From NCBI RefSeq assembly GCF_001548115.1, contig NZ_AP014821.1, forward strand, positions 3,103,262-3,167,261: 64,000 nucleotides of DNA. The letters run 5' to 3'. The DNA comes from Geminocystis sp. NIES-3709. Its GTDB lineage: Bacteria > Cyanobacteriota > Cyanobacteriia > Cyanobacteriales > Cyanobacteriaceae. Positions within the stretch are counted from its first letter, which is position 1; the number at the start of each line of letters is the position of its first letter. The notes under the pieces were generated by a model. It had not been told where the DNA came from. It did no database searches and was given only the letters and a program-made list of their open reading frames with translations. Of the stretch, positions 1 to 64,000 are shown in pieces. The translations under genes and the position numbers were made by a program.

Positions 1-567
1 GGCACAGGTAATGATGAAATGTACGGTATTACTGGAGATGATTCTATTTTAGGTGGTGAAGATGATGATTATATTCAAGGAGATGACGGTAATGACACTA
101 TTTTAGCAGGTAGTGAAAATGATTTTATCTTAGGTAGCACGGGAAATGACATTCTTGATGGTGATGTAGGTAAAGATATACTACTTGGCGGCTATGGTAA
201 CGATACCTTAATTGGTGATAAAGGTGCAGATACTTTAACCGGCGGTGCAGGAGTCGATCGATTTGTGTTTAAATATGCGGATGAGGGTATTGACAGAATC
301 ACTGATTTTAACGTAGCCAAAAGGGATAAAATAGTGGTTTCCGCCTCTGGATTTGGTGGTGGTTTAAGGGCAAATGCCAACCTTACTACGGCTCAATTCC
401 GTCTCGGTAGCAGTGGCACCAATGCCAATCAAAGATTTATGTATAACAGTTCCACGGGGGCTTTATTATTTGATCAAGATGGTACAGGTATAACTCCGTC
501 GGTACAAATCGCTACCTTGAATACAGGTTTAGCCTTAACCAATACCAGTATTTTTGTGGAAAGCTAA
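1..567 (+). CDS. RTX / hemolysin-type calcium-binding repeat protein, C-terminal part (partial)
   Basis: The reading frame is open from base 1, so the N-terminus lies outside the window. The first 80 or so residues are glycine- and aspartate-rich nonapeptide repeats (GxDxxxGGx type, such as GNDTLIGDKGADTLTGGAG), which in this family form Ca2+-binding parallel beta rolls in type I-secreted proteins. They are followed by a typical end module (VDRFVFKY...ITDFNVAKRDKI) seen at the C-terminus of many cyanobacterial RTX proteins. There is no enzymatic domain in the visible part, so the function (adhesin, S-layer, hydrolase) cannot be told. The type I secretion signal would be in the last about 60 residues. 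Confidence 0.85.
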   Translation, partial: GTGNDEMYGITGDDSILGGEDDDYIQGDDGNDTILAGSENDFILGSTGNDILDGDVGKDILLGGYGNDTLIGDKGADTLTGGAGVDRFVFKYADEGIDRITDFNVAKRDKIVVSASGFGGGLRANANLTTAQFRLGSSGTNANQRFMYNSSTGALLFDQDGTGITPSVQIATLNTGLALTNTSIFVES

Positions 568-1062
568 ACTTCGATCGACTTGTAGTAAGGACTTAAGCTC
601 TTATTCTGACAGTGAATTAATGAATTAAAGATGTCTATTTCTGCTTATTACAGTAGGAAATGGGGAGATATTTTCTGATAAAATCGGGGGTTAAAAAAAG
701 ATCGTGAGTTCATTATGTCTCAATTCCCCCACGATGAATTTGTCAAAGAATATTTACCTGAATTGTACCAGAATTATGGGGAAGTAATTTCTTCTGCGGA
801 TGTCACCAGCGAAAGAAGACAAATAGACGTGTTATTTATTCCCACAAAACCCGTACCCACCACCCCTGAAACATTAGGACTATTAGGCAAATTAGCTCAA
901 ACCACCTGTTTACTTGAGGTCTATCGTAATCCTGTTACTTCCGAGCAAATTCGAGATTGCATTGGTAAATTAATTAGCGTACAACAAAATCAAATTAAAG
1001 AGGCAAAACGAGAAAGAAGACTTATTCCAGAGTCACAATTACCTAAATTGTGGATTAAGTAC

Positions 1063-1722
1063 CTAGGCAAAATTAATTGTATATTTTGAACCAAAGTTTA
1101 TAAGAATATTTTCTACTCCTTTTACTAAATCTAAATAACTTTTATAACAGGAGTTCTCTAACCATTTATATTTCATAAATCTCCACAGTATTTCTATTTT
1201 GTTTAATTGTGGTGAATAGGGTGGTAGAAAGAATATTTTTAATCCTTTTTTTTCCCATTCTTCTTCTTTATTCCAGAATTTTTTATTTTGATGAATCGAG
1301 GCATTATCCATTACTAATACTGTTTCCTTCTTTATTTTTTTACTCAAGTTATCTATACAAGCTATCACGACATCACTATTGATTGATGACTCAAATACAT
1401 AGCTTTCTAACTCATTATTTTTTTTCATAAATCCTAACACATTTAATCTTTTACTTAGGCTACTTTCTCTTTCTATTTTTCTCCCTTTTTCTTGCCATCC
1501 ATAAGGTAAACAAGGTACTAAACTAAATCCACTTTCATCACCATAATATATATCTATTTTTCCTTCATTTTCTGCTCTTTTTAGTTGCTCTAATTGTCTC
1601 TTTTTTTGTTGGTATAATTCAGGGCATACTTCCCCTTTTACCTTTTCTTGAAACGATACCACCCCATGCCCTTTTTTTTTGCCAATCTTTTTATCGTATC
1701 TTTGCTTATTTTTATCTCCCAC
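1063..1722 (-). CDS. IS630 transposase, C-terminal frame (orfB, DDE catalytic domain)
   Basis: The frame carries the full DDE triad of IS630 transposases: first D in YYGDESGF, second D in VLVMDNASIH, E in PQLNKIEILWRFMKY. It overlaps the HTH frame by 85 bp and stops 5 bp inside the element end. The start given is only the first in-frame start; the real product is probably the tail of a fused protein of about 332 residues made by frameshift from the upstream frame. If no frameshift occurs, the element cannot move by itself. Confidence 0.8.
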   Translation of the reverse strand: MGDKNKQRYDKKIGKKKGHGVVSFQEKVKGEVCPELYQQKKRQLEQLKRAENEGKIDIYYGDESGFSLVPCLPYGWQEKGRKIERESSLSKRLNVLGFMKKNNELESYVFESSINSDVVIACIDNLSKKIKKETVLVMDNASIHQNKKFWNKEEEWEKKGLKIFFLPPYSPQLNKIEILWRFMKYKWLENSCYKSYLDLVKGVENILINFGSKYTINFA

Positions 1723-2060
1723 TCATTTTCTATTTTTTCTTGAACTATCTTTAAGGTTTTTGGATGAGATTTTATCCATTCTTTTACTTTTAATTCTTGT
1801 TGCTCATTTAAAGTTGATTTTCTTCCTCTTCCCTTCAAGCTATATAATCCATTTAAACCATTTTTTTCCCAACTATTAAGCCAATTATAAATTGTATTTC
1901 TACTAATATTTAATATTAACATTATTTGAGTAATTTTATAACCTTGATAACTTAACAAAATCGATTTTGCTCGATGTCTAATTTGATAGTATTTACTTTT
2001 TTGTTCAATAGTCTTTAATAACTGTTGTGTTTCTGGAGCTAATCTGGTAACAAATCGCAT
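1638..2060 (-). CDS. IS630 transposase, N-terminal frame (orfA, HTH domain)
   Basis: 140 residues with the N-terminal helix-turn-helix of IS630 transposases (KITQIMLILNISRNTIYNWL) and the second winged-helix part (IKSHPKTLKIVQEKI...ISKDTIKRL). It ends at a stop just after GMGWYRFKKR, where related transposases run on without a break. The downstream frame is -1 relative to this one. A run of nine A on the coding strand (1672-1680) places A_AAA_AAG in the right phase for programmed -1 slippage. A one-base loss in the A4 run at 1643-1646 would also explain the split, and would keep WYRF next to VKGE as in relatives. Confidence 0.8.
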   Translation of the reverse strand: MRFVTRLAPETQQLLKTIEQKSKYYQIRHRAKSILLSYQGYKITQIMLILNISRNTIYNWLNSWEKNGLNGLYSLKGRGRKSTLNEQQELKVKEWIKSHPKTLKIVQEKIENEWEIKISKDTIKRLAKKKGMGWYRFKKR

Positions 2061-2322
2061 TTTTTATCCTTGATTTACTTATTTTTCATATTTTTAGCAG
2101 ATTTTAAGCTACATTAATTATTTTTAAATATAAATAAAACTTTTGTATATTACTTTTTGATTTTATTAAATTTATTTTAATGTTATAATTATACAATTAA
2201 TTCTGCCCACTTACTTATTACTCCGACAATTTCTCAAGGAATCTTAAAAGAATTTGGGGCAGTGGTGAAAGAAAATTGGGAGGAGGGAGTTTATTTTCTA
2301 TCTTCGGGTTTATATACAGGTA

Positions 2323-3511
2323 AGCTAAGACGCATTTAACTTACATTGATTAATTCATCCTTATTCTTAAATTTTTTACTCCAATTAATTACTAAACCTC
2401 CTTCATTTAATAAGTAATTTACTGTTTTTTCTAGCTGTTCTTTATTTTCAAAGTTTCTATAAGCTATATATTCCTTTGCCGAATGCCACACTAATTCTAT
2501 TAAGTTATAATCTGGACTATATACCGGTAAATATTCTAGTCTTATATTCGGTAGATTTTTTTCTATTTTTTCTACTATTTCCTTTTTTTTATGGAAACTT
2601 GCGTTGTCTAATATTATGATTATTTTCGGACCACATTCTTTAAAATCTTTTTCATCATTTCCCTTACTTACCCATTCATTTTTTATTTCTTCCCATAACT
2701 TTTTTAATTGTTCACAAAACGTTTCTGAATCACCTTTTTTTATTACAAAACATCTTCTTTTTTTATCCGAATATCTTATTCCTCCCATGATATTTACTCT
2801 TCCTCTTCTTCTTTCTCCCTTCACCTTTTTTCTTTTTCCTTTTTTCGTCCATGTTTTTCTTCTTATCACCCTTAAACTAAAACCACACTCATCCCAAAAC
2901 CATACTTAAACTAACTCAGGATTCTCTTTACCTATTTCTATGTAATGTTCTAATTTTTCTTTAAATGCTTTTCTTTGTTCTTGATTTTGTTTGTCTTCTA
3001 AACTATATTTTCCCCAAATATAACTATACTTTTTTCTTTTTAATATCCTCACTACTTGTGATTTGCTTAATTTAATTCCTGTTTCTTTTTCCAAATGTTC
3101 TGATAATCTTTGCCCCGTCCATCGACCAAAATCATATCCAAAATCTTCAGGATTTTTATCAACTACTTCTAATAATCTTTCAATATATTTATCCGTTGCT
3201 TTTGTTTGGTTTCCTTTTCTTCTTTTATCTTGCAATGAATCTACATTATTAGGATTACCATGAACTGCCCAGTAAGCCACCGTTTTGGGGGAACAACCCA
3301 AAAAAACTGCTATTTCTTGATAATTTTTACCATCATTCTCTAATAAAAATATTAAAATTCTTTCCCTGACTTCCGATCTCTTTTCTATTTTTAAAGCATC
3401 TTGTAGATACTTTCTTTCTTCCTCTGACAAAAAATTTTTAGAAGGCATAAATCACACCTAAGTTTTATCTTTTCTGACTTAAATTATATACCAAATCAAT
3501 GCGTCTTAGCT
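2323..3511 (-). mobile_element. IS630-family insertion sequence (1189 bp), type 2, copy A
   Basis: TA target duplications at 2321-2322 and 3512-3513 flank the element. Its ends are inverted: AGCTAAGACGCAT... at the left and the reverse complement ...ATGCGTCTTAGCT at the right, 13 perfect bases. It is inserted into the second half of the DUF4351-type gene, which reads through in frame when the element and one TA are removed. A nearly identical copy lies at 18514-19747 and a decayed end at 16090-16252. Confidence 0.93.
2336..3448 (-). pseudogene. IS630 transposase (type 2, copy A), one nonsense codon
   Basis: The frame from 3448 to 2336 would encode 370 residues but is cut by a TAA at 2906-2908, just after NPELV, where copy B has CAA (Q). 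The upstream part carries an HTH (NYQEIAVFLGCSPKTVAYW) and the linker (YDFGRWTGQRLSEHL...LSKSQVVRILKRK). The downstream part carries the DDE residues: D in WFWDECGF, D in IIIILDNASFH, E in YSPDYNLIELVWH. The stop lies five codons before the first catalytic aspartate, so no active enzyme can be made without readthrough. Confidence 0.9.
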
Positions 3512-3977
3512 TATTGTTGCTATACATCAGTTACCGATCGCAAGGAATACACTATGGTTGAGAATATTAGGTAGAGGAAATAAACAAGTAAGAGCCATAG
3601 AAGAATTAAAAGCGCTACCATCAGATTATCCCAATCGAGAGATCGTATTAGAATTAGTATATGGTTTGCTAGGAAAATTAACAGCAAATAAACAAGAAAC
3701 TATCAAGGAGGATAAAACATTAATTATGAGTTTAAGACAATTATATCGAGACAAAATAGCAGAAGTAGAAAGACAAGGTATTCAACAAGGTATTCAACAA
3801 GAGCGATTACAGTTAATTATTCATCAGTTGAAACGAAAATTAGGGCAACTTTCCCCAGAATTAGAAACTAAAGTTAAATCTTTGTCATTTTCCACTTTGG
3901 AATCTCTGGCGGAAGCTTTATTAGACTTTAACTCTACCAATGATTTAATTGATTGGTTAGATAGTTATTCCCATTAA

Positions 3978-4292
3978 TTAAAGTTTTGCCACAGAGGAAA
4001 CGATCGAGCTCTCCTTTTTTGACACATCAGCATTGATATAAATAATACAAAAAAAATAATACATTACAATGAGGTGATAGTAACTATATTTTCGGTGTTG
4101 TGGTTGCAGATAGTTTAATGGTGAGTGTAAGAGTATATAGTAAATAGATCGTATTTTGGCTCGAAGTTAGCTTTACTCGATCGTGATATCAAAAATAGTA
4201 GATAATAAATAGTTAGTACATAAAAAATAAAATAGTCCAAGCAAAATTATTCGTATCTTTTAATTTTCTATTTACTGAAATTATTATCACTC
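3978..4292. other. Intergenic region without recognised features
   Basis: AT-rich spacer between the broken DUF4351 gene and the GNAT gene. No open frame with family resemblance, no tRNA and no clear terminator were seen. A weak GAG/CTC stem followed by T residues near 4000-4018 is not convincing. Confidence 0.4.
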
Positions 4293-4898
4293 GTGCAATC
4301 ATTTTTATTTAATTCTCACCATTTTTCACCCTCTCCATCTCCCATAACAGAATCAGTCACTACATCTGTGCGTTTGGCTAAGATAGATGATGTTAATCAA
4401 ATAGGAGATGTTTTAACCCTTAGTTTTAATCATTTTAGTGATTTTACTTTATGGATTTATCCCTTTCTCAAATTAGGGGTTTGTGAAGATTTGCGAAGTC
4501 GTTTAAAAAACGATCGAGATTATTTTTGTGTTTTAGCTGAAAAAAAACCCATCAACTCAAAAAACCAAGAAAGTCAAATTATTGGTACTGTAGAACTATC
4601 TTTACGAACAATTTATGGTTGGCATGGTAGGACAAAATATCCCTATATTTCCAATTTAGCGGTTAGTCAAAATCACCGTCGTCAGGGTGTTGGTTCTCAA
4701 TTATTGTCGAAATGTGAGCAGATAGCTAAACAATTGGGATTTAATGAGCTTTATCTTCATGTTTTAGCAAATAATAAAATTGGACAACAGTTATATTTGC
4801 ACAATGGTTATACTATTCGTCAAGTGGAAACAGATTTATATAGTTTATTCGTACCCAGTAAACGCCGTTTACTCTTAGCTAAATCGATCGAATCATGA
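4293..4898 (+). CDS. GNAT-family N-acetyltransferase
   Basis: A 201-residue acetyl-CoA-dependent acetyltransferase of the RimI type. The fold is seen in the middle and C-terminal part: the strand YPYISNLAVSQNHRR, the pyrophosphate-binding loop RRQGVGSQLL, and the motif B segment LGFNELYLHVLANNKIGQQLYLHNGY. The substrate cannot be told; RimI relatives acetylate protein N-termini or small amines. The start is a GTG at 4293; a later start is possible because the first 25 residues are low-complexity and outside the fold. The stop overlaps the next gene in an ATGA, so the two are probably translationally coupled. Confidence 0.85.
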   Translation: MQSFLFNSHHFSPSPSPITESVTTSVRLAKIDDVNQIGDVLTLSFNHFSDFTLWIYPFLKLGVCEDLRSRLKNDRDYFCVLAEKKPINSKNQESQIIGTVELSLRTIYGWHGRTKYPYISNLAVSQNHRRQGVGSQLLSKCEQIAKQLGFNELYLHVLANNKIGQQLYLHNGYTIRQVETDLYSLFVPSKRRLLLAKSIES

Positions 4899-5344
4899 CT
4901 TTTGCCACTAATTTTATGGAAGATGACATCAACGATTTTTTACAACGCAAAAACTTAAGATTAATCAATCCTAAAAGAAAAAATGGCTTAATTTTAATTA
5001 AAACCTATTATGCTGAATTTGCAGGTCCGGGGGCAATCATTGGGGGATGTTTTGATCAAGATTTAGAAACAGTAATTCCAGTGGGTAAATTATCTTTAAT
5101 TGAACCATCAAATCCTCAAGAAAGACAACGAGCTTATTTAATTAGAAGACAGTGGGTTAGGTTAATTAAACAAATTACGGATAATCCTGTACCCCATGAA
5201 AGAGCTCAAGTAATTCTTAATCAGTTTGAACATTGGTTTGATGCAGAAACCGCAAGGAAAGTACCCGATGAAATTTTTGCTTTAATTGTCGGAGTTTTAC
5301 CTTGTACGATTACAAAAGCGAGAGATTTAGTTAATCGACTATAG
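4895..5344 (+). CDS. Conserved cyanobacterial hypothetical protein
   Basis: 149 residues with no signal peptide or membrane segment. I do not recognise a named domain. The sequence has a glycine-rich stretch (FAGPGAIIGGCFDQD) and an amphipathic C-terminal half ending in a helical segment (FALIVGVLPCTITKARDLVNRL). It overlaps the upstream acetyltransferase gene by 4 bp, which suggests one operon and a related role, but neither sequence says what that is. Confidence 0.75.
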   Translation: MTFATNFMEDDINDFLQRKNLRLINPKRKNGLILIKTYYAEFAGPGAIIGGCFDQDLETVIPVGKLSLIEPSNPQERQRAYLIRRQWVRLIKQITDNPVPHERAQVILNQFEHWFDAETARKVPDEIFALIVGVLPCTITKARDLVNRL

Positions 5345-5426
5345 CAAAACTTCACAAAGATCAATTAATTCTCTCGTAATCTTCCTACTTTCCAAGTGAG
5401 TCATCAACTATTGTTTCTCTTCAATT

Positions 5427-6392
5427 TTAAGACGATCGGGGATACCTTGACAGCCACCCGGAATAGTCGATCGAGTATATTCTCCCCCCAACACAACAGT
5501 AATAACGATTTTCTTCACTAAGATTTTTTATCCCTGTTAAATTAGCTTTTTCTATTACCACTCCTGTATATTCTCCTGTAATATAGTTAGGAGCTTCTGT
5601 ACGACTCCGAGGACTAGCAGTTTTATAGTTTCCATAAAATAATTTTACGGCTTTCAACTCTGCTCCAGTCAAGTCTGCTTCATAAAGTATAGTACGAGAT
5701 AAATTTGTTTTTACTAGATCACATTGGGATAAATCCGATCGAACCATATTAGCTTCACTTAAATCTATCCATCGCAAATCTTGTCCTCGAAAATTACAGC
5801 CTGCTAATACTACCCCTAAATTAATTACTCTCGCACCACTTTGTCGATCTTCTTCATAGCCTCCCGAACCATCTAAAATAGCTCTTCCTAAATGACTATC
5901 TCTCCTTAAAGGAGTAATTAAGCGAGAACGGGATAAAAATCGTAATATTTTTGCTTTTCCAGAAGAATCAACACTACCTAAAATAGCCGCAGTTCTTCCC
6001 TCAGCGATCGCCCGTTCTTGAGGCCAATCTTCTAACAATCCATCAGGACCTAAAACTAGATCAGAAATACCCTGAAAATAAGCATCAATAGTTTGTTGTT
6101 GAGTAATCCGATTTTGTTGAATGGTAAGATCTTTAGAAATAACATACTGTTGCCAAGCCACATAAACGGCTAAAACGGCGATTAAAATTTGTCCTAACGC
6201 CCCTACCCATTCCGCCCAAGATCCAAATTCATCATATTTAAATTGATTTAACCATCCTCCAATGCTGTTATATACCCCTAAATAATAAAATAAAATAGCT
6301 GTACTTAAAATTAAACCGATAACACCGACTAAACTCCGTTTTTCTTGAGGGGTTAGAAAAAAACGCATCCACTCAAGAGCTAATGGTATCAC
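5427..6392 (-). CDS. Membrane-anchored pentapeptide-repeat protein
   Basis: 321 residues. Two hydrophobic segments lie near the N-terminus (about residues 18-40 and 60-82, WVGALGQILIAVLAVYVAW). A coiled or helical linker follows. A pentapeptide-repeat block of the A(D/N)LXX type covers about residues 195-250 (LRWIDLSEANMVRSDLSQC, TNLSRTILYEADLTGAELK), expected to form a right-handed quadrilateral beta helix. Such proteins are abundant in cyanobacteria and mostly of unknown role. There is no operon partner on either side. Confidence 0.85.
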   Translation of the reverse strand: MIPLALEWMRFFLTPQEKRSLVGVIGLILSTAILFYYLGVYNSIGGWLNQFKYDEFGSWAEWVGALGQILIAVLAVYVAWQQYVISKDLTIQQNRITQQQTIDAYFQGISDLVLGPDGLLEDWPQERAIAEGRTAAILGSVDSSGKAKILRFLSRSRLITPLRRDSHLGRAILDGSGGYEEDRQSGARVINLGVVLAGCNFRGQDLRWIDLSEANMVRSDLSQCDLVKTNLSRTILYEADLTGAELKAVKLFYGNYKTASPRSRTEAPNYITGEYTGVVIEKANLTGIKNLSEENRYYCCVGGRIYSIDYSGWLSRYPRSS

Positions 6393-6533
6393 TTGAATTA
6401 AAGCAAAACAAAAAGTTAAAAGAGATCCTGTGGGAGCAGGTCAAATTTGCCGAACAAAAAAACTACTTGACAAAAGAACTAAAATGGTTTTTGGTTAACT
6501 AAATTAATCTTAATTCTCTTATTTTCTTTAAAA

Positions 6534-6700
6534 ATGATCCCTGAACAACAAGCACAATTGAATCTACATATTCGAGCTATTGCCAATATTCTTTATCAAC
6601 AATCTGATGTTAATCAACTTCATAATTTGGCTACTATAGAAGAAACTATTCGAGAACAAACCCTTAAATATATTACTCCACAAATAGGATTTTTTTTCCC
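6534..6700 (+). pseudogene. ISKra4-type transposase N-terminal fragment
   Basis: The first about 55 residues (MIPEQQAQLNLHIRAIANIL, EETIREQTLKYITPQIGFFF) resemble, from memory of the family, the N-terminus of ISKra4-type transposases widespread in cyanobacteria. After GFFF the resemblance stops abruptly and the frame closes 13 codons later. No catalytic region follows, so it is a remnant. An alternative is a short stand-alone protein of the same family. Confidence 0.5.
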
Positions 6701-6818
6701 GTTTAACATAAGTAAGTTGTTTTGGCGGAATTCCTTCTAACGTTGAATTATTGGCATCTGGAATAGAAGAATTAGAGTTAGTTAATGAAGTTTGATTATT
6801 GAGATCATTAGATGACAT
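6696..6818 (-). pseudogene. Possible N-terminal gene fragment abutting the ISKra4 remnant
   Basis: Reading the minus strand from an ATG at 6818 gives a Ser/Asn-rich stretch (MSSNDLNNQTSLTNSNSSIP) and then EGIPPKQLTYVKREK. Composition and start suggest the beginning of a real protein cut off by the ISKra4 remnant. I do not recognise the family, and it may be chance. Confidence 0.2.
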
Positions 6819-7003
6819 GAGAATAATGGAGAGGATGGGGTGAACGATCAAAATTTTAGACAAGAAACAATAAGTGTTTTTTAACCACTAACTTTAAGTC
6901 TCTAATTATGACTTTTAGTATTACTTTTGAAATGTATTTCAAGATTTATTAATGAAATCAAACTTTAGGCATATATAAACCATTTATGAAACTATTGTAT
7001 TCT

Positions 7004-7903
7004 CTAACTTCTACATTTTAAATTATCTAAAGCTAGTTTCGCTGCCCCCACAACTCCTGCTTGATTACCTAATTCTGCCACCATTAATTTCAGTCCTACT
7101 CTTGAACTTTGTAATACTCTTTTTTCTATTTCTGCTTCCACTGTAGGTAGAAAAAATTTACTACTAGCACTTACTCCCCCACCAATAATAATAGCTTCAG
7201 GAGTCAATATATATATTAAACTAGCTAATCCTGCTCCCAATTTAATACCGTAATTTTGCCAAAATGTCAAGGCCGAAAGGTCATTATTTTCAGCTAATTG
7301 TCCTAATTCAGCCGGAGTTTTCTGGGTGTCTCGATAAATAGCGGTAGCAGATACATATTGTTCTAAAGAGCCTTGATTTCCGCTATTACAGGGAGGGCCA
7401 TCAGGATTAAGAGTAATTAAGCCAAGTTCGGCGGCCGAGCCTAAACGTCCTGTAAACATTTTACCATTGAGAATAATTGCCCCACCAACTCCTGTACCTA
7501 ATGTTAACAAGATTAGGTCTTGATAGTTTTTTCCTGCGCCTAACCATGCTTCTCCTAATCCTGCACAGTTAGCATCATTGGCGATCGTAGTTTTTAAACC
7601 TGTTTTTTTTTCCAATGCTTCCGCTAAAGGCACATTATCCCAACCACTAAGATTGATAGCCACAAGAGCGATTCTGCCTTGGGCATCTGTAGGCCCGGGA
7701 GTGCCAATTCCTAATGCTATGGCCTTTTTTTGATCGTTTAATTGTTCTACAGCAGAAGCGATCGAATTTATTACAGCGTCAGGAGTAGCTGGTTGAGGAG
7801 TAGGAATAGTAAGAGATTCTAAACAAGTACCGTTTTCTAAAAACCTACCCAATTTAATAGCTGTACCGCCCAAATCAACACCAATTACTTCTTTTTCTGT
7901 CAT
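7004..7903 (-). CDS. ROK-family glucokinase
   Basis: 299 residues. The N-terminal phosphate-binding motif VIGVDLGGTAIKLGRF and the second ATPase motif (LILLTLGTGVGGAIILNGK) define an actin-fold sugar kinase. The aspartate in NDANCAGLGE is the expected catalytic base. The ROK signature region (LGSAAELGLITL) is present, but the usual zinc site CxCGxxGCxE appears as CNSGNQGSLE, keeping only the first cysteine. It would phosphorylate glucose with ATP at the entry of glycolysis and glycogen turnover. It lies 60 bp downstream of rdgB on the same strand. Confidence 0.88.
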   Translation of the reverse strand: MTEKEVIGVDLGGTAIKLGRFLENGTCLESLTIPTPQPATPDAVINSIASAVEQLNDQKKAIALGIGTPGPTDAQGRIALVAINLSGWDNVPLAEALEKKTGLKTTIANDANCAGLGEAWLGAGKNYQDLILLTLGTGVGGAIILNGKMFTGRLGSAAELGLITLNPDGPPCNSGNQGSLEQYVSATAIYRDTQKTPAELGQLAENNDLSALTFWQNYGIKLGAGLASLIYILTPEAIIIGGGVSASSKFFLPTVEAEIEKRVLQSSRVGLKLMVAELGNQAGVVGAAKLALDNLKCRS

Positions 7904-7963
7904 TTTCTTTAATTTTCTTTATTTTTATTGATGATAATATAAATATCTGCTTTAAAAAAGAGA

Positions 7964-8548
7964 TTATTTATTTGATGTCAGGAGACATTCAAGGAGAGGA
8001 GTTAAATTAGCAAAGGCTTTTCCTCGATGACTCAATTTTCGTTTTAATTGTGGAGGCATTTGGGCGAAAGTTTGCTTAACTTCAGGTATAAAAAAGATGG
8101 GATCATAGCCAAAACCATTGTCCCCTTTTACTTCTGTCAATATTTCACCTTCACAGATTCCCTCAGTTTTGATCACAATTTCTCCTTCGGGATTAGCAAT
8201 AGCGATCGCGCATACAAATTGAGCTTGACGGTTGGTTTTATCTTTTAATTCTGTTAATAATCGATCGATTCGTTCTCGATCTGTTTTACCATACCTAGCA
8301 GAATAAATACCGGGTTGACCATTTAATGCTGTTACCATTAAACCAGAATCGTCAGCGATCGACCATTGTTTTAATTCTTGAGCCACTTGTGATGCTTTTA
8401 GTATGGCATTTTCCATAAAAGTTGTACCGGTTTCTTCTATCTCTAATTCTGTGGGTTTTAAGGCTAATTCAAGATCAAATTCTTGTAAATATTCCTGCAT
8501 TTCCTTAACTTTACCTACATTGCTACTAGCTACGACTAATGTTTTCAT
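7964..8548 (-). CDS. rdgB: Non-canonical purine NTP pyrophosphatase (RdgB/HAM1)
   Basis: 194 residues, the usual length for the family. Motifs: ASSNVGKVKEM at the N-terminus (substrate phosphate contact), the catalytic ADDSGLMVTALNGQPGIYSARYG region, and FGYDPIFFIP...KRKLSHRGKA near the C-terminus. It hydrolyses ITP, dITP and XTP to the monophosphates and keeps deaminated purines out of DNA and RNA. It starts at an ATG at 8548 and lies just upstream of the glucokinase gene on the same strand. Confidence 0.93.
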   Translation of the reverse strand: MKTLVVASSNVGKVKEMQEYLQEFDLELALKPTELEIEETGTTFMENAILKASQVAQELKQWSIADDSGLMVTALNGQPGIYSARYGKTDRERIDRLLTELKDKTNRQAQFVCAIAIANPEGEIVIKTEGICEGEILTEVKGDNGFGYDPIFFIPEVKQTFAQMPPQLKRKLSHRGKAFANLTPLLECLLTSNK

Positions 8549-8630
8549 TACTTAATAATTGAGCTGATAAAATTTTTTTAATCTATATTTAAAATTATGG
8601 AACACAAATTTGCATTATTTTGATAAAAAC

Positions 8631-9575
8631 ATGAATACCCAATCTCAAAGTGTTTTTAGATTTTATAACAATTTAAAACTCGGACAAAAGTTAAGTGTGA
8701 TTTTACTACTAATTTTCATTGTTGGTAGTCTCTTAAGTGGCATTGCCTTATCCCATGTATTAACGAAAAATACGGAAAGAGAAATCACCTCTCAAGCATT
8801 AATTTTAATGGATACGATGAATTCCGTTCGGGATTATACCAGTACCCAAATTAAACCAGAATTAGACGATCGTTTACAAGAAGAATTTTTGCCTCAAACT
8901 GTCCCCGCTTATTCAGCTACAGAGGTGTTTCAAAACCTTCGACAAAACCAAAACTATGAACAATTTTTTTATAAAGAAGCTACCTTGAATCCCACGAATC
9001 CTAGAGATAAAGCTGATGATTTTGAAACCCAAATTATTCAAAAGTTCCGTTCAGGTAGTATAGCAAAATCTGTAGAAGGTTTTAGACAAATTGATGATCA
9101 AGAAATTTTCTATATTGCACGCCCTCTTCAAATTAAAAAATCTAGTTGTTTAGAGTGTCATTCTACCCCTGATGTTGCTCCTGTTAGCATGATTAAGCGC
9201 TATGGGGCAGAAAGAGGATTTAATTGGAACTTAAATGAAATTATAGGCAGTCAAATTGTTTCTGTACCAGCAAGTACCGTTATCGAAAGTGCGCGTAGTG
9301 CTTTTATTCTTACTATGTCGATCGTCTTAGGTATTTTTGCTAGTGTAATTTTACTTATTAATTTTTGGTTAAGAAAAACCGTTGTGCGCCCTGTGGTAAG
9401 AATGACAAAAACCGCAGAAATGGTTTCTCAGGGAGATATGGAAATAGAATTTATTAAGTCATCTGGTGACGAAATCGGAGAATTAGCTGATTCTTTTTCT
9501 CGCATGAAAACCAGTTTTATGTTGGCAATGAAAAAATTAAACGAGATGAGAAGAAAAAATAAAGAAGCAAATTAA
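8631..9575 (+). CDS. Tll0287-like (DUF3365) heme-binding sensor with HAMP domain
   Basis: From the ATG at 8631 (314 residues; an upstream TTG at 8610 is less likely), a first membrane segment spans about residues 22-44 and a second about 225-247. The periplasmic part between them is a Tll0287-like/DUF3365 domain with one CxxCH heme-c site (C173, C176, H177 in SSCLECHSTP). A HAMP module follows (RPVVRMTKTAEMVSQGDME, GDEIGELADSF). The protein ends about 15 residues after HAMP without a kinase, cyclase or methyl-accepting output domain. It is probably a redox or gas sensor working through a partner protein. Confidence 0.85.
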   Translation: MNTQSQSVFRFYNNLKLGQKLSVILLLIFIVGSLLSGIALSHVLTKNTEREITSQALILMDTMNSVRDYTSTQIKPELDDRLQEEFLPQTVPAYSATEVFQNLRQNQNYEQFFYKEATLNPTNPRDKADDFETQIIQKFRSGSIAKSVEGFRQIDDQEIFYIARPLQIKKSSCLECHSTPDVAPVSMIKRYGAERGFNWNLNEIIGSQIVSVPASTVIESARSAFILTMSIVLGIFASVILLINFWLRKTVVRPVVRMTKTAEMVSQGDMEIEFIKSSGDEIGELADSFSRMKTSFMLAMKKLNEMRRKNKEAN

Positions 9576-9683
9576 GATAAAAAGAAACGACAATTTATCA
9601 ATATTGATTATAGATATTTTTTATAACTAAAATAATCTATTTTCTCAGATTTCAACAATGATTTACTGATTAGAAAATACCGA

Positions 9684-10169
9684 TCAAATATTGGCAAAGT
9701 ACTGTCTAAATTCTTTTCTTTTAGAAGAATCAGGGATTTCTTGACTCACTAACTCAATAAAATCCTCTGCCAGTATATCAGAATTTTCTGCCACTAAATC
9801 ATCAACTATAAACTTACCAATGGGGCCAATATATTTAACTAATTGTTTTTCACAGACTGATATTATTTCTCTCTGTATTTTTTTTGCTTTTGCACTTGAT
9901 TCTTTAACAGAAACACTATCAACTTTTTTTTGTGGATGCAATTTATCGTCTATTTTTTGTTTCCAAATAGTGAGATAACTTTGATTTTCGATCGCAATAC
10001 AAACTCTACCAGCTAGTTTCTCCTGCTGACAAATATTAATTGCCATTTCTCTGAGTTGTTTGGATATGGAAATACTCTTAACTAATATTTTTCCTTGAAT
10101 AGTTAGTTCAGAATCTCCTAAATTTACAATCCCCTGATTTTCGAGATCCTCGATTTCATAAATAAACAT
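9684..10169 (-). CDS. Hypothetical protein with DUF8082-like C-terminal domain
   Basis: 161 residues, soluble. The N-terminal half (MFIYEIEDLENQGIVNLG) is unrecognised. The C-terminal half (KQLVKYIGPIGKFIVDDLVA, FIELVSQEIPD, KEFRQYF) resembles the small helical domain found at the C-terminus of many cyanobacterial Ser/Thr kinases and related regulators, where it starts with the same YIGPI motif. This suggests a signalling accessory role. The family call is from memory and moderately sure. Confidence 0.6.
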   Translation of the reverse strand: MFIYEIEDLENQGIVNLGDSELTIQGKILVKSISISKQLREMAINICQQEKLAGRVCIAIENQSYLTIWKQKIDDKLHPQKKVDSVSVKESSAKAKKIQREIISVCEKQLVKYIGPIGKFIVDDLVAENSDILAEDFIELVSQEIPDSSKRKEFRQYFANI

Positions 10170-10400
10170 AGTTTGAGCAATTTATCGATAATAATTACAC
10201 TACAGTATTTTAAATTGGGATGTTTAGCGTAGAATAAAAAATAAATTAATAAAGATCCTAGCAGAAGTTTCCCCATAAGTTAAATTATAGATACAAATAT
10301 TAACTTAATATGGATGAGTGCTAAGTAGAGGACAAAAGTTTAACAAAGCAACCTTCTATCTTCACAAATGTAGGGTACTTATGATGATGGAAATATCAGA

Positions 10401-10514
10401 TATAGCAATTCTCGTTATCATGAGGTACAAAAATTATCAGTATCGGGGAATAGGGAATAGGCAATGGTAAATTGGATAAAAAAACTGTACCTCATACTTT
10501 TAAGAAACGCTATA
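10401..10514. repeat. MITE-like inverted-repeat element, copy 1 (114 bp)
   Basis: Starts TATAGCAATTCTCGTTATCA and ends with AACGCTATA. Internally GAGGTACA is mirrored by TGTACCTC. The same architecture recurs at 16260-16352 and 55127-55222. It lies in a 541-bp intergenic stretch (10170-10710) that otherwise holds no gene I can see; the stretch would contain the promoter of the glycosyltransferase gene. Confidence 0.75.
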
Positions 10515-10710
10515 AATATTTCAAGAACTTTAAAATTATTAACAGTGTGTTTAATTTTGAATAAGTATAAATTTTAAGGATATTATTCTAAAAGTTGAGT
10601 ATTTTTTTGTCGAGATAGATTTGTCTCAGATAAGTCCTTTGAAACAGTTTAAATTATTCCCTTCCAAAGTATAATTTCACTATGATTAATCATTCCATTG
10701 TATTTTTAAC

Positions 10711-13700
10711 GTGAAAAAATTTATTATTATTGATCATTCTTTACAAGATTTACAAGGACATCATTATGAATGTAGTGTATCAGTTGCAGAAGCCGTTCAA
10801 AGACTAAATTATGAAGCAATTATTATTGCTAATAAAAATTTTTCTCCGCATTTTGTTCCAAAAAATATTAAGATTGTTTCCGAGTTTGAAATAGATTGGT
10901 TTAATAACTCCACCAAAAAATTAAATAATTTTCAAAAAAAAATTAAAAAATTGACTGAATTTTTGAGTAACTTTAATTTAGATGATGTTATCGGAGAATA
11001 TAAAAACAAAATTAATTATAAACTTTTTAAATTAAAAGTAACTAAGCCTAAAATCAAAATTTTACTAGAAAAAATAGAAGGTAGCTTATTCCGTTTTAAT
11101 CAATGGATTAAACAAGATATTAAGTTAATAAAATATATTCCTCTTAGTCACAGTTTTTTTGGTATTTGTAAAACACTTTTTGGCGTTTTTCAATTAGGTA
11201 TTAAAGCTATTCATAAAATTAATCAAAAACTCTGGTTTAAATTCTTTAATTTTAATGTTAAAACTTTTCAAGAATCTTTAGAAAATATCATTAATATTTT
11301 AAATATAACATCGGAAGATCATATTTTTATTCATACTTTAGGTGTTGAACAATTAGAGGAATTATTATACTTATTGCAAAAACAGCCTTTGGAAAAAAAT
11401 CCACAATACCATATCATGTTGAGACGAGATATTGATGATTATTTAGTAAAAAATGCTCAAGGTATAGGTATAAAGAATTGTTTAACAGAATTTTATCAAT
11501 ATAAATTATTTCCGAATAAAGTCAAATTTTATACTGATACTTCGCAATTAGTCGATCGATACAATAGTTTATCACCTATTCAATTTATAGAAATACCTGT
11601 TCCTTTCAGACAAGAAAAATTAGTTCAAAATAAGACAGTAAAATTAGAAAATAAATGCTTACATTTGGTTTATTTAGGAGATGCTAGAATCGAAAAAGGC
11701 TATCTATATTTACCTCAGATTGTAGGTGATTTATGGGAAGATTATTTACTAACAAAAACCCTAAAAATAACTATTCAATCTAATTTTAATATTGCCAGTG
11801 GAGAAAAAGATATTTTAGCGAGTAGATTAACTCTTGAACAATATCCAGAAACGATGGTAAAAATTATCAAAAATGCGATGACAACAGAAGAATATTATCA
11901 ACTGTTAATGAGTGCTGATTTATTAGTAATTCCTTATGATAATAATAGCTATCGTTATAGAACTTCCGGTGTTTTAACAGAGTCTCTAGCCGCAGGAAAA
12001 CCAGTAATTGTTCCGGCAAATAGTTGGTTAGCAAGTCAAATTGATGAAACAAGAGGAGTGATTTATAATCATCCGAATGATATAAGTAAAGGAATTATTA
12101 AATTGATTAATAATATCAAAGAGTATCAAAAAAATGCTGAGTTATTTAGTCTTCACTGGTGTAAAAAACACTCTCCTGATAATCTAGTTAATTGTTTATT
12201 ATCCCCTATAAATATTCAAGATAATATCACTCAAAAAAATAGACAAAAAGTATCTGAGTCTTGTTTATATCATAAACCTCATTTTCTTTTTGTTATCAAT
12301 ATCGATCGAATTTTAAACTTAGATATAAATGGGCAAATTATTCTAAGTCACTTACAATATCTATCAGAGTGTAATTATTTAATTTCTATCATTACTTATT
12401 GTTTAAAATCTCCATTAAATCATAATAATAATGATCATCAATTCGCAAAACTAGAGAATATTTTAGATAATTACAATATTAAAAAAACTTGGTTGTTACA
12501 ATTAGATGATACTCCCCAATTTATTCCTAGTCTCGATCAAGAAAAATACTTTCATAATTATTATAATAACGAACCAACTTTTACGAGAGAAATAATTGAT
12601 ATTAATAGTTTATTGATTCCTCATGATTTAAAAAATCATCTTCAACAACAAAAAATAGATAATATTTTATTAGATTCTATTAGTAGTCAAATCTTAGTAA
12701 ATAATCTAGGGTTAAGTAGTATTTCAATAGTTTGTCAAGTTTCTCAATTACAATCTTATCAGTATGGCATTGAAAATAATCAAGACATTGATCTGAAGGA
12801 ATTAGATACAGAATATAATTTATTTAGTCAAATTAATGTGATTATTACCAATTATAAATATTTAGCTGAAAAAATTATCAATAAATTTCCATCTTTAATT
12901 ACTTATACTTTACCATGCTTTAGTCCTTTATTATCCACTCAAAAATCTCTAAATAATACTAAAATAACTGATTTTCTTTGGGGTAATAATAAATCTCAAT
13001 ATTATCAGATAATTAATGATAGTTTAAACCTCGATCGAATTATAAATAATCTGAGTAAAACCAGTCAAAAAATAGCTATTTTATATCCTTGGGGAGACAT
13101 TTTAGAACGAAAAGCAGGAGCTAGTCAACGGGTAGGACTATTAATTGATTATTTACAAGAAAAAGATAACAATATTTGGTTATTTACGACAGGAGAAGAA
13201 AAAGACTTATTCTTGAATAATGTTCGTTATACTTTTTATGACCAAAAATTTAACCATTTAGACTTAGTTAAACAAGTTTATCGGAGTAGTTATGAAAGTT
13301 TAATGAATATCAATAAAGGTAATCAGTTATTAAGAGAAAATAGTAATCTCATACCTGAAGATTGGCGTTTGAATATGTACTATCAATTTTATGGAGATGA
13401 CAATTTTACAAATTGGATTGAGAAAATAATAAATTGGGCAGATATAGTAATCTTAGAATATCCTTTTTGGGGAAAAATTGTCAGTAAAATTTGTCAAGAA
13501 AAGAACGTTAAACTCATTATTACAGCCCATGATATTTTATGCAAACAAGTATCTCTAAATACACCTTTGTATCAAACTTTATTAGCAGAAGAAATTAGTA
13601 ACTTAAAAAAAGCAGATCACGTTGTTTGTGTTTCTCAAGAAGATCAAAAATTTTTACAACAATGGGGAATAAATAGTCAACAAATAGCAAATCCTGTTAA

Positions 13701-14301
13701 CTTAAATTTAGGACAAAAAAATAATGTTATTAACAATCAAGAAAAATGGTTTAATATATATCCTTGGTTGAGAGATAATTATTGTTTATTTGTGGGAAGT
13801 GGTCATTTTCCTAATGTTGAAGCGGTAAGAGAAATTAAAAAGATTGCCTCTATTTATCAGGAAAAAAAATATAATCCTCGTTGTAGATTTGTTGTTATTG
13901 GAAATTGTCATAAATCAGAAAATGAAGATAATTTTATCTCTTTAGGCAAAGTAGAATTAGAATTGTTATCTTTACTTTATCAAAACGCTAAATTAATTTT
14001 AGCACCAATGTTATCGGGGACTGGATCATCACTAAAAATACCAGAAGCGATGAGTTTTGGAAAGGTTGTTTTAGGAACAAAAATTGCCTTTCGAGGTTAT
14101 GATATTCAAAACAAAATTCACGGGATTATTGAAGATAATTTAGCTCTTTATCCAGATACGATCGAGCAACTATTAACAAATAATGATGAATTAATTTTTA
14201 TTGGTAATAATGCTCAAAATTTAGCCAACAATTATAACTATAAATTTTTATATGAAGGTTATTTAAAGTTAGTTGAATCAAGAGATAGTAATTGTATTTA
14301 A
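10711..14301 (+). CDS. Large two-domain glycosyltransferase (tandem GT-B folds)
   Basis: 1196 residues with no membrane segments. Two GT-B modules are visible. The first ends near residue 470, with YLGDARIEKGYLYLPQIVG and the nucleotide-sugar site LLMSADLLVIPYDN...SGVLTESLAAGKPVIVP. The second covers about 775-1190: KAGASQRVGLLIDYL, VILEYPFWG, LFVGSGHFPNVEAVREIK and LILAPMLSGTGSSLKIPEAM, a GT4-type donor site with the E of SLKIPEA. The roughly 300 residues between them are unassigned. Probable role: assembling cell-surface polysaccharide or glycan. It starts with GTG and stands alone without visible polysaccharide neighbours. Codon use is very AT-rich (many AAT, AAA, ATT codons). Confidence 0.85.
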   Translation: MKKFIIIDHSLQDLQGHHYECSVSVAEAVQRLNYEAIIIANKNFSPHFVPKNIKIVSEFEIDWFNNSTKKLNNFQKKIKKLTEFLSNFNLDDVIGEYKNKINYKLFKLKVTKPKIKILLEKIEGSLFRFNQWIKQDIKLIKYIPLSHSFFGICKTLFGVFQLGIKAIHKINQKLWFKFFNFNVKTFQESLENIINILNITSEDHIFIHTLGVEQLEELLYLLQKQPLEKNPQYHIMLRRDIDDYLVKNAQGIGIKNCLTEFYQYKLFPNKVKFYTDTSQLVDRYNSLSPIQFIEIPVPFRQEKLVQNKTVKLENKCLHLVYLGDARIEKGYLYLPQIVGDLWEDYLLTKTLKITIQSNFNIASGEKDILASRLTLEQYPETMVKIIKNAMTTEEYYQLLMSADLLVIPYDNNSYRYRTSGVLTESLAAGKPVIVPANSWLASQIDETRGVIYNHPNDISKGIIKLINNIKEYQKNAELFSLHWCKKHSPDNLVNCLLSPINIQDNITQKNRQKVSESCLYHKPHFLFVINIDRILNLDINGQIILSHLQYLSECNYLISIITYCLKSPLNHNNNDHQFAKLENILDNYNIKKTWLLQLDDTPQFIPSLDQEKYFHNYYNNEPTFTREIIDINSLLIPHDLKNHLQQQKIDNILLDSISSQILVNNLGLSSISIVCQVSQLQSYQYGIENNQDIDLKELDTEYNLFSQINVIITNYKYLAEKIINKFPSLITYTLPCFSPLLSTQKSLNNTKITDFLWGNNKSQYYQIINDSLNLDRIINNLSKTSQKIAILYPWGDILERKAGASQRVGLLIDYLQEKDNNIWLFTTGEEKDLFLNNVRYTFYDQKFNHLDLVKQVYRSSYESLMNINKGNQLLRENSNLIPEDWRLNMYYQFYGDDNFTNWIEKIINWADIVILEYPFWGKIVSKICQEKNVKLIITAHDILCKQVSLNTPLYQTLLAEEISNLKKADHVVCVSQEDQKFLQQWGINSQQIANPVNLNLGQKNNVINNQEKWFNIYPWLRDNYCLFVGSGHFPNVEAVREIKKIASIYQEKKYNPRCRFVVIGNCHKSENEDNFISLGKVELELLSLLYQNAKLILAPMLSGTGSSLKIPEAMSFGKVVLGTKIAFRGYDIQNKIHGIIEDNLALYPDTIEQLLTNNDELIFIGNNAQNLANNYNYKFLYEGYLKLVESRDSNCI

Positions 14302-14477
14302 TTTATCCATTTTTATTATAAAAGTTAATTGTCTCATTCTTATTTGAAATGACTATAAAAGAAAATAATTAACAGAAGAATATGTCACTTACTCTTAAGT
14401 TAACTATGACAAATTAGCACCAGAAATAAATCCTTATTTAAAATCTATCGGTACATCAAAACATAACTAATAATTCA

Positions 14478-15932
14478 TTAACTTTCACTGGTTAACGCAA
14501 TTTGTTCTTCGGGTGCTTCCGCAATTAAGCCTTCTCTTCTGAAAAACCAGAAATAAGCAATAGATACACCAATAAATCCCATGACTAAAAACACCGCTAA
14601 ACGGTAATCAGGATTAGCAAAACAAGCGAGAAAAGCAATGACAGCTAAAATAATCCCCACAAAAGCACCGGGTAATCCCAACGGACTTTTATAAGGGCGA
14701 GGAAGATTACGACGATTTAGTTTTAGTTGAATATAACTGGATAAGACGATCGCATAGGAAATAACAGCACCGGCTACAGCCATGTTTAATAACGCTGGGC
14801 CTAAGTTGGCATTGTTGGCAACAATACTAATTAAAAAAGTACATCCTAACCCAACTCCACCCCCTAAAATTAAGGCTCTAGCGGGACTTCCATTGTCATT
14901 AGTGACGGAAATCCATGTGGGCAAATATCCAGCTCTGGACATAGCAAATAGTACACGTCCATAGGCATAAATAATACAATGAAAACTAGCAATCAAGCCA
15001 AAAAGACATAAAAAAGTGAAAAAATTAGCGATGATTCCTTCTCCAAAAATCAGTGTAAAACCATCTGCTAATGGGGCACCAGATATACCAACAGCCCCTG
15101 CCCCTGTAAGTATTTCTCCTGATTCTGTCGTTATTTCCAAAGGAATTCCTGAATTAAAAATCAATACTACGATCGAAAGAGCTAATAGAGTGTACATTCC
15201 AGTAGTTAAGGATTTAGGAACATCTTTGACAACATTTTCCGCTTCTTCCGCCGCTAAGGGTATTTGTTCGATCGCCAAATAAAACCAGATAGCATAGGGT
15301 AACGCCTTAAATATTCCGCTACCCACAGGGGCTGAAGTGGTAAATAACATATTTGGATCGAATTTACCGCTAAATAGCACTGCCAGACAAAATATTGATA
15401 AAACGCCGATCGCAATTAAAGTAGTGATTAAACCCACTTTAAGGGTAGTTTTAACACCTAAAGTATTAACATAAACAAATAAAGTATAGAAAACGATCCA
15501 CCAAATTGGTTGAGGAATAAAAGGTAAAATAGTACTTAAGTAACTACCAATAAAATAAACAATTACGGCTGGAGTGAGGACATATTCAATAGCTTCTACC
15601 ACACCGGCAATAAATCCCATAAAAGGGCCATAAGCATATCTAGCAAAAGAATAAAACCCACCAGCATAGGGTAAAGCGGCGGATAATTCAGCAATACTAT
15701 AAACCAAACATAAGTACATAGTCGCCATCAAAATTGTGGCGATAAATAAACCCCAAAAACCGCCACTAGCTAAACCAACATTCCAACCAGAAAATTCCCC
15801 TGAGATTACGGCACCCACGCCCAAACCCCAAAGAAGAGTCCAATTAGCACCTTTTCTAAGTTGTCGCCGTTGGAGATAATCCCCATCAATACTGGCATAG
15901 CGGACAACACTTTTTAATTTTCGTTGTGTCAT
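14478..15932 (-). CDS. APC-family amino acid / ethanolamine-type permease
   Basis: 484 residues with about 12 hydrophobic segments. The first membrane helix has the APC signature (WTLLWGLGVGAVISGEFSGW) with the unwound glycine-rich region. The pattern ISGxFSGWNxGLxxGGF is like ethanolamine permeases. The sixth-helix region (ALPYAIWFYLAIEQIPLAAEE) also fits amino acid/polyamine transporters. Expected role: proton-coupled uptake of a small amine or amino acid across the plasma membrane. Neither neighbour helps with the substrate; no eut genes are near. Confidence 0.82.
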   Translation of the reverse strand: MTQRKLKSVVRYASIDGDYLQRRQLRKGANWTLLWGLGVGAVISGEFSGWNVGLASGGFWGLFIATILMATMYLCLVYSIAELSAALPYAGGFYSFARYAYGPFMGFIAGVVEAIEYVLTPAVIVYFIGSYLSTILPFIPQPIWWIVFYTLFVYVNTLGVKTTLKVGLITTLIAIGVLSIFCLAVLFSGKFDPNMLFTTSAPVGSGIFKALPYAIWFYLAIEQIPLAAEEAENVVKDVPKSLTTGMYTLLALSIVVLIFNSGIPLEITTESGEILTGAGAVGISGAPLADGFTLIFGEGIIANFFTFLCLFGLIASFHCIIYAYGRVLFAMSRAGYLPTWISVTNDNGSPARALILGGGVGLGCTFLISIVANNANLGPALLNMAVAGAVISYAIVLSSYIQLKLNRRNLPRPYKSPLGLPGAFVGIILAVIAFLACFANPDYRLAVFLVMGFIGVSIAYFWFFRREGLIAEAPEEQIALTSES

Positions 15933-16089
15933 TTTTTCTAATAAGTTTTATTAAAAAGATATAAATATTGTTAATTCTAATACTGATTAATTTTGTTTAA
16001 TAGCTTATGAGAAATTTCTTAATGTTATCAGATAGCTACTTGTGTAAATTTATAAAGATAATTTTCTTTGCGTTTTGAGGTGTCGTATA

Positions 16090-16252
16090 AGCTAATACCC
16101 ATTTAACTGACATTGATTAATTCACTCTTATTCTTAAACTTTTTTGTCTAATTAATAACTAAACTCCCTTAATTTAATAAAATAATTCACGGCGTTGCTA
16201 ACTGTTGTTTATCTTCAAAATTTTTATGAGCTATGTATTCTTTTGCAGAATG
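16090..16252 (-). mobile_element. Decayed end of a type-2 IS630 element
   Basis: From AGCTAATACCCATTTAACTG onward the sequence follows the left end of the IS at 2323 and 18514 for about 163 bp with many substitutions and small gaps, covering the inverted repeat and the 3' end of the transposase gene (AGCTATGTATTCTTTTGC matches AGCTATATATTCCTTTGC). The match stops after GAATG. A TA precedes the end at 16088-16089. The other end is missing. Confidence 0.8.
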
Positions 16253-16259
16253 TGGATTA

Positions 16260-16352
16260 TATAGCAATTCCCGTTTTGGTGAGGTACAAAGATTGTCGTT
16301 GAAAGGTAAGAGGCAATAAAAAAAGCACCTCATAATTGTAAAAAACGCTATA
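16260..16352. repeat. MITE-like inverted-repeat element, copy 2 (93 bp)
   Basis: Begins TATAGCAATTCCCGTTTTGG and ends AACGCTATA, with inner GAGGTAC near the left and CACCTC near the right. It sits directly beside the IS630 relic and 35 bp upstream of the next start codon, so it may supply part of that gene's 5' region. Confidence 0.75.
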
Positions 16353-16387
16353 AATATTAATTATGAAACAATAAAAAAAGAGAAAAA

Positions 16388-16810
16388 ATGAACCCAACAA
16401 AAGTAATTCCAACTGTGGAAAAGAAAATTTTTAAATATTCTTCTATGGCAATAACTGGATTGGCTGTTTTTGGTAGTTTTATGTCATCTGCAAAAGCAGT
16501 AGATTATATCTTTAATAAATATTCGGGGAATGTGTATATTTTAACGGGGGAAGTCTATAAAAATGATATTGGCGGCGTAACTGCCACGGCAAGAGTGAAT
16601 ATGCCAACTTGCAATAATTCTTCTCGACTAAAAGGTTATATCACTTTTAATTTTAAATCTGAAGACGGTGGTTATTTTTCTAACTACACCTATGATGTTT
16701 TAGGAAAAGAAGGACGTAATAACGTAGAGGCTTTTGTTAATGTTCCTTATCTAATGTCCGATCGTGGTATATTAACTCTTGTTGACAATACTTTTTGTGA
16801 ATCTTTTTGA
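16388..16810 (+). CDS. Small exported hypothetical protein
   Basis: 140 residues with a Sec-type signal: basic N-region (EKKIFKYSS), hydrophobic core (MAITGLAVFGSFM) and a likely AxA cleavage at SSAKA before VDY. The mature part is about 100 residues, beta-rich by eye, with two cysteines (PTCNNS, NTFCESF) that could form a disulfide. I do not recognise the family. The start is ATG after a GAGAAAAA stretch. The upstream region is made of a MITE-like element and an IS relic, so the gene may be a recent arrival or newly wired. Confidence 0.7.
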   Translation: MNPTKVIPTVEKKIFKYSSMAITGLAVFGSFMSSAKAVDYIFNKYSGNVYILTGEVYKNDIGGVTATARVNMPTCNNSSRLKGYITFNFKSEDGGYFSNYTYDVLGKEGRNNVEAFVNVPYLMSDRGILTLVDNTFCESF

Positions 16811-16952
16811 TCATCTTAAAAAAGTGACTAGGAGTTTAGAAAATATAACAAAAAAATCTACCCAAATCTTTATCAATTGATCAATTTAACCTCCGTTTTC
16901 TAAGAAAAATTAACCTTTAATTACTTAATCTAGTTCACCTAAAATGATTATA

Positions 16953-16987
16953 TTTAATTAGCACTAAGCTATTAGAATTTAATAATT
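16953..16987. repeat. Dispersed intergenic repeat, copy 1
   Basis: TTTAATTAGCACT, a short variable stretch, then AGCTATTAGAATTTAATAAT. The same two blocks occur at 57797-57838. Both copies lie downstream of a plus-strand gene and upstream of the 3' end of a minus-strand gene. Confidence 0.6.
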
Positions 16988-17085
16988 AAAAGTATCTAAA
17001 ATTCTCACAAATAATGTAGGAATGGTATAGTTTGCTTTTTAGTTATAATTGTTTCCATAGTTTTTTGTAATCATTGACTAATTTC

Positions 17086-18318
17086 CTAGATAATAAAATC
17101 AGCAAATTTTTCCACACAACGGGCAAATATTTCTACTCCTAAACTCAAAACAGTTTCGTCAAAGTCAAAACGAGGATGATGGTGAGGATAGTTTAAACCT
17201 TTTTTTACATTAGCCGATCCTAAAAAGAAATAACATCCGGGTACTTGTTGTAAAAAGAATGACATATCTTCTCCTCCCATTGTCTGACATTCTGGCACTA
17301 CACCTAAAGGAGTCTCTACCACTTCTAACGCCACAGATTTAACTAACTGAGTAATACGAGGATGATTGATAACAGGAGGGTAAAGTTGCCAGTAGTCGAG
17401 ATCATATTTTGCCCCGTGACTTTCACAAATTCCCTTAATAATTGTCTCGATTCTTTTCTCAATAAATTTTTCAAGTTTGGGGTTAAAGTAACGTACTGTA
17501 CCGCTCATTTTAGCTGTATCCGCAATGACGTTTAAAGCTGTACCGCCCTGAAATTGTCCTACTGTCACTACCGCAGAATCGATCGGGCTTACATTACGAG
17601 AGACGATCGTTTGTAAACTATTGATTATTTGTGCTCCTAACAACACCGAATCAATGGTTTGATCAGGCATTGCACCATGGCCACCCTTCCCGAAAAGGGT
17701 ACATTTAAAACACTCCACCGCCGCCATTAATGCACCTTCCCGAACTCCAATAGTGCCTACGGGCAAATTATTCCACAAATGTAACCCGATTATAGCATCA
17801 ATACTAGGATTAATTAACACTCCTGCCTCAATCATCGGTTTTGCACCACCTGGGCCTTCTTCTGCTGGTTGAAAAATAACTTTGACTGTTCCCTGCCATT
17901 TATCTCGATTATGGGCTAAATAATAGGCAATTCCCAGGGCGATCGCCGTATGTCCATCGTGACCGCAACCGTGCATAATACCTTTATGTTTAGAACAGTA
18001 AGAGACGTTATTTTCTTCTTGAATCGGTAAAGCATCCATATCGGCACGAATACCTAAAACTTTACCGGGATAATGACTTTGAATAGTGGCAACAATACCT
18101 GTTTTCGCTACCTGAGTTTGATAATCAATACCCCAGTCGCTCAGTTTTTCTGCGACAAAATCAGCCGTTAATACTTCCTCAAAGCCTAATTCGGGATATT
18201 GGTGTAATTTTCTTCTCCAGTGAACTAATTGAGGTTGTAGTTGGGCAATTTCTGCACGAATTTCAGATAGTTTTATCGAATAATCTGAAGTGATGGTATT
18301 AAGCATAAAATTTATCAT
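17086..18318 (-). CDS. M20-family amidohydrolase (IAA-amino acid / hippurate hydrolase type)
   Basis: 410 residues. The dinuclear metal site is visible in HGCGHDGHTAIALG and in FQPAEEGPGGAKPMIEAGVL, with the catalytic E in AEEG. The dimerisation domain follows (KGGHGAMPDQTIDSVLLG), and the last ligand region is GGEDMSFFLQQVPGCYFFLG and NYPHHHPRFDFDE. These enzymes cleave N-acyl or N-aminoacyl amide bonds; the natural substrate here is not known. The start may be the second ATG at 18306 (MLNTITSD) instead of 18318. Confidence 0.9.
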   Translation of the reverse strand: MINFMLNTITSDYSIKLSEIRAEIAQLQPQLVHWRRKLHQYPELGFEEVLTADFVAEKLSDWGIDYQTQVAKTGIVATIQSHYPGKVLGIRADMDALPIQEENNVSYCSKHKGIMHGCGHDGHTAIALGIAYYLAHNRDKWQGTVKVIFQPAEEGPGGAKPMIEAGVLINPSIDAIIGLHLWNNLPVGTIGVREGALMAAVECFKCTLFGKGGHGAMPDQTIDSVLLGAQIINSLQTIVSRNVSPIDSAVVTVGQFQGGTALNVIADTAKMSGTVRYFNPKLEKFIEKRIETIIKGICESHGAKYDLDYWQLYPPVINHPRITQLVKSVALEVVETPLGVVPECQTMGGEDMSFFLQQVPGCYFFLGSANVKKGLNYPHHHPRFDFDETVLSLGVEIFARCVEKFADFII

Positions 18319-18526
18319 ATAGTAATTACTCTTTTACTGATTTTAACGTGATGTTTTTTCTCAGGCAAAAATTAAGCTCGATCGTGCGACACCACTTTGT
18401 GATCGAGTTTTTATCGTGTAAAATAGATAAAAATATTCTTAAAAAAGAAACTTCGACTTTAAAGATAAACTTACCCTCTGTTCGATGAAAAAATATTGTC
18501 GAAAGGGTTGCTAAGCTAAGACGCAT

Positions 18527-19684
18527 TTAACTTACATTGATTAATTCACCCTTATTCTTAAATTTTTTACTCCAATTAATTACTAAACCTCCTTCATTTA
18601 ATAAGTAATTTACTGTTTTTTCTAGCTGTTCTTTATTTTCAAAGTTTCTATAAGCTATATATTCCTTTGCCGAATGCCACACTAATTCTATTAAGTTATA
18701 ATCTGGACTATATACCGGTAAATATTCTAGTCTTATATTCGGTAGATTTTTTTCTATTTTTTCTACTATTTCCTTTTTTTTATGGAAACTTGCGTTGTCT
18801 AATATTATGATTATTTTCGGACCACATTCTTTAAAATCTTTTTCATCATTTCCCTTACTTACCCATTCATTTTTTATTTCTTCCCATAACTTTTTTAATT
18901 GTTCACAAAACGTTTCTGAATCACCTTTTTTTATTACAAAACATCTTCTTTTTTTATCCGAATATCTTATTCCTCCCATGATATTTACTCTTCCTCTTCT
19001 TCTTTCTCCCTTCACCTTTTTTCTTTTTCCTTCTTTCGTCCATGTTTTTCTTCTTATCACCCTTAAACTAAAACCACATTCATGAGGGGCTGTGTGGCGA
19101 ATTTAGTTCGCCACTTTAAACGCCCCATCCCAAAACCATACTTGAACTAACTCAGGATTCTCTTTACCTATTTCTATGTAATGTTCTAATTTTTCTTTAA
19201 ATGCTTTTCTTTGTTCTTGATTTTGTTTGTCTTCTAAACTATATTTTCCCCAAATATAACTATACTTTTTTCTTTTTAATATCCTCACTACTTGTGATTT
19301 GCTTAATTTAATTCCTGTCTCTTTTTCCAAATGTTCTGATAATCTTTGCCCCGTCCATCGACCAAAATCATATCCAAAATCTTCAGGATTTTTATCAACT
19401 ACTTCTAATAATCTTTCAATATATTTATCCGTTGCTTTTGTTTGGTTTCCTTTTCTTCTTTTATCTTGCAATGAATCTACATTATTAGGATTACCATGAA
19501 CTGCCCAGTAAGCCACCGTTTTGGGGGAACAACCCAAAAAAACTGCTATTTCTTGATAATTTTTACCATCATTCTCTAATAAAAATATTAAAATTCTTTC
19601 CCTGACTTCCGATCTCTTTTCTATTTTTAAAGCATCTTGTAGATACTTTCTTTCTTCCTCTGACAAAAAATTTTTAGAAGGCAT
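18527..19684 (-). pseudogene. IS630 transposase (type 2, copy B), split by a 45-bp insert
   Basis: The frame from 19684 runs through the HTH domain to VQVWFWDGAFKVAN and then meets a TAA inside the insert. The remaining frame resumes as ECGFSLR and carries the later catalytic residues (IIIILDNASFH, PDYNLIELVWH). The insert is 15 codons long, so the original frame continues after it, but it separates the catalytic D from the following E of the WDECGF motif and brings a stop. The enzyme should be inactive. Confidence 0.9.
19084..19128. repeat. 45-bp GC-rich palindromic insert inside the transposase gene
   Basis: Absent from copy A at the same place. It is preceded by CAT and itself ends in CAT, so it may be a 42-bp unit with a 3-bp duplication. 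It folds as nested stems: GTGGCGAA/TTCGCCAC around a TTTAG loop, with an outer GGGGC/GCCCC pair. It is much more GC-rich than the surroundings and looks like a REP-type or small mobile palindrome. Confidence 0.85.
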
Positions 19685-19933
19685 AAATCACACCTAAGTT
19701 TTATCTTTTCTGACTTAAATTATATACCAAATCAATGCGTCTTAGCTTATCAGCTATTGTTAAATTAAATTTCTTGTCAACATTGTTCATTGATTACTTA
19801 TTCTTGAATTAAAAAAAGGCTAAAAGCTAATCCCTAAGAGCTAATCGCTACCTCCACCCATAAATTTTATAGCTCTCTCAGGTAAACTTATAGAAGGAGT
19901 CAAGAAAAATTTTTTTGAGGGTTAATAATTGCT

Positions 19934-21118
19934 ATGGAAACCATCGCTTATTTACAGTGTCCAACAGGTATTGCAGGAGATATGTTTTTAGGAGCTTTAG
20001 TTTCGATCGATGTACCCTTAGAATATATTGATCATGCCTTGAAAAGTCTTAATTTTGATGAAGAATATACCTTAAGACAGGAAACAGTACAAAGACAAGG
20101 ACAAACCGCTACAAAAATTCATGTTAACTTAAATCATCATCGCCACCACCATCATCGACATTTACCTGAGATTAAAAACCTCATCAATAAAGGTAATTTA
20201 CCCCCTCAAGTCAAAGAAAATAGTATCGCTATTTTTCAACAACTAGCCATCGCAGAAGGAAAAGTACACGGTATTTCACCAGAAAAAGTTCACTTTCACG
20301 AAGTCGGTGCGACAGACGCTATTGTGGATATTGTCGGTACTTGTTTAGGATTAGATTATCTAAACATTCAAAAATTATACTGCTCTGCTTTACCCACAGG
20401 AGGAGGTACAATAAAAGCTGATCATGGTATTTTACCCGTTCCCGTTCCTGCGGTATTGCAATTATGGCAAACTAGACAAATCCCTATTTATAGTAATGGC
20501 ATTAATAAGGAATTAGTTACTCCCACAGGTGCCGCCATTGTCACCACTTTAGCGGAAGATTTTGGACAACCTCCCTCAATGAAGTTAAAGAAAATGGGTT
20601 TTGGTGCGGGGAGTCAAGATTTAGCTATCCCAAATATTTTAAGGCTGTGGTTAGGGGAAAAAGAAACTGTTGATAACTTAGAAACCATCGCAGTTTTAGA
20701 AACCCAGATAGATGATACTAACCCTCAAATTTTCGGTTATTTGTTGGAAGAATTGCTAAAGATTGGTGCAAAGGATGTATTTACTCAACCTGTCTCCATG
20801 AAAAAAAGTCGTCTAGGAATTTTATTAACAGTAATCTGTGACGTGGAAAAAATTGATCAATGTGAAATGCTTATCTTTAGAGAAACTACTACGATCGGCA
20901 TTCGTCGTCAAATTCAACAAAGGAAAGCCTTAGAAAGAGAAATCAAGACTATCACAACAAAATATGGCGATATTCGAGTAAAAATAGCTAAAAATGCTTC
21001 AGAAATCCTTAATATTCAAACTGAGTATGAAGATTGCTCGATCGTTGCGCGCAAGCATAACATTCCTTTACACATCATCTGTGCAGAAGTCAAAAAAATT
21101 GCCAATGACATAAATTAA
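19934..21118 (+). CDS. larC: LarC-type nickel-pincer cofactor biosynthesis protein (DUF111)
   Basis: 394 residues. The N-terminal LQCPTGIAGDMFLGAL matches the family start, followed by a His-rich loop at residues 68-76 (HHRHHHHRH), FHEVGATDAIVDIVG and LPVPVPAVLQLW. The C-terminal half (VLETQIDDTNPQIFGYLLE, FRETTTIGIRRQ) is the domain that binds CTP/Mn in LarC. In Lactobacillus the enzyme inserts nickel into the pyridinium dithiocarboxylate cofactor, and its gene needs a frameshift; here it is one frame. No larA, larB or larE is in the window, so the cofactor role here is inferred. Confidence 0.88.
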   Translation: METIAYLQCPTGIAGDMFLGALVSIDVPLEYIDHALKSLNFDEEYTLRQETVQRQGQTATKIHVNLNHHRHHHHRHLPEIKNLINKGNLPPQVKENSIAIFQQLAIAEGKVHGISPEKVHFHEVGATDAIVDIVGTCLGLDYLNIQKLYCSALPTGGGTIKADHGILPVPVPAVLQLWQTRQIPIYSNGINKELVTPTGAAIVTTLAEDFGQPPSMKLKKMGFGAGSQDLAIPNILRLWLGEKETVDNLETIAVLETQIDDTNPQIFGYLLEELLKIGAKDVFTQPVSMKKSRLGILLTVICDVEKIDQCEMLIFRETTTIGIRRQIQQRKALEREIKTITTKYGDIRVKIAKNASEILNIQTEYEDCSIVARKHNIPLHIICAEVKKIANDIN

Positions 21119-21291
21119 CTGACGTTTTAAATAAATAATAAAAACACTAATGATAAAAAAAATATTACAAAATGTACAAATAATCAGTGCTTCAAGGTTG
21201 AGGATGAGGATAAAATCCCCTTTTTTGCTACTTTAGCCCTATTTGCTCTGCAGGAGCGGTATCAGTAGTTAAAATTTACTAGAAAATATTT

Positions 21292-23823
21292 ATGATGGAA
21301 TTTATTGTTATCGATACCGAAGGAAGTGACACCCTCACAGAAATAGCCATTATCAACCAAGACGGGAAGCTAGTTTATGAAGCATTTGTCAAAACAAGAG
21401 GCAATAAAACAAATAGACTAAATCACAAATCCTTAACAGAAATCATCAAAGACTTACAAAATATCCTACCCAACCAGACTATTATCTGTCATAATTCCCA
21501 ACACGATCGTACCATTCTTGATAAAAGTTTCCGCAAATGCCGACAACAATTGCCTTCAACAACATTTATTTGTACCCTTGAATTAGCACAAGAAAAACAT
21601 CCCAACCTTCACAGTTATCAACTAGGCAACCTCTGCCGTAAATTTTTCCTACAAGTGGACAACCTTTATTTTCACACAGTTCAAGCCCATCGCGCTCGTT
21701 ATGATGCACAATTTACCTTACAATTATACTTATACTTAACTGTTCAGTCCCGAATAGAAAAGAAAACACCGATGACAGTCGAACAAATTGTGACAAAACC
21801 CTCTGTAAAAAATCCCTTTAGTAGCAGTCGTGTGGATGATCCCTATCAAGATCACTTAGACTTTGAACATATATACAAAAGCCAATTCTATCACCTGAAA
21901 TCCCTAGTGGAAGAAATCAAGCAAGATAGGGAAAACCAACAGAGTCGAGGCTCATTAATACTGGGAGAAGCAGGAAGCGGAAAAACTCACCTAATGATGC
22001 GGTTAGCTAAAGCCACATTAAAAACCAATCGCCTCTTATATGTGCGTCAACCCAATAATGCTAACTCCGTGATGCACCACATTTACTCAAGGATATTAGA
22101 AAGTTTCGCCCAAAAAGTTGACATCGAAGGCACTCAACGTACCCAATTAGACTTACTTTTAGCCCATGTTTTCACTAATATTTTAACATTAATTCAGCAG
22201 GAAGATAAAACCCAAAAATTAGAGCAAATAATAAAACTTTTACAAAATGATAGCCTAATTTTATACGATCGTTTAGGAGCAGAAAATAGTCAAAAAAATC
22301 GAGAGAATTGGAAATATATAGAAACCAAAATAACTCAATGGTGGGAGAATAATTATTCCGCTAGTGGTTACGCCCCGAATATTCTTAAAGGTATCATCAA
22401 ATATTGTAGCTATAGAGATCCTAAAACGAAAGATAAAGTAAGGAGATGGTTAACAGGCAATGAATTAGACAGTCAAATTTGTGAAGAAATAGACTTAAAT
22501 AATTGGCAAGAAGATAATCTTAGTAAAGATGATTTTGCCTTAGAAGGAATCCGTTTATTTGGGCAATTATCCACCCTTGATGAACCTTTAATTATTATCT
22601 TTGATCAATTAGAATATCTTATTCATAAACCCGACATTCTCATCAGTTTCGGTAATGCTTTAAGAGAAATTATAACCCATGTTCCTCATTCGCTAATTGT
22701 AGTTAATCTTTTTCCCGATCGATGGCAAAGTTTTCAAGGATATTTTGATGATTCTACTATTGATAGATTATCGATTAATAAACTAAATTTACAAACTCCT
22801 TCAGCAGATGAATTAAGAACAATGTTGGCAATGAAATGCGATCGAGTAGAGACAACTTTAGAGGAGTTATTTAAACCAGAAGATTTACAAGTAATTTTAA
22901 GACAATCTTCCATAAGAAAAGTCATTAATAAAGCAGGAGACTACTATCATTATCGAGTTTTAAACTTACCCTTACCCGAAGAATTACCGTCTAAAAACCT
23001 TACTTCTGTAGAAGAAAGATTAGTTAGTTTAGAAAATGCTTTAAGGCAAATTGCCCATATTTGCACACCCTTATTAAGTGATAATAACCTAGATAAATTA
23101 TTAACAGAAACTCCAAATACTGTTACTGTAGATACTGAAGTACAGGAAGAACAATCCCAATTTAACTTTGAGCTTGAAACTGTAGAAGAAAGCAAAGCAA
23201 AAGTTAATAATCGTCAAGAAAAATCTTCTAAAAAAGAAATACTATCATTGGTAGAAAAAACTATTTTAAATTACCTAGAAGAAAATGAAGGTTTAATTGC
23301 TGACAAATATCATAATGCTTACATTATTACTGATGATGATGAGTATGGAAAATTAGTGACAATTATGGAGGCATTTAAAAGCTATGATTCAAAGATAGAA
23401 TTAGATCATTTGGCTTTAGGTAAAAGAGTAATTCCTCAACATTTATTAATTACCAGAAATAAAATAAAATTAGTTGTTGGTTTTTTAAATATCGGAGGTA
23501 GTGCTTTTACTTCCAGAATTAAAAATTTTAATGAATTAATTATCTCATATCCTAATATCAAGTTTTATTTATTGAGAGATAAACAAGAAGGAGAGATTAC
23601 TGGTAAAGGTGGGAAACTCGAAATTGAAAAATTAAATTATACAGAAAATGGATCGTTTTTAATAGTAGATAAAGAAATAAGAGTTATCTTTGAATTAATT
23701 TATAAAATGATAGTAGCAATTAATCAAAATGATTTAGAAGTTAGCGTAGCGGATGCCATTAATGTAGTTTTAAATAGGTATGCAAATCACTGGTTAATTA
23801 AGGAGATTTTTGCTACAAATTAA
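21292..23823 (+). CDS. DEDDh 3'-5' exonuclease fused to a P-loop ATPase and an unassigned C-terminal domain
   Basis: 843 residues, no signal or membrane segment. Residues 1-150 form a complete DnaQ/RNase T-type exonuclease: D8 and E10 (VIDTEGS), D72 (CHNSQHD), H133 and D138 (HRARYDAQFT). Residues about 190-560 form an AAA+/STAND-like ATPase with Walker A GEAGSGKT (225-232) and Walker B LIIIFDQ (D438). A coiled linker follows (about 560-650), then a C-terminal domain (about 650-843, YHNAYIITDDDEYGKLV, LVVGFLNIGGSAFTSR) that I do not recognise. It stands alone between larC and tlyA. An ATP-gated nuclease in DNA repair or anti-phage defence is the best guess; the function is not shown. Confidence 0.8.
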   Translation: MMEFIVIDTEGSDTLTEIAIINQDGKLVYEAFVKTRGNKTNRLNHKSLTEIIKDLQNILPNQTIICHNSQHDRTILDKSFRKCRQQLPSTTFICTLELAQEKHPNLHSYQLGNLCRKFFLQVDNLYFHTVQAHRARYDAQFTLQLYLYLTVQSRIEKKTPMTVEQIVTKPSVKNPFSSSRVDDPYQDHLDFEHIYKSQFYHLKSLVEEIKQDRENQQSRGSLILGEAGSGKTHLMMRLAKATLKTNRLLYVRQPNNANSVMHHIYSRILESFAQKVDIEGTQRTQLDLLLAHVFTNILTLIQQEDKTQKLEQIIKLLQNDSLILYDRLGAENSQKNRENWKYIETKITQWWENNYSASGYAPNILKGIIKYCSYRDPKTKDKVRRWLTGNELDSQICEEIDLNNWQEDNLSKDDFALEGIRLFGQLSTLDEPLIIIFDQLEYLIHKPDILISFGNALREIITHVPHSLIVVNLFPDRWQSFQGYFDDSTIDRLSINKLNLQTPSADELRTMLAMKCDRVETTLEELFKPEDLQVILRQSSIRKVINKAGDYYHYRVLNLPLPEELPSKNLTSVEERLVSLENALRQIAHICTPLLSDNNLDKLLTETPNTVTVDTEVQEEQSQFNFELETVEESKAKVNNRQEKSSKKEILSLVEKTILNYLEENEGLIADKYHNAYIITDDDEYGKLVTIMEAFKSYDSKIELDHLALGKRVIPQHLLITRNKIKLVVGFLNIGGSAFTSRIKNFNELIISYPNIKFYLLRDKQEGEITGKGGKLEIEKLNYTENGSFLIVDKEIRVIFELIYKMIVAINQNDLEVSVADAINVVLNRYANHWLIKEIFATN

Positions 23824-23997
23824 AATTAAATCGAGTATCCTAAAAATAGTTGAGTAGAGTGGGCAATCCTAATCCAAAATTCCCTTGTTAGAATATTAAA
23901 AGACAGATGTTGATTTCGTTTTATCAACCTGAATAACTCTTAAGCCAATACTATCAGTTTATAATTGTTGAGTTGCACTTTCGGTTAAAATAAAAAA

Positions 23998-24813
23998 ATG
24001 CCTAAAGAACGAATAGATGTACTCTTGACAGATAAGCAATTATGTGATACAAGATCGATCGCTCAAAAATTGATTCGTGCAGGAAAAGTAAGGGTAAAAG
24101 AACAAATTATTGATAAACCCGGCACTTTAATTGACATTGATAGCATAATTGAAGTGGAGCAAGAGCCTCCTTTTGTTTCCAGGGGGGGAGAAAAGTTAGT
24201 TAAAGCATTACAGGAGTTTAACATCACTGTAGAGGGGAGAATTTGTCTTGATGGGGGTATTTCGACAGGAGGATTTACTGATTGCCTTTTGCAACAAGGT
24301 GCCAGTAAAGTTTATGGAGTAGATGTGGGATATGGACAAGTAGCATGGAAATTACGACAAGACGATCGAGTGATATTATTAGAAAGGACAAATTTTAGAC
24401 ATCTTACGATCGAAAAACTATACAAGAATGAGAAAAAAGCCGATTTAGGAGTAATGGACTTATCATTTATCTCCCTTACTAAAGTTTTAGGTAAACTATG
24501 GGAATTATTAGCCGAACCAAGGGATATTATATTATTAGTAAAACCGCAGTTTGAAGTTGGTAAGGATAAAGTCGGGAAAAATGGAGTAGTGAGGGATTTC
24601 CGTTTACAAGCCTCTGCCATTTACGAAGTATTAACAGAAGCGATGACATTAGGATGGCAATATCAAAGTTTAACATGGTCACCGATAACTGGACCTGCAG
24701 GAAATATTGAATATCTCCTGTGGTTAAATCAATTAGGTGACAATAATTCTCCTTGTTTAACGATGATAGAACAATTAACACGTCAAAGTCAGGAAAAAAT
24801 TAATCATAAATGA
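23998..24813 (+). CDS. tlyA: TlyA-family rRNA (cytidine-2'-O)-methyltransferase
   Basis: 271 residues with an S4 RNA-binding domain at the N-terminus (ERIDVLLTDKQLCDTRSIAQ to about residue 60) and an FtsJ-like SAM-dependent methyltransferase domain: LDGGISTGGFTDCLLQQGA (SAM loop), DLGVMDLSFISLTKVL and LLVKPQFEVGKDKVGK. TlyA enzymes 2'-O-methylate rRNA; older databases call the family hemolysin A. The ATG at 23998 is well placed for the S4 domain. The gene is likely monocistronic or followed by the small frame at 24851. Confidence 0.9.
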   Translation: MPKERIDVLLTDKQLCDTRSIAQKLIRAGKVRVKEQIIDKPGTLIDIDSIIEVEQEPPFVSRGGEKLVKALQEFNITVEGRICLDGGISTGGFTDCLLQQGASKVYGVDVGYGQVAWKLRQDDRVILLERTNFRHLTIEKLYKNEKKADLGVMDLSFISLTKVLGKLWELLAEPRDIILLVKPQFEVGKDKVGKNGVVRDFRLQASAIYEVLTEAMTLGWQYQSLTWSPITGPAGNIEYLLWLNQLGDNNSPCLTMIEQLTRQSQEKINHK

Positions 24814-24850
24814 CAGTGATTGTAAAAATAAAAATGGTAGCAGTGTTAAT

Positions 24851-25162
24851 GTGAGTGAAGTTTTAACTCCCGATACTTTCCTTTGGATTATCCTCGATCA
24901 AATTAATCGTGTTAATGTTAATTATCTATTCTGTGGTCGATCGAATCAATTGTTTGATTATAAGTTACAAGAAAATTCTATCAAATCCTCGATCATAACT
25001 TTAGATAACAAATCTATATCTGAAGTAAAGGAAGTAACGAAAAAAAGGTTAATTGGAGTGGGGAATATAGGAAAAACAGCTAATAGAACTTCCTATACCC
25101 TTTACAATTCTTATAATAATCAACTTAAATTTAGAAAGATTAATTATCAAAATTGTCGATAA
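24851..25162 (+). CDS. Small hypothetical protein, tail-to-tail overlap with icd
   Basis: 103 residues from a GTG start, 37 bp after tlyA. The N-terminal part ([20 protein letters not shown]) is amphipathic; no domain recognised. Its 3' end overlaps the last 23 bp of icd on the other strand. It could be a degraded or unreal frame; its composition is protein-like only in the first half. Confidence 0.35.
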
Positions 25163-26567
25163 TTGCTTGAGCAAACTCTGAACACTTTAAAGGTGTTTCA
25201 ACAGGAGGAGTCATCATCCTTGCTAAATCATAAGTAACTTGTCGAGATGCGATCGCCTTACTAATACCAGCACGAATCAAATCGGCGGCTTCTTGCCAAC
25301 CCATATACTCTAACATCATCACTCCTGATAGGATAACAGATCCAGGGTTGATGCGATCGAGTCCAGCGTGTTTCGGTGCAGTTCCATGAGTAGCTTCAAA
25401 AATAGCACAGTTATCCCCAATATTAGCACCCGGCCCCATTCCTAATCCTCCGACAATAGCGGCGGCGGCATCTGATAAATAGTCTCCGTTGAGGTTCATA
25501 GTTGCTAAAATAGAGTATTCATCAGGGCGAGTTTGAATTTGTTGAAAGATACTATCGGCAATTCGATCGTTTACCATAATTTTATCTTGCCATTGTCCAT
25601 TACCGTGACTATTCCAGATAGCTTCTAAAACAGTTTTCACTTCTTGACAAATTACGGCTTGTTTTTCAGGGGTTAAACCATCATAACCCGGTTCAATTTT
25701 ACGAGCATTATCTTCGATAGAAATATCTGGATTTGCTTCTTTATTACCTAAAATCCATGATTCTCTCTCAGTAACACATTCTTCTCTAAATTCTGTGGTA
25801 GCGGTTTCATAACCCCAATCACGAAAAGCACCTTCAGTATATTTCATGATATTGCCTTTGTGGACTAAAGTAACCATCTGTTTATTTTTGGGCAAACGTA
25901 AGGCATTTTGAATTGCTCGTCTAACTAAACGTTGTGAGCCTTTTTTACTAATAGGTTTAATACCGATACCTGAATCGAGAGGAATTTGTTTATTTTTGTG
26001 TTCAGGGGTAGCTGGAATTAACTCTTCATTGAGAATTTTAATCAATTTTTGTCCAATTTCTGAGCCTTCTTTCCATTCAATCCCTAAATATATATCTTCT
26101 GTATTTTCACGATAAACAATCACATCTAATTTTTCGGGAGTTTTATGGGGAGAAGGTGTACCTTCATAATAACGACAAGGACGAACACAACTGTAAAGAT
26201 CAAAAATCTGTCTTAAAGCAACGTTTAAAGAACGAATACCACCACCTACAGGAGTAGTTAAAGGGCCTTTGATGGCAATACCATATTCTCTAATGGCAGT
26301 TAAAGTGTCTTCAGGTAAATATTGATAAGTGCCGTATTTTTCACAAGCCTCATCTCCCGCATAGATTTTAAACCAATTAATCTTACGTTTCCCACCATAG
26401 GCTTTTTCTACTGCTGCATCAATAACTTTTTCTGAAGCTGGCCAAATATCAACTCCTGTACCATCACCACGAATGAAGGGAATAATAGGATTATCAGGTA
26501 CGATCGGTAAACCATTATCAAACTTAATTTTACTACCAACCTCTGGCGGTGTCAATTTTTCAAACAT
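25140..26567 (-). CDS. icd: NADP-dependent isocitrate dehydrogenase
   Basis: 475 residues, the typical cyanobacterial length. Motifs: [16 protein letters not shown] at the start, the substrate-binding [46 protein letters not shown], the metal-binding [11 protein letters not shown], and [12 protein letters not shown] near the NADP site. It converts isocitrate to 2-oxoglutarate in the incomplete TCA route that supplies GS-GOGAT. In cyanobacteria icd is NtcA-controlled; I found no perfect GTA-N8-TAC upstream, only a partial GTAGCCTTTTATC. Confidence 0.96.
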
Positions 26568-26718
26568 ATTAATTCTATAGTTATTTTTCTGTCTTTACTG
26601 GATATAAGATAAAAGGCTACCAAATTTTGTGTTCAGTTTAACGAAACTCCTATAATTTCCTCTCATTGAAAGACTGATTAAAATCTTATCTCGAACTGAG
26701 ATGATAAAGTTGATTTAC

Positions 26719-26743
26719 AAAAAAAAGGTGAGCAATGCCCACC
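26719..26743 (-). terminator. Rho-independent terminator downstream of pntB
   Basis: On the minus strand a GGTGGGCATTGCTCACC hairpin is followed by eight T residues, 30 bp past the pntB stop. A similar hairpin (GTGGGCAATGCCCAC) without a T-run lies at 39663-39677, just past the stop of the glutathione S-transferase gene. Confidence 0.85.
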
Positions 26744-26772
26744 TAACAATTAAAATTCAGAGAATGAAGTAA

Positions 26773-28215
26773 TTAGGCAATAATTAATACTTTTTCACCA
26801 GTTTTAGTTTTTTTGTTAGTTTTTTCTCTTAATGCCATTAACAAAGCGTCAACATTTGTTTTTGCATCACCAAAAAGCATTCTCGTATTTTCTTTATAAA
26901 ATAAAGGGTTATCTACTCCTGCATAACCAGTGGCTAAACTGCGTTTCATCACAATAGAGGTTTCTGCTTTCCAAACTTCTAATACTGGCATTCCTGCAAT
27001 GGTACTATTTGGATCTTCCAATGCACTAGGATTAACCGTATCATTAGCACCGATGACTAAAACGACATCAGTTATGGAGAAATCTTCGTTAATCTCATCC
27101 ATTTCTAATACGATGTCATAAGGCACATTTGCTTCTGCTAATAAGACATTCATGTGACCTGGTAAACGTCCTGCTACGGGGTGAATACCAAAACGCACGT
27201 TAACTTTACGACTTTTCAAAATTTTGGTAATTTCAGAAACTCCGTGTTGAGCTTGTGCGACAGCCATACCGTACCCTGGAGTGATAATGACACTTTTGGC
27301 ATTAACTAATAAATCGGCAACTTCATCAATGTTAGTCGCAACGGCTTCTCCAACTTCTTGAGTAGTGGTGACAGTTGTGGTTTTTCCACTACCTTCCCCA
27401 AAACCCCCTAATATAACGCTAATAAACGATCGATTCATGGCTTTACACATAATATAACTCAGGATAGCACCACTACTACCCACTAATGCACCGGTGATAA
27501 TTAGTAAGTCATTACTTAACATAAAACCGGCGGCGGCGGCAGCCCATCCAGAATAACTATTTAACATGGAAATAACTACAGGCATATCAGCACCACCGAT
27601 AGCTGCCACCAAGTGGATACCTAATAAACAGGCAATTCCTGTCATAATTAACAAGGGTTGTAAACCTGATTCTGTGTTAAGAAAGGCATAACCAAGGTAG
27701 ATAGTTGCACCTAACATCCCCAAATTAAGAAAATGTCTTGCAGGTAACATGAGAGGTTTTGAACTGATGATAGCGCGTAATTTACCAAAAGCGACGATCG
27801 AGCCTGTAAAAGTTACTGCACCGATGAAGACACCAATATAAATTTCGATTTGATGGATAAATTCTTCTGAACCTATTAAACCAGATTCAGGCTGTAAATA
27901 ATTACCAACACCTACCAACACGGCGGCTAAACCGACAAAACTATGTAAAATTGCCACTAATTCTGGCATGGATGTCATGGCGACACGAGAGGCTAAAATC
28001 GCACCGATAATCACAGCAGGGATAATGGCAGTAATGAGGGTTGCGTAATTTGTAACATCAGCACTAAAGGCTGTAGCTAAAAATGCGATCGCCATTCCAG
28101 CGATACCATAAACGTTACCTTTTTCTGCGGTTTCTTGATTAGATAACCCCGCTAGACTAAGAATAAAAAGTGCACTAGCACCAATATAAGCAACGGTAAT
28201 GAGGTTTGTATTCAT
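26773..28215 (-). CDS. pntB: NAD(P) transhydrogenase subunit beta
   Basis: 480 residues. The N-terminal half has about eight or nine membrane helices ([39 protein letters not shown]). The C-terminal dIII domain binds NADP(H): [66 protein letters not shown]. With PntA it couples proton movement to hydride transfer from NADH to NADP+. It is the last gene of a minus-strand group and is followed by a strong terminator. Confidence 0.96.
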
Positions 28216-28248
28216 AATTTTGTAAAATGGGTAGTTGACAATTGAGAG

Positions 28249-28515
28249 TTAATTTTTTTGATTTTTTTTGGCACTGTTTAGAATGCTTGTTAGTAGTCTT
28301 AGAAGCTCTTTTAAGTCAGATAATAGTGATTCAAAGGCTTTTTCTTCGATATAATCAGTTTTATAAAGTAATAGTAGCCAATACCCTGTTTTGTAGGCTT
28401 CTTTAAGGGAAATCGCTAATTTATGAATAAAATCCGCTTTACTTTCTCCTTTTTGTGCCTCTCTGACTAATGCACCAATGGCTGTGGGTGAGGGTAATAT
28501 TTGTTCTGACAACAC
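28249..28515 (-). CDS. Four-helix-bundle (rRNA-intervening-sequence type) protein, probably frameshifted
   Basis: The frame gives 88 residues matching the family from helix 2 on (TAIGALVREAQKGESKADFI, LKEAYKTGYWLLLLYKTDYI). The usual first helix is present upstream in another frame: minus-strand codons before the A7 run at 28522-28528 read SFAIWIINLYKYLISEKK. One extra A there would join it to EYVLSEQIL. So the complete gene was about 120-125 residues and has lost one base, or the base is a sequencing error. It sits between pntA and pntB, transcribed with them. The family role is unknown; relatives occur inside 23S rRNA genes and as free genes. Confidence 0.7.
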   Translation of the reverse strand: MLSEQILPSPTAIGALVREAQKGESKADFIHKLAISLKEAYKTGYWLLLLYKTDYIEEKAFESLLSDLKELLRLLTSILNSAKKNQKN

Positions 28516-28633
28516 ATATTCTTTTTTTCTGATATTAGATACTTGTATAAGTTAATTATCCAAATCGCAAAACTAAGAGATATATCTTGAATAGGATTTG
28601 TTTTGATTTCTAAAAACTTCTGATTGTCAATTA

Positions 28634-30226
28634 TCAATTGTCAATTCTCCTGAACATTTTTAACATTCTTTGAGTAACTAAAAATCCTCCTGAAATGTTA
28701 ATTGTGCCGACTAAAATAGCGATCGTACCCAATATACTTGTAGCTGAACCTGATTCACCAGAAATTTGTAACATCCCACCGATGATAATAATTCCACTGA
28801 TAGCATTAGTCACACTCATTAAGGGTGTATGCAAAGCGGGGGTAACATTCCAAATAACTTGCCAACCAACAAAAACAGCAAGAATAAATACAGTAAAATG
28901 AGATAGGAAAGATTCAGGTGCCCCGACTCCAATTCCAATTAAAGCTAGAATAGCTAAAGCCGCCCATAATAAACCGGTATTGCTTTTTTTCTCTTTTTTA
29001 CTCTCAGAAGTAACAATTTTTGCTTCTGGTATAACGATTTTTGTTGGGGAAGGTTGAACAATTTTTGGTGGTGGAAAAGTTACATCCCCCTGATAGGTTA
29101 CTAAGGCACCTCGAATCACTTCATCCTCAAGGTTAACGATAAAGTTGTCATTACCCCCCATATCTTTGAGTAAATGCCATAAATTAGTACCATAAAGCTG
29201 ACTTGATTGACTTGCCATGCGACTGGGTAAATCCGTCAACCCAATAATCGTTATTCCATTATATTTATAAACTTCATTAGGTTTTGTAACTTCACAGTTA
29301 CCGCCTTGTTCGGCGGCCAAGTCAACTATAACAGAACCTTGACGCATACTACGCACCATCTCCTCAGTAATTAATTTTGGTGCAGGTTTACCCGGAATCA
29401 AGGCAGTAGTAATAATAATATCAACTTCTTGGGCTTGTTCCGCAAATAGAGCCATTTCTGCGTCGATAAACTCCTTACTCATGGTTTTAGCATAACCGCC
29501 TTCTCCTGAGCCATCTTCCGCAAATTCTAACTCTAAAAATTCACCACCTAAACTTTCAATTTGCTCTTTTACTACCAGTCTAGTGTCAAATGCTCGTACG
29601 ATCGCACCTAAACTTTTCGCTGTGCCAATGGCGGCTAATCCAGCAACTCCTGCCCCAATTACCAAGACTTTTGCCGGGGGTACTTTTCCGGCGGCAGTAA
29701 TTTGCCCAGTGAAAAATCTACCAAAGTTATTGGCAGCTTCAATAACAGCTCTATAACCTGCAATATTTGCCATACTAGATAAAGCATCTAATTTTTGTGC
29801 TCGACTGATACGAGGTACCGCATCCATTGCAAAGACTGTGGCTTTTTTTTGGCTTAATTCGGCTAATAATTCTGCATTTTGAGCAGGATAAATAAAGCTA
29901 ATTAAGGTTTTACCTTCTGTTAGCAAATTCACTTCTTCAGGTTGGGGAGGGCGCACTTTGAGAATAATATCCCCTTTTTGCCATAATTCTTCTCTATTGT
30001 GAATAATTGTACACCCTACTTGTTCATAAGCTCGATCGGTAAAACTGGCTTTTTCTCCTGCATTAGTTTCAATCAAGACAGTAAAACCGAGTTTTTGTAA
30101 TTTAATTGCAGTGTCAGGCGTAGCGGAAACTCGGCACTCATTGGGATAAATTTCTTTAGGGATGCCTATTGTTAAGGATGTTTTTTTAGAGTCTATTTTT
30201 TTCTCGTCAGTAAGAGTTGCCGTCAT
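28634..30226 (-). CDS. pntA: NAD(P) transhydrogenase subunit alpha (fused alpha1-alpha2)
   Basis: 530 residues. Residues about 15-385 form the NAD(H)-binding dI domain, related to alanine dehydrogenase: [54 protein letters not shown] Pro/Lys-rich linker leads to the C-terminal membrane part with four helices ([72 protein letters not shown]). Both parts are one frame here, while some bacteria split them. It is the first gene of the pnt group, separated from pntB by 418 bp that hold the four-helix-bundle gene. Confidence 0.96.
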
Positions 30227-30431
30227 AGTTAATCTGATTTAAGTCTTTATTTCTGAATGGTAAAACCATTATGCAATTTTGACACTGAATTTAAACTTCT
30301 CTTAGCAATTGGGCTTTTATTTTTTACAATTCTTTACCTTAAATCAAATTTAGCATTTGTAACAGACAAGATATTTTTCAAGGGTTTTGATAATCATTCC
30401 ATTCCGATAAAATCACAAATAAGTTGAATTA

Positions 30432-31274
30432 TCAATCATTAATTATTAATTTTGCATAGTTATAACAATTAAATTTATCTTTTTCAATAAACTTTATTTC
30501 ATTACTTTTTTTAGTTTTACATACTCTAATTTCTCCCGATTTATTCATGACAAAACTATAAGTAGGTAAACCATAATTAAATCCTATTTCTGTGGGAATC
30601 ATTTTAATCATAACGAAATTTTGATGATCGATCGCTTCATAATGCCAATATTCTTTTACTTTTTCAAGAAAATATTGAGTATCTTCTGATAAATATTTCC
30701 TTAAATATATTAATAAGTTATTCGTAGAAATAAATTTTTTATTATCTTGATAAAATTGATATTGTGCTCGAAAAATATTATTAATTTGTTTATCTGGACT
30801 ATAATTTATCATTACGATTTGACTCGGTTCAGGATTATAAAGAGACATGAATATAATGTAGGGAATAATAAAACTATAACTAACTAGATTTGCGTAAAAA
30901 ATTACTAAAATTGATTGCTTGTTAGTAACATTAAATCTATGATTTAAACAATTTTTACTAATATCAAATTCTATAGTACTAGATATAAATAAAGCGACTA
31001 CCGAAAAAATAATATTAACTGTAATAGAAGCCCGATTAAAATCGAGAAAACCATAACTAAATATAATTCCAAAAAAACCACTTACAACATTAGCTAAAAT
31101 GCAAATTAAAATAATTATTTTTACATCTAATTTTTTTATTGATAAATATTTTAAAATAATAAACCATATTAAAGGTTCAATAATAGCAATTAAAAAACAA
31201 GACAAAATACCGTCATTAACATTGAAACTTAATATTCTAGGAACGATTAAGTTACCAATAAGTGAAAGATACAT
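30432..31274 (-). CDS. Polytopic membrane protein with pilin-like (G/H-type) C-terminal domain
   Basis: 280 residues. The first about 165 contain four or five hydrophobic segments (FLIAIIEPLIWFIILKYL, IIILICILANVVSGFFGIIF, ITVNIIFSVVALFISS, VIFYANLVSYSFIIPYIIF). The rest is an outside domain beginning INNIFRAQYQFYQDNKKF, the pattern that starts cyanobacterial type IV pilin-like G/H domains, continuing to GLPTYSFVMNKSGEIRVC. In the usual family a single prepilin helix precedes this domain; a multi-helix anchor is uncommon. Function unknown. Very AT-rich codons. Confidence 0.65.
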   Translation of the reverse strand: MYLSLIGNLIVPRILSFNVNDGILSCFLIAIIEPLIWFIILKYLSIKKLDVKIIILICILANVVSGFFGIIFSYGFLDFNRASITVNIIFSVVALFISSTIEFDISKNCLNHRFNVTNKQSILVIFYANLVSYSFIIPYIIFMSLYNPEPSQIVMINYSPDKQINNIFRAQYQFYQDNKKFISTNNLLIYLRKYLSEDTQYFLEKVKEYWHYEAIDHQNFVMIKMIPTEIGFNYGLPTYSFVMNKSGEIRVCKTKKSNEIKFIEKDKFNCYNYAKLIIND

Positions 31275-31318
31275 TTTTGAGCTTATTTATAGGTTTAACT
31301 ACCATTAATTTAGTTAAA

Positions 31319-33241
31319 TTAAGGCTTAGGTTTAGTAAATTCAGAAGATGAAGGAAAATATTTAACAGGTTCATTTTTTAATGCCGTATTCATAAATTGT
31401 CGCCAGATAGGTGCGGCATATCCTCCTCCTGTTACTCCCTTTCCTAAAGTACGATTGAAATCATCGTTGCCAATCCACACAGCCGTAGAGAGTTGAGGGA
31501 CATAACCCACAAACCATACATCTCTTTCCCCCGATGTTGTTCCTGTTTTTCCAGCCGCCGGCCTTCCTATATTTGCATTGGTAGCTGTTCCATTTTGAAT
31601 TACATTTTGTAAAGTACTATTTAAGGAAGCCGTTGCCCACTCATTTAACACTAATTTCGGATTAGGAGTATTATCTAACATTTTATTTCCCATGCTATCG
31701 GTAACTTGCATAATCATTGTAGTTTCCGATTGCCAACCATTATTTGCAAAGGTAGCGTATGCTTTAGCCATTTCCATTGGTGTAACACCGATCGGGCCTA
31801 AAGGAAGAGAAACAACGGGCTGTAAAGGGCTTTCAATGCCCAAGGTACGACAAACTTCGATTACTTTATCTAATCCCACTTTCTGCCCTAACACAACGGC
31901 TGGAATATTTAGAGAAACAGCTAAAGCGTTGGTAATACTGACATTTCCACCTCCACGGCCACCTCCATAGTTTTGAGGATAATAATATCCTCCCCCTTCT
32001 CGAAAACCTCTGGAATAGTTTGGTACACTGGAATAAGGGGTGTATTTTCCTGTGGCAAAAGCAGTGTAATAGACAAAAGGTTTAAAAGCAGATCCCGGTT
32101 GTCTTCTGGATTGTAACACCCTGTTAAATTGACTTTTTTCGTAGTCAATACCCCCTACTACCGCTTTAACAAAATGAGTACGGGGATCGATCGCCACTAG
32201 AGCAACTTGATCGGCTCTAACTCCTGAATTGCGTAAGTTACGGTGAGCATTTTTAACAATTTCTTCTGCCTGAGTTTGTAGTTTATAATCGATCGTGGTT
32301 TGAACATTTACGCCTCCCTTAGTAATGGTATCCTGCCCAAATTTTTCTATTAACTCCTGTTTAACCGCATCAGTAACGTAGGGTAATTTACTACTTTGCC
32401 ATGCTCTCGGTTTACCTACTAAGATGGGAATTTTTTTGGCTTCTTCCGCTTCTTTTGGGGTAATCCATTCTATATCCACCATCCGATTAAGTACCAGTGC
32501 CTGTCTTTGTTTCGCTATATCATAATTAGCAAAAGGACTATAAACTTCTGGGGCTTGAATTATACCAGCCATCATTGCACCCTCCGCTAAATTCAAATCC
32601 TTTGCTGACTTATTAAAATAACTTTGGGCGGCGGTTTCTGCACCATAATTATTATGACCCCAATAAATATTATTGAGATACATTTCTAAAATTTCATCTT
32701 TTTCAAATACCTGCTCTACTCGTAAAGCTAATACTGCTTCTGCTAATTTACGGGAAAACTTTCTTTGATGAGAGAGAAATACATTTTTAACCAATTGCAT
32801 GGTTAAGGTTGATGCACCTTCCACCACTCCACCGCTTTGAACATTAACGACTACAGCTCTCGCCACACTATGGGGATTAACCCCTTTATGACTATAAAAA
32901 TTACTATCTTCGATCGCCATTACTGCTCTTTTTAATTGCGGTGATATTTCAGTTAAAGGTACTGTTGTTCTATGCTCTTCTCCATGAAAGGTTGTCAAAA
33001 GAGTACCTTTTATGTCATAAATATAGCTAGTTTGGGAAGGTACATAGTTATTCAATACTCTTACATCAGGCAAATTACGAAAACTAATTGCTAAACCAAC
33101 CATTCCTCCAGCAATTGCCGATGTCGTTAATAAAGTTAAACCGAGAAAAGTTCCTCCCGCAGTTTTTGCCACTCCCACAAAAAAATTGGAGCTATGGGGT
33201 TTTTTATTCTTAGTTTGTCGTTTGATGGTGGTAGATGACAC
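31319..33241 (-). CDS. Class A penicillin-binding protein (PBP1A family)
   Basis: 640 residues, bifunctional murein synthase. An N-terminal membrane anchor (TFLGLTLLTTSAIAGGMVGL) precedes the GT51 glycosyltransferase domain: EDSNFYSHKGVNPHSVARA, GASTLTMQLVKN, MYLNNIYWGHNNYGAETAAQ. The transpeptidase domain has the acyl-serine box RQPGSAFKPF, SLN as the second box and GKTGTTSG as the third. It polymerises and cross-links peptidoglycan at the outer face of the plasma membrane. A Gly/Tyr-rich loop (GFREGGGYYYPQNYGGGRGG) sits between the first two transpeptidase boxes. It is monocistronic, divergent from ndhC. Confidence 0.94.
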   Translation of the reverse strand: MSSTTIKRQTKNKKPHSSNFFVGVAKTAGGTFLGLTLLTTSAIAGGMVGLAISFRNLPDVRVLNNYVPSQTSYIYDIKGTLLTTFHGEEHRTTVPLTEISPQLKRAVMAIEDSNFYSHKGVNPHSVARAVVVNVQSGGVVEGASTLTMQLVKNVFLSHQRKFSRKLAEAVLALRVEQVFEKDEILEMYLNNIYWGHNNYGAETAAQSYFNKSAKDLNLAEGAMMAGIIQAPEVYSPFANYDIAKQRQALVLNRMVDIEWITPKEAEEAKKIPILVGKPRAWQSSKLPYVTDAVKQELIEKFGQDTITKGGVNVQTTIDYKLQTQAEEIVKNAHRNLRNSGVRADQVALVAIDPRTHFVKAVVGGIDYEKSQFNRVLQSRRQPGSAFKPFVYYTAFATGKYTPYSSVPNYSRGFREGGGYYYPQNYGGGRGGGNVSITNALAVSLNIPAVVLGQKVGLDKVIEVCRTLGIESPLQPVVSLPLGPIGVTPMEMAKAYATFANNGWQSETTMIMQVTDSMGNKMLDNTPNPKLVLNEWATASLNSTLQNVIQNGTATNANIGRPAAGKTGTTSGERDVWFVGYVPQLSTAVWIGNDDFNRTLGKGVTGGGYAAPIWRQFMNTALKNEPVKYFPSSSEFTKPKP

Positions 33242-33533
33242 AGTGTTTAACGAGTAAGTAAATAGATAAAATTTTATTTAACTGACTTTTGATAGCAATA
33301 TAACCATCTAAGTCTATATTATATTTGGTTAATCAAAAAATAACTGCGCTTGATCCTAACATAAAGCATCTATAATAAATCAAGATTATAAGTAATAACA
33401 CTCAAAATCTTTTTTTAATAGGTAGGGATATACCCTTACGCAGTTGGGAATAATTAACCCTTAGTTAATTTTTACTTTCCACGATCGCAAAAACAATTAT
33501 TGTTAATTACTAAAGGAGTATAACGGTTAAATT

Positions 33534-33896
33534 ATGTTTGTTCTTAGTGGCTATGAATATTTCTTAGGTTTTTTAATTGTTAGTAGTTCAGTACCGATTC
33601 TAGCGTTAACAGCGTCTAAGTTGTTACGGCCAAAAACAGGAGGCCCTGAAAGACTTACAACCTATGAGTCTGGAATGGAACCCATCGGCGGTGCTTGGAT
33701 TCAATTTAACATCCGTTACTATATGTTTGCTCTTGTGTTTGTCGTTTTTGACGTAGAAACAGTATTTCTTTATCCTTGGGCAGTAGCTTTTAATACTCTA
33801 GGATTATTAGCTTTTGTTGAAGCCCTTATCTTTATTTCTATTTTGGTGGTTGCCTTGGTTTATGCTTGGCGCAAAGGTGCTTTAGAATGGTCATAA
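33534..33896 (+). CDS. ndhC: NDH-1 subunit 3
   Basis: 120 residues with three membrane helices. The conserved loop between helices 1 and 2 ([20 protein letters not shown]) and the acidic segment [14 protein letters not shown] are hallmarks of NuoA/NdhC. It is part of the thylakoid NDH-1 complex for cyclic electron flow and respiration. It begins the ndhC-ndhK-ndhJ operon, the gene order kept in cyanobacteria and chloroplasts. An AAGGAG lies at 33513-33518. Confidence 0.97.
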
Positions 33897-33976
33897 TCAA
33901 TTAACAATTAATAATTAGCAATGAGTCTTTTTTGGGTCTTAAAATATAGATAATGGTATTTTCGTAAAATAAATTT

Positions 33977-34711
33977 ATGACTAACTTTACTCCCGATTTA
34001 GCTACACTACAAAAACAAACCACAGATAAAATTCTTAATCCGATCGCCAGAAATCAAGTAACTCAAGATTTATCTGAAAATATTATCCTCACCACTGTTG
34101 ATGATTTACATAACTGGGCAAGGCTTTCTAGTTTGTGGCCTCTACTTTATGGTACAGCTTGTTGTTTTATCGAATTTGCGGCTTTAATTGGTTCTAGGTT
34201 CGATTTTGATCGATTTGGGCTAGTACCTCGTTCCAGTCCTCGTCAAGCGGATTTAATCATCACTGCTGGAACAATTACTATGAAGATGGCACCGGCTTTA
34301 GTTCGTTTATATGAAGAAATGCCAGAACCTAAATATGTTATTGCGATGGGTGCTTGTACCATTACAGGAGGAATGTTTAGCAGTGACTCTACTACCGCAG
34401 TACGTGGGGTAGATAAATTAATTCCCGTTGATGTTTATATTCCCGGATGTCCTCCTCGTCCTGAAGCTATTTTCGATGCTATTATCAAGCTGAGAAAAAA
34501 AGTAGCTAATGAATCTATTCAAGAACGGGGTAGGATTCAGTCTCAAACCCATAGATATTATTCTACTACCCATAATATGAAAGCGGTTGAGCCTATTTTA
34601 ACCGGCAAATATTTACAAAGCGACACGAGAAATAATCCTCCTGCGGAATTGGCGGCAGCTTTGGGATTACCTGTTTTAGAAAACACTACTACTGTTAAAC
34701 AGGAGGTTTAA
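33977..34711 (+). CDS. ndhK: NDH-1 subunit K (4Fe-4S protein)
   Basis: 244 residues. Cluster N2 ligands are seen in GTACCFIEF (two adjacent cysteines), [12 protein letters not shown] and [12 protein letters not shown]. The C-terminal extension after about residue 190 is the typical cyanobacterial tail. It passes electrons to plastoquinone in the NDH-1 peripheral arm. It lies 80 bp after ndhC and ends 3 bp before the ndhJ start. Confidence 0.97.
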
Positions 34712-34714
34712 ATC

Positions 34715-35251
34715 ATGACAGAAGTTAATAGTACTAACGAAAATACTGAAAATATCGAGAATATTTCGATCGTTCAAGCTGGTGTTACTTCTCAATGGCT
34801 AACGGAAAATGGTTTTGATCATCAATCCTTAGAAAAAGACCACTTAGGAGTAGAATTAATCAAAGTTGAACCTGAATACTTAATTCCGATCGCCACTGCC
34901 TTATATGCTTATGGATTTAACTATCTTCAGTGTCAAGGCGCTTATGATTTAGGTGCAGGAAAAGAGTTAGTAAGTTTTTATCATCTTCTTAAAGTAGGTG
35001 ATAATATTACCAATCCTGAAGAAGTGAGAATTAAGGTGTATCTTAATCGGGAAGATCCAAAAGTTTCTTCTGTTTACTGGATTTGGAAGGCGGCCGACTG
35101 GCAAGAAAGAGAAAGTTACGAAATGTATGGAATCATTTATGAAGGACATCCGAATCTCAAACGTCTCTTGATGCCTGAAGATTGGGTGGGTTGGCCTTTA
35201 CGCAAGGATTATATTTCTCCTGATTTTTACGAACTTCAAGACGCATATTAA
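34715..35251 (+). CDS. ndhJ: NDH-1 subunit J (30 kDa-type)
   Basis: 178 residues, NuoC-like. The conserved block [20 protein letters not shown] followed by [19 protein letters not shown] identifies the family. Start ATG 34715; an AGGAGG lies within the end of ndhK about 10 nt upstream, so translation is coupled. It is a structural subunit of the peripheral arm. Confidence 0.97.
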
Positions 35252-35318
35252 TTAGGTGTTAGGTAATAGGTAATAAGTATTAATCAATTCATTATCCATT
35301 GTTAATTGTTAATTATTC

Positions 35319-35585
35319 ATGGCTTGGTTTGTCAAAATTGAAAAAGGTATTGTTTCTAAGGAAATATTCGATCGATATGTGGAAGATCATATTATTTATG
35401 TTAATAAATTAGTTACCGATGGCTACGAAGCAAAAACAGGCTATTGGGCAGAATTGGGGGGAGGAATGATGATTTTTAAGGCAAATTCACGAGATGAGGC
35501 AGAATCGATCGTGCTTAATGATCCCCTTGTGAAAAATGGTTGTGTAGAATATGAATTGCATCAATGGCAAATTGTCGCGGGTTGA
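35319..35585 (+). CDS. YCII-family (YciI-like) protein
   Basis: 88 residues, a ferredoxin-like dimeric alpha/beta barrel. It shows the pattern of the family: RYVEDHIIYVNKLVTDGYEA, GGGMMIFKANSRDEAESIVL, NDPLVKNGCVEYELHQWQIV, the last with the typical DPxxxxG turn. Related proteins are small enzymes or binding proteins of mostly unknown function. It starts 67 bp after ndhJ and may be cotranscribed with the ndh operon. Confidence 0.8.
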   Translation: MAWFVKIEKGIVSKEIFDRYVEDHIIYVNKLVTDGYEAKTGYWAELGGGMMIFKANSRDEAESIVLNDPLVKNGCVEYELHQWQIVAG

Positions 35586-35846
35586 AATTGGTGAATTAAA
35601 GTTCAGATAAGTTTAGAATCTGATGAACGATATTATAAGTTTATCTATCCTTATCAGTCAATTTGAGGTTTCCTGCAATATGTCGTTAAAACCTAACCAC
35701 ATTAAGGATTGTAACAGTTTACTCAGACACAAATTAAGTTAACAAAAGTAAAGAAAAGATAAAGGATAAGAAAAGGTTTACAATAAATAGATTATAAAGA
35801 ACTTAAATATAACTTTTTGGATCGAAATTTACAATTTAACTTTTTA

Positions 35847-37463
35847 ATGGATAGTTTTAATAACTCTGTTTCAAAAAATTCTTTTGCTTTAACAACACCT
35901 TTATATTACGTTAACGGTCTTCCTCATATCGGTAGTGCTTATACTACCATGATTGCTGATGTCATTGCTCGTTGGCATAGGCTTTGTGGTGATGATGTTT
36001 TGTTGGTTACGGGTACTGATGAACATGGACAAAAAATTCAACGCACTGCCGAAGAATCAGGGATTGCTCCTCAACAGCACTGCGATCGAATTGCTAACAG
36101 TTTCAATAATTTATGGCAAAAACTTGATATACAACACGACAGATTTAGTCGAACTACGGCAAAAAATCATGAAGCTATAGTCAAAGAATTTTTCCAACGA
36201 GTATGGGAAGAAAATGATATATACCTTGATCAACAACAGGGGTGGTATTGTGTTGCTTGTGAGGAGTTTAAAGAAAAAAGGGAACTCTTAGAAGATAATT
36301 ATTGTCCCATTCACACTAACTTAAAAGCGGAATGGCGAGACGAACAAAACTACTTCTTTCGTCTTTCTCGCTATCAAAATCAACTAGAGGAATTTTATCA
36401 GTCTAATCCAGATTTTATTCAACCAGAAACTAGGTGCAATGAGGTATTAAACTTCGTAAAACAAGGATTGCAAGATTTTTCTATATCTAGGATTAACGTT
36501 TCTTGGGGTTTTCCGATTCCGAATGATCCTAATCATACTATTTATGTTTGGTTTGATGCCCTTTTAGGTTATATTACCGCCTTATTAGAAGATGATGAAG
36601 AACCGACGATCGAAAATGCTGTAAAAAAATGGTATCCTTTTGATTTGCATCTTATCGGCAAAGATATTTTACGTTTCCATGCGGTTTATTGGCCGGCTAT
36701 GCTAATGTCAGCAAAACTACCTTTACCAAAACAGGTATTTGGCCATGGATTTTTAACCAAAGATGGACAAAAAATGGGCAAGAGTTTAGGTAACACCCTT
36801 GATCCCTTTACTTTACTAGATAAGTACGGATCTGATGCCGTACGTTACTATTTTCTCAAAGAAATTGAATTTGGTAAAGATGGTGATTTCAATGAAATTC
36901 GTTTTGTGAATATTCTCAATGCAGATTTAGCAAATGATCTAGGAAATTTACTTAATCGTAGCTTAGGAATGTTAAATAAATATTGTGATGGTATTTTACC
37001 GCCTATTACGGGGAAAGATATTTCTAAGGACAATATTTCTAAACAAATTGGTGAGGCTATTAAATATCGTATTTTTGAAGGGTATAAACTTTATAAATTT
37101 AATTTAATTTGTGAAGATGCGTTAGCTTTAGTGCGTAGTTGTAATAAATTTATCGATGAAAGTGCCCCTTGGAGTTTATATAAAAAAGGAGAACAAAAAG
37201 AGGTAGAAAAAATCTTATATGTTGTATTAGAATCTGTAAGACTTTCTGCTTTTATGTTAGCTCCAGTTATTCCTAATATTAGCAATAAAATTTATCATCA
37301 GTTGGGCTATAATTTCGATTTTAATCATAAAAATCTAGGAATTAAAACTTACATCGATCGAGGTCATTTTGAGTGGGGAATTTTGCCTTTAAATCAGAAT
37401 CTACCTAAACCTAGTCCAGTATTTGCTAAATTAGAATTACCAACAACGATCAGTAATCAATAA
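35847..37463 (+). CDS. metG: Methionyl-tRNA synthetase
   Basis: About 538 residues from the ATG at 35847 (an in-frame TTG at 35817 gives 10 more). Class I signatures: HIGSAYTT in place of HIGH and KMGKSLGNTLDP for KMSKS. The zinc-knuckle region has CVACEEF and YCPIHTN. The WGFPIPNDPNHTIYVWFDAL segment is the methionine pocket. The anticodon-binding helical domain follows from about residue 370; there is no C-terminal tRNA-binding EMAP-like domain. Confidence 0.95.
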   Translation: MDSFNNSVSKNSFALTTPLYYVNGLPHIGSAYTTMIADVIARWHRLCGDDVLLVTGTDEHGQKIQRTAEESGIAPQQHCDRIANSFNNLWQKLDIQHDRFSRTTAKNHEAIVKEFFQRVWEENDIYLDQQQGWYCVACEEFKEKRELLEDNYCPIHTNLKAEWRDEQNYFFRLSRYQNQLEEFYQSNPDFIQPETRCNEVLNFVKQGLQDFSISRINVSWGFPIPNDPNHTIYVWFDALLGYITALLEDDEEPTIENAVKKWYPFDLHLIGKDILRFHAVYWPAMLMSAKLPLPKQVFGHGFLTKDGQKMGKSLGNTLDPFTLLDKYGSDAVRYYFLKEIEFGKDGDFNEIRFVNILNADLANDLGNLLNRSLGMLNKYCDGILPPITGKDISKDNISKQIGEAIKYRIFEGYKLYKFNLICEDALALVRSCNKFIDESAPWSLYKKGEQKEVEKILYVVLESVRLSAFMLAPVIPNISNKIYHQLGYNFDFNHKNLGIKTYIDRGHFEWGILPLNQNLPKPSPVFAKLELPTTISNQ

Positions 37464-37641
37464 TTATTAATTTATCACGAAATTATTGTTACCATAACTA
37501 ATATTAGACTTTTTTTGCAAACAATTCAATTTATTAATTTTTATTTACTTTTTGAATTTTTTTTAATCTCATTTAATCTCATTTAATAAATTTTAAAAAA
37601 CTTTTTTCAAATAAATTTTACTCAAATATAAGGATAAAACA

Positions 37642-38253
37642 ATGTGGGATAATTTTGATAGTGATCCCGTTTTTCCACCCGAACAAGTCTTAGAAAACAG
37701 GGGACGAGTTGCCATTTTTATTGATGGTTCAAACCTATTTTATGCGGCTTTACAATTAGGAGTGGAAATCGATTACACTAAACTTTTATATCGTTTAACT
37801 GCCGGAGCAAAATTACTGAGGGCGTTTTTTTATACTGGAGTCGATCGTACTAACGAAAAACAACAGGGTTTCTTGCTGTGGATGAGACGTAACGGCTATC
37901 GAGTAATTGCGAAGGATTTGGTACAATTGCCTGACGGCTCAAAAAAAGCGAACTTAGATGTAGAAATTGCTGTGGATTTAATGGCTTTAGTTGGCTCTTA
38001 TGATACTGCCGTGTTGGTTAGTGGTGATGGTGATTTAGCTTATGCGGTGGATGCCGTTAGTTATCGTGGTGCTCGTATCGAAGTTGTCAGTTTGCGATCG
38101 ATGACCAGTGATAGTTTAATTAATGTAGCTGATCGATATATCGATTTAGATCAAATTCGGGAAGATATACAAAAAACTCGCAAATCAAATTTAACTTATG
38201 ATGGTTTTTCTCCCTATCATCTTATCGAAACCCGTGATTCCCAAGATCTATGA
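37642..38253 (+). CDS. LabA-like NYN-domain protein
   Basis: 203 residues. The NYN/PIN-like fold shows acidic catalytic positions in GRVAIFIDGSNLFYA, in KKANLDVEIAVDLMAL and in AVLVSGDGDLAYAVDAV. These are typical of LabA/DUF88 proteins, presumed RNases. In Synechococcus LabA acts in negative feedback of circadian output; whether this paralog does is unknown. The ATG at 37642 follows an AAGGATAA sequence. Confidence 0.85.
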   Translation: MWDNFDSDPVFPPEQVLENRGRVAIFIDGSNLFYAALQLGVEIDYTKLLYRLTAGAKLLRAFFYTGVDRTNEKQQGFLLWMRRNGYRVIAKDLVQLPDGSKKANLDVEIAVDLMALVGSYDTAVLVSGDGDLAYAVDAVSYRGARIEVVSLRSMTSDSLINVADRYIDLDQIREDIQKTRKSNLTYDGFSPYHLIETRDSQDL

Positions 38254-38355
38254 TTTCTGATAATTATATTATTGCGATCGTTCATAAAGTTAACTAAGTG
38301 CGATCGCACATGGGTATTTCTAAAAATTATTTCTATGATAAAGTTTATTAAAATG

Positions 38356-38598
38356 CTAATTGTTCTTTTTATAGGCTTTTGCAGAAGATCTAATCCAGAT
38401 AAAAGCGGCGATCGAAAATGGTATCATTGCCGCTAAAATCCCCGTAATAAAAGCATGACTTTGGACAAAAGGTGACACGACAAAAATCAAGATAATACCA
38501 AGACAATAAACTAACCCCAAAAAGGGTAAACCGATGACTAAAAATGCGAAACGAGTATCTTTATCCACTGTGATAGCTAAATTATTTTTACGGTGCAT
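38356..38598 (-). CDS. Small membrane protein, hypothetical
   Basis: 80 residues with two hydrophobic helices (FLVIGLPFLGLVYCLGIILI and FITGILAAMIPFSIAAFIWI) and a basic C-terminus (RSSAKAYKKNN). I recognise no named family. It ends convergent with the NYN-domain gene. Confidence 0.6.
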   Translation of the reverse strand: MHRKNNLAITVDKDTRFAFLVIGLPFLGLVYCLGIILIFVVSPFVQSHAFITGILAAMIPFSIAAFIWIRSSAKAYKKNN

Positions 38599-38606
38599 AA
38601 TTTTGA

Positions 38607-38911
38607 TTAAACACCAATTTGATTATATCCTTCAATTTCTTCTTTTACGACTTTAGCTAGATTTCCCACCACGATCGAATTATTTGAATTTTTTTTGGCC
38701 ACAACAGCACCTCATCCAATCACCGCATTACTACCAATCTTTACTTTGGGAAGAATAGTTGAACCTGCACCAACAAAACTACCCCCCCTATGGTACAATG
38801 ACCGCAAATAACACAACCCGGTCCAAAGGTGACATAATCTTCTACTATGGCATCATGGCCAATAGATGCACTAGGATTAATTAATACTTGTTTGCAAAGG
38901 GTATTTAGCAC
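38607..38911 (-). pseudogene. NeuD/PglD-type hexapeptide O-acetyltransferase, decayed fragment
   Basis: The minus strand reads LINPSASIGHDAIVEDYVTF, GCVICGHCTIG, then after a one-base shift at the C7 run 38782-38788, SFVGAGSTILPKVKIGSNAV, a TGA at 38712-38714 where GxG is expected, and GAVVAKKNSNNSIVVGNLAK to a stop at 38607. These are left-handed beta-helix hexapeptide repeats of sugar O-acetyltransferases. With a frameshift, a nonsense codon and no N-terminal domain it is a dead gene. The window shows no partner polysaccharide genes. Confidence 0.8.
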
Positions 38912-38967
38912 CCCCCTATTATTTTAATGTCATTTTAGGAAATATTGCTTCAGCCCAAGCCAATTTA

Positions 38968-39652
38968 GGGAGGTGCAAAAAAAAGATATACCAGTTACAA
39001 TGAATAAACAAGATTTTTGTAATTCACAAAATGGCACGTCCCAAAATAGAATTAGCACAAAAAGTACAATTTTCTCTCAAAGATGCTTCTATTAAATTAA
39101 CAGGCTATAAAAAAAGAACCTTTATGGCACAAGCTACTCTTGATTATTTTGGCGGTAGCCCTAGGAAAGCTGAGACTTACATGGGATGGTCACGAAAGAC
39201 AGTAGCAAAAGGGCTTGAGGAATTGAAAACAGGTATTATCTGTTGCGATAATCACTTGTGCAAAGGTAGAAAGAAAATCGAGACAAAATTTCCACAATTA
39301 GAATCGGATATTCGTTCTCTAGTAGATGATAAATCACAGGCAGATCCCAAATTTCAAACAGTACTGTGTTATACAAGAACCAGTGCCAGAGCAGTAAAAC
39401 AAGCACTAATAGAGGAAAAAGGCTATCTAACAGAACAATTACCGTCTCGTCAAACAATTGGAAACATCCTCAATCGAATGGGCTATGTTTTAAAAAAACA
39501 CAAAAAACAAAACCTTTGAAAAAAATACCAGAGACAGATGCTATATTTGAAAATGTTTCTGGGGCTAAAAAATCATCACAGGAAAATAAAAAATCCTTGA
39601 TGTGACAATAATACCTACAGGTTAACTGGTACTTTATTTTATTGCACTTCCC
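38968..39652 (+). mobile_element. Internally deleted ISAzo13-type element (685 bp) with both ends
   Basis: The left end reads GGGAGGTGCAAAAAAAA...ACCAGTTA; the right end, as reverse complement, reads GGGAAGTGCAATAAAATAAAG with ACCAGTTA. TA flanks both sides (38966-38967, 39653-39654). The inside holds only the N-terminal part of a transposase, so it is a non-autonomous derivative. Confidence 0.75.
39031..39605 (+). pseudogene. ISAzo13-family transposase, N-terminal remnant with frameshift
   Basis: The first frame (39031-39519) has the family N-terminus with an HTH (YMGWSRKTVAKGLEEL) and PSRQTIGNILNRMGYVLKK. It then shifts into another frame that carries TKPLKKIPETDAIFENV and stops at 39605. 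The DDE domain that should follow is absent. The shift lies near the A-rich KKHKK codons at about 39490-39505. Confidence 0.8.
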
Positions 39653-39691
39653 TATGGTAATGGTGGGCAATGCCCACTCTACAAATTAAAT

Positions 39692-40507
39692 TTACTCAAT
39701 TTCGATCGAGGTAGGTTGACTATCACCACTACCATCGTTAAAATTACTACTACTAGACTTATCTACTGGTTGACGATATTCTGCATAAAGTCGATCGCGC
39801 CATGTAAAAAAGGGTTCATAAGCACTATTATCAGCAATACCGGGGATACCTTTACCTTCCAAATCTAAAGGCAAATCAAAATAGGCTACCGGAGGAAATT
39901 TGATAATAGTAGTTAAAGCCGCCACTGTAAAATCAGCCAAGGTTGGTTTATCACCAATTAGATAAGGTTGACTTTGTAAAATTAAAGTTAAAGCCTCTAA
40001 ATCTTTTTTTAAACCTTTTTCTGCCGTTTTAAAAATATCATTACCTAAAGTAAGTCCCATACCAATAGCATTGAAAATTTCTGAAGGAAAAGCGCTAACA
40101 AAAGTTTTGAAAATATCAGGAGTATTTTTAGGTAAAAAAGAAGTCCTAAAATTAGGATAATGATTCAATGCACCCATAAAAGCCTTACGCCCTTTCAATC
40201 CTAAAGAATCATCTGCCCATTCTTCCATTAATAAACATTGTCCCCTAGAAATTCCTTCCGCAGGTATTAAAGGTTTTTCAGGGTACTTACTATCTAAATA
40301 TAAAGCGATTTCGGTGGAATCAGCAATAAAAATGTCACCATCTTTTAACACAGGTACTTGTCTTTGTCCAGAAAGTTTAAACACTTCTAACTGTCCAATA
40401 CCGGGGGTAACTTCAATTTTTTTATACTCTAAGCCTTTATAGTCGAGGATTAATCTAACTTTTTCTGAAAATTGGGATAATTCAAATTGATATAGTTCTA
40501 ACATCAA
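39692..40507 (-). CDS. Glutathione S-transferase family protein
   Basis: 271 residues. The N-terminal thioredoxin fold (LYQFELSQFSEKVRLILDYK, GQRQVPVLKDGD, DSTEIALYLDSKYP) binds glutathione; VPVL has the cis-proline and DSTE the gamma-glutamyl contact. The C-terminal helical domain contains YLIGDKPTLADFTVAALTTI. It is longer than usual GSTs, with an extra helical section at about 115-165. It is divergent from grxC-gshB, so glutathione genes are grouped here. A GTGGGCAATGCCCAC hairpin (39663-39677) lies just past the stop. Confidence 0.85.
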   Translation of the reverse strand: MMLELYQFELSQFSEKVRLILDYKGLEYKKIEVTPGIGQLEVFKLSGQRQVPVLKDGDIFIADSTEIALYLDSKYPEKPLIPAEGISRGQCLLMEEWADDSLGLKGRKAFMGALNHYPNFRTSFLPKNTPDIFKTFVSAFPSEIFNAIGMGLTLGNDIFKTAEKGLKKDLEALTLILQSQPYLIGDKPTLADFTVAALTTIIKFPPVAYFDLPLDLEGKGIPGIADNSAYEPFFTWRDRLYAEYRQPVDKSSSSNFNDGSGDSQPTSIEIE

Positions 40508-40744
40508 CGTAACCTCTATCTTTATAAAACTTAATAATAATACTTTAGCCTTTTTTCGTGAACATTGAATAAATAACAGAAAAGAGGAATCGAGAATAAA
40601 GAATCAATAACAGATTTAAAATTATTTACTAATAGTTGATTTCTCACAAATAATTGACGGTTTACCCTATTAATGACTTTTTTCTGACTTCCTAAGATGG
40701 TTTACAATACTGGATATTGACTAACATATTAGATAGAGAAAAGT

Positions 40745-41011
40745 ATGAGCGCGAGAGTGGAAATTTATACTTGGAGTAGTTGTCCTTTCTGTATTCGTGC
40801 GAAAGGTTTGTTAAAACAAAAACAAGTAGATTTTATAGAATATTGTATTGATGGGGATAATCAAGCAAGAATGGAAATGTCAGAAAGAGCAAATGGGCGT
40901 ACTAGCCTACCCCAGATTTTTGTGGATGATAAGCATATAGGGGGGTGCGATGATTTATATGAGATTAACGCTACAGGAGAATTAGATAAATTATTACAAG
41001 GAATTAGTTAA
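40745..41011 (+). CDS. grxC: Glutaredoxin 3
   Basis: 88 residues with the dithiol active site CPFC (WSSCPFCIRAK), the cis-proline loop RTSLPQIFVDDKHIGGCDD and the GG(C/S)DD glutathione site. It reduces protein disulfides with glutathione. It is 57 bp upstream of gshB on the same strand, a pairing found in many cyanobacteria. Confidence 0.95.
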   Translation: MSARVEIYTWSSCPFCIRAKGLLKQKQVDFIEYCIDGDNQARMEMSERANGRTSLPQIFVDDKHIGGCDDLYEINATGELDKLLQGIS

Positions 41012-41068
41012 CCCATTGAAAAACTCTTTGTGTCTTTGCGGGAGAAATAACCTTAACCAAAAAATAAG

Positions 41069-42031
41069 ATGAAAATTGCATTTATTATAGATCCGATCGA
41101 GAAATTAGATCCTACTCATGATAGTAGTGTTGCCATGATGGAAGCGGCGCAAAATTTAGGTCATGAAGTTTATATTACTACTATTAATCAGTTAAGTGTC
41201 GTTAGTGGTAAAGCCTACGGATATTTGGAAGAAATAAAGATTAAACCAGTGAAATTAGTAGATAATCACTGGCAAGTAGATGATAACTGGTATTTTTTAG
41301 AAAAATCAGCTTTTTTACCCTTAGAATCTTGTGATGCCGTGTTTATGCGCAAAGATCCACCAGTAAACACTCCTTATCTTTATGCTACTTATATTTTAGA
41401 CTTGATCGATCCTCAGAAAACAAGAGTTCTTAATTCACCTCAAGGGATTCGTGGAGCAAATGAAAAAATGTATGCGTTACAATTCTCTACTGTCATTCCT
41501 AGTACCATAGTTACTCAGAGTAAATCTGTTATTGCCGAATTTTTAGAGGAAAAAGAAGCGGTAATCCTCAAACCTTTAGGGGGAAAAGCAGGAGAAGGTA
41601 TTTTATTCTTACAACAAGGTGATCGCAATTTTAACTCTTTAATCGAAATCAGTACAAAACAAGGACAAGAACCGATAATGGTACAGGAGTATTTACCATC
41701 TGCCAAAGAAGGTGATAAAAGAATTATTTTATTAGATGGTAAACCCATTGGTGCAGTTAATCGAATTCCTACAGGTAAGGAGTTTCGAGGAAATATGGCA
41801 GTGGGAGGTAGAGTTGCAGTAACGGAAATAACGGAAAGAGAATTGACAATTTGTGAAACTCTTGCCCCTAAATTAAAAGAAGATGGTTTATTCTTTGTGG
41901 GAATCGATGTTATTGGTGGTTATTTAACGGAAGTAAATGTTACTAGCCCCACAGGAATTAGAGAGATCGATCGACTAAATAATGTTAATTTAGGAGAAAC
42001 AATTATTAACGCTCTTATAAATAGTTATTAA
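41069..42031 (+). CDS. gshB: Glutathione synthetase
   Basis: 320 residues, ATP-grasp enzyme joining gamma-glutamylcysteine and glycine. Seen: the N-terminal MKIAFIIDPIEKLDPTHDSS, substrate motif RKDPPVNTPYLYAT, ATP-grasp lysine and loop (VILKPLGGKAGEGILFL), MVQEYLPSAKEGDKRIILL, and the metal-binding VNVTSPTGIREID. It follows grxC in one operon. Confidence 0.96.
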   Translation: MKIAFIIDPIEKLDPTHDSSVAMMEAAQNLGHEVYITTINQLSVVSGKAYGYLEEIKIKPVKLVDNHWQVDDNWYFLEKSAFLPLESCDAVFMRKDPPVNTPYLYATYILDLIDPQKTRVLNSPQGIRGANEKMYALQFSTVIPSTIVTQSKSVIAEFLEEKEAVILKPLGGKAGEGILFLQQGDRNFNSLIEISTKQGQEPIMVQEYLPSAKEGDKRIILLDGKPIGAVNRIPTGKEFRGNMAVGGRVAVTEITERELTICETLAPKLKEDGLFFVGIDVIGGYLTEVNVTSPTGIREIDRLNNVNLGETIINALINSY

Positions 42032-42032
42032 T

Positions 42033-42067
42033 TCCTAACTCCTAACTCCTAACTCCTAACTCCTACC
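42033..42067. repeat. Heptanucleotide tandem repeat (TCCTAAC)
   Basis: Four perfect TCCTAAC units and a fifth with one change (TCCTACC), beginning 1 bp after the gshB stop. Short tandemly repeated heptamers in intergenic DNA are typical of cyanobacteria. Confidence 0.9.
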
Positions 42068-42096
42068 CTCATCAAAAGACTATGAGACAATTCCAT

Positions 42097-43581
42097 TTAT
42101 AAGGATTGTAAAACTTTACGGGCTTCTTCTCGATCGTCAAAATGGATTTTTTCTGTCCCTAAAATCTGATAGTCTTCATGTCCTTTCCCTGCAATTAATA
42201 CTCCATCGCCTTCTTGTGCCATTTCGATGGCATTTTTTATGGCTAAGGCACGATCGACTTGTACAATGGGTTTTATATCATGGGGAATCCCTGCCAAAAC
42301 GTCTGCCAAAATTTGCTCAGGGTTTTCTGTACGAGGATTATCCGATGTCACCACAGCAATATCCGCTAATTCGGCGGCAATTTTACCCATAATAGGGCGT
42401 TTTGTGCGATCTCGATCGCCTCCACAACCAAATACACAAATCATTTTACCAGTAATAAAAGGACGTGACGCTTTGAGAAGATTCTCTAAACTGTCAGGAG
42501 TGTGGGCATAATCCACAATGACACTAATATTTTGCTCTGGTTTTGCTTGTACCCTTTCCATACGTCCCGGTACACCGATAAAATTAGGCAAACTAGCGGT
42601 AATTATTTCTAAACTTATTCCTAATTTTAAAACAGCCCCAACACTAGCTAATAAGTTGGCTAGGTTAAATTGTCCCACCAAAGGAGAGGTAAATTCGATC
42701 GAACCTTGAGGAGTATGCAATAAACCCTTAACCCCATCAGCTTGATAGGTTAAATCACTGGTATATAAATCCGCCTCGGAATTACTAACGCTATAAGTCC
42801 AGACTTGCTCAGATTTAAGGGAATTAATCAATTTTTGACCATAAAGATCATCATAGTTGACGATCGCTGTTCCTTGCAAATAATCAGGGCTAAATAACAA
42901 GGCTTTGGCGGAAAAATAATCATCCATATCTTTATGATAGTCAAGATGATCTTGAGTCAAATTAGTAAATACAGCTACATCAAAATTGCAACCTTTAACC
43001 CGTTTTTGGGCTAAAGCATGGGAGCTTACTTCCATCACTGCATATTCATTTCCTGCCGTCACCGCTTCTGCTAATTGATGTTGTAAATCCACAGAAAAAG
43101 GTGTTGTATGGGTAGCTGTTTTTTGATAACCTTGCCAACGGGCGTATAAAGTACCGAATAAAGCCGTTGTTTTTTGAGCTTGATGTAAGAAAAATTCGAT
43201 TAAATGAGTCGTTGTCGTTTTGCCATTTGTACCTGTAACTCCTACCATCTTTAAAGACTGAGTGGGATAATTATAATATTTACAGGCAATATCAGCACAA
43301 ACACTAATTATATCATCGGAAATAATAACGCAATCTTGAGGAGTGGGAAGAATTTTTTTTGATGCCTCAGTACTAATTATAGCGGCGATCGCACCTTCTT
43401 TTAATGCACTTTGCCAAAATTCCCCACCATCAACTCTTGTACCCGGCATACCGATAAAAACATCCCCGGTAGTACAAGCATGGGAATTAGTAGTAATACC
43501 TTTTACTTCTTGATGTAAATTATCATGATCAGGAATAGACTGGATATTTGGTAAATCTGACAATAGTTGATGTAATAACAT
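42097..43581 (-). CDS. murE: UDP-MurNAc-L-Ala-D-Glu:meso-diaminopimelate ligase
   Basis: 494 residues. ATP loop GVTGTNGKTTTTHLIEFFL, central domain motif VMEVSSHALAQKRVKG and FTNLTQDHLDYHKDMDDYF, and a C-terminal SDNPRTENP box, whose DNPR selects meso-diaminopimelate over lysine. It adds the third residue of the peptidoglycan stem peptide in the cytoplasm. It runs convergent to gshB and is separated from the upstream glutaredoxin-like gene by about 90 bp. Confidence 0.96.
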   Translation of the reverse strand: MLLHQLLSDLPNIQSIPDHDNLHQEVKGITTNSHACTTGDVFIGMPGTRVDGGEFWQSALKEGAIAAIISTEASKKILPTPQDCVIISDDIISVCADIACKYYNYPTQSLKMVGVTGTNGKTTTTHLIEFFLHQAQKTTALFGTLYARWQGYQKTATHTTPFSVDLQHQLAEAVTAGNEYAVMEVSSHALAQKRVKGCNFDVAVFTNLTQDHLDYHKDMDDYFSAKALLFSPDYLQGTAIVNYDDLYGQKLINSLKSEQVWTYSVSNSEADLYTSDLTYQADGVKGLLHTPQGSIEFTSPLVGQFNLANLLASVGAVLKLGISLEIITASLPNFIGVPGRMERVQAKPEQNISVIVDYAHTPDSLENLLKASRPFITGKMICVFGCGGDRDRTKRPIMGKIAAELADIAVVTSDNPRTENPEQILADVLAGIPHDIKPIVQVDRALAIKNAIEMAQEGDGVLIAGKGHEDYQILGTEKIHFDDREEARKVLQSL

Positions 43582-43670
43582 AATATTTACTCCTCAATCA
43601 ATAGTTAAATTGGTGGTTTTATCATTGATCTCAGACTTTGAGAATAAGTCTAAGATTGATTATCAATAAG

Positions 43671-43934
43671 TTATAACAAATATTTCTGTAAAATTTTTGT
43701 CAATTGTCCCACAGAAATGCGAGGGGAGACACGGGGGATCAAGAATTTTTGGTTTTCTTTTACAATAAACAAAACAGGAATTTCATACTGATATAATTCC
43801 CACCATTGATTATTCGTGCTAATATCTCTAATTTCAATATCTAATGAGATGTCAGTAACTGAGTTTAACTTTTCTTCTAACCCTTCGCACAAATGACATC
43901 CGGGTTTACTATATAAAATGAGTTTCATTATCAA
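43671..43934 (-). CDS. Glutaredoxin-like (DUF836-type) thioredoxin-fold protein
   Basis: 87 residues with a CxxC in LYSKPGCHLCEGLEEKL and the cis-proline in YEIPVLFIVKEN. The family is small thiol-disulfide proteins without a GSH-binding SxxE pattern. Partner unknown. It lies upstream of murE on the same strand. Confidence 0.85.
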   Translation of the reverse strand: MIMKLILYSKPGCHLCEGLEEKLNSVTDISLDIEIRDISTNNQWWELYQYEIPVLFIVKENQKFLIPRVSPRISVGQLTKILQKYLL

Positions 43935-45178
43935 TTTTTAGGATATGTAACTAACGTTTAGATTTAAAATTAACGGAAAATCAGGAAAAAGGTTAAGAAT
44001 AAAAAAAATAATCAGTATATAGCAATATTATCTGAGTTGTAAGAAAAAACTTAATTAAAAATGTAAGAGGCAACAAATAACAGTTTCATAAATTTTTATT
44101 AATATTAAACTATGCAAGTTAAATGGGTTTTAGCTTATTTTTAATGGCTCTTCCACAGTAGTTATGATAAATTACTAGAAAATAATCGATAGAAACTTTA
44201 ATCTATCTAGTTTTAAGCATTTAAAAAATGCCATTGTTTGTTATCAATTAACAGTTTTAATTTAACCTAATACCTACCACCTAACACCTTTTTTCGGAAT
44301 AATTTATCACGACGAGAAGTAAGAGCTCTTTTTTAATTTATAACCAAATAATAGATTAAACCATATTAGATTGTAATTTTTATATTGATTCTTTAATACT
44401 AATTATTCCTTATAAAAAGTTGATTAAATAGTAATTTATTGCAATAAATCTATTATCATATGGTTTTTTTTTAATATGAAAATGGTTATATCATTAGAAA
44501 CGATTAATTAATTTTTAAGAAAAAATAAGTTATAAAAATAAAAGTTAACATTATTTGATTAATATTGCTAAAAGTTTTAGACTAAATATATAAAGAGAAG
44601 TTTAATTGGAAATTTTTTGACCTTAATAAAATACTGTCTAATGTTAAATACAGAGAAGGTTAAGGCTAAAATCAATTTAATTTTTTTCTTTAAATTTTTG
44701 TAAAATTAACTTTGTTAGGAGTATTAATCTTTATTAAACTTTGGCAAACTCAAACCTATCTAAAGTTACTGATAAATATAACTAAGAGGCAAAAGGTAAA
44801 AAATTAAAAGTTTGAGGAAGTTTTTAATAATTATAGGATATACAAGTTAAAAGAGGTTTAACTTAGCGGTACTTAGAAAAATTTTGGTGCAAAAATAGCT
44901 TCAAATACAGTCAGAGTAAGGGATTTAGGTAAAAGCCATAAAAACGACTGAAACTCTTGGTATAAAAGGAAAAGTTATCGTGCGCTCTGCGTGCCTTTGG
45001 CATCGATGTAAAATCTTTGATTTATAACGATTTGAGACTCATCGTTTAATATTTTTAGTTTAAGTACCGTTAGTTATAAATATTTGCGTCCATAAAAACA
45101 TGACAATTAATTTTTGAAAAATATATTTAATTGATTGATTCCTTTCAGCGTTGCTTAATCATTTTTTGAGGGTTTACT
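43935..45178. other. Long intergenic region (1.24 kb) ahead of the taxis operon
   Basis: Very AT-rich with no open frame that looks like a protein. Two small items are seen: TATAGCAATATT at 44018, like the left end of the MITE family but without the matching right end, and a stretch at 44113-44137 (AAGTTAAATGGGTTTTAGCTTA) close to the inverted terminus of the type-2 IS630 element. The rest may hold the taxis-operon promoter and leader or an unrecognised small RNA. Confidence 0.5.
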
Positions 45179-46408
45179 ATGAATATACTATCCGCCCAAC
45201 TTATTACTTATCTTCAACAAGAGTTAAATCGTTTATATGAGCAAAAAGCCACTGGTGAGTTAATACTAAGTCATGGCAACATTTCTACTACCATTTTTTT
45301 ATTGGCGGGGAGACTACAATATATAACAGACGGAATGTATCGAGTTAGACGTTGGCAACGTTGTATTTCAGTTCATTGTCCTGATTGGACTCCTCCCACT
45401 ACTATAGTAAATAGTCAGCTTTGGGAGTATGATTTTTTATATCAAGGACTTAGTCAAAAAGAAATCACTCTTAATCAAGCAAAATCGGTAATTAAAGCCG
45501 TTGCTGAAGAATGTTTATCAGAATTAGCTTTAGTACCGCAAATTAAGGCAGAATGGGTTGATCACGATCGAGTTAAGTCAACATTTTCATATTTTTTGAG
45601 TTTATCATTACCTGAAATTCATCCTGTGTTAACAGAAATAGATAAACTTCATCAACAATGGCATAAAAATGGTTTAGATAAATTACGACCTAGTTTAGCA
45701 CCAAATTTACTAGAAAAAGGAAAAATAACCATTAATAATGTTGCTCAACAAAAGTATTTGAATGGTAAATTTACTATCTGGGATATTGCGTTAAAGTTAA
45801 AACAACCGATGCCCAAAGTTGCTCATTCTTTAATTACTTGGCAAGAAAAAGGTTTAATTGAATTTAAAAAAATCGATGATTTACCTACTCCCGTTCAAGT
45901 AGTTCAACAGAAAAAAGAATCACATACAACACAAAAATTACCAGCAGTAAATTCTATTGAAATCGAGTCAAATCTTGATACATTTGATGAGTCTAATAAT
46001 TCAGAAAAACCCTACTTAATTGCGTGTATTGATGACAGTGCGATCGTTATTCATAATTTAAGAACAATTCTTGTACCGGCAGGATTTCAAGTATTAAGTA
46101 TTAATGAACCGATGGCTGGTTTTGGTAAACTTATTGAGCATAAACCGGACTTAATTTTATTAGATCTGAATATGCCTAATGCTAATGGTTATAGTATCTG
46201 TAAATTTTTACGAGAAACTCCTGTTTTTGTTGATACACCAATCATTATTTTAACCGCACAAGATAGTAGTATCGATCGTACTAGAGCTAAATTAGTCGGT
46301 GCTAATGATTTTATAAATAAACCTCCAGAAGCTCAAGCTCTAGTTGCTTTAATCCATCGTTATTTAAAGTTAAGTAAAAAAAATCTAAAGAATTTAGCTA
46401 CAGCATAA
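45179..46408 (+). CDS. PATAN-domain response regulator (PatA/PixG/TaxP1-like)
   Basis: 409 residues. The N-terminal about 120 residues form a PATAN/DUF4388-type module (ATGELILSHGNISTTIFLLAGRL). A helical middle region follows, then a C-terminal receiver domain (281-400): acidic pocket in CIDDSAIV, phospho-acceptor D329 in LILLDLNMPNANGYS, T in IILTAQDS, K in DFINKPPEA. In cyanobacterial phototaxis systems such proteins act as the CheY-like output, often contacting pilus motors. It is the first gene of the cluster here. Confidence 0.9.
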   Translation: MNILSAQLITYLQQELNRLYEQKATGELILSHGNISTTIFLLAGRLQYITDGMYRVRRWQRCISVHCPDWTPPTTIVNSQLWEYDFLYQGLSQKEITLNQAKSVIKAVAEECLSELALVPQIKAEWVDHDRVKSTFSYFLSLSLPEIHPVLTEIDKLHQQWHKNGLDKLRPSLAPNLLEKGKITINNVAQQKYLNGKFTIWDIALKLKQPMPKVAHSLITWQEKGLIEFKKIDDLPTPVQVVQQKKESHTTQKLPAVNSIEIESNLDTFDESNNSEKPYLIACIDDSAIVIHNLRTILVPAGFQVLSINEPMAGFGKLIEHKPDLILLDLNMPNANGYSICKFLRETPVFVDTPIIILTAQDSSIDRTRAKLVGANDFINKPPEAQALVALIHRYLKLSKKNLKNLATA

Positions 46409-46793
46409 ATGGAGATCTGCTTAAATTCTTTTAACAACTTGTAAATTTAAAGTTCCTTCTTTGAAAAAGTCTTAAAATCATGACAATGTGAGGAACTTAT
46501 TTTATATTTTTGTTTAAAATTTACCTGTTAATTGTTAAGAGATAATAACTTATTTAAGAAACATTAAATTTATGTTCTATTTATGGGAAAAAGCTCTAAT
46601 ATATAAATAGATGAAAAGAGTTAAATCTGTTTATTTACAATTTCAATTAAAAGTAATAACCCTAAAGAAAAAGAGAGGAAAATAAAAAATAAATCTCTTA
46701 TTAAAAATTAATAAAAAAAACTGATTTCTAGTTTTTAATAATTGAGCAACAAAAAATTATTAATTAACCTTATTTTGTCATGAGAGAATTACC
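46409..46793. other. Intergenic spacer between the PATAN regulator and cheA
   Basis: 385 bp, AT-rich, with no protein-like frame. Its length compared with the other gaps in the cluster (70-150 bp) suggests that cheA and the genes behind it may have their own promoter here. No hairpin with a T-run was found. Confidence 0.4.
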
Positions 46794-49445
46794 ATGATTG
46801 AAGATGAAGAACTGAGAGAAATATATAAGGTTTCGGGTGCGGAACATATTCAAAACTTAGAAACAGGATTATTAACCTTAGAAAAAGATCCCCACAATAC
46901 AGAGTTATTGGCAACTTTATTAAGAGAAGCTCATAGTCTAAAAGGAGATTCGAGAGTAATTGGAATCAAATCTGTAGAAACCATATCCCATCGTCTTGAA
47001 GAATTAATGGGACGACTTAAAAATGGTCAACTTGACTGGTCAAATGCACTAGGAGAGAAAATGTATAGTACTGTAGGAGCTTTAGGAAAATTAGTCCATG
47101 AAGCTGTTACCGATGCACCCAGTGGTATTGATCCTAATCAATTAATTAATCGTTTGAGCGAGTTTTTACTAGACAAACCCTTAGTTAATGTATCCTCATC
47201 CAATCATGAGAATGGCGATGGCGATCGAAATAGTAATGATCATCCTCTGCTATTAATTGAAGATGAAGATTTACGAGAAATTTACCAAATTTCTAGCCAA
47301 GAACATTTAGAACAACTGCGATTACAGTTAAAATTCTTACAACAAAATCCTGATGATCAAGATTCTTTAGAAAAATTATTGAAAGAGTTAGAAAGTTTTG
47401 AAGTTGATTCTAATGTTGTCGGACAGGATTCTATTGAAACTTTAATCCATAAAGTCAAAAAACTTGGTGAAACCCTCAAAACAGCTAAATTATCTTTTCC
47501 TCAAGTTGCACCATTTCTTACTAAAGGGATAAATGCGATCGGATCTTTAGTAAATGAAGCCACAACAGGAGAAGTTGCATCACTTAATTATGCACAAATA
47601 TTAGGAGATTTGGAAAATGTAGGAATAATTGATGACACCACTAATAATAAGACAGATTCTTCAACAAAAGTGGTTAAAGATATTGATGGCATTCCTCACA
47701 GAAGAAAAGAAGATCTTGGTATTCAGGATACTATTAGAGTTCCCATGCGTTATTTAGACGCTTTGATGACTCATACAGGAGAGTTAACCGTCACCAAAAC
47801 CCGTCTTGCCCATACGGGGGAAAAAATTAGAGATTTAATTTATATATGGAATGATTGGAAAACTCGTAAAAATACTAACTCGGCTTTAAGAACAAAAGTT
47901 ACGGAAGAAAAACTAGATGAAATCATACATTATCTTCATAGTAGCGTTTCTGAAAATAATACCCGTTTAGACTTAATTTCACGAGAATTGGACGAAAAAA
48001 TTCGTACCCTCCGTTTATTACCTCTTTCGACTATTTTCCTTCTTTTTCCTCGTTTAGTGAGAGATTTAGCAAAAGAACAAGGAAAACAAGTTGATTTTGT
48101 GATGGAAGGAGGAGAAATTGCCGTTGATAAGCAAATTTTAGAGGAGATGAAAGACCCTTTATTACACTTATTACGCAATGCCGTAGATCATGCCATTGAA
48201 ACTACTCAAGAAAGAAAACAAGCCAACAAAGATCCGATCGGGAAAATTTGGCTTAAAGCTACTCGTAGTGGAGAGAGTATTGTTTTAGAAATTGGAGATG
48301 ATGGCAGAGGATTAGATACAGAAAAAATTAAACAGACGGCGATTAAACGTAAACTTTATCGTGCTGAAGATTTAGCCCTTATGGGTGCGAATCAATTACG
48401 ATCGCTGATATTTTTACCCGGATTCTCTACTCGCAACTTTGTCACCGAAATATCAGGGCGTGGTGTTGGTTTAGACGTGGTGCGAACTAATATTGAGAAA
48501 TTGAAAGGTAACATTACCATAGATTCCAACCCCAATAAAGGATCCGTCTTTCGGATTCAGTTACGCAGTACGGTAGCTACCCTTAATGTCATGTTATTTG
48601 AAGTACGGGGATTAATCCATGCTCTTCCTTTAGAGTCAATCTCCAAAACATTATTAATCAGTCATGAGGATATTTATTCTCTGGAAGGAAAAACCACCAT
48701 CACCGTTGATGAGAAACCCGTTACCCTTGTCAAAATGGCAGATTTATTAGAGTTACCGAACCTCAACCTTCCTACGGTACAAAAACAGCGACAAAGACAA
48801 GAAAAAACCTTTACTCCTGCCATATTGTTAGCGGTAGAAGGACAAAATCTCGCCTTTGAAGTAGAAAGATTGATTGAAGTATTAGACGTAGTAATTAAAC
48901 CTCAAACTAAACTTTTAAAACGAGTTCGTAATGTAGTGGGGGCGACGATTCTAGGCACAGGGGATGTATGTATGATCCTTAATCCTAATGATCTAATGAA
49001 ATCCGTTAATAAAGTTCATCACACCGTAATGGCTTTAGAGCAAAGTGATTTAGAAGATGAGCAAGGAAGTTTCCAAAAACCCGTCATTCTTTTAACAGAA
49101 GATTCGATCGCCGTGCGTACCCAAGAAAAACGGATTCTCGAAAAAGCTGGTTATGAAGTTGTGATTGCTGTTGATGGTATGGACGGCTACAACAAACTAC
49201 GCAATAGTGGTAGAAATTTTGATGCCATTATCTCTGATGTAGAAATGCCTAACATGAACGGTTTAGAGTTTACTGCTAAAGTACGTCAGCACCCTGAGTA
49301 TAAAGAATTACCGATTATTCTTGTTACTTCTCTTGCCAAAGAAGAAGATAAACGCAAAGGCGCACAAGCGGGGGCAAATGCTTACATCATTAAAGATCAA
49401 TTCAATCAAGAATTATTGATCGAAACCCTCGATCGATTGGTGTAA
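46794..49445 (+). CDS. cheA: Hybrid chemotaxis histidine kinase CheA with duplicated HPt and C-terminal receiver
   Basis: 883 residues. HPt1 (about 5-120) has the phospho-accepting H47 in LLREAHSLKGDSR. HPt2 (about 155-275) is its duplicate, starting with the same IEDEDLREIYQ, but has E200 where H is needed (LLKELESFEVDS). Then come the dimerisation helices (about 315-400), the ATPase domain (N-box HLLRNAVDHAIE, G-box GDDGRGLD, ISGRGVGLDVV), the CheW-like regulatory domain (about 590-740) and a receiver with D815 (IISDVEMPNMNG). The kinase takes signals from the methyl-accepting protein encoded next to it. The receiver may be the phosphate sink or second output. Confidence 0.93.
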   Translation: MIEDEELREIYKVSGAEHIQNLETGLLTLEKDPHNTELLATLLREAHSLKGDSRVIGIKSVETISHRLEELMGRLKNGQLDWSNALGEKMYSTVGALGKLVHEAVTDAPSGIDPNQLINRLSEFLLDKPLVNVSSSNHENGDGDRNSNDHPLLLIEDEDLREIYQISSQEHLEQLRLQLKFLQQNPDDQDSLEKLLKELESFEVDSNVVGQDSIETLIHKVKKLGETLKTAKLSFPQVAPFLTKGINAIGSLVNEATTGEVASLNYAQILGDLENVGIIDDTTNNKTDSSTKVVKDIDGIPHRRKEDLGIQDTIRVPMRYLDALMTHTGELTVTKTRLAHTGEKIRDLIYIWNDWKTRKNTNSALRTKVTEEKLDEIIHYLHSSVSENNTRLDLISRELDEKIRTLRLLPLSTIFLLFPRLVRDLAKEQGKQVDFVMEGGEIAVDKQILEEMKDPLLHLLRNAVDHAIETTQERKQANKDPIGKIWLKATRSGESIVLEIGDDGRGLDTEKIKQTAIKRKLYRAEDLALMGANQLRSLIFLPGFSTRNFVTEISGRGVGLDVVRTNIEKLKGNITIDSNPNKGSVFRIQLRSTVATLNVMLFEVRGLIHALPLESISKTLLISHEDIYSLEGKTTITVDEKPVTLVKMADLLELPNLNLPTVQKQRQRQEKTFTPAILLAVEGQNLAFEVERLIEVLDVVIKPQTKLLKRVRNVVGATILGTGDVCMILNPNDLMKSVNKVHHTVMALEQSDLEDEQGSFQKPVILLTEDSIAVRTQEKRILEKAGYEVVIAVDGMDGYNKLRNSGRNFDAIISDVEMPNMNGLEFTAKVRQHPEYKELPIILVTSLAKEEDKRKGAQAGANAYIIKDQFNQELLIETLDRLV

Positions 49446-49514
49446 CTTCTTAAAAATTTATCAAAACTATAAAGGGTTAAAACCCACATTACAAAATAAA
49501 CGGAAATAAAAACT

Positions 49515-50966
49515 ATGAGTATTTTACAATCCAAAAAATTACAAACTCGCATTTTGCTGGGCTACACTTTGCCTTTGGGTTTATTAACTTTATTTGCTGT
49601 GATCATGGGAGTTGCTGTCAAGAATACCAATGATCTCTCTATGGAGGTAGAAAGATCAAATCATGTTATTGATAATATCAGAGATTCTGTTATCCACACC
49701 TCTCGTATTGTTCGTAGTGTTCGGGGTGCTGCCTTATTTCCGAAAGAAGATGTTTATGTAGAATCTTACAATACAGGAGTAGAAAGATTAGAAGAAACCC
49801 TAACTAAAATGAACAATGGAGATATAAAAGATCCTCAACAAAAAGAAAACTGGCAAAAACTAGTCAAAGAAATTGAGATGAAACAAGCAGAAAGTCAGGA
49901 GATTATGAACCTGATGAAAGTGGGAAAAGTTAATGAGGCTTTACCTAAAATTCGTGAGTTAGAAATGACAAGTTTTGATAAAGTAAAAGATGCAATGTTG
50001 CAACGTGAAACAGAAATTATTGAGGGATTTAACAGTAAAGAAGAATTTGTTTTAAAATTAACGATGATTTTAATTCTTGTCGGTTTATTCGTTGGTATTG
50101 CTGTTACATTATTTTTTGGTAATATGATCGCTAAAGCTATTACGGAGGAAGTAAAAACTGCTGTTAATGATATTACTGCTTCTTCCAACGAAATTGCGGC
50201 AACCATGGAACAACAAGAGCGTACAGCAAATCTACAAGCGGCTTCTGTTAATGAAACTACAACTACCATGGATGAGTTACGCGCTTCCTCTCACCAATCA
50301 GAAGAACAAGCCGAAGCGGCGGCTCAAGCGGCTCAAGAAGTTTTACAATTAGCTGACAATGGTAATCAATCTGTAGAAGAAACTGTTGCTACCATGATTG
50401 ATTTGAAAAACAAAGTAGCTGCGATCGCCGATCAAATTGTCAGATTATCAGAACAAACTAACCAAATTGGTAATATTTCATCTTTAGTTAGTGATTTATC
50501 TCAACAAACGAATATGTTAGCTTTGAATGCTTCTGTAGAGGCGGTAAGAGCAGGAGAACATGGAAAAGGTTTTGCTGTAGTTGCGGAAGAAATTCGTAAA
50601 TTAGCTGATCAAAGTCGTCAATCGGCTTCTAATATTGGTGGTTTAGTTTCCGATATTCAAAATGCGATTAATACTACTGTAATGGTGACGGATGAAGGAA
50701 CAAAAACTGTTAATGCAGGGATGAATATTACAGAGCGTACGGCGAATGCTTTTTCTGGAGTATTAGAATCTATTAACAATGTAGCAATGAATAATCAACA
50801 AATTGTTCTCAATATTCGTCAACAAGGTAAAGCAGTACAACAAGTTCTCGAAGCGATGGATAGTATCAATCAAGGTGCACAAGAAAATGCGGCCGGTTTA
50901 AGTCAAGTTAAAGTTGGTACACAACAGTTAAGCCATACGGCAAAACAGTTAAGCTCGATCGTGTAA
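49515..50966 (+). CDS. Methyl-accepting chemotaxis protein
   Basis: 483 residues. An N-terminal membrane helix ([17 protein letters not shown]), a helical sensor domain of four-helix-bundle type (about 35-175) and a second membrane helix ([20 protein letters not shown]). The cytoplasmic signalling coiled coil has the conserved hairpin tip ([34 protein letters not shown]). The adjacent Glu/Gln-rich helix ([15 protein letters not shown]) offers methylation sites for the CheR and CheB in the same operon. It ends without a CheR-tethering pentapeptide. The ligand is unknown. No clear HAMP was seen. Confidence 0.93.
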
Positions 50967-51074
50967 AAGCAGAAGGGAAAAGATTTACGGGGTTTAATCC
51001 TTTCTAATTCTTCTTCTCTTTCAAAGAGCTAAAAAATAGCCGACATTAATTTTAAGGAAAAGGGAGAAAAAACA

Positions 51075-52145
51075 ATGACAATCAAAGTGCTATTAGTAGA
51101 AGATTCACCCGTGGCGGTAACAATCTTAAAAAGAATGATTAATAGTGCTAATGATATGTCTTTAGTTGGCACTGCAAGAACAGGAGTTGAGGCATTAGAA
51201 TTAATCCCTAAAGTTAAGCCAGACGTCATTTGTACTGATTTAATGATGCCAAAAATGAACGGTTTAGAGTTAACCAGAGCGATTATGGCATCTAACCCAA
51301 AACCAATTTTAGTAATAAGTGCCTGTGTACAAGATGAAGATAAAAATAATGTTTTTCAACTTCTCGATGCTGGGGCAGTAGATGTTTTTCCTAAACCCCG
51401 CACCGGAAATATTGAAGATTATGAGTTGATTACAGAAAAACTGTTAACAAAAATTAGAGTATTATCTGGGGTAAAAGTTTTTACAAAACGCAGTAAAAAT
51501 ACTAGCCCGATTTTAACTAATAATGGCATTCCTGTTAAAACTAATCTTGAGAACACGAATACCACTTCTTCTTCCTTTGTTAAAGGCATTAAAGTAGTTG
51601 CGATCGCTTCTTCTACTGGTGGCCCTCAAGCATTCCAAGAAGTATTAAGTCAATTTCCTGCTAATTTTCCCGTACCTATTCTATGTGTACAGCATATCAG
51701 CAGTGGATTTTTAGATGGTTTCATCAACTGGTTAAAACAATACTGTAACCTACCTGTTGTAGTAGCAAGAACAGGAGAAATACCCCAAAAAAGCAATATT
51801 TACTTTCCTCCTGAAAGACAGCATCTTCAACTAGATGCTCAAGGAAGATTCTACTGCGTGGAAGGTGTTGCTGTTGATGGTCATTGTCCTTCTGCTACCG
51901 TTTTATTTCAAAATGTCGCTCGTTATTACGGTTCGGCGAGTTTAGGAGTTTTAATGACGGGAATGGGGAGAGATGGCGCTTTAGGACTTTTAACATTGAA
52001 ACAAAAAGGAGCTTATACCATTGCCCAAGATGAAGCCACTAGCGTTGTGTTTGGAATGCCTCAAGAAGCAATTCGATTAGGTGCTAGTAAAATTGTGTTG
52101 CCTTTACCTAATATTGCAGGCAAAATTATGGAACTCATCAGCTAG
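51075..52145 (+). CDS. cheB: Chemotaxis protein-glutamate methylesterase CheB
   Basis: 356 residues. N-terminal receiver with D10 and D55 (VICTDLMMPKMNG), then the methylesterase domain with the catalytic serine in ASSTGGPQAFQEVL, histidine in VQHISSGF and aspartate in MTGMGRDGALGL. It removes methyl groups from receptor glutamates after phosphorylation by CheA. It begins 108 bp after the receptor gene. Confidence 0.95.
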   Translation: MTIKVLLVEDSPVAVTILKRMINSANDMSLVGTARTGVEALELIPKVKPDVICTDLMMPKMNGLELTRAIMASNPKPILVISACVQDEDKNNVFQLLDAGAVDVFPKPRTGNIEDYELITEKLLTKIRVLSGVKVFTKRSKNTSPILTNNGIPVKTNLENTNTTSSSFVKGIKVVAIASSTGGPQAFQEVLSQFPANFPVPILCVQHISSGFLDGFINWLKQYCNLPVVVARTGEIPQKSNIYFPPERQHLQLDAQGRFYCVEGVAVDGHCPSATVLFQNVARYYGSASLGVLMTGMGRDGALGLLTLKQKGAYTIAQDEATSVVFGMPQEAIRLGASKIVLPLPNIAGKIMELIS

Positions 52146-52289
52146 TAATCAGTTTAGTTTGAATAAGGTAGTTAATTTTATCTTCTTATTCCTCAAAATA
52201 AAATTGATACGCCACAAGATAGGAAAGTAGAAGTAAATATTTATTACTTTTAACTTATTGCCAATTGCTTACTCATAGAGGATAAAAAA

Positions 52290-53816
52290 ATGATTACGGA
52301 AACCATATCATCTTCTTTAAGAGAGGAATTTGTTGAACTGATAGCTAAACAAACGGGTATCGAAATCCGATCTCAAAATTATGGTTCTATGGGAGATAAT
52401 ATTTTAAGTCGAGTTCAAGAGTTAAAACTATCATCACCTCAAACTTACTATAATCTCTTACTAAATTCGGAAGGCGAAGAAGAATGGCAAAAATTTGTTT
52501 GTTTAACCACTAATAAAGAAAGCTATTTTTTTCGAGATAAGGGACAATTTTCTTTACTGCGCAACACTCTTTTACCAGAATTGATTCGACGAAATCAACG
52601 CACAAAATCTCTGAGAATTTGTAGTGCTGGATGTTCTACAGGACAAGAACCTTATTCCATTGCAATTTTACTTAAAGAGTTAATCCCTGATTTAGCTTCA
52701 TGGAATGTAGTAATTTTAGGTATTGACATTAACAGAGAATCTCTTGCTCAAGGCAAAAAAGCTGTTTATAATACATGGTCATTTCGTCAAGTAGAAGAAG
52801 ATATAAAAACTCGTTATTTTAAAAATTCGGCAGGTTATTATCAACTTAATGACGAGATTCGACAGTTAGTAAAATTTCACCAAATTAACCTTGCAAGAGA
52901 TATAATGCCCCGTCTTGACTCAGATTTGCATGATATGGATTTGATTATCTGTCGTAATGTTTTTATCTATTTTACTGAAAGTGCGATCGCCCATGTTATT
53001 GAAAAATTTTTTAACACTTTGAAGCCTAACGGTTACTTAATGACAGGTCATGCAGAATTGACAAATAATCATGTTAAAGCATTTCAAGCTAAACTTTTTA
53101 CGGAATCAGTGGTTTATCAACGGCGTAGTGGAGAATTTGCCCATGCACAACCTTCTTCTAGTCAATCTTTTAAACCTACATCTTTTGATTTAGGAGTCAT
53201 TACCACGCAACAAAAACAAAATAAGATCGTTTCTACTTCTATTAAACCGATTACACCTAGTCGATCGAAAAATATCATTAAATCAACAATAATTGAAGAA
53301 GTCAAACAAAAATCCTCAAATAAGGATGAAATTTTATTAACAGAAGTAAAACAACTATTTAAAACGAAATCTTATCATTTAGCCCAAAAGAAATTAGAGC
53401 AAATATTACAAGAATTTCCTAAAAATTTTCAAGGTACTTATTTAATGGCAGAATTACAGGCAAATTTAGGGGAATATGAGTTAGCAAAAAAATGGTGTAA
53501 CAAGGCGATCGAGCTTAATAGTTTTAACCCTAATCCCTATCATATATTAGCGAATATTGCTGAGGAACAAGGAAATTTAGAAGGAGCGAAAAAAGCCTTA
53601 AAACAAGTCATTTATCTTGAACCTAATGCCGTATCAGCTTACGTTAATTTAGCTAATTTATATCAGCTAGAAGGAGACTTAAAAAGAGCAAATAAAATGC
53701 AACAATCAGCTCTTAAAATTTTACAAACTTTACCTACAAATACCTCAATTTTAGAATTAGGTAATATTTCTGCACAAGATTTAACTATTCAATTACAGCA
53801 ATCATTATCAGGATAA
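52290..53816 (+). CDS. cheR: CheR methyltransferase with C-terminal TPR domain
   Basis: 508 residues. The methyltransferase domain has RDKGQFSLLRNTLLPEL, SAM-binding RICSAGCSTGQEPYSIAILL and DLIICRNVFIYF. After a disordered Ser/Lys-rich linker (about 285-345), three tetratricopeptide repeats follow (about 360-480, GEYELAKKWCNKAIELNSF, GNLEGAKKALKQVIYLEPN, GDLKRANKMQQSAL). CheR methylates receptor glutamates; TPR-fused CheR proteins exist in other bacteria, where the TPR mediates partner binding. The TPR may replace the missing pentapeptide tether of the neighbouring receptor. Confidence 0.95.
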   Translation: MITETISSSLREEFVELIAKQTGIEIRSQNYGSMGDNILSRVQELKLSSPQTYYNLLLNSEGEEEWQKFVCLTTNKESYFFRDKGQFSLLRNTLLPELIRRNQRTKSLRICSAGCSTGQEPYSIAILLKELIPDLASWNVVILGIDINRESLAQGKKAVYNTWSFRQVEEDIKTRYFKNSAGYYQLNDEIRQLVKFHQINLARDIMPRLDSDLHDMDLIICRNVFIYFTESAIAHVIEKFFNTLKPNGYLMTGHAELTNNHVKAFQAKLFTESVVYQRRSGEFAHAQPSSSQSFKPTSFDLGVITTQQKQNKIVSTSIKPITPSRSKNIIKSTIIEEVKQKSSNKDEILLTEVKQLFKTKSYHLAQKKLEQILQEFPKNFQGTYLMAELQANLGEYELAKKWCNKAIELNSFNPNPYHILANIAEEQGNLEGAKKALKQVIYLEPNAVSAYVNLANLYQLEGDLKRANKMQQSALKILQTLPTNTSILELGNISAQDLTIQLQQSLSG

Positions 53817-53921
53817 AATCTTTTCACAAAGATAATTTCGGAAGAAATAATTAATTATTACCAGATATTAAAAAGTGATGTATTTATCATATATATAAAC
53901 TAAATTTTAGAGGAAAAAACT

Positions 53922-55010
53922 ATGGGTTATTATCTTACTTTTACTTACAATAATTTATTTTATGGCGTAACGGCAGAAACAGTACAAGAAGTATTTTTTC
54001 TTCCTGAATTAAAACCTATTCCTGAAGCTCCAAAAGATGTAATTGGGGCGGTTAATGTGAGGGGTAATATCACACCTATTATGGATCTTAATTTACGCTT
54101 TGGTTATGAGCAAATAGACTATAATCTGAATGATAGTATTGTCATTCTTCAATGGCAAGAATTAAGATTAGGTATTCTGACAAATCAAATTCATGAAGTT
54201 AAATTTATTGATGAACAAACAATCACAAATGATTTATCTTATGATCATGATTCCCTAGAAATTCCTGAAGAAAAATTCATTAAAGGGTTTGTTCAAGAAG
54301 AAGAAACTTTATTATTATTGCTTAATGTAGAAACTTTATTACGGTATCGTGAAGCACAAGAATTTTCTCTCGATTTAGATTTTTTAGATTTAGTATCTCC
54401 TAAAGAAACTTTAACAAATAGTGAACAATTAGAGAGAGAAAAAGAAGAGATAAATACCATAAAAAAAACAATCTTTTTTCCTCAAGCTACTGACTATGAA
54501 AGAAAAATATTGCAAAAAAGAGCTAATAATTTACGAGATTCTATTCAATTAAAAGATTTTACTGGTTTTAAACCAATTTCTATTTTTACTCTAAATCAAG
54601 AATATTTTGGTGTTGAATTATCTTTAGTTCAAGAATTTATTAAATTTAACCACATAACACTCATTCCTTGTACTCCTAATTTTATTCTTGGCAATATTAA
54701 TTTACGGGGAGAAATTATTACGTTAATTGATATTAGAGGTTCATTTAATCTATCTAAATCAAGTCTTAAAAAAGAAAATCAAGCTATTATTGTTAATGTT
54801 GAAGGAGTTGTCGTAGGGCTTTTAGTTGATACAATCAATGATATTTTTATGCTCAATCCTCAAGAGTTAATGTCCTGTGATAACTTAGAAACTGAAGTTA
54901 ATAAACATTATTTGTCAGGGATAATTCCTTATCAAGAAAAAATGTTAGGACTCATTGATTTAACGGAAATTATTTTAGGGGGAAGTTTATTAATTGATGA
55001 GGCGGTATAA
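53922..55010 (+). CDS. cheW: Double CheW-domain coupling protein
   Basis: 362 residues made of two CheW folds. The first is about 1-150 (LFYGVTAETVQEVFFLPELK, IGAVNVRGNITPIMDLNLRF). The second is about 210-360 (YFGVELSLVQEFIKFNHITL, LGNINLRGEIITLIDIRG). A charged linker joins them. CheW links receptor arrays to CheA. Having two domains in one chain may allow bridging in the array. Last gene of the cluster. Confidence 0.93.
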   Translation: MGYYLTFTYNNLFYGVTAETVQEVFFLPELKPIPEAPKDVIGAVNVRGNITPIMDLNLRFGYEQIDYNLNDSIVILQWQELRLGILTNQIHEVKFIDEQTITNDLSYDHDSLEIPEEKFIKGFVQEEETLLLLLNVETLLRYREAQEFSLDLDFLDLVSPKETLTNSEQLEREKEEINTIKKTIFFPQATDYERKILQKRANNLRDSIQLKDFTGFKPISIFTLNQEYFGVELSLVQEFIKFNHITLIPCTPNFILGNINLRGEIITLIDIRGSFNLSKSSLKKENQAIIVNVEGVVVGLLVDTINDIFMLNPQELMSCDNLETEVNKHYLSGIIPYQEKMLGLIDLTEIILGGSLLIDEAV

Positions 55011-55126
55011 CTATTTTTTTGTTAATTTTATTACTTGTATTACAGAGTTAGAAATCATTAATACAATTGGAAATCATCTTAAACAACCTCAGTAAACCAT
55101 AAAGAAAATGATGAAGACAAGACAAA

Positions 55127-55222
55127 TATAGCCTTTTTCATGGTTACGAGGTATAAAAATAAAATTAAAGTTTGCCTGATTAAAGAATTTAACCTTACCT
55201 CATAAGGGTAGAAATTGCTATA
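55127..55222. repeat. MITE-like inverted-repeat element, copy 3 (96 bp)
   Basis: Starts TATAGCCTTTTTCATGGTTA with GAGGTA, and ends TACCTCATAAGG...TTGCTATA; read from the other strand it begins TATAGCAATTTC like copies 1 and 2. It lies in the 368-bp gap between cheW and sat (convergent genes), which contains nothing else recognised. Confidence 0.7.
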
Positions 55223-55378
55223 GATAAGTGGACAGGTGGATAAGTAGAAAAATTATCAATATTTGTATATTTTTCAAAACAACTTTTTTAATTCGCTCAG
55301 AACATATTTTTCTGTGTCTTCCTCTCTCCTATCTCTTACCTTCATCAAAATACTTATTCAGCAACCCCTAAGTATTAT

Positions 55379-56545
55379 CTATTGGTGCATCGCACGCGCT
55401 AATTCGGCGGCAACTTTAGGACGAGAAAATTCGGGAGGGGGTAATTCTCCACGGCGTAGCATTTCTCGAACTTTAGTACCTGAGAGGTGTATCCGTTGTT
55501 CTTTAGTGGCTGGACTGGTTTTTGAGGTTGCCATTTGATCCGTAACGGTACAATAAAAAGCGTGCTCGAACATCATTGGTGTAATACCTAATTCTTCGGG
55601 TTTGAACTCTCCGAAAATAAATTGTGCATCATAAGTACCATAATAGTCACCTACTCCTGCATGATCTCTACCTACGATAAAATGAGTACACCCATAATTT
55701 TTACGAATTAAGGCATGGAAAATTGCTTCTCTGGGGCCAGCATAACGCATAGCAGAAGGGTTAATAGCAAGGATTACTCTATTTTGAGGAAAGTAGTTAT
55801 CAACCATAATTTCATAACACCGCATCCGCACATCAGCAGGAATATCATCACTTTTAGTTGCACCTACGAGGGGATGTAGGAATAAACCATCAACAATTTC
55901 TAAAGCACATTTGATAATATATTCATGGGCGCGATGAATGGGGTTACGAGTCTGAAATCCTACAACTGTCTTCCAACCTCGATCGACAAACATTTTGCGA
56001 GACTCCGCAGGATCAAGTTGATAATTGGGAAAGTGAGGGTGAGCATCTCTTTGTACTAACCAAATAGGGCCGGCGAGGTTTATTTCTCCCTGTTGATATA
56101 CTACTTTTACGCCGGGGTGGGCTTCTTCATCGGTTTTATAAACGTTAACTGCTTCGTGAACTTTGTTATAACGATACTTTTGAGTTAATTCGAGGACACC
56201 AACAAATCTACCATGAGGATCATCTAAACGAACCCAACCACCTTCTTTGAGGGGTTCCGCTACTTCTTCTGTGACGGATAGGGTGACGGGTACAGACCAA
56301 GGTAAACCGTTCATTAGTCGCATTTCTTCTACTACTCTTTCATAGTCGTCTTGTCCCATAAAGCCATTCAAAGGACTAAAACCACCAATAGCAATCATGA
56401 CTAAATCGGAAGTAGCTCGATCGTCTAATTGTACTCTCGGTAATTTATTTGCTTGTGCCATAAACTCATCTCGTTCGGCAATGGTAGCAATACGATTAAC
56501 TAAATGCCCTCCATGAGGTGCGATCGTCTCTATAGTTTTACTCAT
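55379..56545 (-). CDS. sat: Sulfate adenylyltransferase (ATP sulfurylase)
   Basis: 388 residues, the single-domain homo-oligomeric type. [13 protein letters not shown] (HxxH) and [15 protein letters not shown] are the ATP-phosphate motifs, with [16 protein letters not shown] before and [20 protein letters not shown] after. It makes APS from sulfate and ATP as the first step of assimilation. It ends convergent with cheW. Confidence 0.95.
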
Positions 56546-56854
56546 ATTTATTTAATTATTTATTCGGTTTTATCCTACCAAGCAATGAGACAATCAGCAA
56601 TGGAGTTAAATAATAAGTAATAAGTAATAAGTAATATTTTTTTATTTAATTATTTTCTAATTACTTCAAATATTTATTTATAAGTTTTATAAAAATCAAT
56701 TAATAAAATTATTAATTAGTTGTTTATATTAGCTTAATAAAAATTTTATAATTATTACTAAAGATCCTTTCGACAAAAGATGTATAATGATAACCCCTGA
56801 AGAAAATGGTACTAATTTTGTACTGAACGTTTAGTAAGATTGATTAACCCAATT
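56546..56854. other. Intergenic region with a short TAATAAG tandem repeat
   Basis: 309 bp divergent region. TAATAAG is repeated three and a half times at 56611-56635. Near 56811 a GGTACTAATTTTGTACT inverted repeat lies 28 bp before the ATG of the downstream gene; it might be an operator, but it matches no known site exactly. Confidence 0.45.
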
Positions 56855-57757
56855 ATGAGCAAATTAAATACAAAAAACACTATAAATCGAAATGCAGATC
56901 AAGCGATCGCAATACTTTATAGTGATAGTGAAGAAAGTAAAAATGATCTATTTTGGGAGAATATAAATGAACCATACAAATCCATTTTAGAGGAGTGTTA
57001 TTACATTAATGAAGAAGGAAAATATAATCAATTAACACACATTACTAATAGTATTAAATATAATCGTATTAACTATATAAAATTAGGAATGCAATTATAT
57101 CAAGTAAGATATTATAAATTATATAAAAGTAGCTATACATCTTTTAAAGATTATTGTGAGAAAGCAGTTTACTATCCTGTGTGGAGAGCAAATCAAGTCA
57201 TAGAATCAGCAAGTATTGCCATAAAATTAATCAAAGCAGGGTTTAATATTATTCCCCAAAATGAAGCTCAAGCTCGTTTATTAATCAAGTTAAATGAAGA
57301 GGAATTAATGAGAAAATGGCAAGAAGTTTTAGATACTTATGAGCCTTATAAAATAACAGCAAATCGTATTGAAAAGATTGTTTTTGGAGAACAAAATTTA
57401 AAAAAAGGAACATTAAAGTTACCAGTAAAAGTAATTGCAGAAATAGAGGTAAAAGCCTTAGAAAATGGAATGTCTCCCGGAGATTTAATTACCAAAATTA
57501 TATCAGGAGAATTAACTATTAGCCATAATGGTTGTGTGGAAACTAAATTAGCAGAAAATCAAGAAAATGTAGAAAATCTTAGTGCTGATATTGTTAAGAA
57601 ATGGCAAAAAGATCTTAAAAAATTAGCATTTCAAGAAAGAACGATCATAGATGATTTTGCGGAAGATTTAGCAGAAGAAGTAAAGAATACTGTAACAGAT
57701 TTTAAACAAGTAATTAAAAAGTGTTTTATAAAATCTTTTTTTATAACAACGAATTAA
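56855..57757 (+). CDS. Conserved hypothetical protein, plasmid-replicon-like DNA-associated type
   Basis: 300 residues from the ATG at 56855 (a TTG at 56840 is also possible). Soluble and Lys/Glu-rich. Central block: NYIKLGMQLYQVRYYKLY, SFKDYCEKAVYYPVWRANQV, IIPQNEAQARLLIKLNEEEL. This pattern recalls proteins often carried on cyanobacterial plasmids and islands, with the SFKDYCE...WRANQVI block like a helix-turn-helix of replication/partition-type proteins. That is a weak family impression. It has a large spacer on its left and a dispersed repeat on its right. Confidence 0.55.
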   Translation: MSKLNTKNTINRNADQAIAILYSDSEESKNDLFWENINEPYKSILEECYYINEEGKYNQLTHITNSIKYNRINYIKLGMQLYQVRYYKLYKSSYTSFKDYCEKAVYYPVWRANQVIESASIAIKLIKAGFNIIPQNEAQARLLIKLNEEELMRKWQEVLDTYEPYKITANRIEKIVFGEQNLKKGTLKLPVKVIAEIEVKALENGMSPGDLITKIISGELTISHNGCVETKLAENQENVENLSADIVKKWQKDLKKLAFQERTIIDDFAEDLAEEVKNTVTDFKQVIKKCFIKSFFITTN

Positions 57758-57796
57758 CCTATCGCAATCCTATATGAGTCGTGAGAAATAATTATG

Positions 57797-57838
57797 TTTA
57801 ATTAGCACTGAACTATCAGCTATTAGAATTTAATAATT
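57797..57838. repeat. Dispersed intergenic repeat, copy 2
   Basis: TTTAATTAGCACT then, after 7-9 bp, AGCTATTAGAATTTAATAAT, as at 16953-16987. Between the hypothetical gene and the end of uvrB. Confidence 0.6.
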
Positions 57839-57895
57839 TTAACTAATCTGCTTAATCTATCTTCTAAAGTCTGCTCGTATCCACGCAAACAATAC

Positions 57896-59899
57896 TTATG
57901 ATTCTCTTGAAATACTTGTGCTTTTCGATCGTAAATGTTTAATTTTGTCTCGATATTCGGCGGCTTTTTCAAATTCTAAATCTTTTGCTGCCTGTTTCAT
58001 TTTTTCTTCAAATTGTGTAATTAAAATAGGTATTTGATCTAATCCAATTTCATCAAGATGAGCATAAACTTCTTCTAATTCTTTATTATTTAATTTTCTT
58101 GATATGTCTAAAAATTCCAAAATGGAGTTACTAGATTTTTTACTTATAGATTTAGGAATAATATTATTTTCTTGATTATATTTAAGTTGAATTTCTCGAC
58201 GACGATTTGTTTCATTAATGGCTTTTTCCATGCTTTGTGTAAAGTTATCAGCGTATAAAATTGCTTCTCCATTAACATGACGAGCCGCCCTTCCGATGGT
58301 TTGAATTAAAGATTTTTCAGATCGTAAAAATCCTTCTTTATCTGCGTCTAAAATTACCACTAATGATACTTCTGGTAAGTCTAAACCTTCTCTTAATAAG
58401 TTAACTCCAATTAAAACATCAAAATCTCCAGCTCTTAAACTTTGTAAAATCTCTATTCGCTCGATCGACTGAATCTCTGAATGTAAATATTGTACATTTA
58501 TCTCTCGTTCTTGTAAGTATTCTGTCAAATCTTCTGACATCCTCTTAGTTAAAGTAGTAATTAAAACTCTCTCTTTTTTGGCTATTCTCTCTTTAATTTC
58601 TGTCAATAAGTCATCTACTTGTCCCTCGCTAGGTCTTACAAAAATTTGTGGATCTAAAATTCCTGTAGGGCGAATAATTTGCTCAACAATTTGATTATTT
58701 GATTGTTCAATTTCCCAATTACTAGGAGTAGCAGAAACGAAAATACAGGTTTGTACTTTATGCCAAAATTCATCTGCTTTTAATGGTCTATTATCTTTAG
58801 CACTAGGCAAACGAAAACCATGATCAACTAATACTTGTTTCCGTGCTTGATCACCATTATACATACCTCTAATTTGAGGTACAGTAACATGAGATTCATC
58901 TACTATTAAAAGCCAATCTTTGGGAAAATAGTCAACTAAACAATCGGGTGGTTGTCCTGATTTTCTACCTGTTAAATGCCTTGAATAATTTTCAACTCCG
59001 TTACAATATCCCACCTCTTTTAACATCTCTAAATCATAGTTTGTTTTTTGTTTTAATCTTTGAGCTTCAACTAATTTTCCTTCTTTTTCTAAAAATGTTA
59101 ATCTTTGTTCTAATTCTTCTTTGATTTGCTCGATCGCATTTTCTAATTGGTCTTTTGGTGTTACAAAGTGCTTGGCAGGATAAATATTAATTCGCTCTAA
59201 TTCTTCTAATAATTCGCCCGTAACTGGTTCTAAAAAAGAAATAGACTCGATTTCATCTCCAAAAAACTCGACTCTAATAACCCTATCTTCATAGGCTGGA
59301 ACAATTTCTAAGACATCTCCTTTTAGGCGAAAAGTAGCACGAGACAACTCAACATCATTGCGAGTGTATTGTACATTTACTAAATCTCGGATAAGTTGAC
59401 GAGGATCATATTCTTGATTGACTTCTAAAGGAATAGCGGCTTTTAGGTATTCTACAGGCATTCCTAAACCATAAATACAACTGATCGAAGCTACTACAAT
59501 AACATCTTTTCTTTCAAAAAGCGATCGAGTTGCAGAGTGCCGAAACATATCAATTTCATCGTTAATAGAAGAACTTTTCTCGATGTAGGTGTCTGTTACG
59601 GGGATATAGGCCTCTGGTTGATAATAGTCATAGTAACTAACAAAATATTCTACGGCATTATGAGGAAAAAATTGTCGTAATTCGTTGCATAGTTGCGCTG
59701 CCAGAGTTTTATTATGAGCTAAGACTAAAGTCGGTTTTTGCCACTGCTCGATCGTACAAGCAATAGTATAAGTTTTACCAGTACCTGTTGCACCGAGTAA
59801 GGTTTGAAAACGATGTCCCGATCGTAATGATTGTACCAAACCTTCGATCGCTTTTGGTTGATCTCCAGTGGGTTTAAAAGGAGCTTGTAAGGTAAACAT
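57896..59899 (-). CDS. uvrB: Excinuclease ABC subunit B
   Basis: 667 residues, the usual length. Walker [11 protein letters not shown], the DNA-clamping beta-hairpin [33 protein letters not shown], helicase motifs ([24 protein letters not shown]) and a C-terminal UVR domain ([14 protein letters not shown]) that recruits UvrC. It verifies damage in nucleotide excision repair together with UvrA. No LexA-like box was seen upstream. Confidence 0.97.
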
Positions 59900-60230
59900 A
59901 AATTAATTTTTGTGGTCTTGTATTTTATCAGTAAGGTTACTAAAACATATCATTGCTAAGGTAAAACCCATAAAAGTTGCATAATTTAAGATTAGTAAAA
60001 TTGAAGAAAATCTTATTTGTTGCCTATTGCCTACCCTCAAGATTCTACTTAGATGCGTCTGAGCTTAACATAACATTATAAAAGATCTCAAATGGCTTCT
60101 ATAATCAGAGCAGACAAAAGAGGTAATGCGGATGTTAATTATTTTTAATCCTCTGTTCAATCGACTTTTATTTATAATCTACCTTAGTAACTTTATATTT
60201 CTATAAAAATTGGGTTTTTAACCGGGAGAA
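59900..60230. other. Divergent intergenic region with a possible IS630 terminus remnant
   Basis: 331 bp between uvrB and the cupin gene. The stretch CTTAGATGCGTCTGAGCTTA at 60048-60067 matches the type-2 IS630 inverted terminus (TTAAATGCGTCTTAGCTTA) with two or three changes. No transposase sequence accompanies it. The rest has no recognised feature. Confidence 0.4.
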
Positions 60231-60236
60231 TTGACT

Positions 60237-61043
60237 ATGATACTCAAAATTAAGGCTTGGAGTATTGGGCTTGTGTTGGTAGCTACCCTCGGAGTTGTAT
60301 TTTTATTTCAAAATTTGGGCTTTTCAGCGAATCCTACCATTCATTCGATCGAAAATATCCCTATGCCTAAAGTAGAAGAACCTTTAAGGATTCTAACCCC
60401 TGCTAATGAAATTTTCAATATTGCTTCTTGTAAGGTTAATGACTTAGGTTTTACGATCGCCGAAGCCTTGATTCCACCGGGGGCAGGGCCGATACCCCAT
60501 GTTCATTATTACATTGATGAGTGGTTTTGGACACCTAAAGCTGGAATTGAATTATTTCACAGTACGAGACAATACCCGACTATAGAAGAAATACCTATTA
60601 TTGGAGGTGCTGGAAGGGCAGATATGTATAGTATTATCTCCCAAGCCAATCAAATTATTTATTCTCCCAATTTTTATGTACACGGATTTGTTAATCCTAC
60701 TACGGAAACTTTACCTATTACTTTTGTCTGGTTAAAAAATGATTTAGCACCAGCGTTTCCTCACGATGACGGCGGAATGCGAGACTTTTTTACAGAAGTT
60801 GGGGAAAAAATTACTGACTTAAATAATTTACCTCAGTTGAACGATAAAAATAAAAATGCTGTTGTTACCGAAGCTCCGAAATATGGCATGAATCAAAGTA
60901 GTTATTTTATGCAATATGTGAATTCTATTGATAATAAGTTTCCCTCAGAATTGGCGAAAATGCAGAATGATGAAGATTTAAAAAGAGTCATTGAAGCGGT
61001 GGAAGCCTTTAATAGTGGCGATAAATCTGTCAGTTGCTCATAA
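60237..61043 (+). CDS. Exported cupin-domain protein
   Basis: 268 residues from the ATG at 60237, with GGGAGA 7 nt upstream. A signal peptide or anchor (AWSIGLVLVATLGVVFLFQN) precedes a cupin fold whose metal ligands are likely in GPIPHVHYYIDEWFW and in the second motif FYVHGFVNPT. The C-terminal about 70 residues are an unassigned helical tail. Substrate unknown; relatives include small oxygenases and sensors. It may form a transcription unit with the next two exported proteins, though the next start is 143 bp away. Confidence 0.75.
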   Translation: MILKIKAWSIGLVLVATLGVVFLFQNLGFSANPTIHSIENIPMPKVEEPLRILTPANEIFNIASCKVNDLGFTIAEALIPPGAGPIPHVHYYIDEWFWTPKAGIELFHSTRQYPTIEEIPIIGGAGRADMYSIISQANQIIYSPNFYVHGFVNPTTETLPITFVWLKNDLAPAFPHDDGGMRDFFTEVGEKITDLNNLPQLNDKNKNAVVTEAPKYGMNQSSYFMQYVNSIDNKFPSELAKMQNDEDLKRVIEAVEAFNSGDKSVSCS

Positions 61044-61186
61044 AATTATGTTTTCTCTCGCAAAGGTGCAAAGACGCAAAGAGAAGACGCTAAAAGATTT
61101 TATGGTTTTGTCTCAATTAATATCTCTTTCCCCTTGCCTTTTGCTTACCTCCATCAGTATCTTTTATTCCTTTACTCATTATCGCT

Positions 61187-62296
61187 ATGTCTTATTCTCG
61201 CCGAAAATTTCTCTTGTTGGCTGGTGCAACTTCCTTGAGTACGATCGTAGCTAACAAATTACTAGCCCAAGGCATACCCCAAGAAATTTTAAATCAAGTT
61301 TTACCCTTACCGGGTAAATATGGGGAAAACTACGGTAAAGCCAAAATCAGGGCTTTTCATCTTCATAATCAACCCAAAACTAGCCCCCTTCATCAAACTT
61401 TAGAAGAAATGTGGTTAGAGGTTTTTAAACAAAGCGACGGGGAATTATTTATTTCTCCTATCCCCGAAGATGCTCATATCCCCGCAGGTGATCCTCAAGC
61501 AGTACATTTTATTACGAATGGTCGTTTTGAGGTTGTCAGTGTTGCTGCCCCTATTCTCGATAAACTCTCCCCAGATGCGATCGCAATTCAAAATCTTCCT
61601 TTTATTTATAAATCTGCGGATGAGGTTTTCGATGTTATTGATAAGCCTTTATTTGCGGAAGCATTAAATAATTCCGTTGCTCAATATAATCTTATCTATT
61701 TGCCTAACGGCACTTTTGATAATGGTATTCGCAATGTTACTTCCGTTGCCAGTAAACCTATCAATAAGGTAGAAGATTTTAAAGATTTAATCATTCGCAT
61801 TCCTCCTTCTAATGATATAGCAATGACGATGAAAGCCTTGGGGGCAATTCCTCAACAATTCACCATGAATCAGGTTTTTGAAGTGCTTAAAAATCGCACT
61901 GTAGAAGCTCAAGAAAATCCCATGTCTGTGGCTAAGGGTTTTAAGTTATACGAAGTTACTAAATATTTAAACTTAACTGGTCACGCTTGGTCTGGTTATA
62001 ACACATTTTTTAACACTACTTTTTGGAATAGTCTTTCTCCGACAACCCAAAATATTATTAAAGAGGTTTTACCAGTCTATCAACTCAAACAACGCAAGGC
62101 TCAAGCTGAATATAATCAACAAGCCTTTAAGGAATTAACGGAAGATAAAGGTATGATTGCTCTTACTCCCGATACTTCTGAAGTTCCTAAGAAATTAATC
62201 CCTATTTATCAGTCTATATATAATAGATTAAACCCTTCGGCTCGATCGTTGGTTAAAGATTTATTGGAGGCAAAAACTGGTGTTAAATTTGATTAA
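61187..62296 (+). CDS. TRAP-type (DctP-like) substrate-binding protein with Tat-like signal
   Basis: 369 residues. The N-terminus SYSRRKFLLLAGATSLSTIV has the twin-arginine SRRKF motif and hydrophobic core of a Tat signal. The body resembles DctP: KIRAFHLHNQPKTSPLHQTL, FEVVSVAAPILDKLSPD, NLPFIYKSADEVFDVIDKP, LIIRIPPSNDIAMTMKALGA with the ligand-carboxylate arginine, QEVDGQ-like VEAQENPMS, and YLNLTGHAWSGYNTFFN. Expected ligand: an organic acid or similar. The DctQ and DctM membrane partners are not in the window. Confidence 0.85.
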   Translation: MSYSRRKFLLLAGATSLSTIVANKLLAQGIPQEILNQVLPLPGKYGENYGKAKIRAFHLHNQPKTSPLHQTLEEMWLEVFKQSDGELFISPIPEDAHIPAGDPQAVHFITNGRFEVVSVAAPILDKLSPDAIAIQNLPFIYKSADEVFDVIDKPLFAEALNNSVAQYNLIYLPNGTFDNGIRNVTSVASKPINKVEDFKDLIIRIPPSNDIAMTMKALGAIPQQFTMNQVFEVLKNRTVEAQENPMSVAKGFKLYEVTKYLNLTGHAWSGYNTFFNTTFWNSLSPTTQNIIKEVLPVYQLKQRKAQAEYNQQAFKELTEDKGMIALTPDTSEVPKKLIPIYQSIYNRLNPSARSLVKDLLEAKTGVKFD

Positions 62297-63344
62297 TCAC
62301 AAATCCATTTCACACAGGCAAGATACCTGTTTCACGGGTAAGAATATTCTATCTCGATCGAGCTTTTTGTTTTCTGCTTTTATGATGAGTATTATTGCCC
62401 TTAATTTTAGTCCATCTTTGGCTTGGGGACAAGAAAAATCAATGGTAGTGAAGGAAATTGATCTAACTAAATATGGTACAGCAGGTTCGATCGATGTAAG
62501 TAATTCAAAACAACAGATTGTTATTACTTTTAATAACTGTAATCTCGTTTTTTTTGACTATAACTTCAACCAAGAAAATGAATTATCCCTAACAAATTGT
62601 AAAAGACTTTTTCGAGCAAGGTATGGGGAGATAAATCAACAAAAAGTGCTAGTATCTTCTATTTATACGGGGCAAAGTATGATTTATGACTTTAAAGATA
62701 TTTTTCCTATCCCCCTTCATAAAGCCGCCGTTACAGACTCCTTAATCGTCAATAATGATCTATTATCATCCTCCGATGACGGCTCTGTAAAACTTTCTCA
62801 ACTATCGGAAAATCCCCTTTCTTCTAACAATACCACCAGTTTATATCAATCCACTGGAGTGGCTCGAAATTTGGCAGTGACTAGCAAGACAAACTCAGAG
62901 GTTAACAAGGTTGCCGTAAGTTACGATACGGGAGAAATTACGATTTTTGACATTAATCAAAACGCTACTCAAACTAAACCTCAAACTTTTCGATCGATCC
63001 CTAGTCGTATCAATACTTTTAAGTTTACCCCTGATGGTTCTAAACTGTTAATTGGTTATTTTACAGGGGAATTAGTAGAATTAGATGTCACCACGGGAGA
63101 AAGCAAAACTCTTTTGAAAGTTGACTCATGGTTGAATAGCTTAGACATTAACAGCCAAAATTTAGTGTTAACGGGAGATGATGAAGGTTTTGTGAAAATT
63201 ATCTCTTTAGAAACAGGGCAAGTTATCCAACAAGAGAAAATCTCTGATAATGGAATTAATGCCGTTGCTTTTACGGTCGATCAAACTATGATTGTAGCTG
63301 ATTCCAAAGGAATGATTTATCAACTGGAAATCTCGAATTTCTAA
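62280..63344 (+). CDS. Exported WD40/beta-propeller-like protein
   Basis: 354 residues. The GTG at 62280 is supported by GGAGG at 62266-62270; it overlaps the previous gene by 17 bp, so the two are translationally coupled. A signal sequence lies at about residues 30-50 (SFLFSAFMMSIIALNFSPSL, cleavage near AWGQ). The rest consists of WD40-like blades without classic WD ends (NTFKFTPDGSKLLIGYFTGE, LNSLDINSQNLVLTGDDEGF, INAVAFTVDQTMIVADSKGM). Such propellers are protein-binding platforms. It may dock with the TRAP-type binding protein. Confidence 0.75.
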   Translation: MLNLINHKSISHRQDTCFTGKNILSRSSFLFSAFMMSIIALNFSPSLAWGQEKSMVVKEIDLTKYGTAGSIDVSNSKQQIVITFNNCNLVFFDYNFNQENELSLTNCKRLFRARYGEINQQKVLVSSIYTGQSMIYDFKDIFPIPLHKAAVTDSLIVNNDLLSSSDDGSVKLSQLSENPLSSNNTTSLYQSTGVARNLAVTSKTNSEVNKVAVSYDTGEITIFDINQNATQTKPQTFRSIPSRINTFKFTPDGSKLLIGYFTGELVELDVTTGESKTLLKVDSWLNSLDINSQNLVLTGDDEGFVKIISLETGQVIQQEKISDNGINAVAFTVDQTMIVADSKGMIYQLEISNF

Positions 63345-63604
63345 ACCTTCACCCTAACTCCTCTCCCCAAAGAAGGAAACTTTTGATTGAAAAAACAACC
63401 TTTAATTAATGGAATTGTATCATATATTGCCTTGTAATAAATTGACAAGGAACCAACAGCTAAAATCTGCTGAAGCGATTTAATAAATATCCTTGAAACA
63501 GTACAATACAAAAAATATAGTTTAATCTGTTTAAATTATTCGCTTTAGCTGACTTGTGCTATAAGCCATGAAATTTATTTCTTGGGGTGTTATGAGACAA
63601 TACC

Positions 63605-64000
63605 TTAAGGCACTAAACGAGGTTTAATTTTCTCAATGCCTCTGATAGCACAGGTTTGATCTAAACCGCCTCCAGGTGAACCAGAAACACCGATCGCACC
63701 TACTATTTGATCCCCTACCTTAATCGCTACTCCTCCAGTGCTGAAACTAATACCCTTCAAGGGTTCAGGTGCTAATGGTAATGAACCAACGGGCAAGGGT
63801 GCAGGAGTCATCTTTTTGGCAATTTCTTCTGTCGAGTCCACTTTTGTAATTGGTGCTAAAGTAATTACAGTAAAAGCCTTATTAAAACTATTTGGTAAAG
63901 TGTGAGGAGTTGCACCATCCCCCCTGATGATAACTTGAGTATTTCCTTCGGAGTTAACTATTGTAGCAGTGACATTATAACCGTCTTTTTTACAACTTTC
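63605..64000 (-). CDS. GlcG/HbpS-family heme-binding-like protein (partial)
   Basis: The frame is open to the window end on the minus strand; the true start is outside. Visible residues include DGYNVTATIVNSEGNTQVII, RGDGATPHTLPNSFNKAFTV, and the end GDQIVGAIGVSGSPGGGLDQ, TCAIRGIEKI. These fit the GlcG/HbpS fold, extracellular or periplasmic heme-binding and oxidative-stress-linked proteins in some bacteria. The plus-strand side (63345-63604) is a convergent gap with no feature. Confidence 0.8.
   Translation of the reverse strand, partial: ESCKKDGYNVTATIVNSEGNTQVIIRGDGATPHTLPNSFNKAFTVITLAPITKVDSTEEIAKKMTPAPLPVGSLPLAPEPLKGISFSTGGVAIKVGDQIVGAIGVSGSPGGGLDQTCAIRGIEKIKPRLVP

Follow-up and report, generated by a model that had tools for sequence, protein, structure and literature searches.

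The gene at positions 21292-23823 (+) of the window, by which we mean the whole 64,000-nucleotide stretch of Geminocystis sp. NIES-3709 DNA analysed here, probably encodes a horizontally mobile, single-gene anti-invader nuclease that would be a variant of the ORC/CDC6 capture kind (probability roughly 0.6). We infer DNA capture, loading and defence by its protein. The gene is a single intact open reading frame of 843 residues with an ATG start and no internal stop codon, in which an exonuclease, an ATPase and a C-terminal domain are fused. The original prediction, made from the letters alone, had read it as one such 843-residue chain with a P-loop ATPase in the middle and had seen no neighbour that explains it; the three-part architecture proved right and so, for the window, did the remark on neighbours, the flanking genes being larC and tlyA.

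We placed a DEDDh 3'-5' exonuclease domain at residues 2-146 (21295-21729, +), where the Pfam model RNase_T matched the window protein with 35.8 bits, above its cut-off of 24, and where profile searches recovered PolC and DnaQ structures. Applying the DEDDh motif definition as we take it to be (D, E, D and H-x4-D), we found D8, E10, D72, H133 and D138, the last two with the H-x4-D spacing. An ORC/Cdc6-STAND-like AAA+ ATPase follows at approximately residues 190-560 (21859-22971, +); it was matched by AAA_16 (31.5 bits, marginally under the cut-off of 32.6), by nSTAND_NTPase5 (29 bits, below the cut-off of 34) and by the PADLOC model mad8, and aligned by hhalign with stand-alone ATPases. The domain carries the Walker A motif GEAGSGKT at residues 225-232 (21964-21987, +), a Walker B strand, IIIFDQLE, at residues 434-441 (22591-22614, +), and two arginines, R492 (22765-22767, +) and R542 (22915-22917, +), which we take as candidates for the arginine finger and the sensor-2 arginine, respectively, from the motifs of ORC/Cdc6 proteins and by position only.

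Conservation was read from a 40-member family alignment, built from 43 loci after removal of L093, whose frame is split, L098, which duplicates the plasmid of L079, and L043, a fragment at a contig edge. The five DEDDh residues were invariant (40/40), as were G225, G228, G230 and K231 of Walker A, D438 of Walker B, R492 and R542 (40/40 each), while position 232 was T in 39/40 members and S in 1/40, and N472 was present in 36/40. To judge from the sequence, the nuclease and ATPase motifs of the focal protein are intact. The catalytic set and both Walker motifs had been named in the original prediction and were borne out; the loss of DEDD or Walker residues in most homologs, which it had set against itself, was seen in 0/40. 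The AAA_16 and nSTAND_NTPase5 models matched all 40 members at E<=0.01, and the PADLOC models DEDDh, PDC-S48 and mad8 matched 40, 39 and 39 of them (best E for mad8, 4e-7). Compared with its homolog in G004, a genome of the same genus, the focal gene had a dN/dS of 0.246, with 0.125 for larC and 0.091 for tlyA in the same pair; it evolves under purifying selection, with a constraint weaker than that on larC and tlyA. The homolog at L093 is broken into two frames (377 + 461 aa), which may be decay or an assembly error.

Behind the ATPase lies a variable linker (approximately residues 563-650; 22978-23241, +), with no 90%-conserved column between residues 563 and 660, and then the C-terminal domain (residues 655-843; 23254-23820, +), for which the original prediction had no name. 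An AF2 model of this domain built from three sequences (pLDDT 78, pTM 0.75) gave the order helix-helix-strand-strand-strand-helix-strand-helix-strand-helices. Foldseek against the PDB ranked EcoT38I first (E 6e-3, probability 0.98), followed by Mus81-Eme1, with BstEII sixth; nothing reached E<=0.001, TM scores were low, and the list was mixed, with GTPases, APOBECs and other folds beside the restriction nucleases. The best viral match in the fold search was a PD-(D/E)XK protein (E 9.4e-4). P715 is invariant in the family and is followed by E or D in 34/40 members and by Q in the window protein, and at the position where we would place E-x-K the family carries F731 (39/40) and L732 (38/40), with no E-x-K. 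With modest confidence, we propose that the domain has an inactive restriction-nuclease (PD-(D/E)XK-like) fold; confidence is modest because a profile of the domain alone matched that of the stand-alone relatives weakly (probability 14.8%, E 0.0018). The structure prediction and fold search proposed with the original prediction thus gave a weak restriction-nuclease hint here, while for the ATPase the model was too poor to place the helix-extension-helix insert after strand 2 or the C-terminal helical bundle of ORC/Cdc6-like ATPases: the full-length AF2 model, also from three sequences, had a pLDDT of 44 and fell short of 50 in two stretches, residues 60-362 and 420-478, and a search with it returned 0 matches at E<=0.001.

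By profile, the nearest relatives of the focal protein were ATPases of 609-718 residues without an exonuclease (the A3 family). Hhalign aligned the two families with 99.5% probability (E 2e-22) over 528 columns, the ATPase running on into the C-terminal domain, and the A3 member L016 matched Pfam BrxC_BrxD at 19.5 bits, below the cut-off of 22.2. In the nine of ten A3 loci read more widely (L122-L130), a protein of ~270-330 residues stood beside the ATPase on the same strand (9/9 loci), and a gene of cluster c2 (mostly 650-930 residues; split in L130) followed the ATPase (8/9 loci). From motifs seen by eye, we take the c2 protein to combine an RNase D-like DEDDy exonuclease, which L123 lacks, with a Cas4/RecB-like nuclease that has E-Y-K and with the P-loop of an FtsK; the small protein is presumably wHTH-like, a label likewise given from motifs. 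This operon (for example L122:2154-7692) is conserved in cyanobacteria, with tandem copies of the ATPase in L123, L124 and L125. Within the 386-genome sample, the stand-alone ATPase was found in 46 genomes and a c2 match in 74, many of the latter to the exonuclease part only, and c2, whole or in part, lay within 5 kb of the ATPase in at least 37 of the 46; scoring covered the two or three top-ranking candidates of each genome, which makes these counts lower bounds. The stand-alone ATPase was also present in 10/29 genomes with the focal gene, and the two are therefore not mutually exclusive. Like the focal gene in its aligned ATPase and the region behind it, the stand-alone operon differs in being multi-gene, in holding its DEDDy exonuclease (by eye) within the nuclease/FtsK protein, and in an ATPase protein that extends ~110 residues past the aligned part.

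On sequence grounds, the focal ATPase is better placed with the ORC/Cdc6/BrxC-D/Mad8-like AAA+ group than among generic signalling ATPases. The original prediction had pictured a nuclease joined to a signalling ATPase in a defence design; defence survives as the best-supported reading, at the level of inference, and the signalling type gave way to this group. The mad8 matches and the BrxC_BrxD match of L016 liken the focal protein to the BrxC/BrxD ATPases of BREX and the Mad8 ATPase of MADS, but no BREX or MADS genes were seen beside the focal gene, and PF10923 gave no match in the window genome, the identical search being positive in 2/14 control genomes. To our knowledge, no BrxC/BrxD or Mad8 protein carries a fused exonuclease. 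The likeness to PDC-S48 and to the CRISPR-associated DEDDh proteins of PADLOC is one of the exonuclease domain only, and in the window protein the DEDDh and PDC-S48 matches span that region only (residues 32-167).

The stand-alone ATPase operon fits the ORC/CDC6 HerA/FtsK capture class as the main text of PMC10853773 describes it: mobile neighbourhoods of an ORC/CDC6 ATPase, an inactive and an active REase, HerA/FtsK and a wHTH. In some of them HerA/FtsK carries a fused 3'-5' exonuclease, and the neighbourhoods are proposed as counter-invader systems that intercept invader DNA. That main text uses 'exonuclease' once, for the domain fused to HerA/FtsK, and 'DEDD' 0 times. PMC12839542 repeats the capture-system description and places BrxD among ORC-Cdc6 ATPases. 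A DEDDh-ORC ATPase fusion was not named in the titles and abstract openings that the literature searches listed. Set against the class as those sources outline it, the focal gene is alike in its ORC/CDC6-like ATPase core, a possible inactive REase behind it, an association with a 3'-5' exonuclease and a mobile, patchy spread; it is unlike in that its exonuclease is of the DEDDh type and fused to the N-terminus of the ATPase, and in that the analysis turned up neither HerA/FtsK nor an active REase nor a C-terminal wHTH alongside it. Nothing in the window genome matched the FtsK-bearing protein of the operon at E<=1e-40, and at the 43 focal loci its exonuclease part alone was matched, in L034 only; an annotated DUF87 (HerA-like) gene lies near the copy in L094. 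Among the genes around it in the window no active REase occurred (Pfam: larC, tlyA and a transposase in two ORFs; by eye: icd, pntB and pntA). A C-terminal wHTH is absent from the protein, which has 29 residues after D814 as against 117 beyond the aligned part in L016. Because of the DEDDh exonuclease on the ATPase, and because HerA/FtsK, an active REase and a terminal wHTH were not found, we did not file the focal family as a member of the capture systems. At L034, an exonuclease of 301 residues that shares 45-51% identity with the exonuclease part of c2 lies 123 bases upstream of the focal homolog; it was rejected as a partner and given no weight because similar separate proteins of ~300 residues are common in the 386-genome sample of cyanobacteria and chance may have placed it there.

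Comparison of the focal gene with its flanks and relatives indicates that it is horizontally acquired and mobile. The focal protein was 82% identical to that of G004, and likewise 82% to G008 and 81% to G011, which belong to other genera, as against 56, 55 and 43% in three other genomes of the same genus; LarC was 70% identical in G008 and 72-76% in the three same-genus genomes with divergent focal copies. Between the window and G004, dS was 0.40 for the focal gene and 0.835 and 0.888 for larC and tlyA, so the focal copies diverged later than the flanking genes. The GC content of the focal gene (0.322) is lower than that of larC (0.366) and tlyA (0.363). In the window, larC (nickel insertion; 19934-21118, +) lies upstream and tlyA (S4-FtsJ; 23998-24813, +) downstream, and together they mark the insertion site: in G004 they are adjacent, with a spacer of 550 bases, stop codon included, from which the focal gene is absent. 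G004 carries its focal copy ~370 kb from there, with a MoxR-like fragment and a VWA gene on the upstream side of that copy.

The G004 spacer (L100) holds, by eye, a small RelE/ParE-like toxin-antitoxin pair, and for this reason the larC-tlyA site may be an exchange point for small accessory genes. A similar antitoxin-like ORF of 72 aa lies directly upstream of the focal copy in L039. In G001, G006 and G008, larC and tlyA share a contig and are far apart, and in the remaining relatives checked they are on separate contigs or one is absent. Upstream of larC in the window, a transposase in two ORFs (18527-19684, -; DDE_3 and winged-helix HTH parts), which we take to be of the IS630 type, has a GC content below that of the neighbouring genes. 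No strong pair of terminal repeats was found around the focal gene, and transposon ends are thus not supported.

Across the phylum, the focal family was found in 29 of 386 genomes, the window genome counted (E<=1e-12), and no neighbour cluster was common to more than 7 of the 43 loci, so that there is no fixed operon partner. On these two counts we rejected a housekeeping role as the main reading, and the near-universal presence in a fixed housekeeping context that would have spoken against the original prediction did not appear. Among 60 matches listed from 42 genomes, the window's own included, 14 genomes carried the focal family; the other matches were stand-alone ATPases, frames of ~1,140-1,213 aa and some shorter frames or fragments. 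The long frames were rejected as family members, L002, which was read entire, being Mfd by eye. Nine of 72,556 plasmid records matched, all cyanobacterial, seven of them covering >=80% of the query. A contig scan that reaches close relatives only returned 2 loci, and a viral origin was set aside after no relatives turned up among phage records or in a viral-contig scan.

Defence-type genes were adjacent or nearby in all six plasmid loci read out of the seven near-full-length records (6/6, with no matched plasmid control). Upstream of the copy on the Calothrix NIES-22 plasmid (L097) lie DISARM DrmA, DrmB and DrmC and a HEC-05-like gene; in Tolypothrix PCC 7910 (L094), annotated DUF87 (HerA-like) and NurA genes are upstream; HEC-05/DUF262 genes are immediately downstream in Nostoc C057 and HK-01 (L095, L096); and a Type IIG restriction-methylation enzyme is downstream on the Synechococcus elongatus IITB3 plasmid (L099). 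On the plasmid of S. elongatus PCC 11801 (L098), a ThsB-type TIR gene and then an annotated macro-domain gene are downstream. This TIR and macro-domain arrangement (L098:12541-13955, on a 33-kb plasmid) resembles a Thoeris-type pair.

Chromosomal copies, the window's included, mostly had housekeeping flanks by eye, although a Type I methyltransferase gene adjoins the copy in L077 on the opposite strand. At E<=1e-10, 159 PADLOC families were tallied for 112 chromosomal neighbours from 19 loci (113 listed, with L081:14053-19995 omitted) versus 70 for a control set of 112 proteins, taken from 19 regions in those genomes; we did not take this as enrichment because the tally counts models, of which 25 are listed, and those at the head of the list are generic for neighbours and controls alike. 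The neighbourhood survey suggested with the original prediction therefore found defence genes around the plasmid copies, still without that control, and mostly housekeeping genes around the chromosomal ones. In three related loci (L037, L039 and L041), a MoxR-like gene (by eye; a fragment in L037) and a DUF2201 VWA/metallopeptidase gene are upstream. A search of the window genome, run without a positive control, gave no match to the DUF2201 VWA protein, so this partner is seemingly not required.

For the anti-invader reading, we counted the identity of the active site (40/40), the patchy distribution (29/386), the transfer and site swap, the plasmid neighbours, the exonuclease link of the ATPase relatives and the account in the main text of PMC10853773; against it, the housekeeping chromosomal flanks, the plasmid association without a matched control, the indecisive PADLOC scan, the weak fold match of the C-terminal domain and the Q after P715. 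In the mechanism we propose, the ATPase would assemble on DNA in the manner of ORC/Cdc6 proteins, with R492 as arginine finger, and the C-terminal domain would recognise or anchor foreign DNA. ATP-driven loading or activation would then hand over the 3' ends of the invader, whether plasmid, phage or conjugative DNA, to the fused DEDDh exonuclease for degradation. The protein would then be an ORC/CDC6 capture system condensed to one chain, with the exonuclease on the ATPase instead of on the translocase. A bolder version, to which we give somewhat less than even odds, makes it a complete one-gene immune machine in which an ORC-like ring loads its own proofreading-type exonuclease on the 3' ends of foreign DNA, the DNA being recognised by the inactive restriction-enzyme fold.

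The same architecture could serve an accessory DNA-repair enzyme whose ATPase would bring the exonuclease to DNA ends that are broken or damaged, there to resect or trim 3' ends, and which would spread through a benefit under stress. The exonuclease has its best matches among PolC, DnaQ and DinG replication and repair proteins, and the housekeeping surroundings of the chromosomal copies would suit such a role; the patchy distribution, the discordance between gene and host, the defence-type neighbours in 6/6 plasmid loci and the want of a fixed partner among the neighbour clusters speak against it, and we consider repair unlikely. The seven near-full-length plasmid copies, and the ParA genes that adjoin the focal copy in two Synechococcus elongatus plasmids, would fit a plasmid-borne competition or maintenance factor that eliminates competing plasmids or conjugating DNA and so favours the element carrying it, a reading that overlaps with the anti-invader one. 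Many copies sit on large chromosomal contigs, however, and in the four other plasmid loci the retrieved sequence contained no partition gene; we consider this role distinctly unlikely.

A STAND-like abortive-infection sensor, in which a triggered ATPase would have the DEDDh domain degrade host or viral RNA, would account for the weak nSTAND and NACHT matches of the family, for a weak match to the PADLOC Avs2 model (13/40 members) and for the RNase T and ISG20 relatives that the exonuclease profile reaches at weak E-values. Pfam recognised no STAND-type repeat or sensor region in the window protein, and the nearest profile relatives are the stand-alone ATPases beside FtsK and nuclease genes; we regard a sensor of this kind as very unlikely.

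The ORC/CDC6 capture systems predicted so far consist of several genes and are difficult to study by experiment. On the bolder version of the anti-invader reading, the focal gene would represent the multi-gene HerA/FtsK capture systems in minimal, related form, a single-gene traveller of ~2.5 kb seen here only in cyanobacteria. Such a relative would make an ORC-like ATPase's choice of foreign DNA, and the way it drives a nuclease, testable with one protein and point mutants, and it would add a defence candidate to the cyanobacteria, including the plasmids of Synechococcus elongatus.
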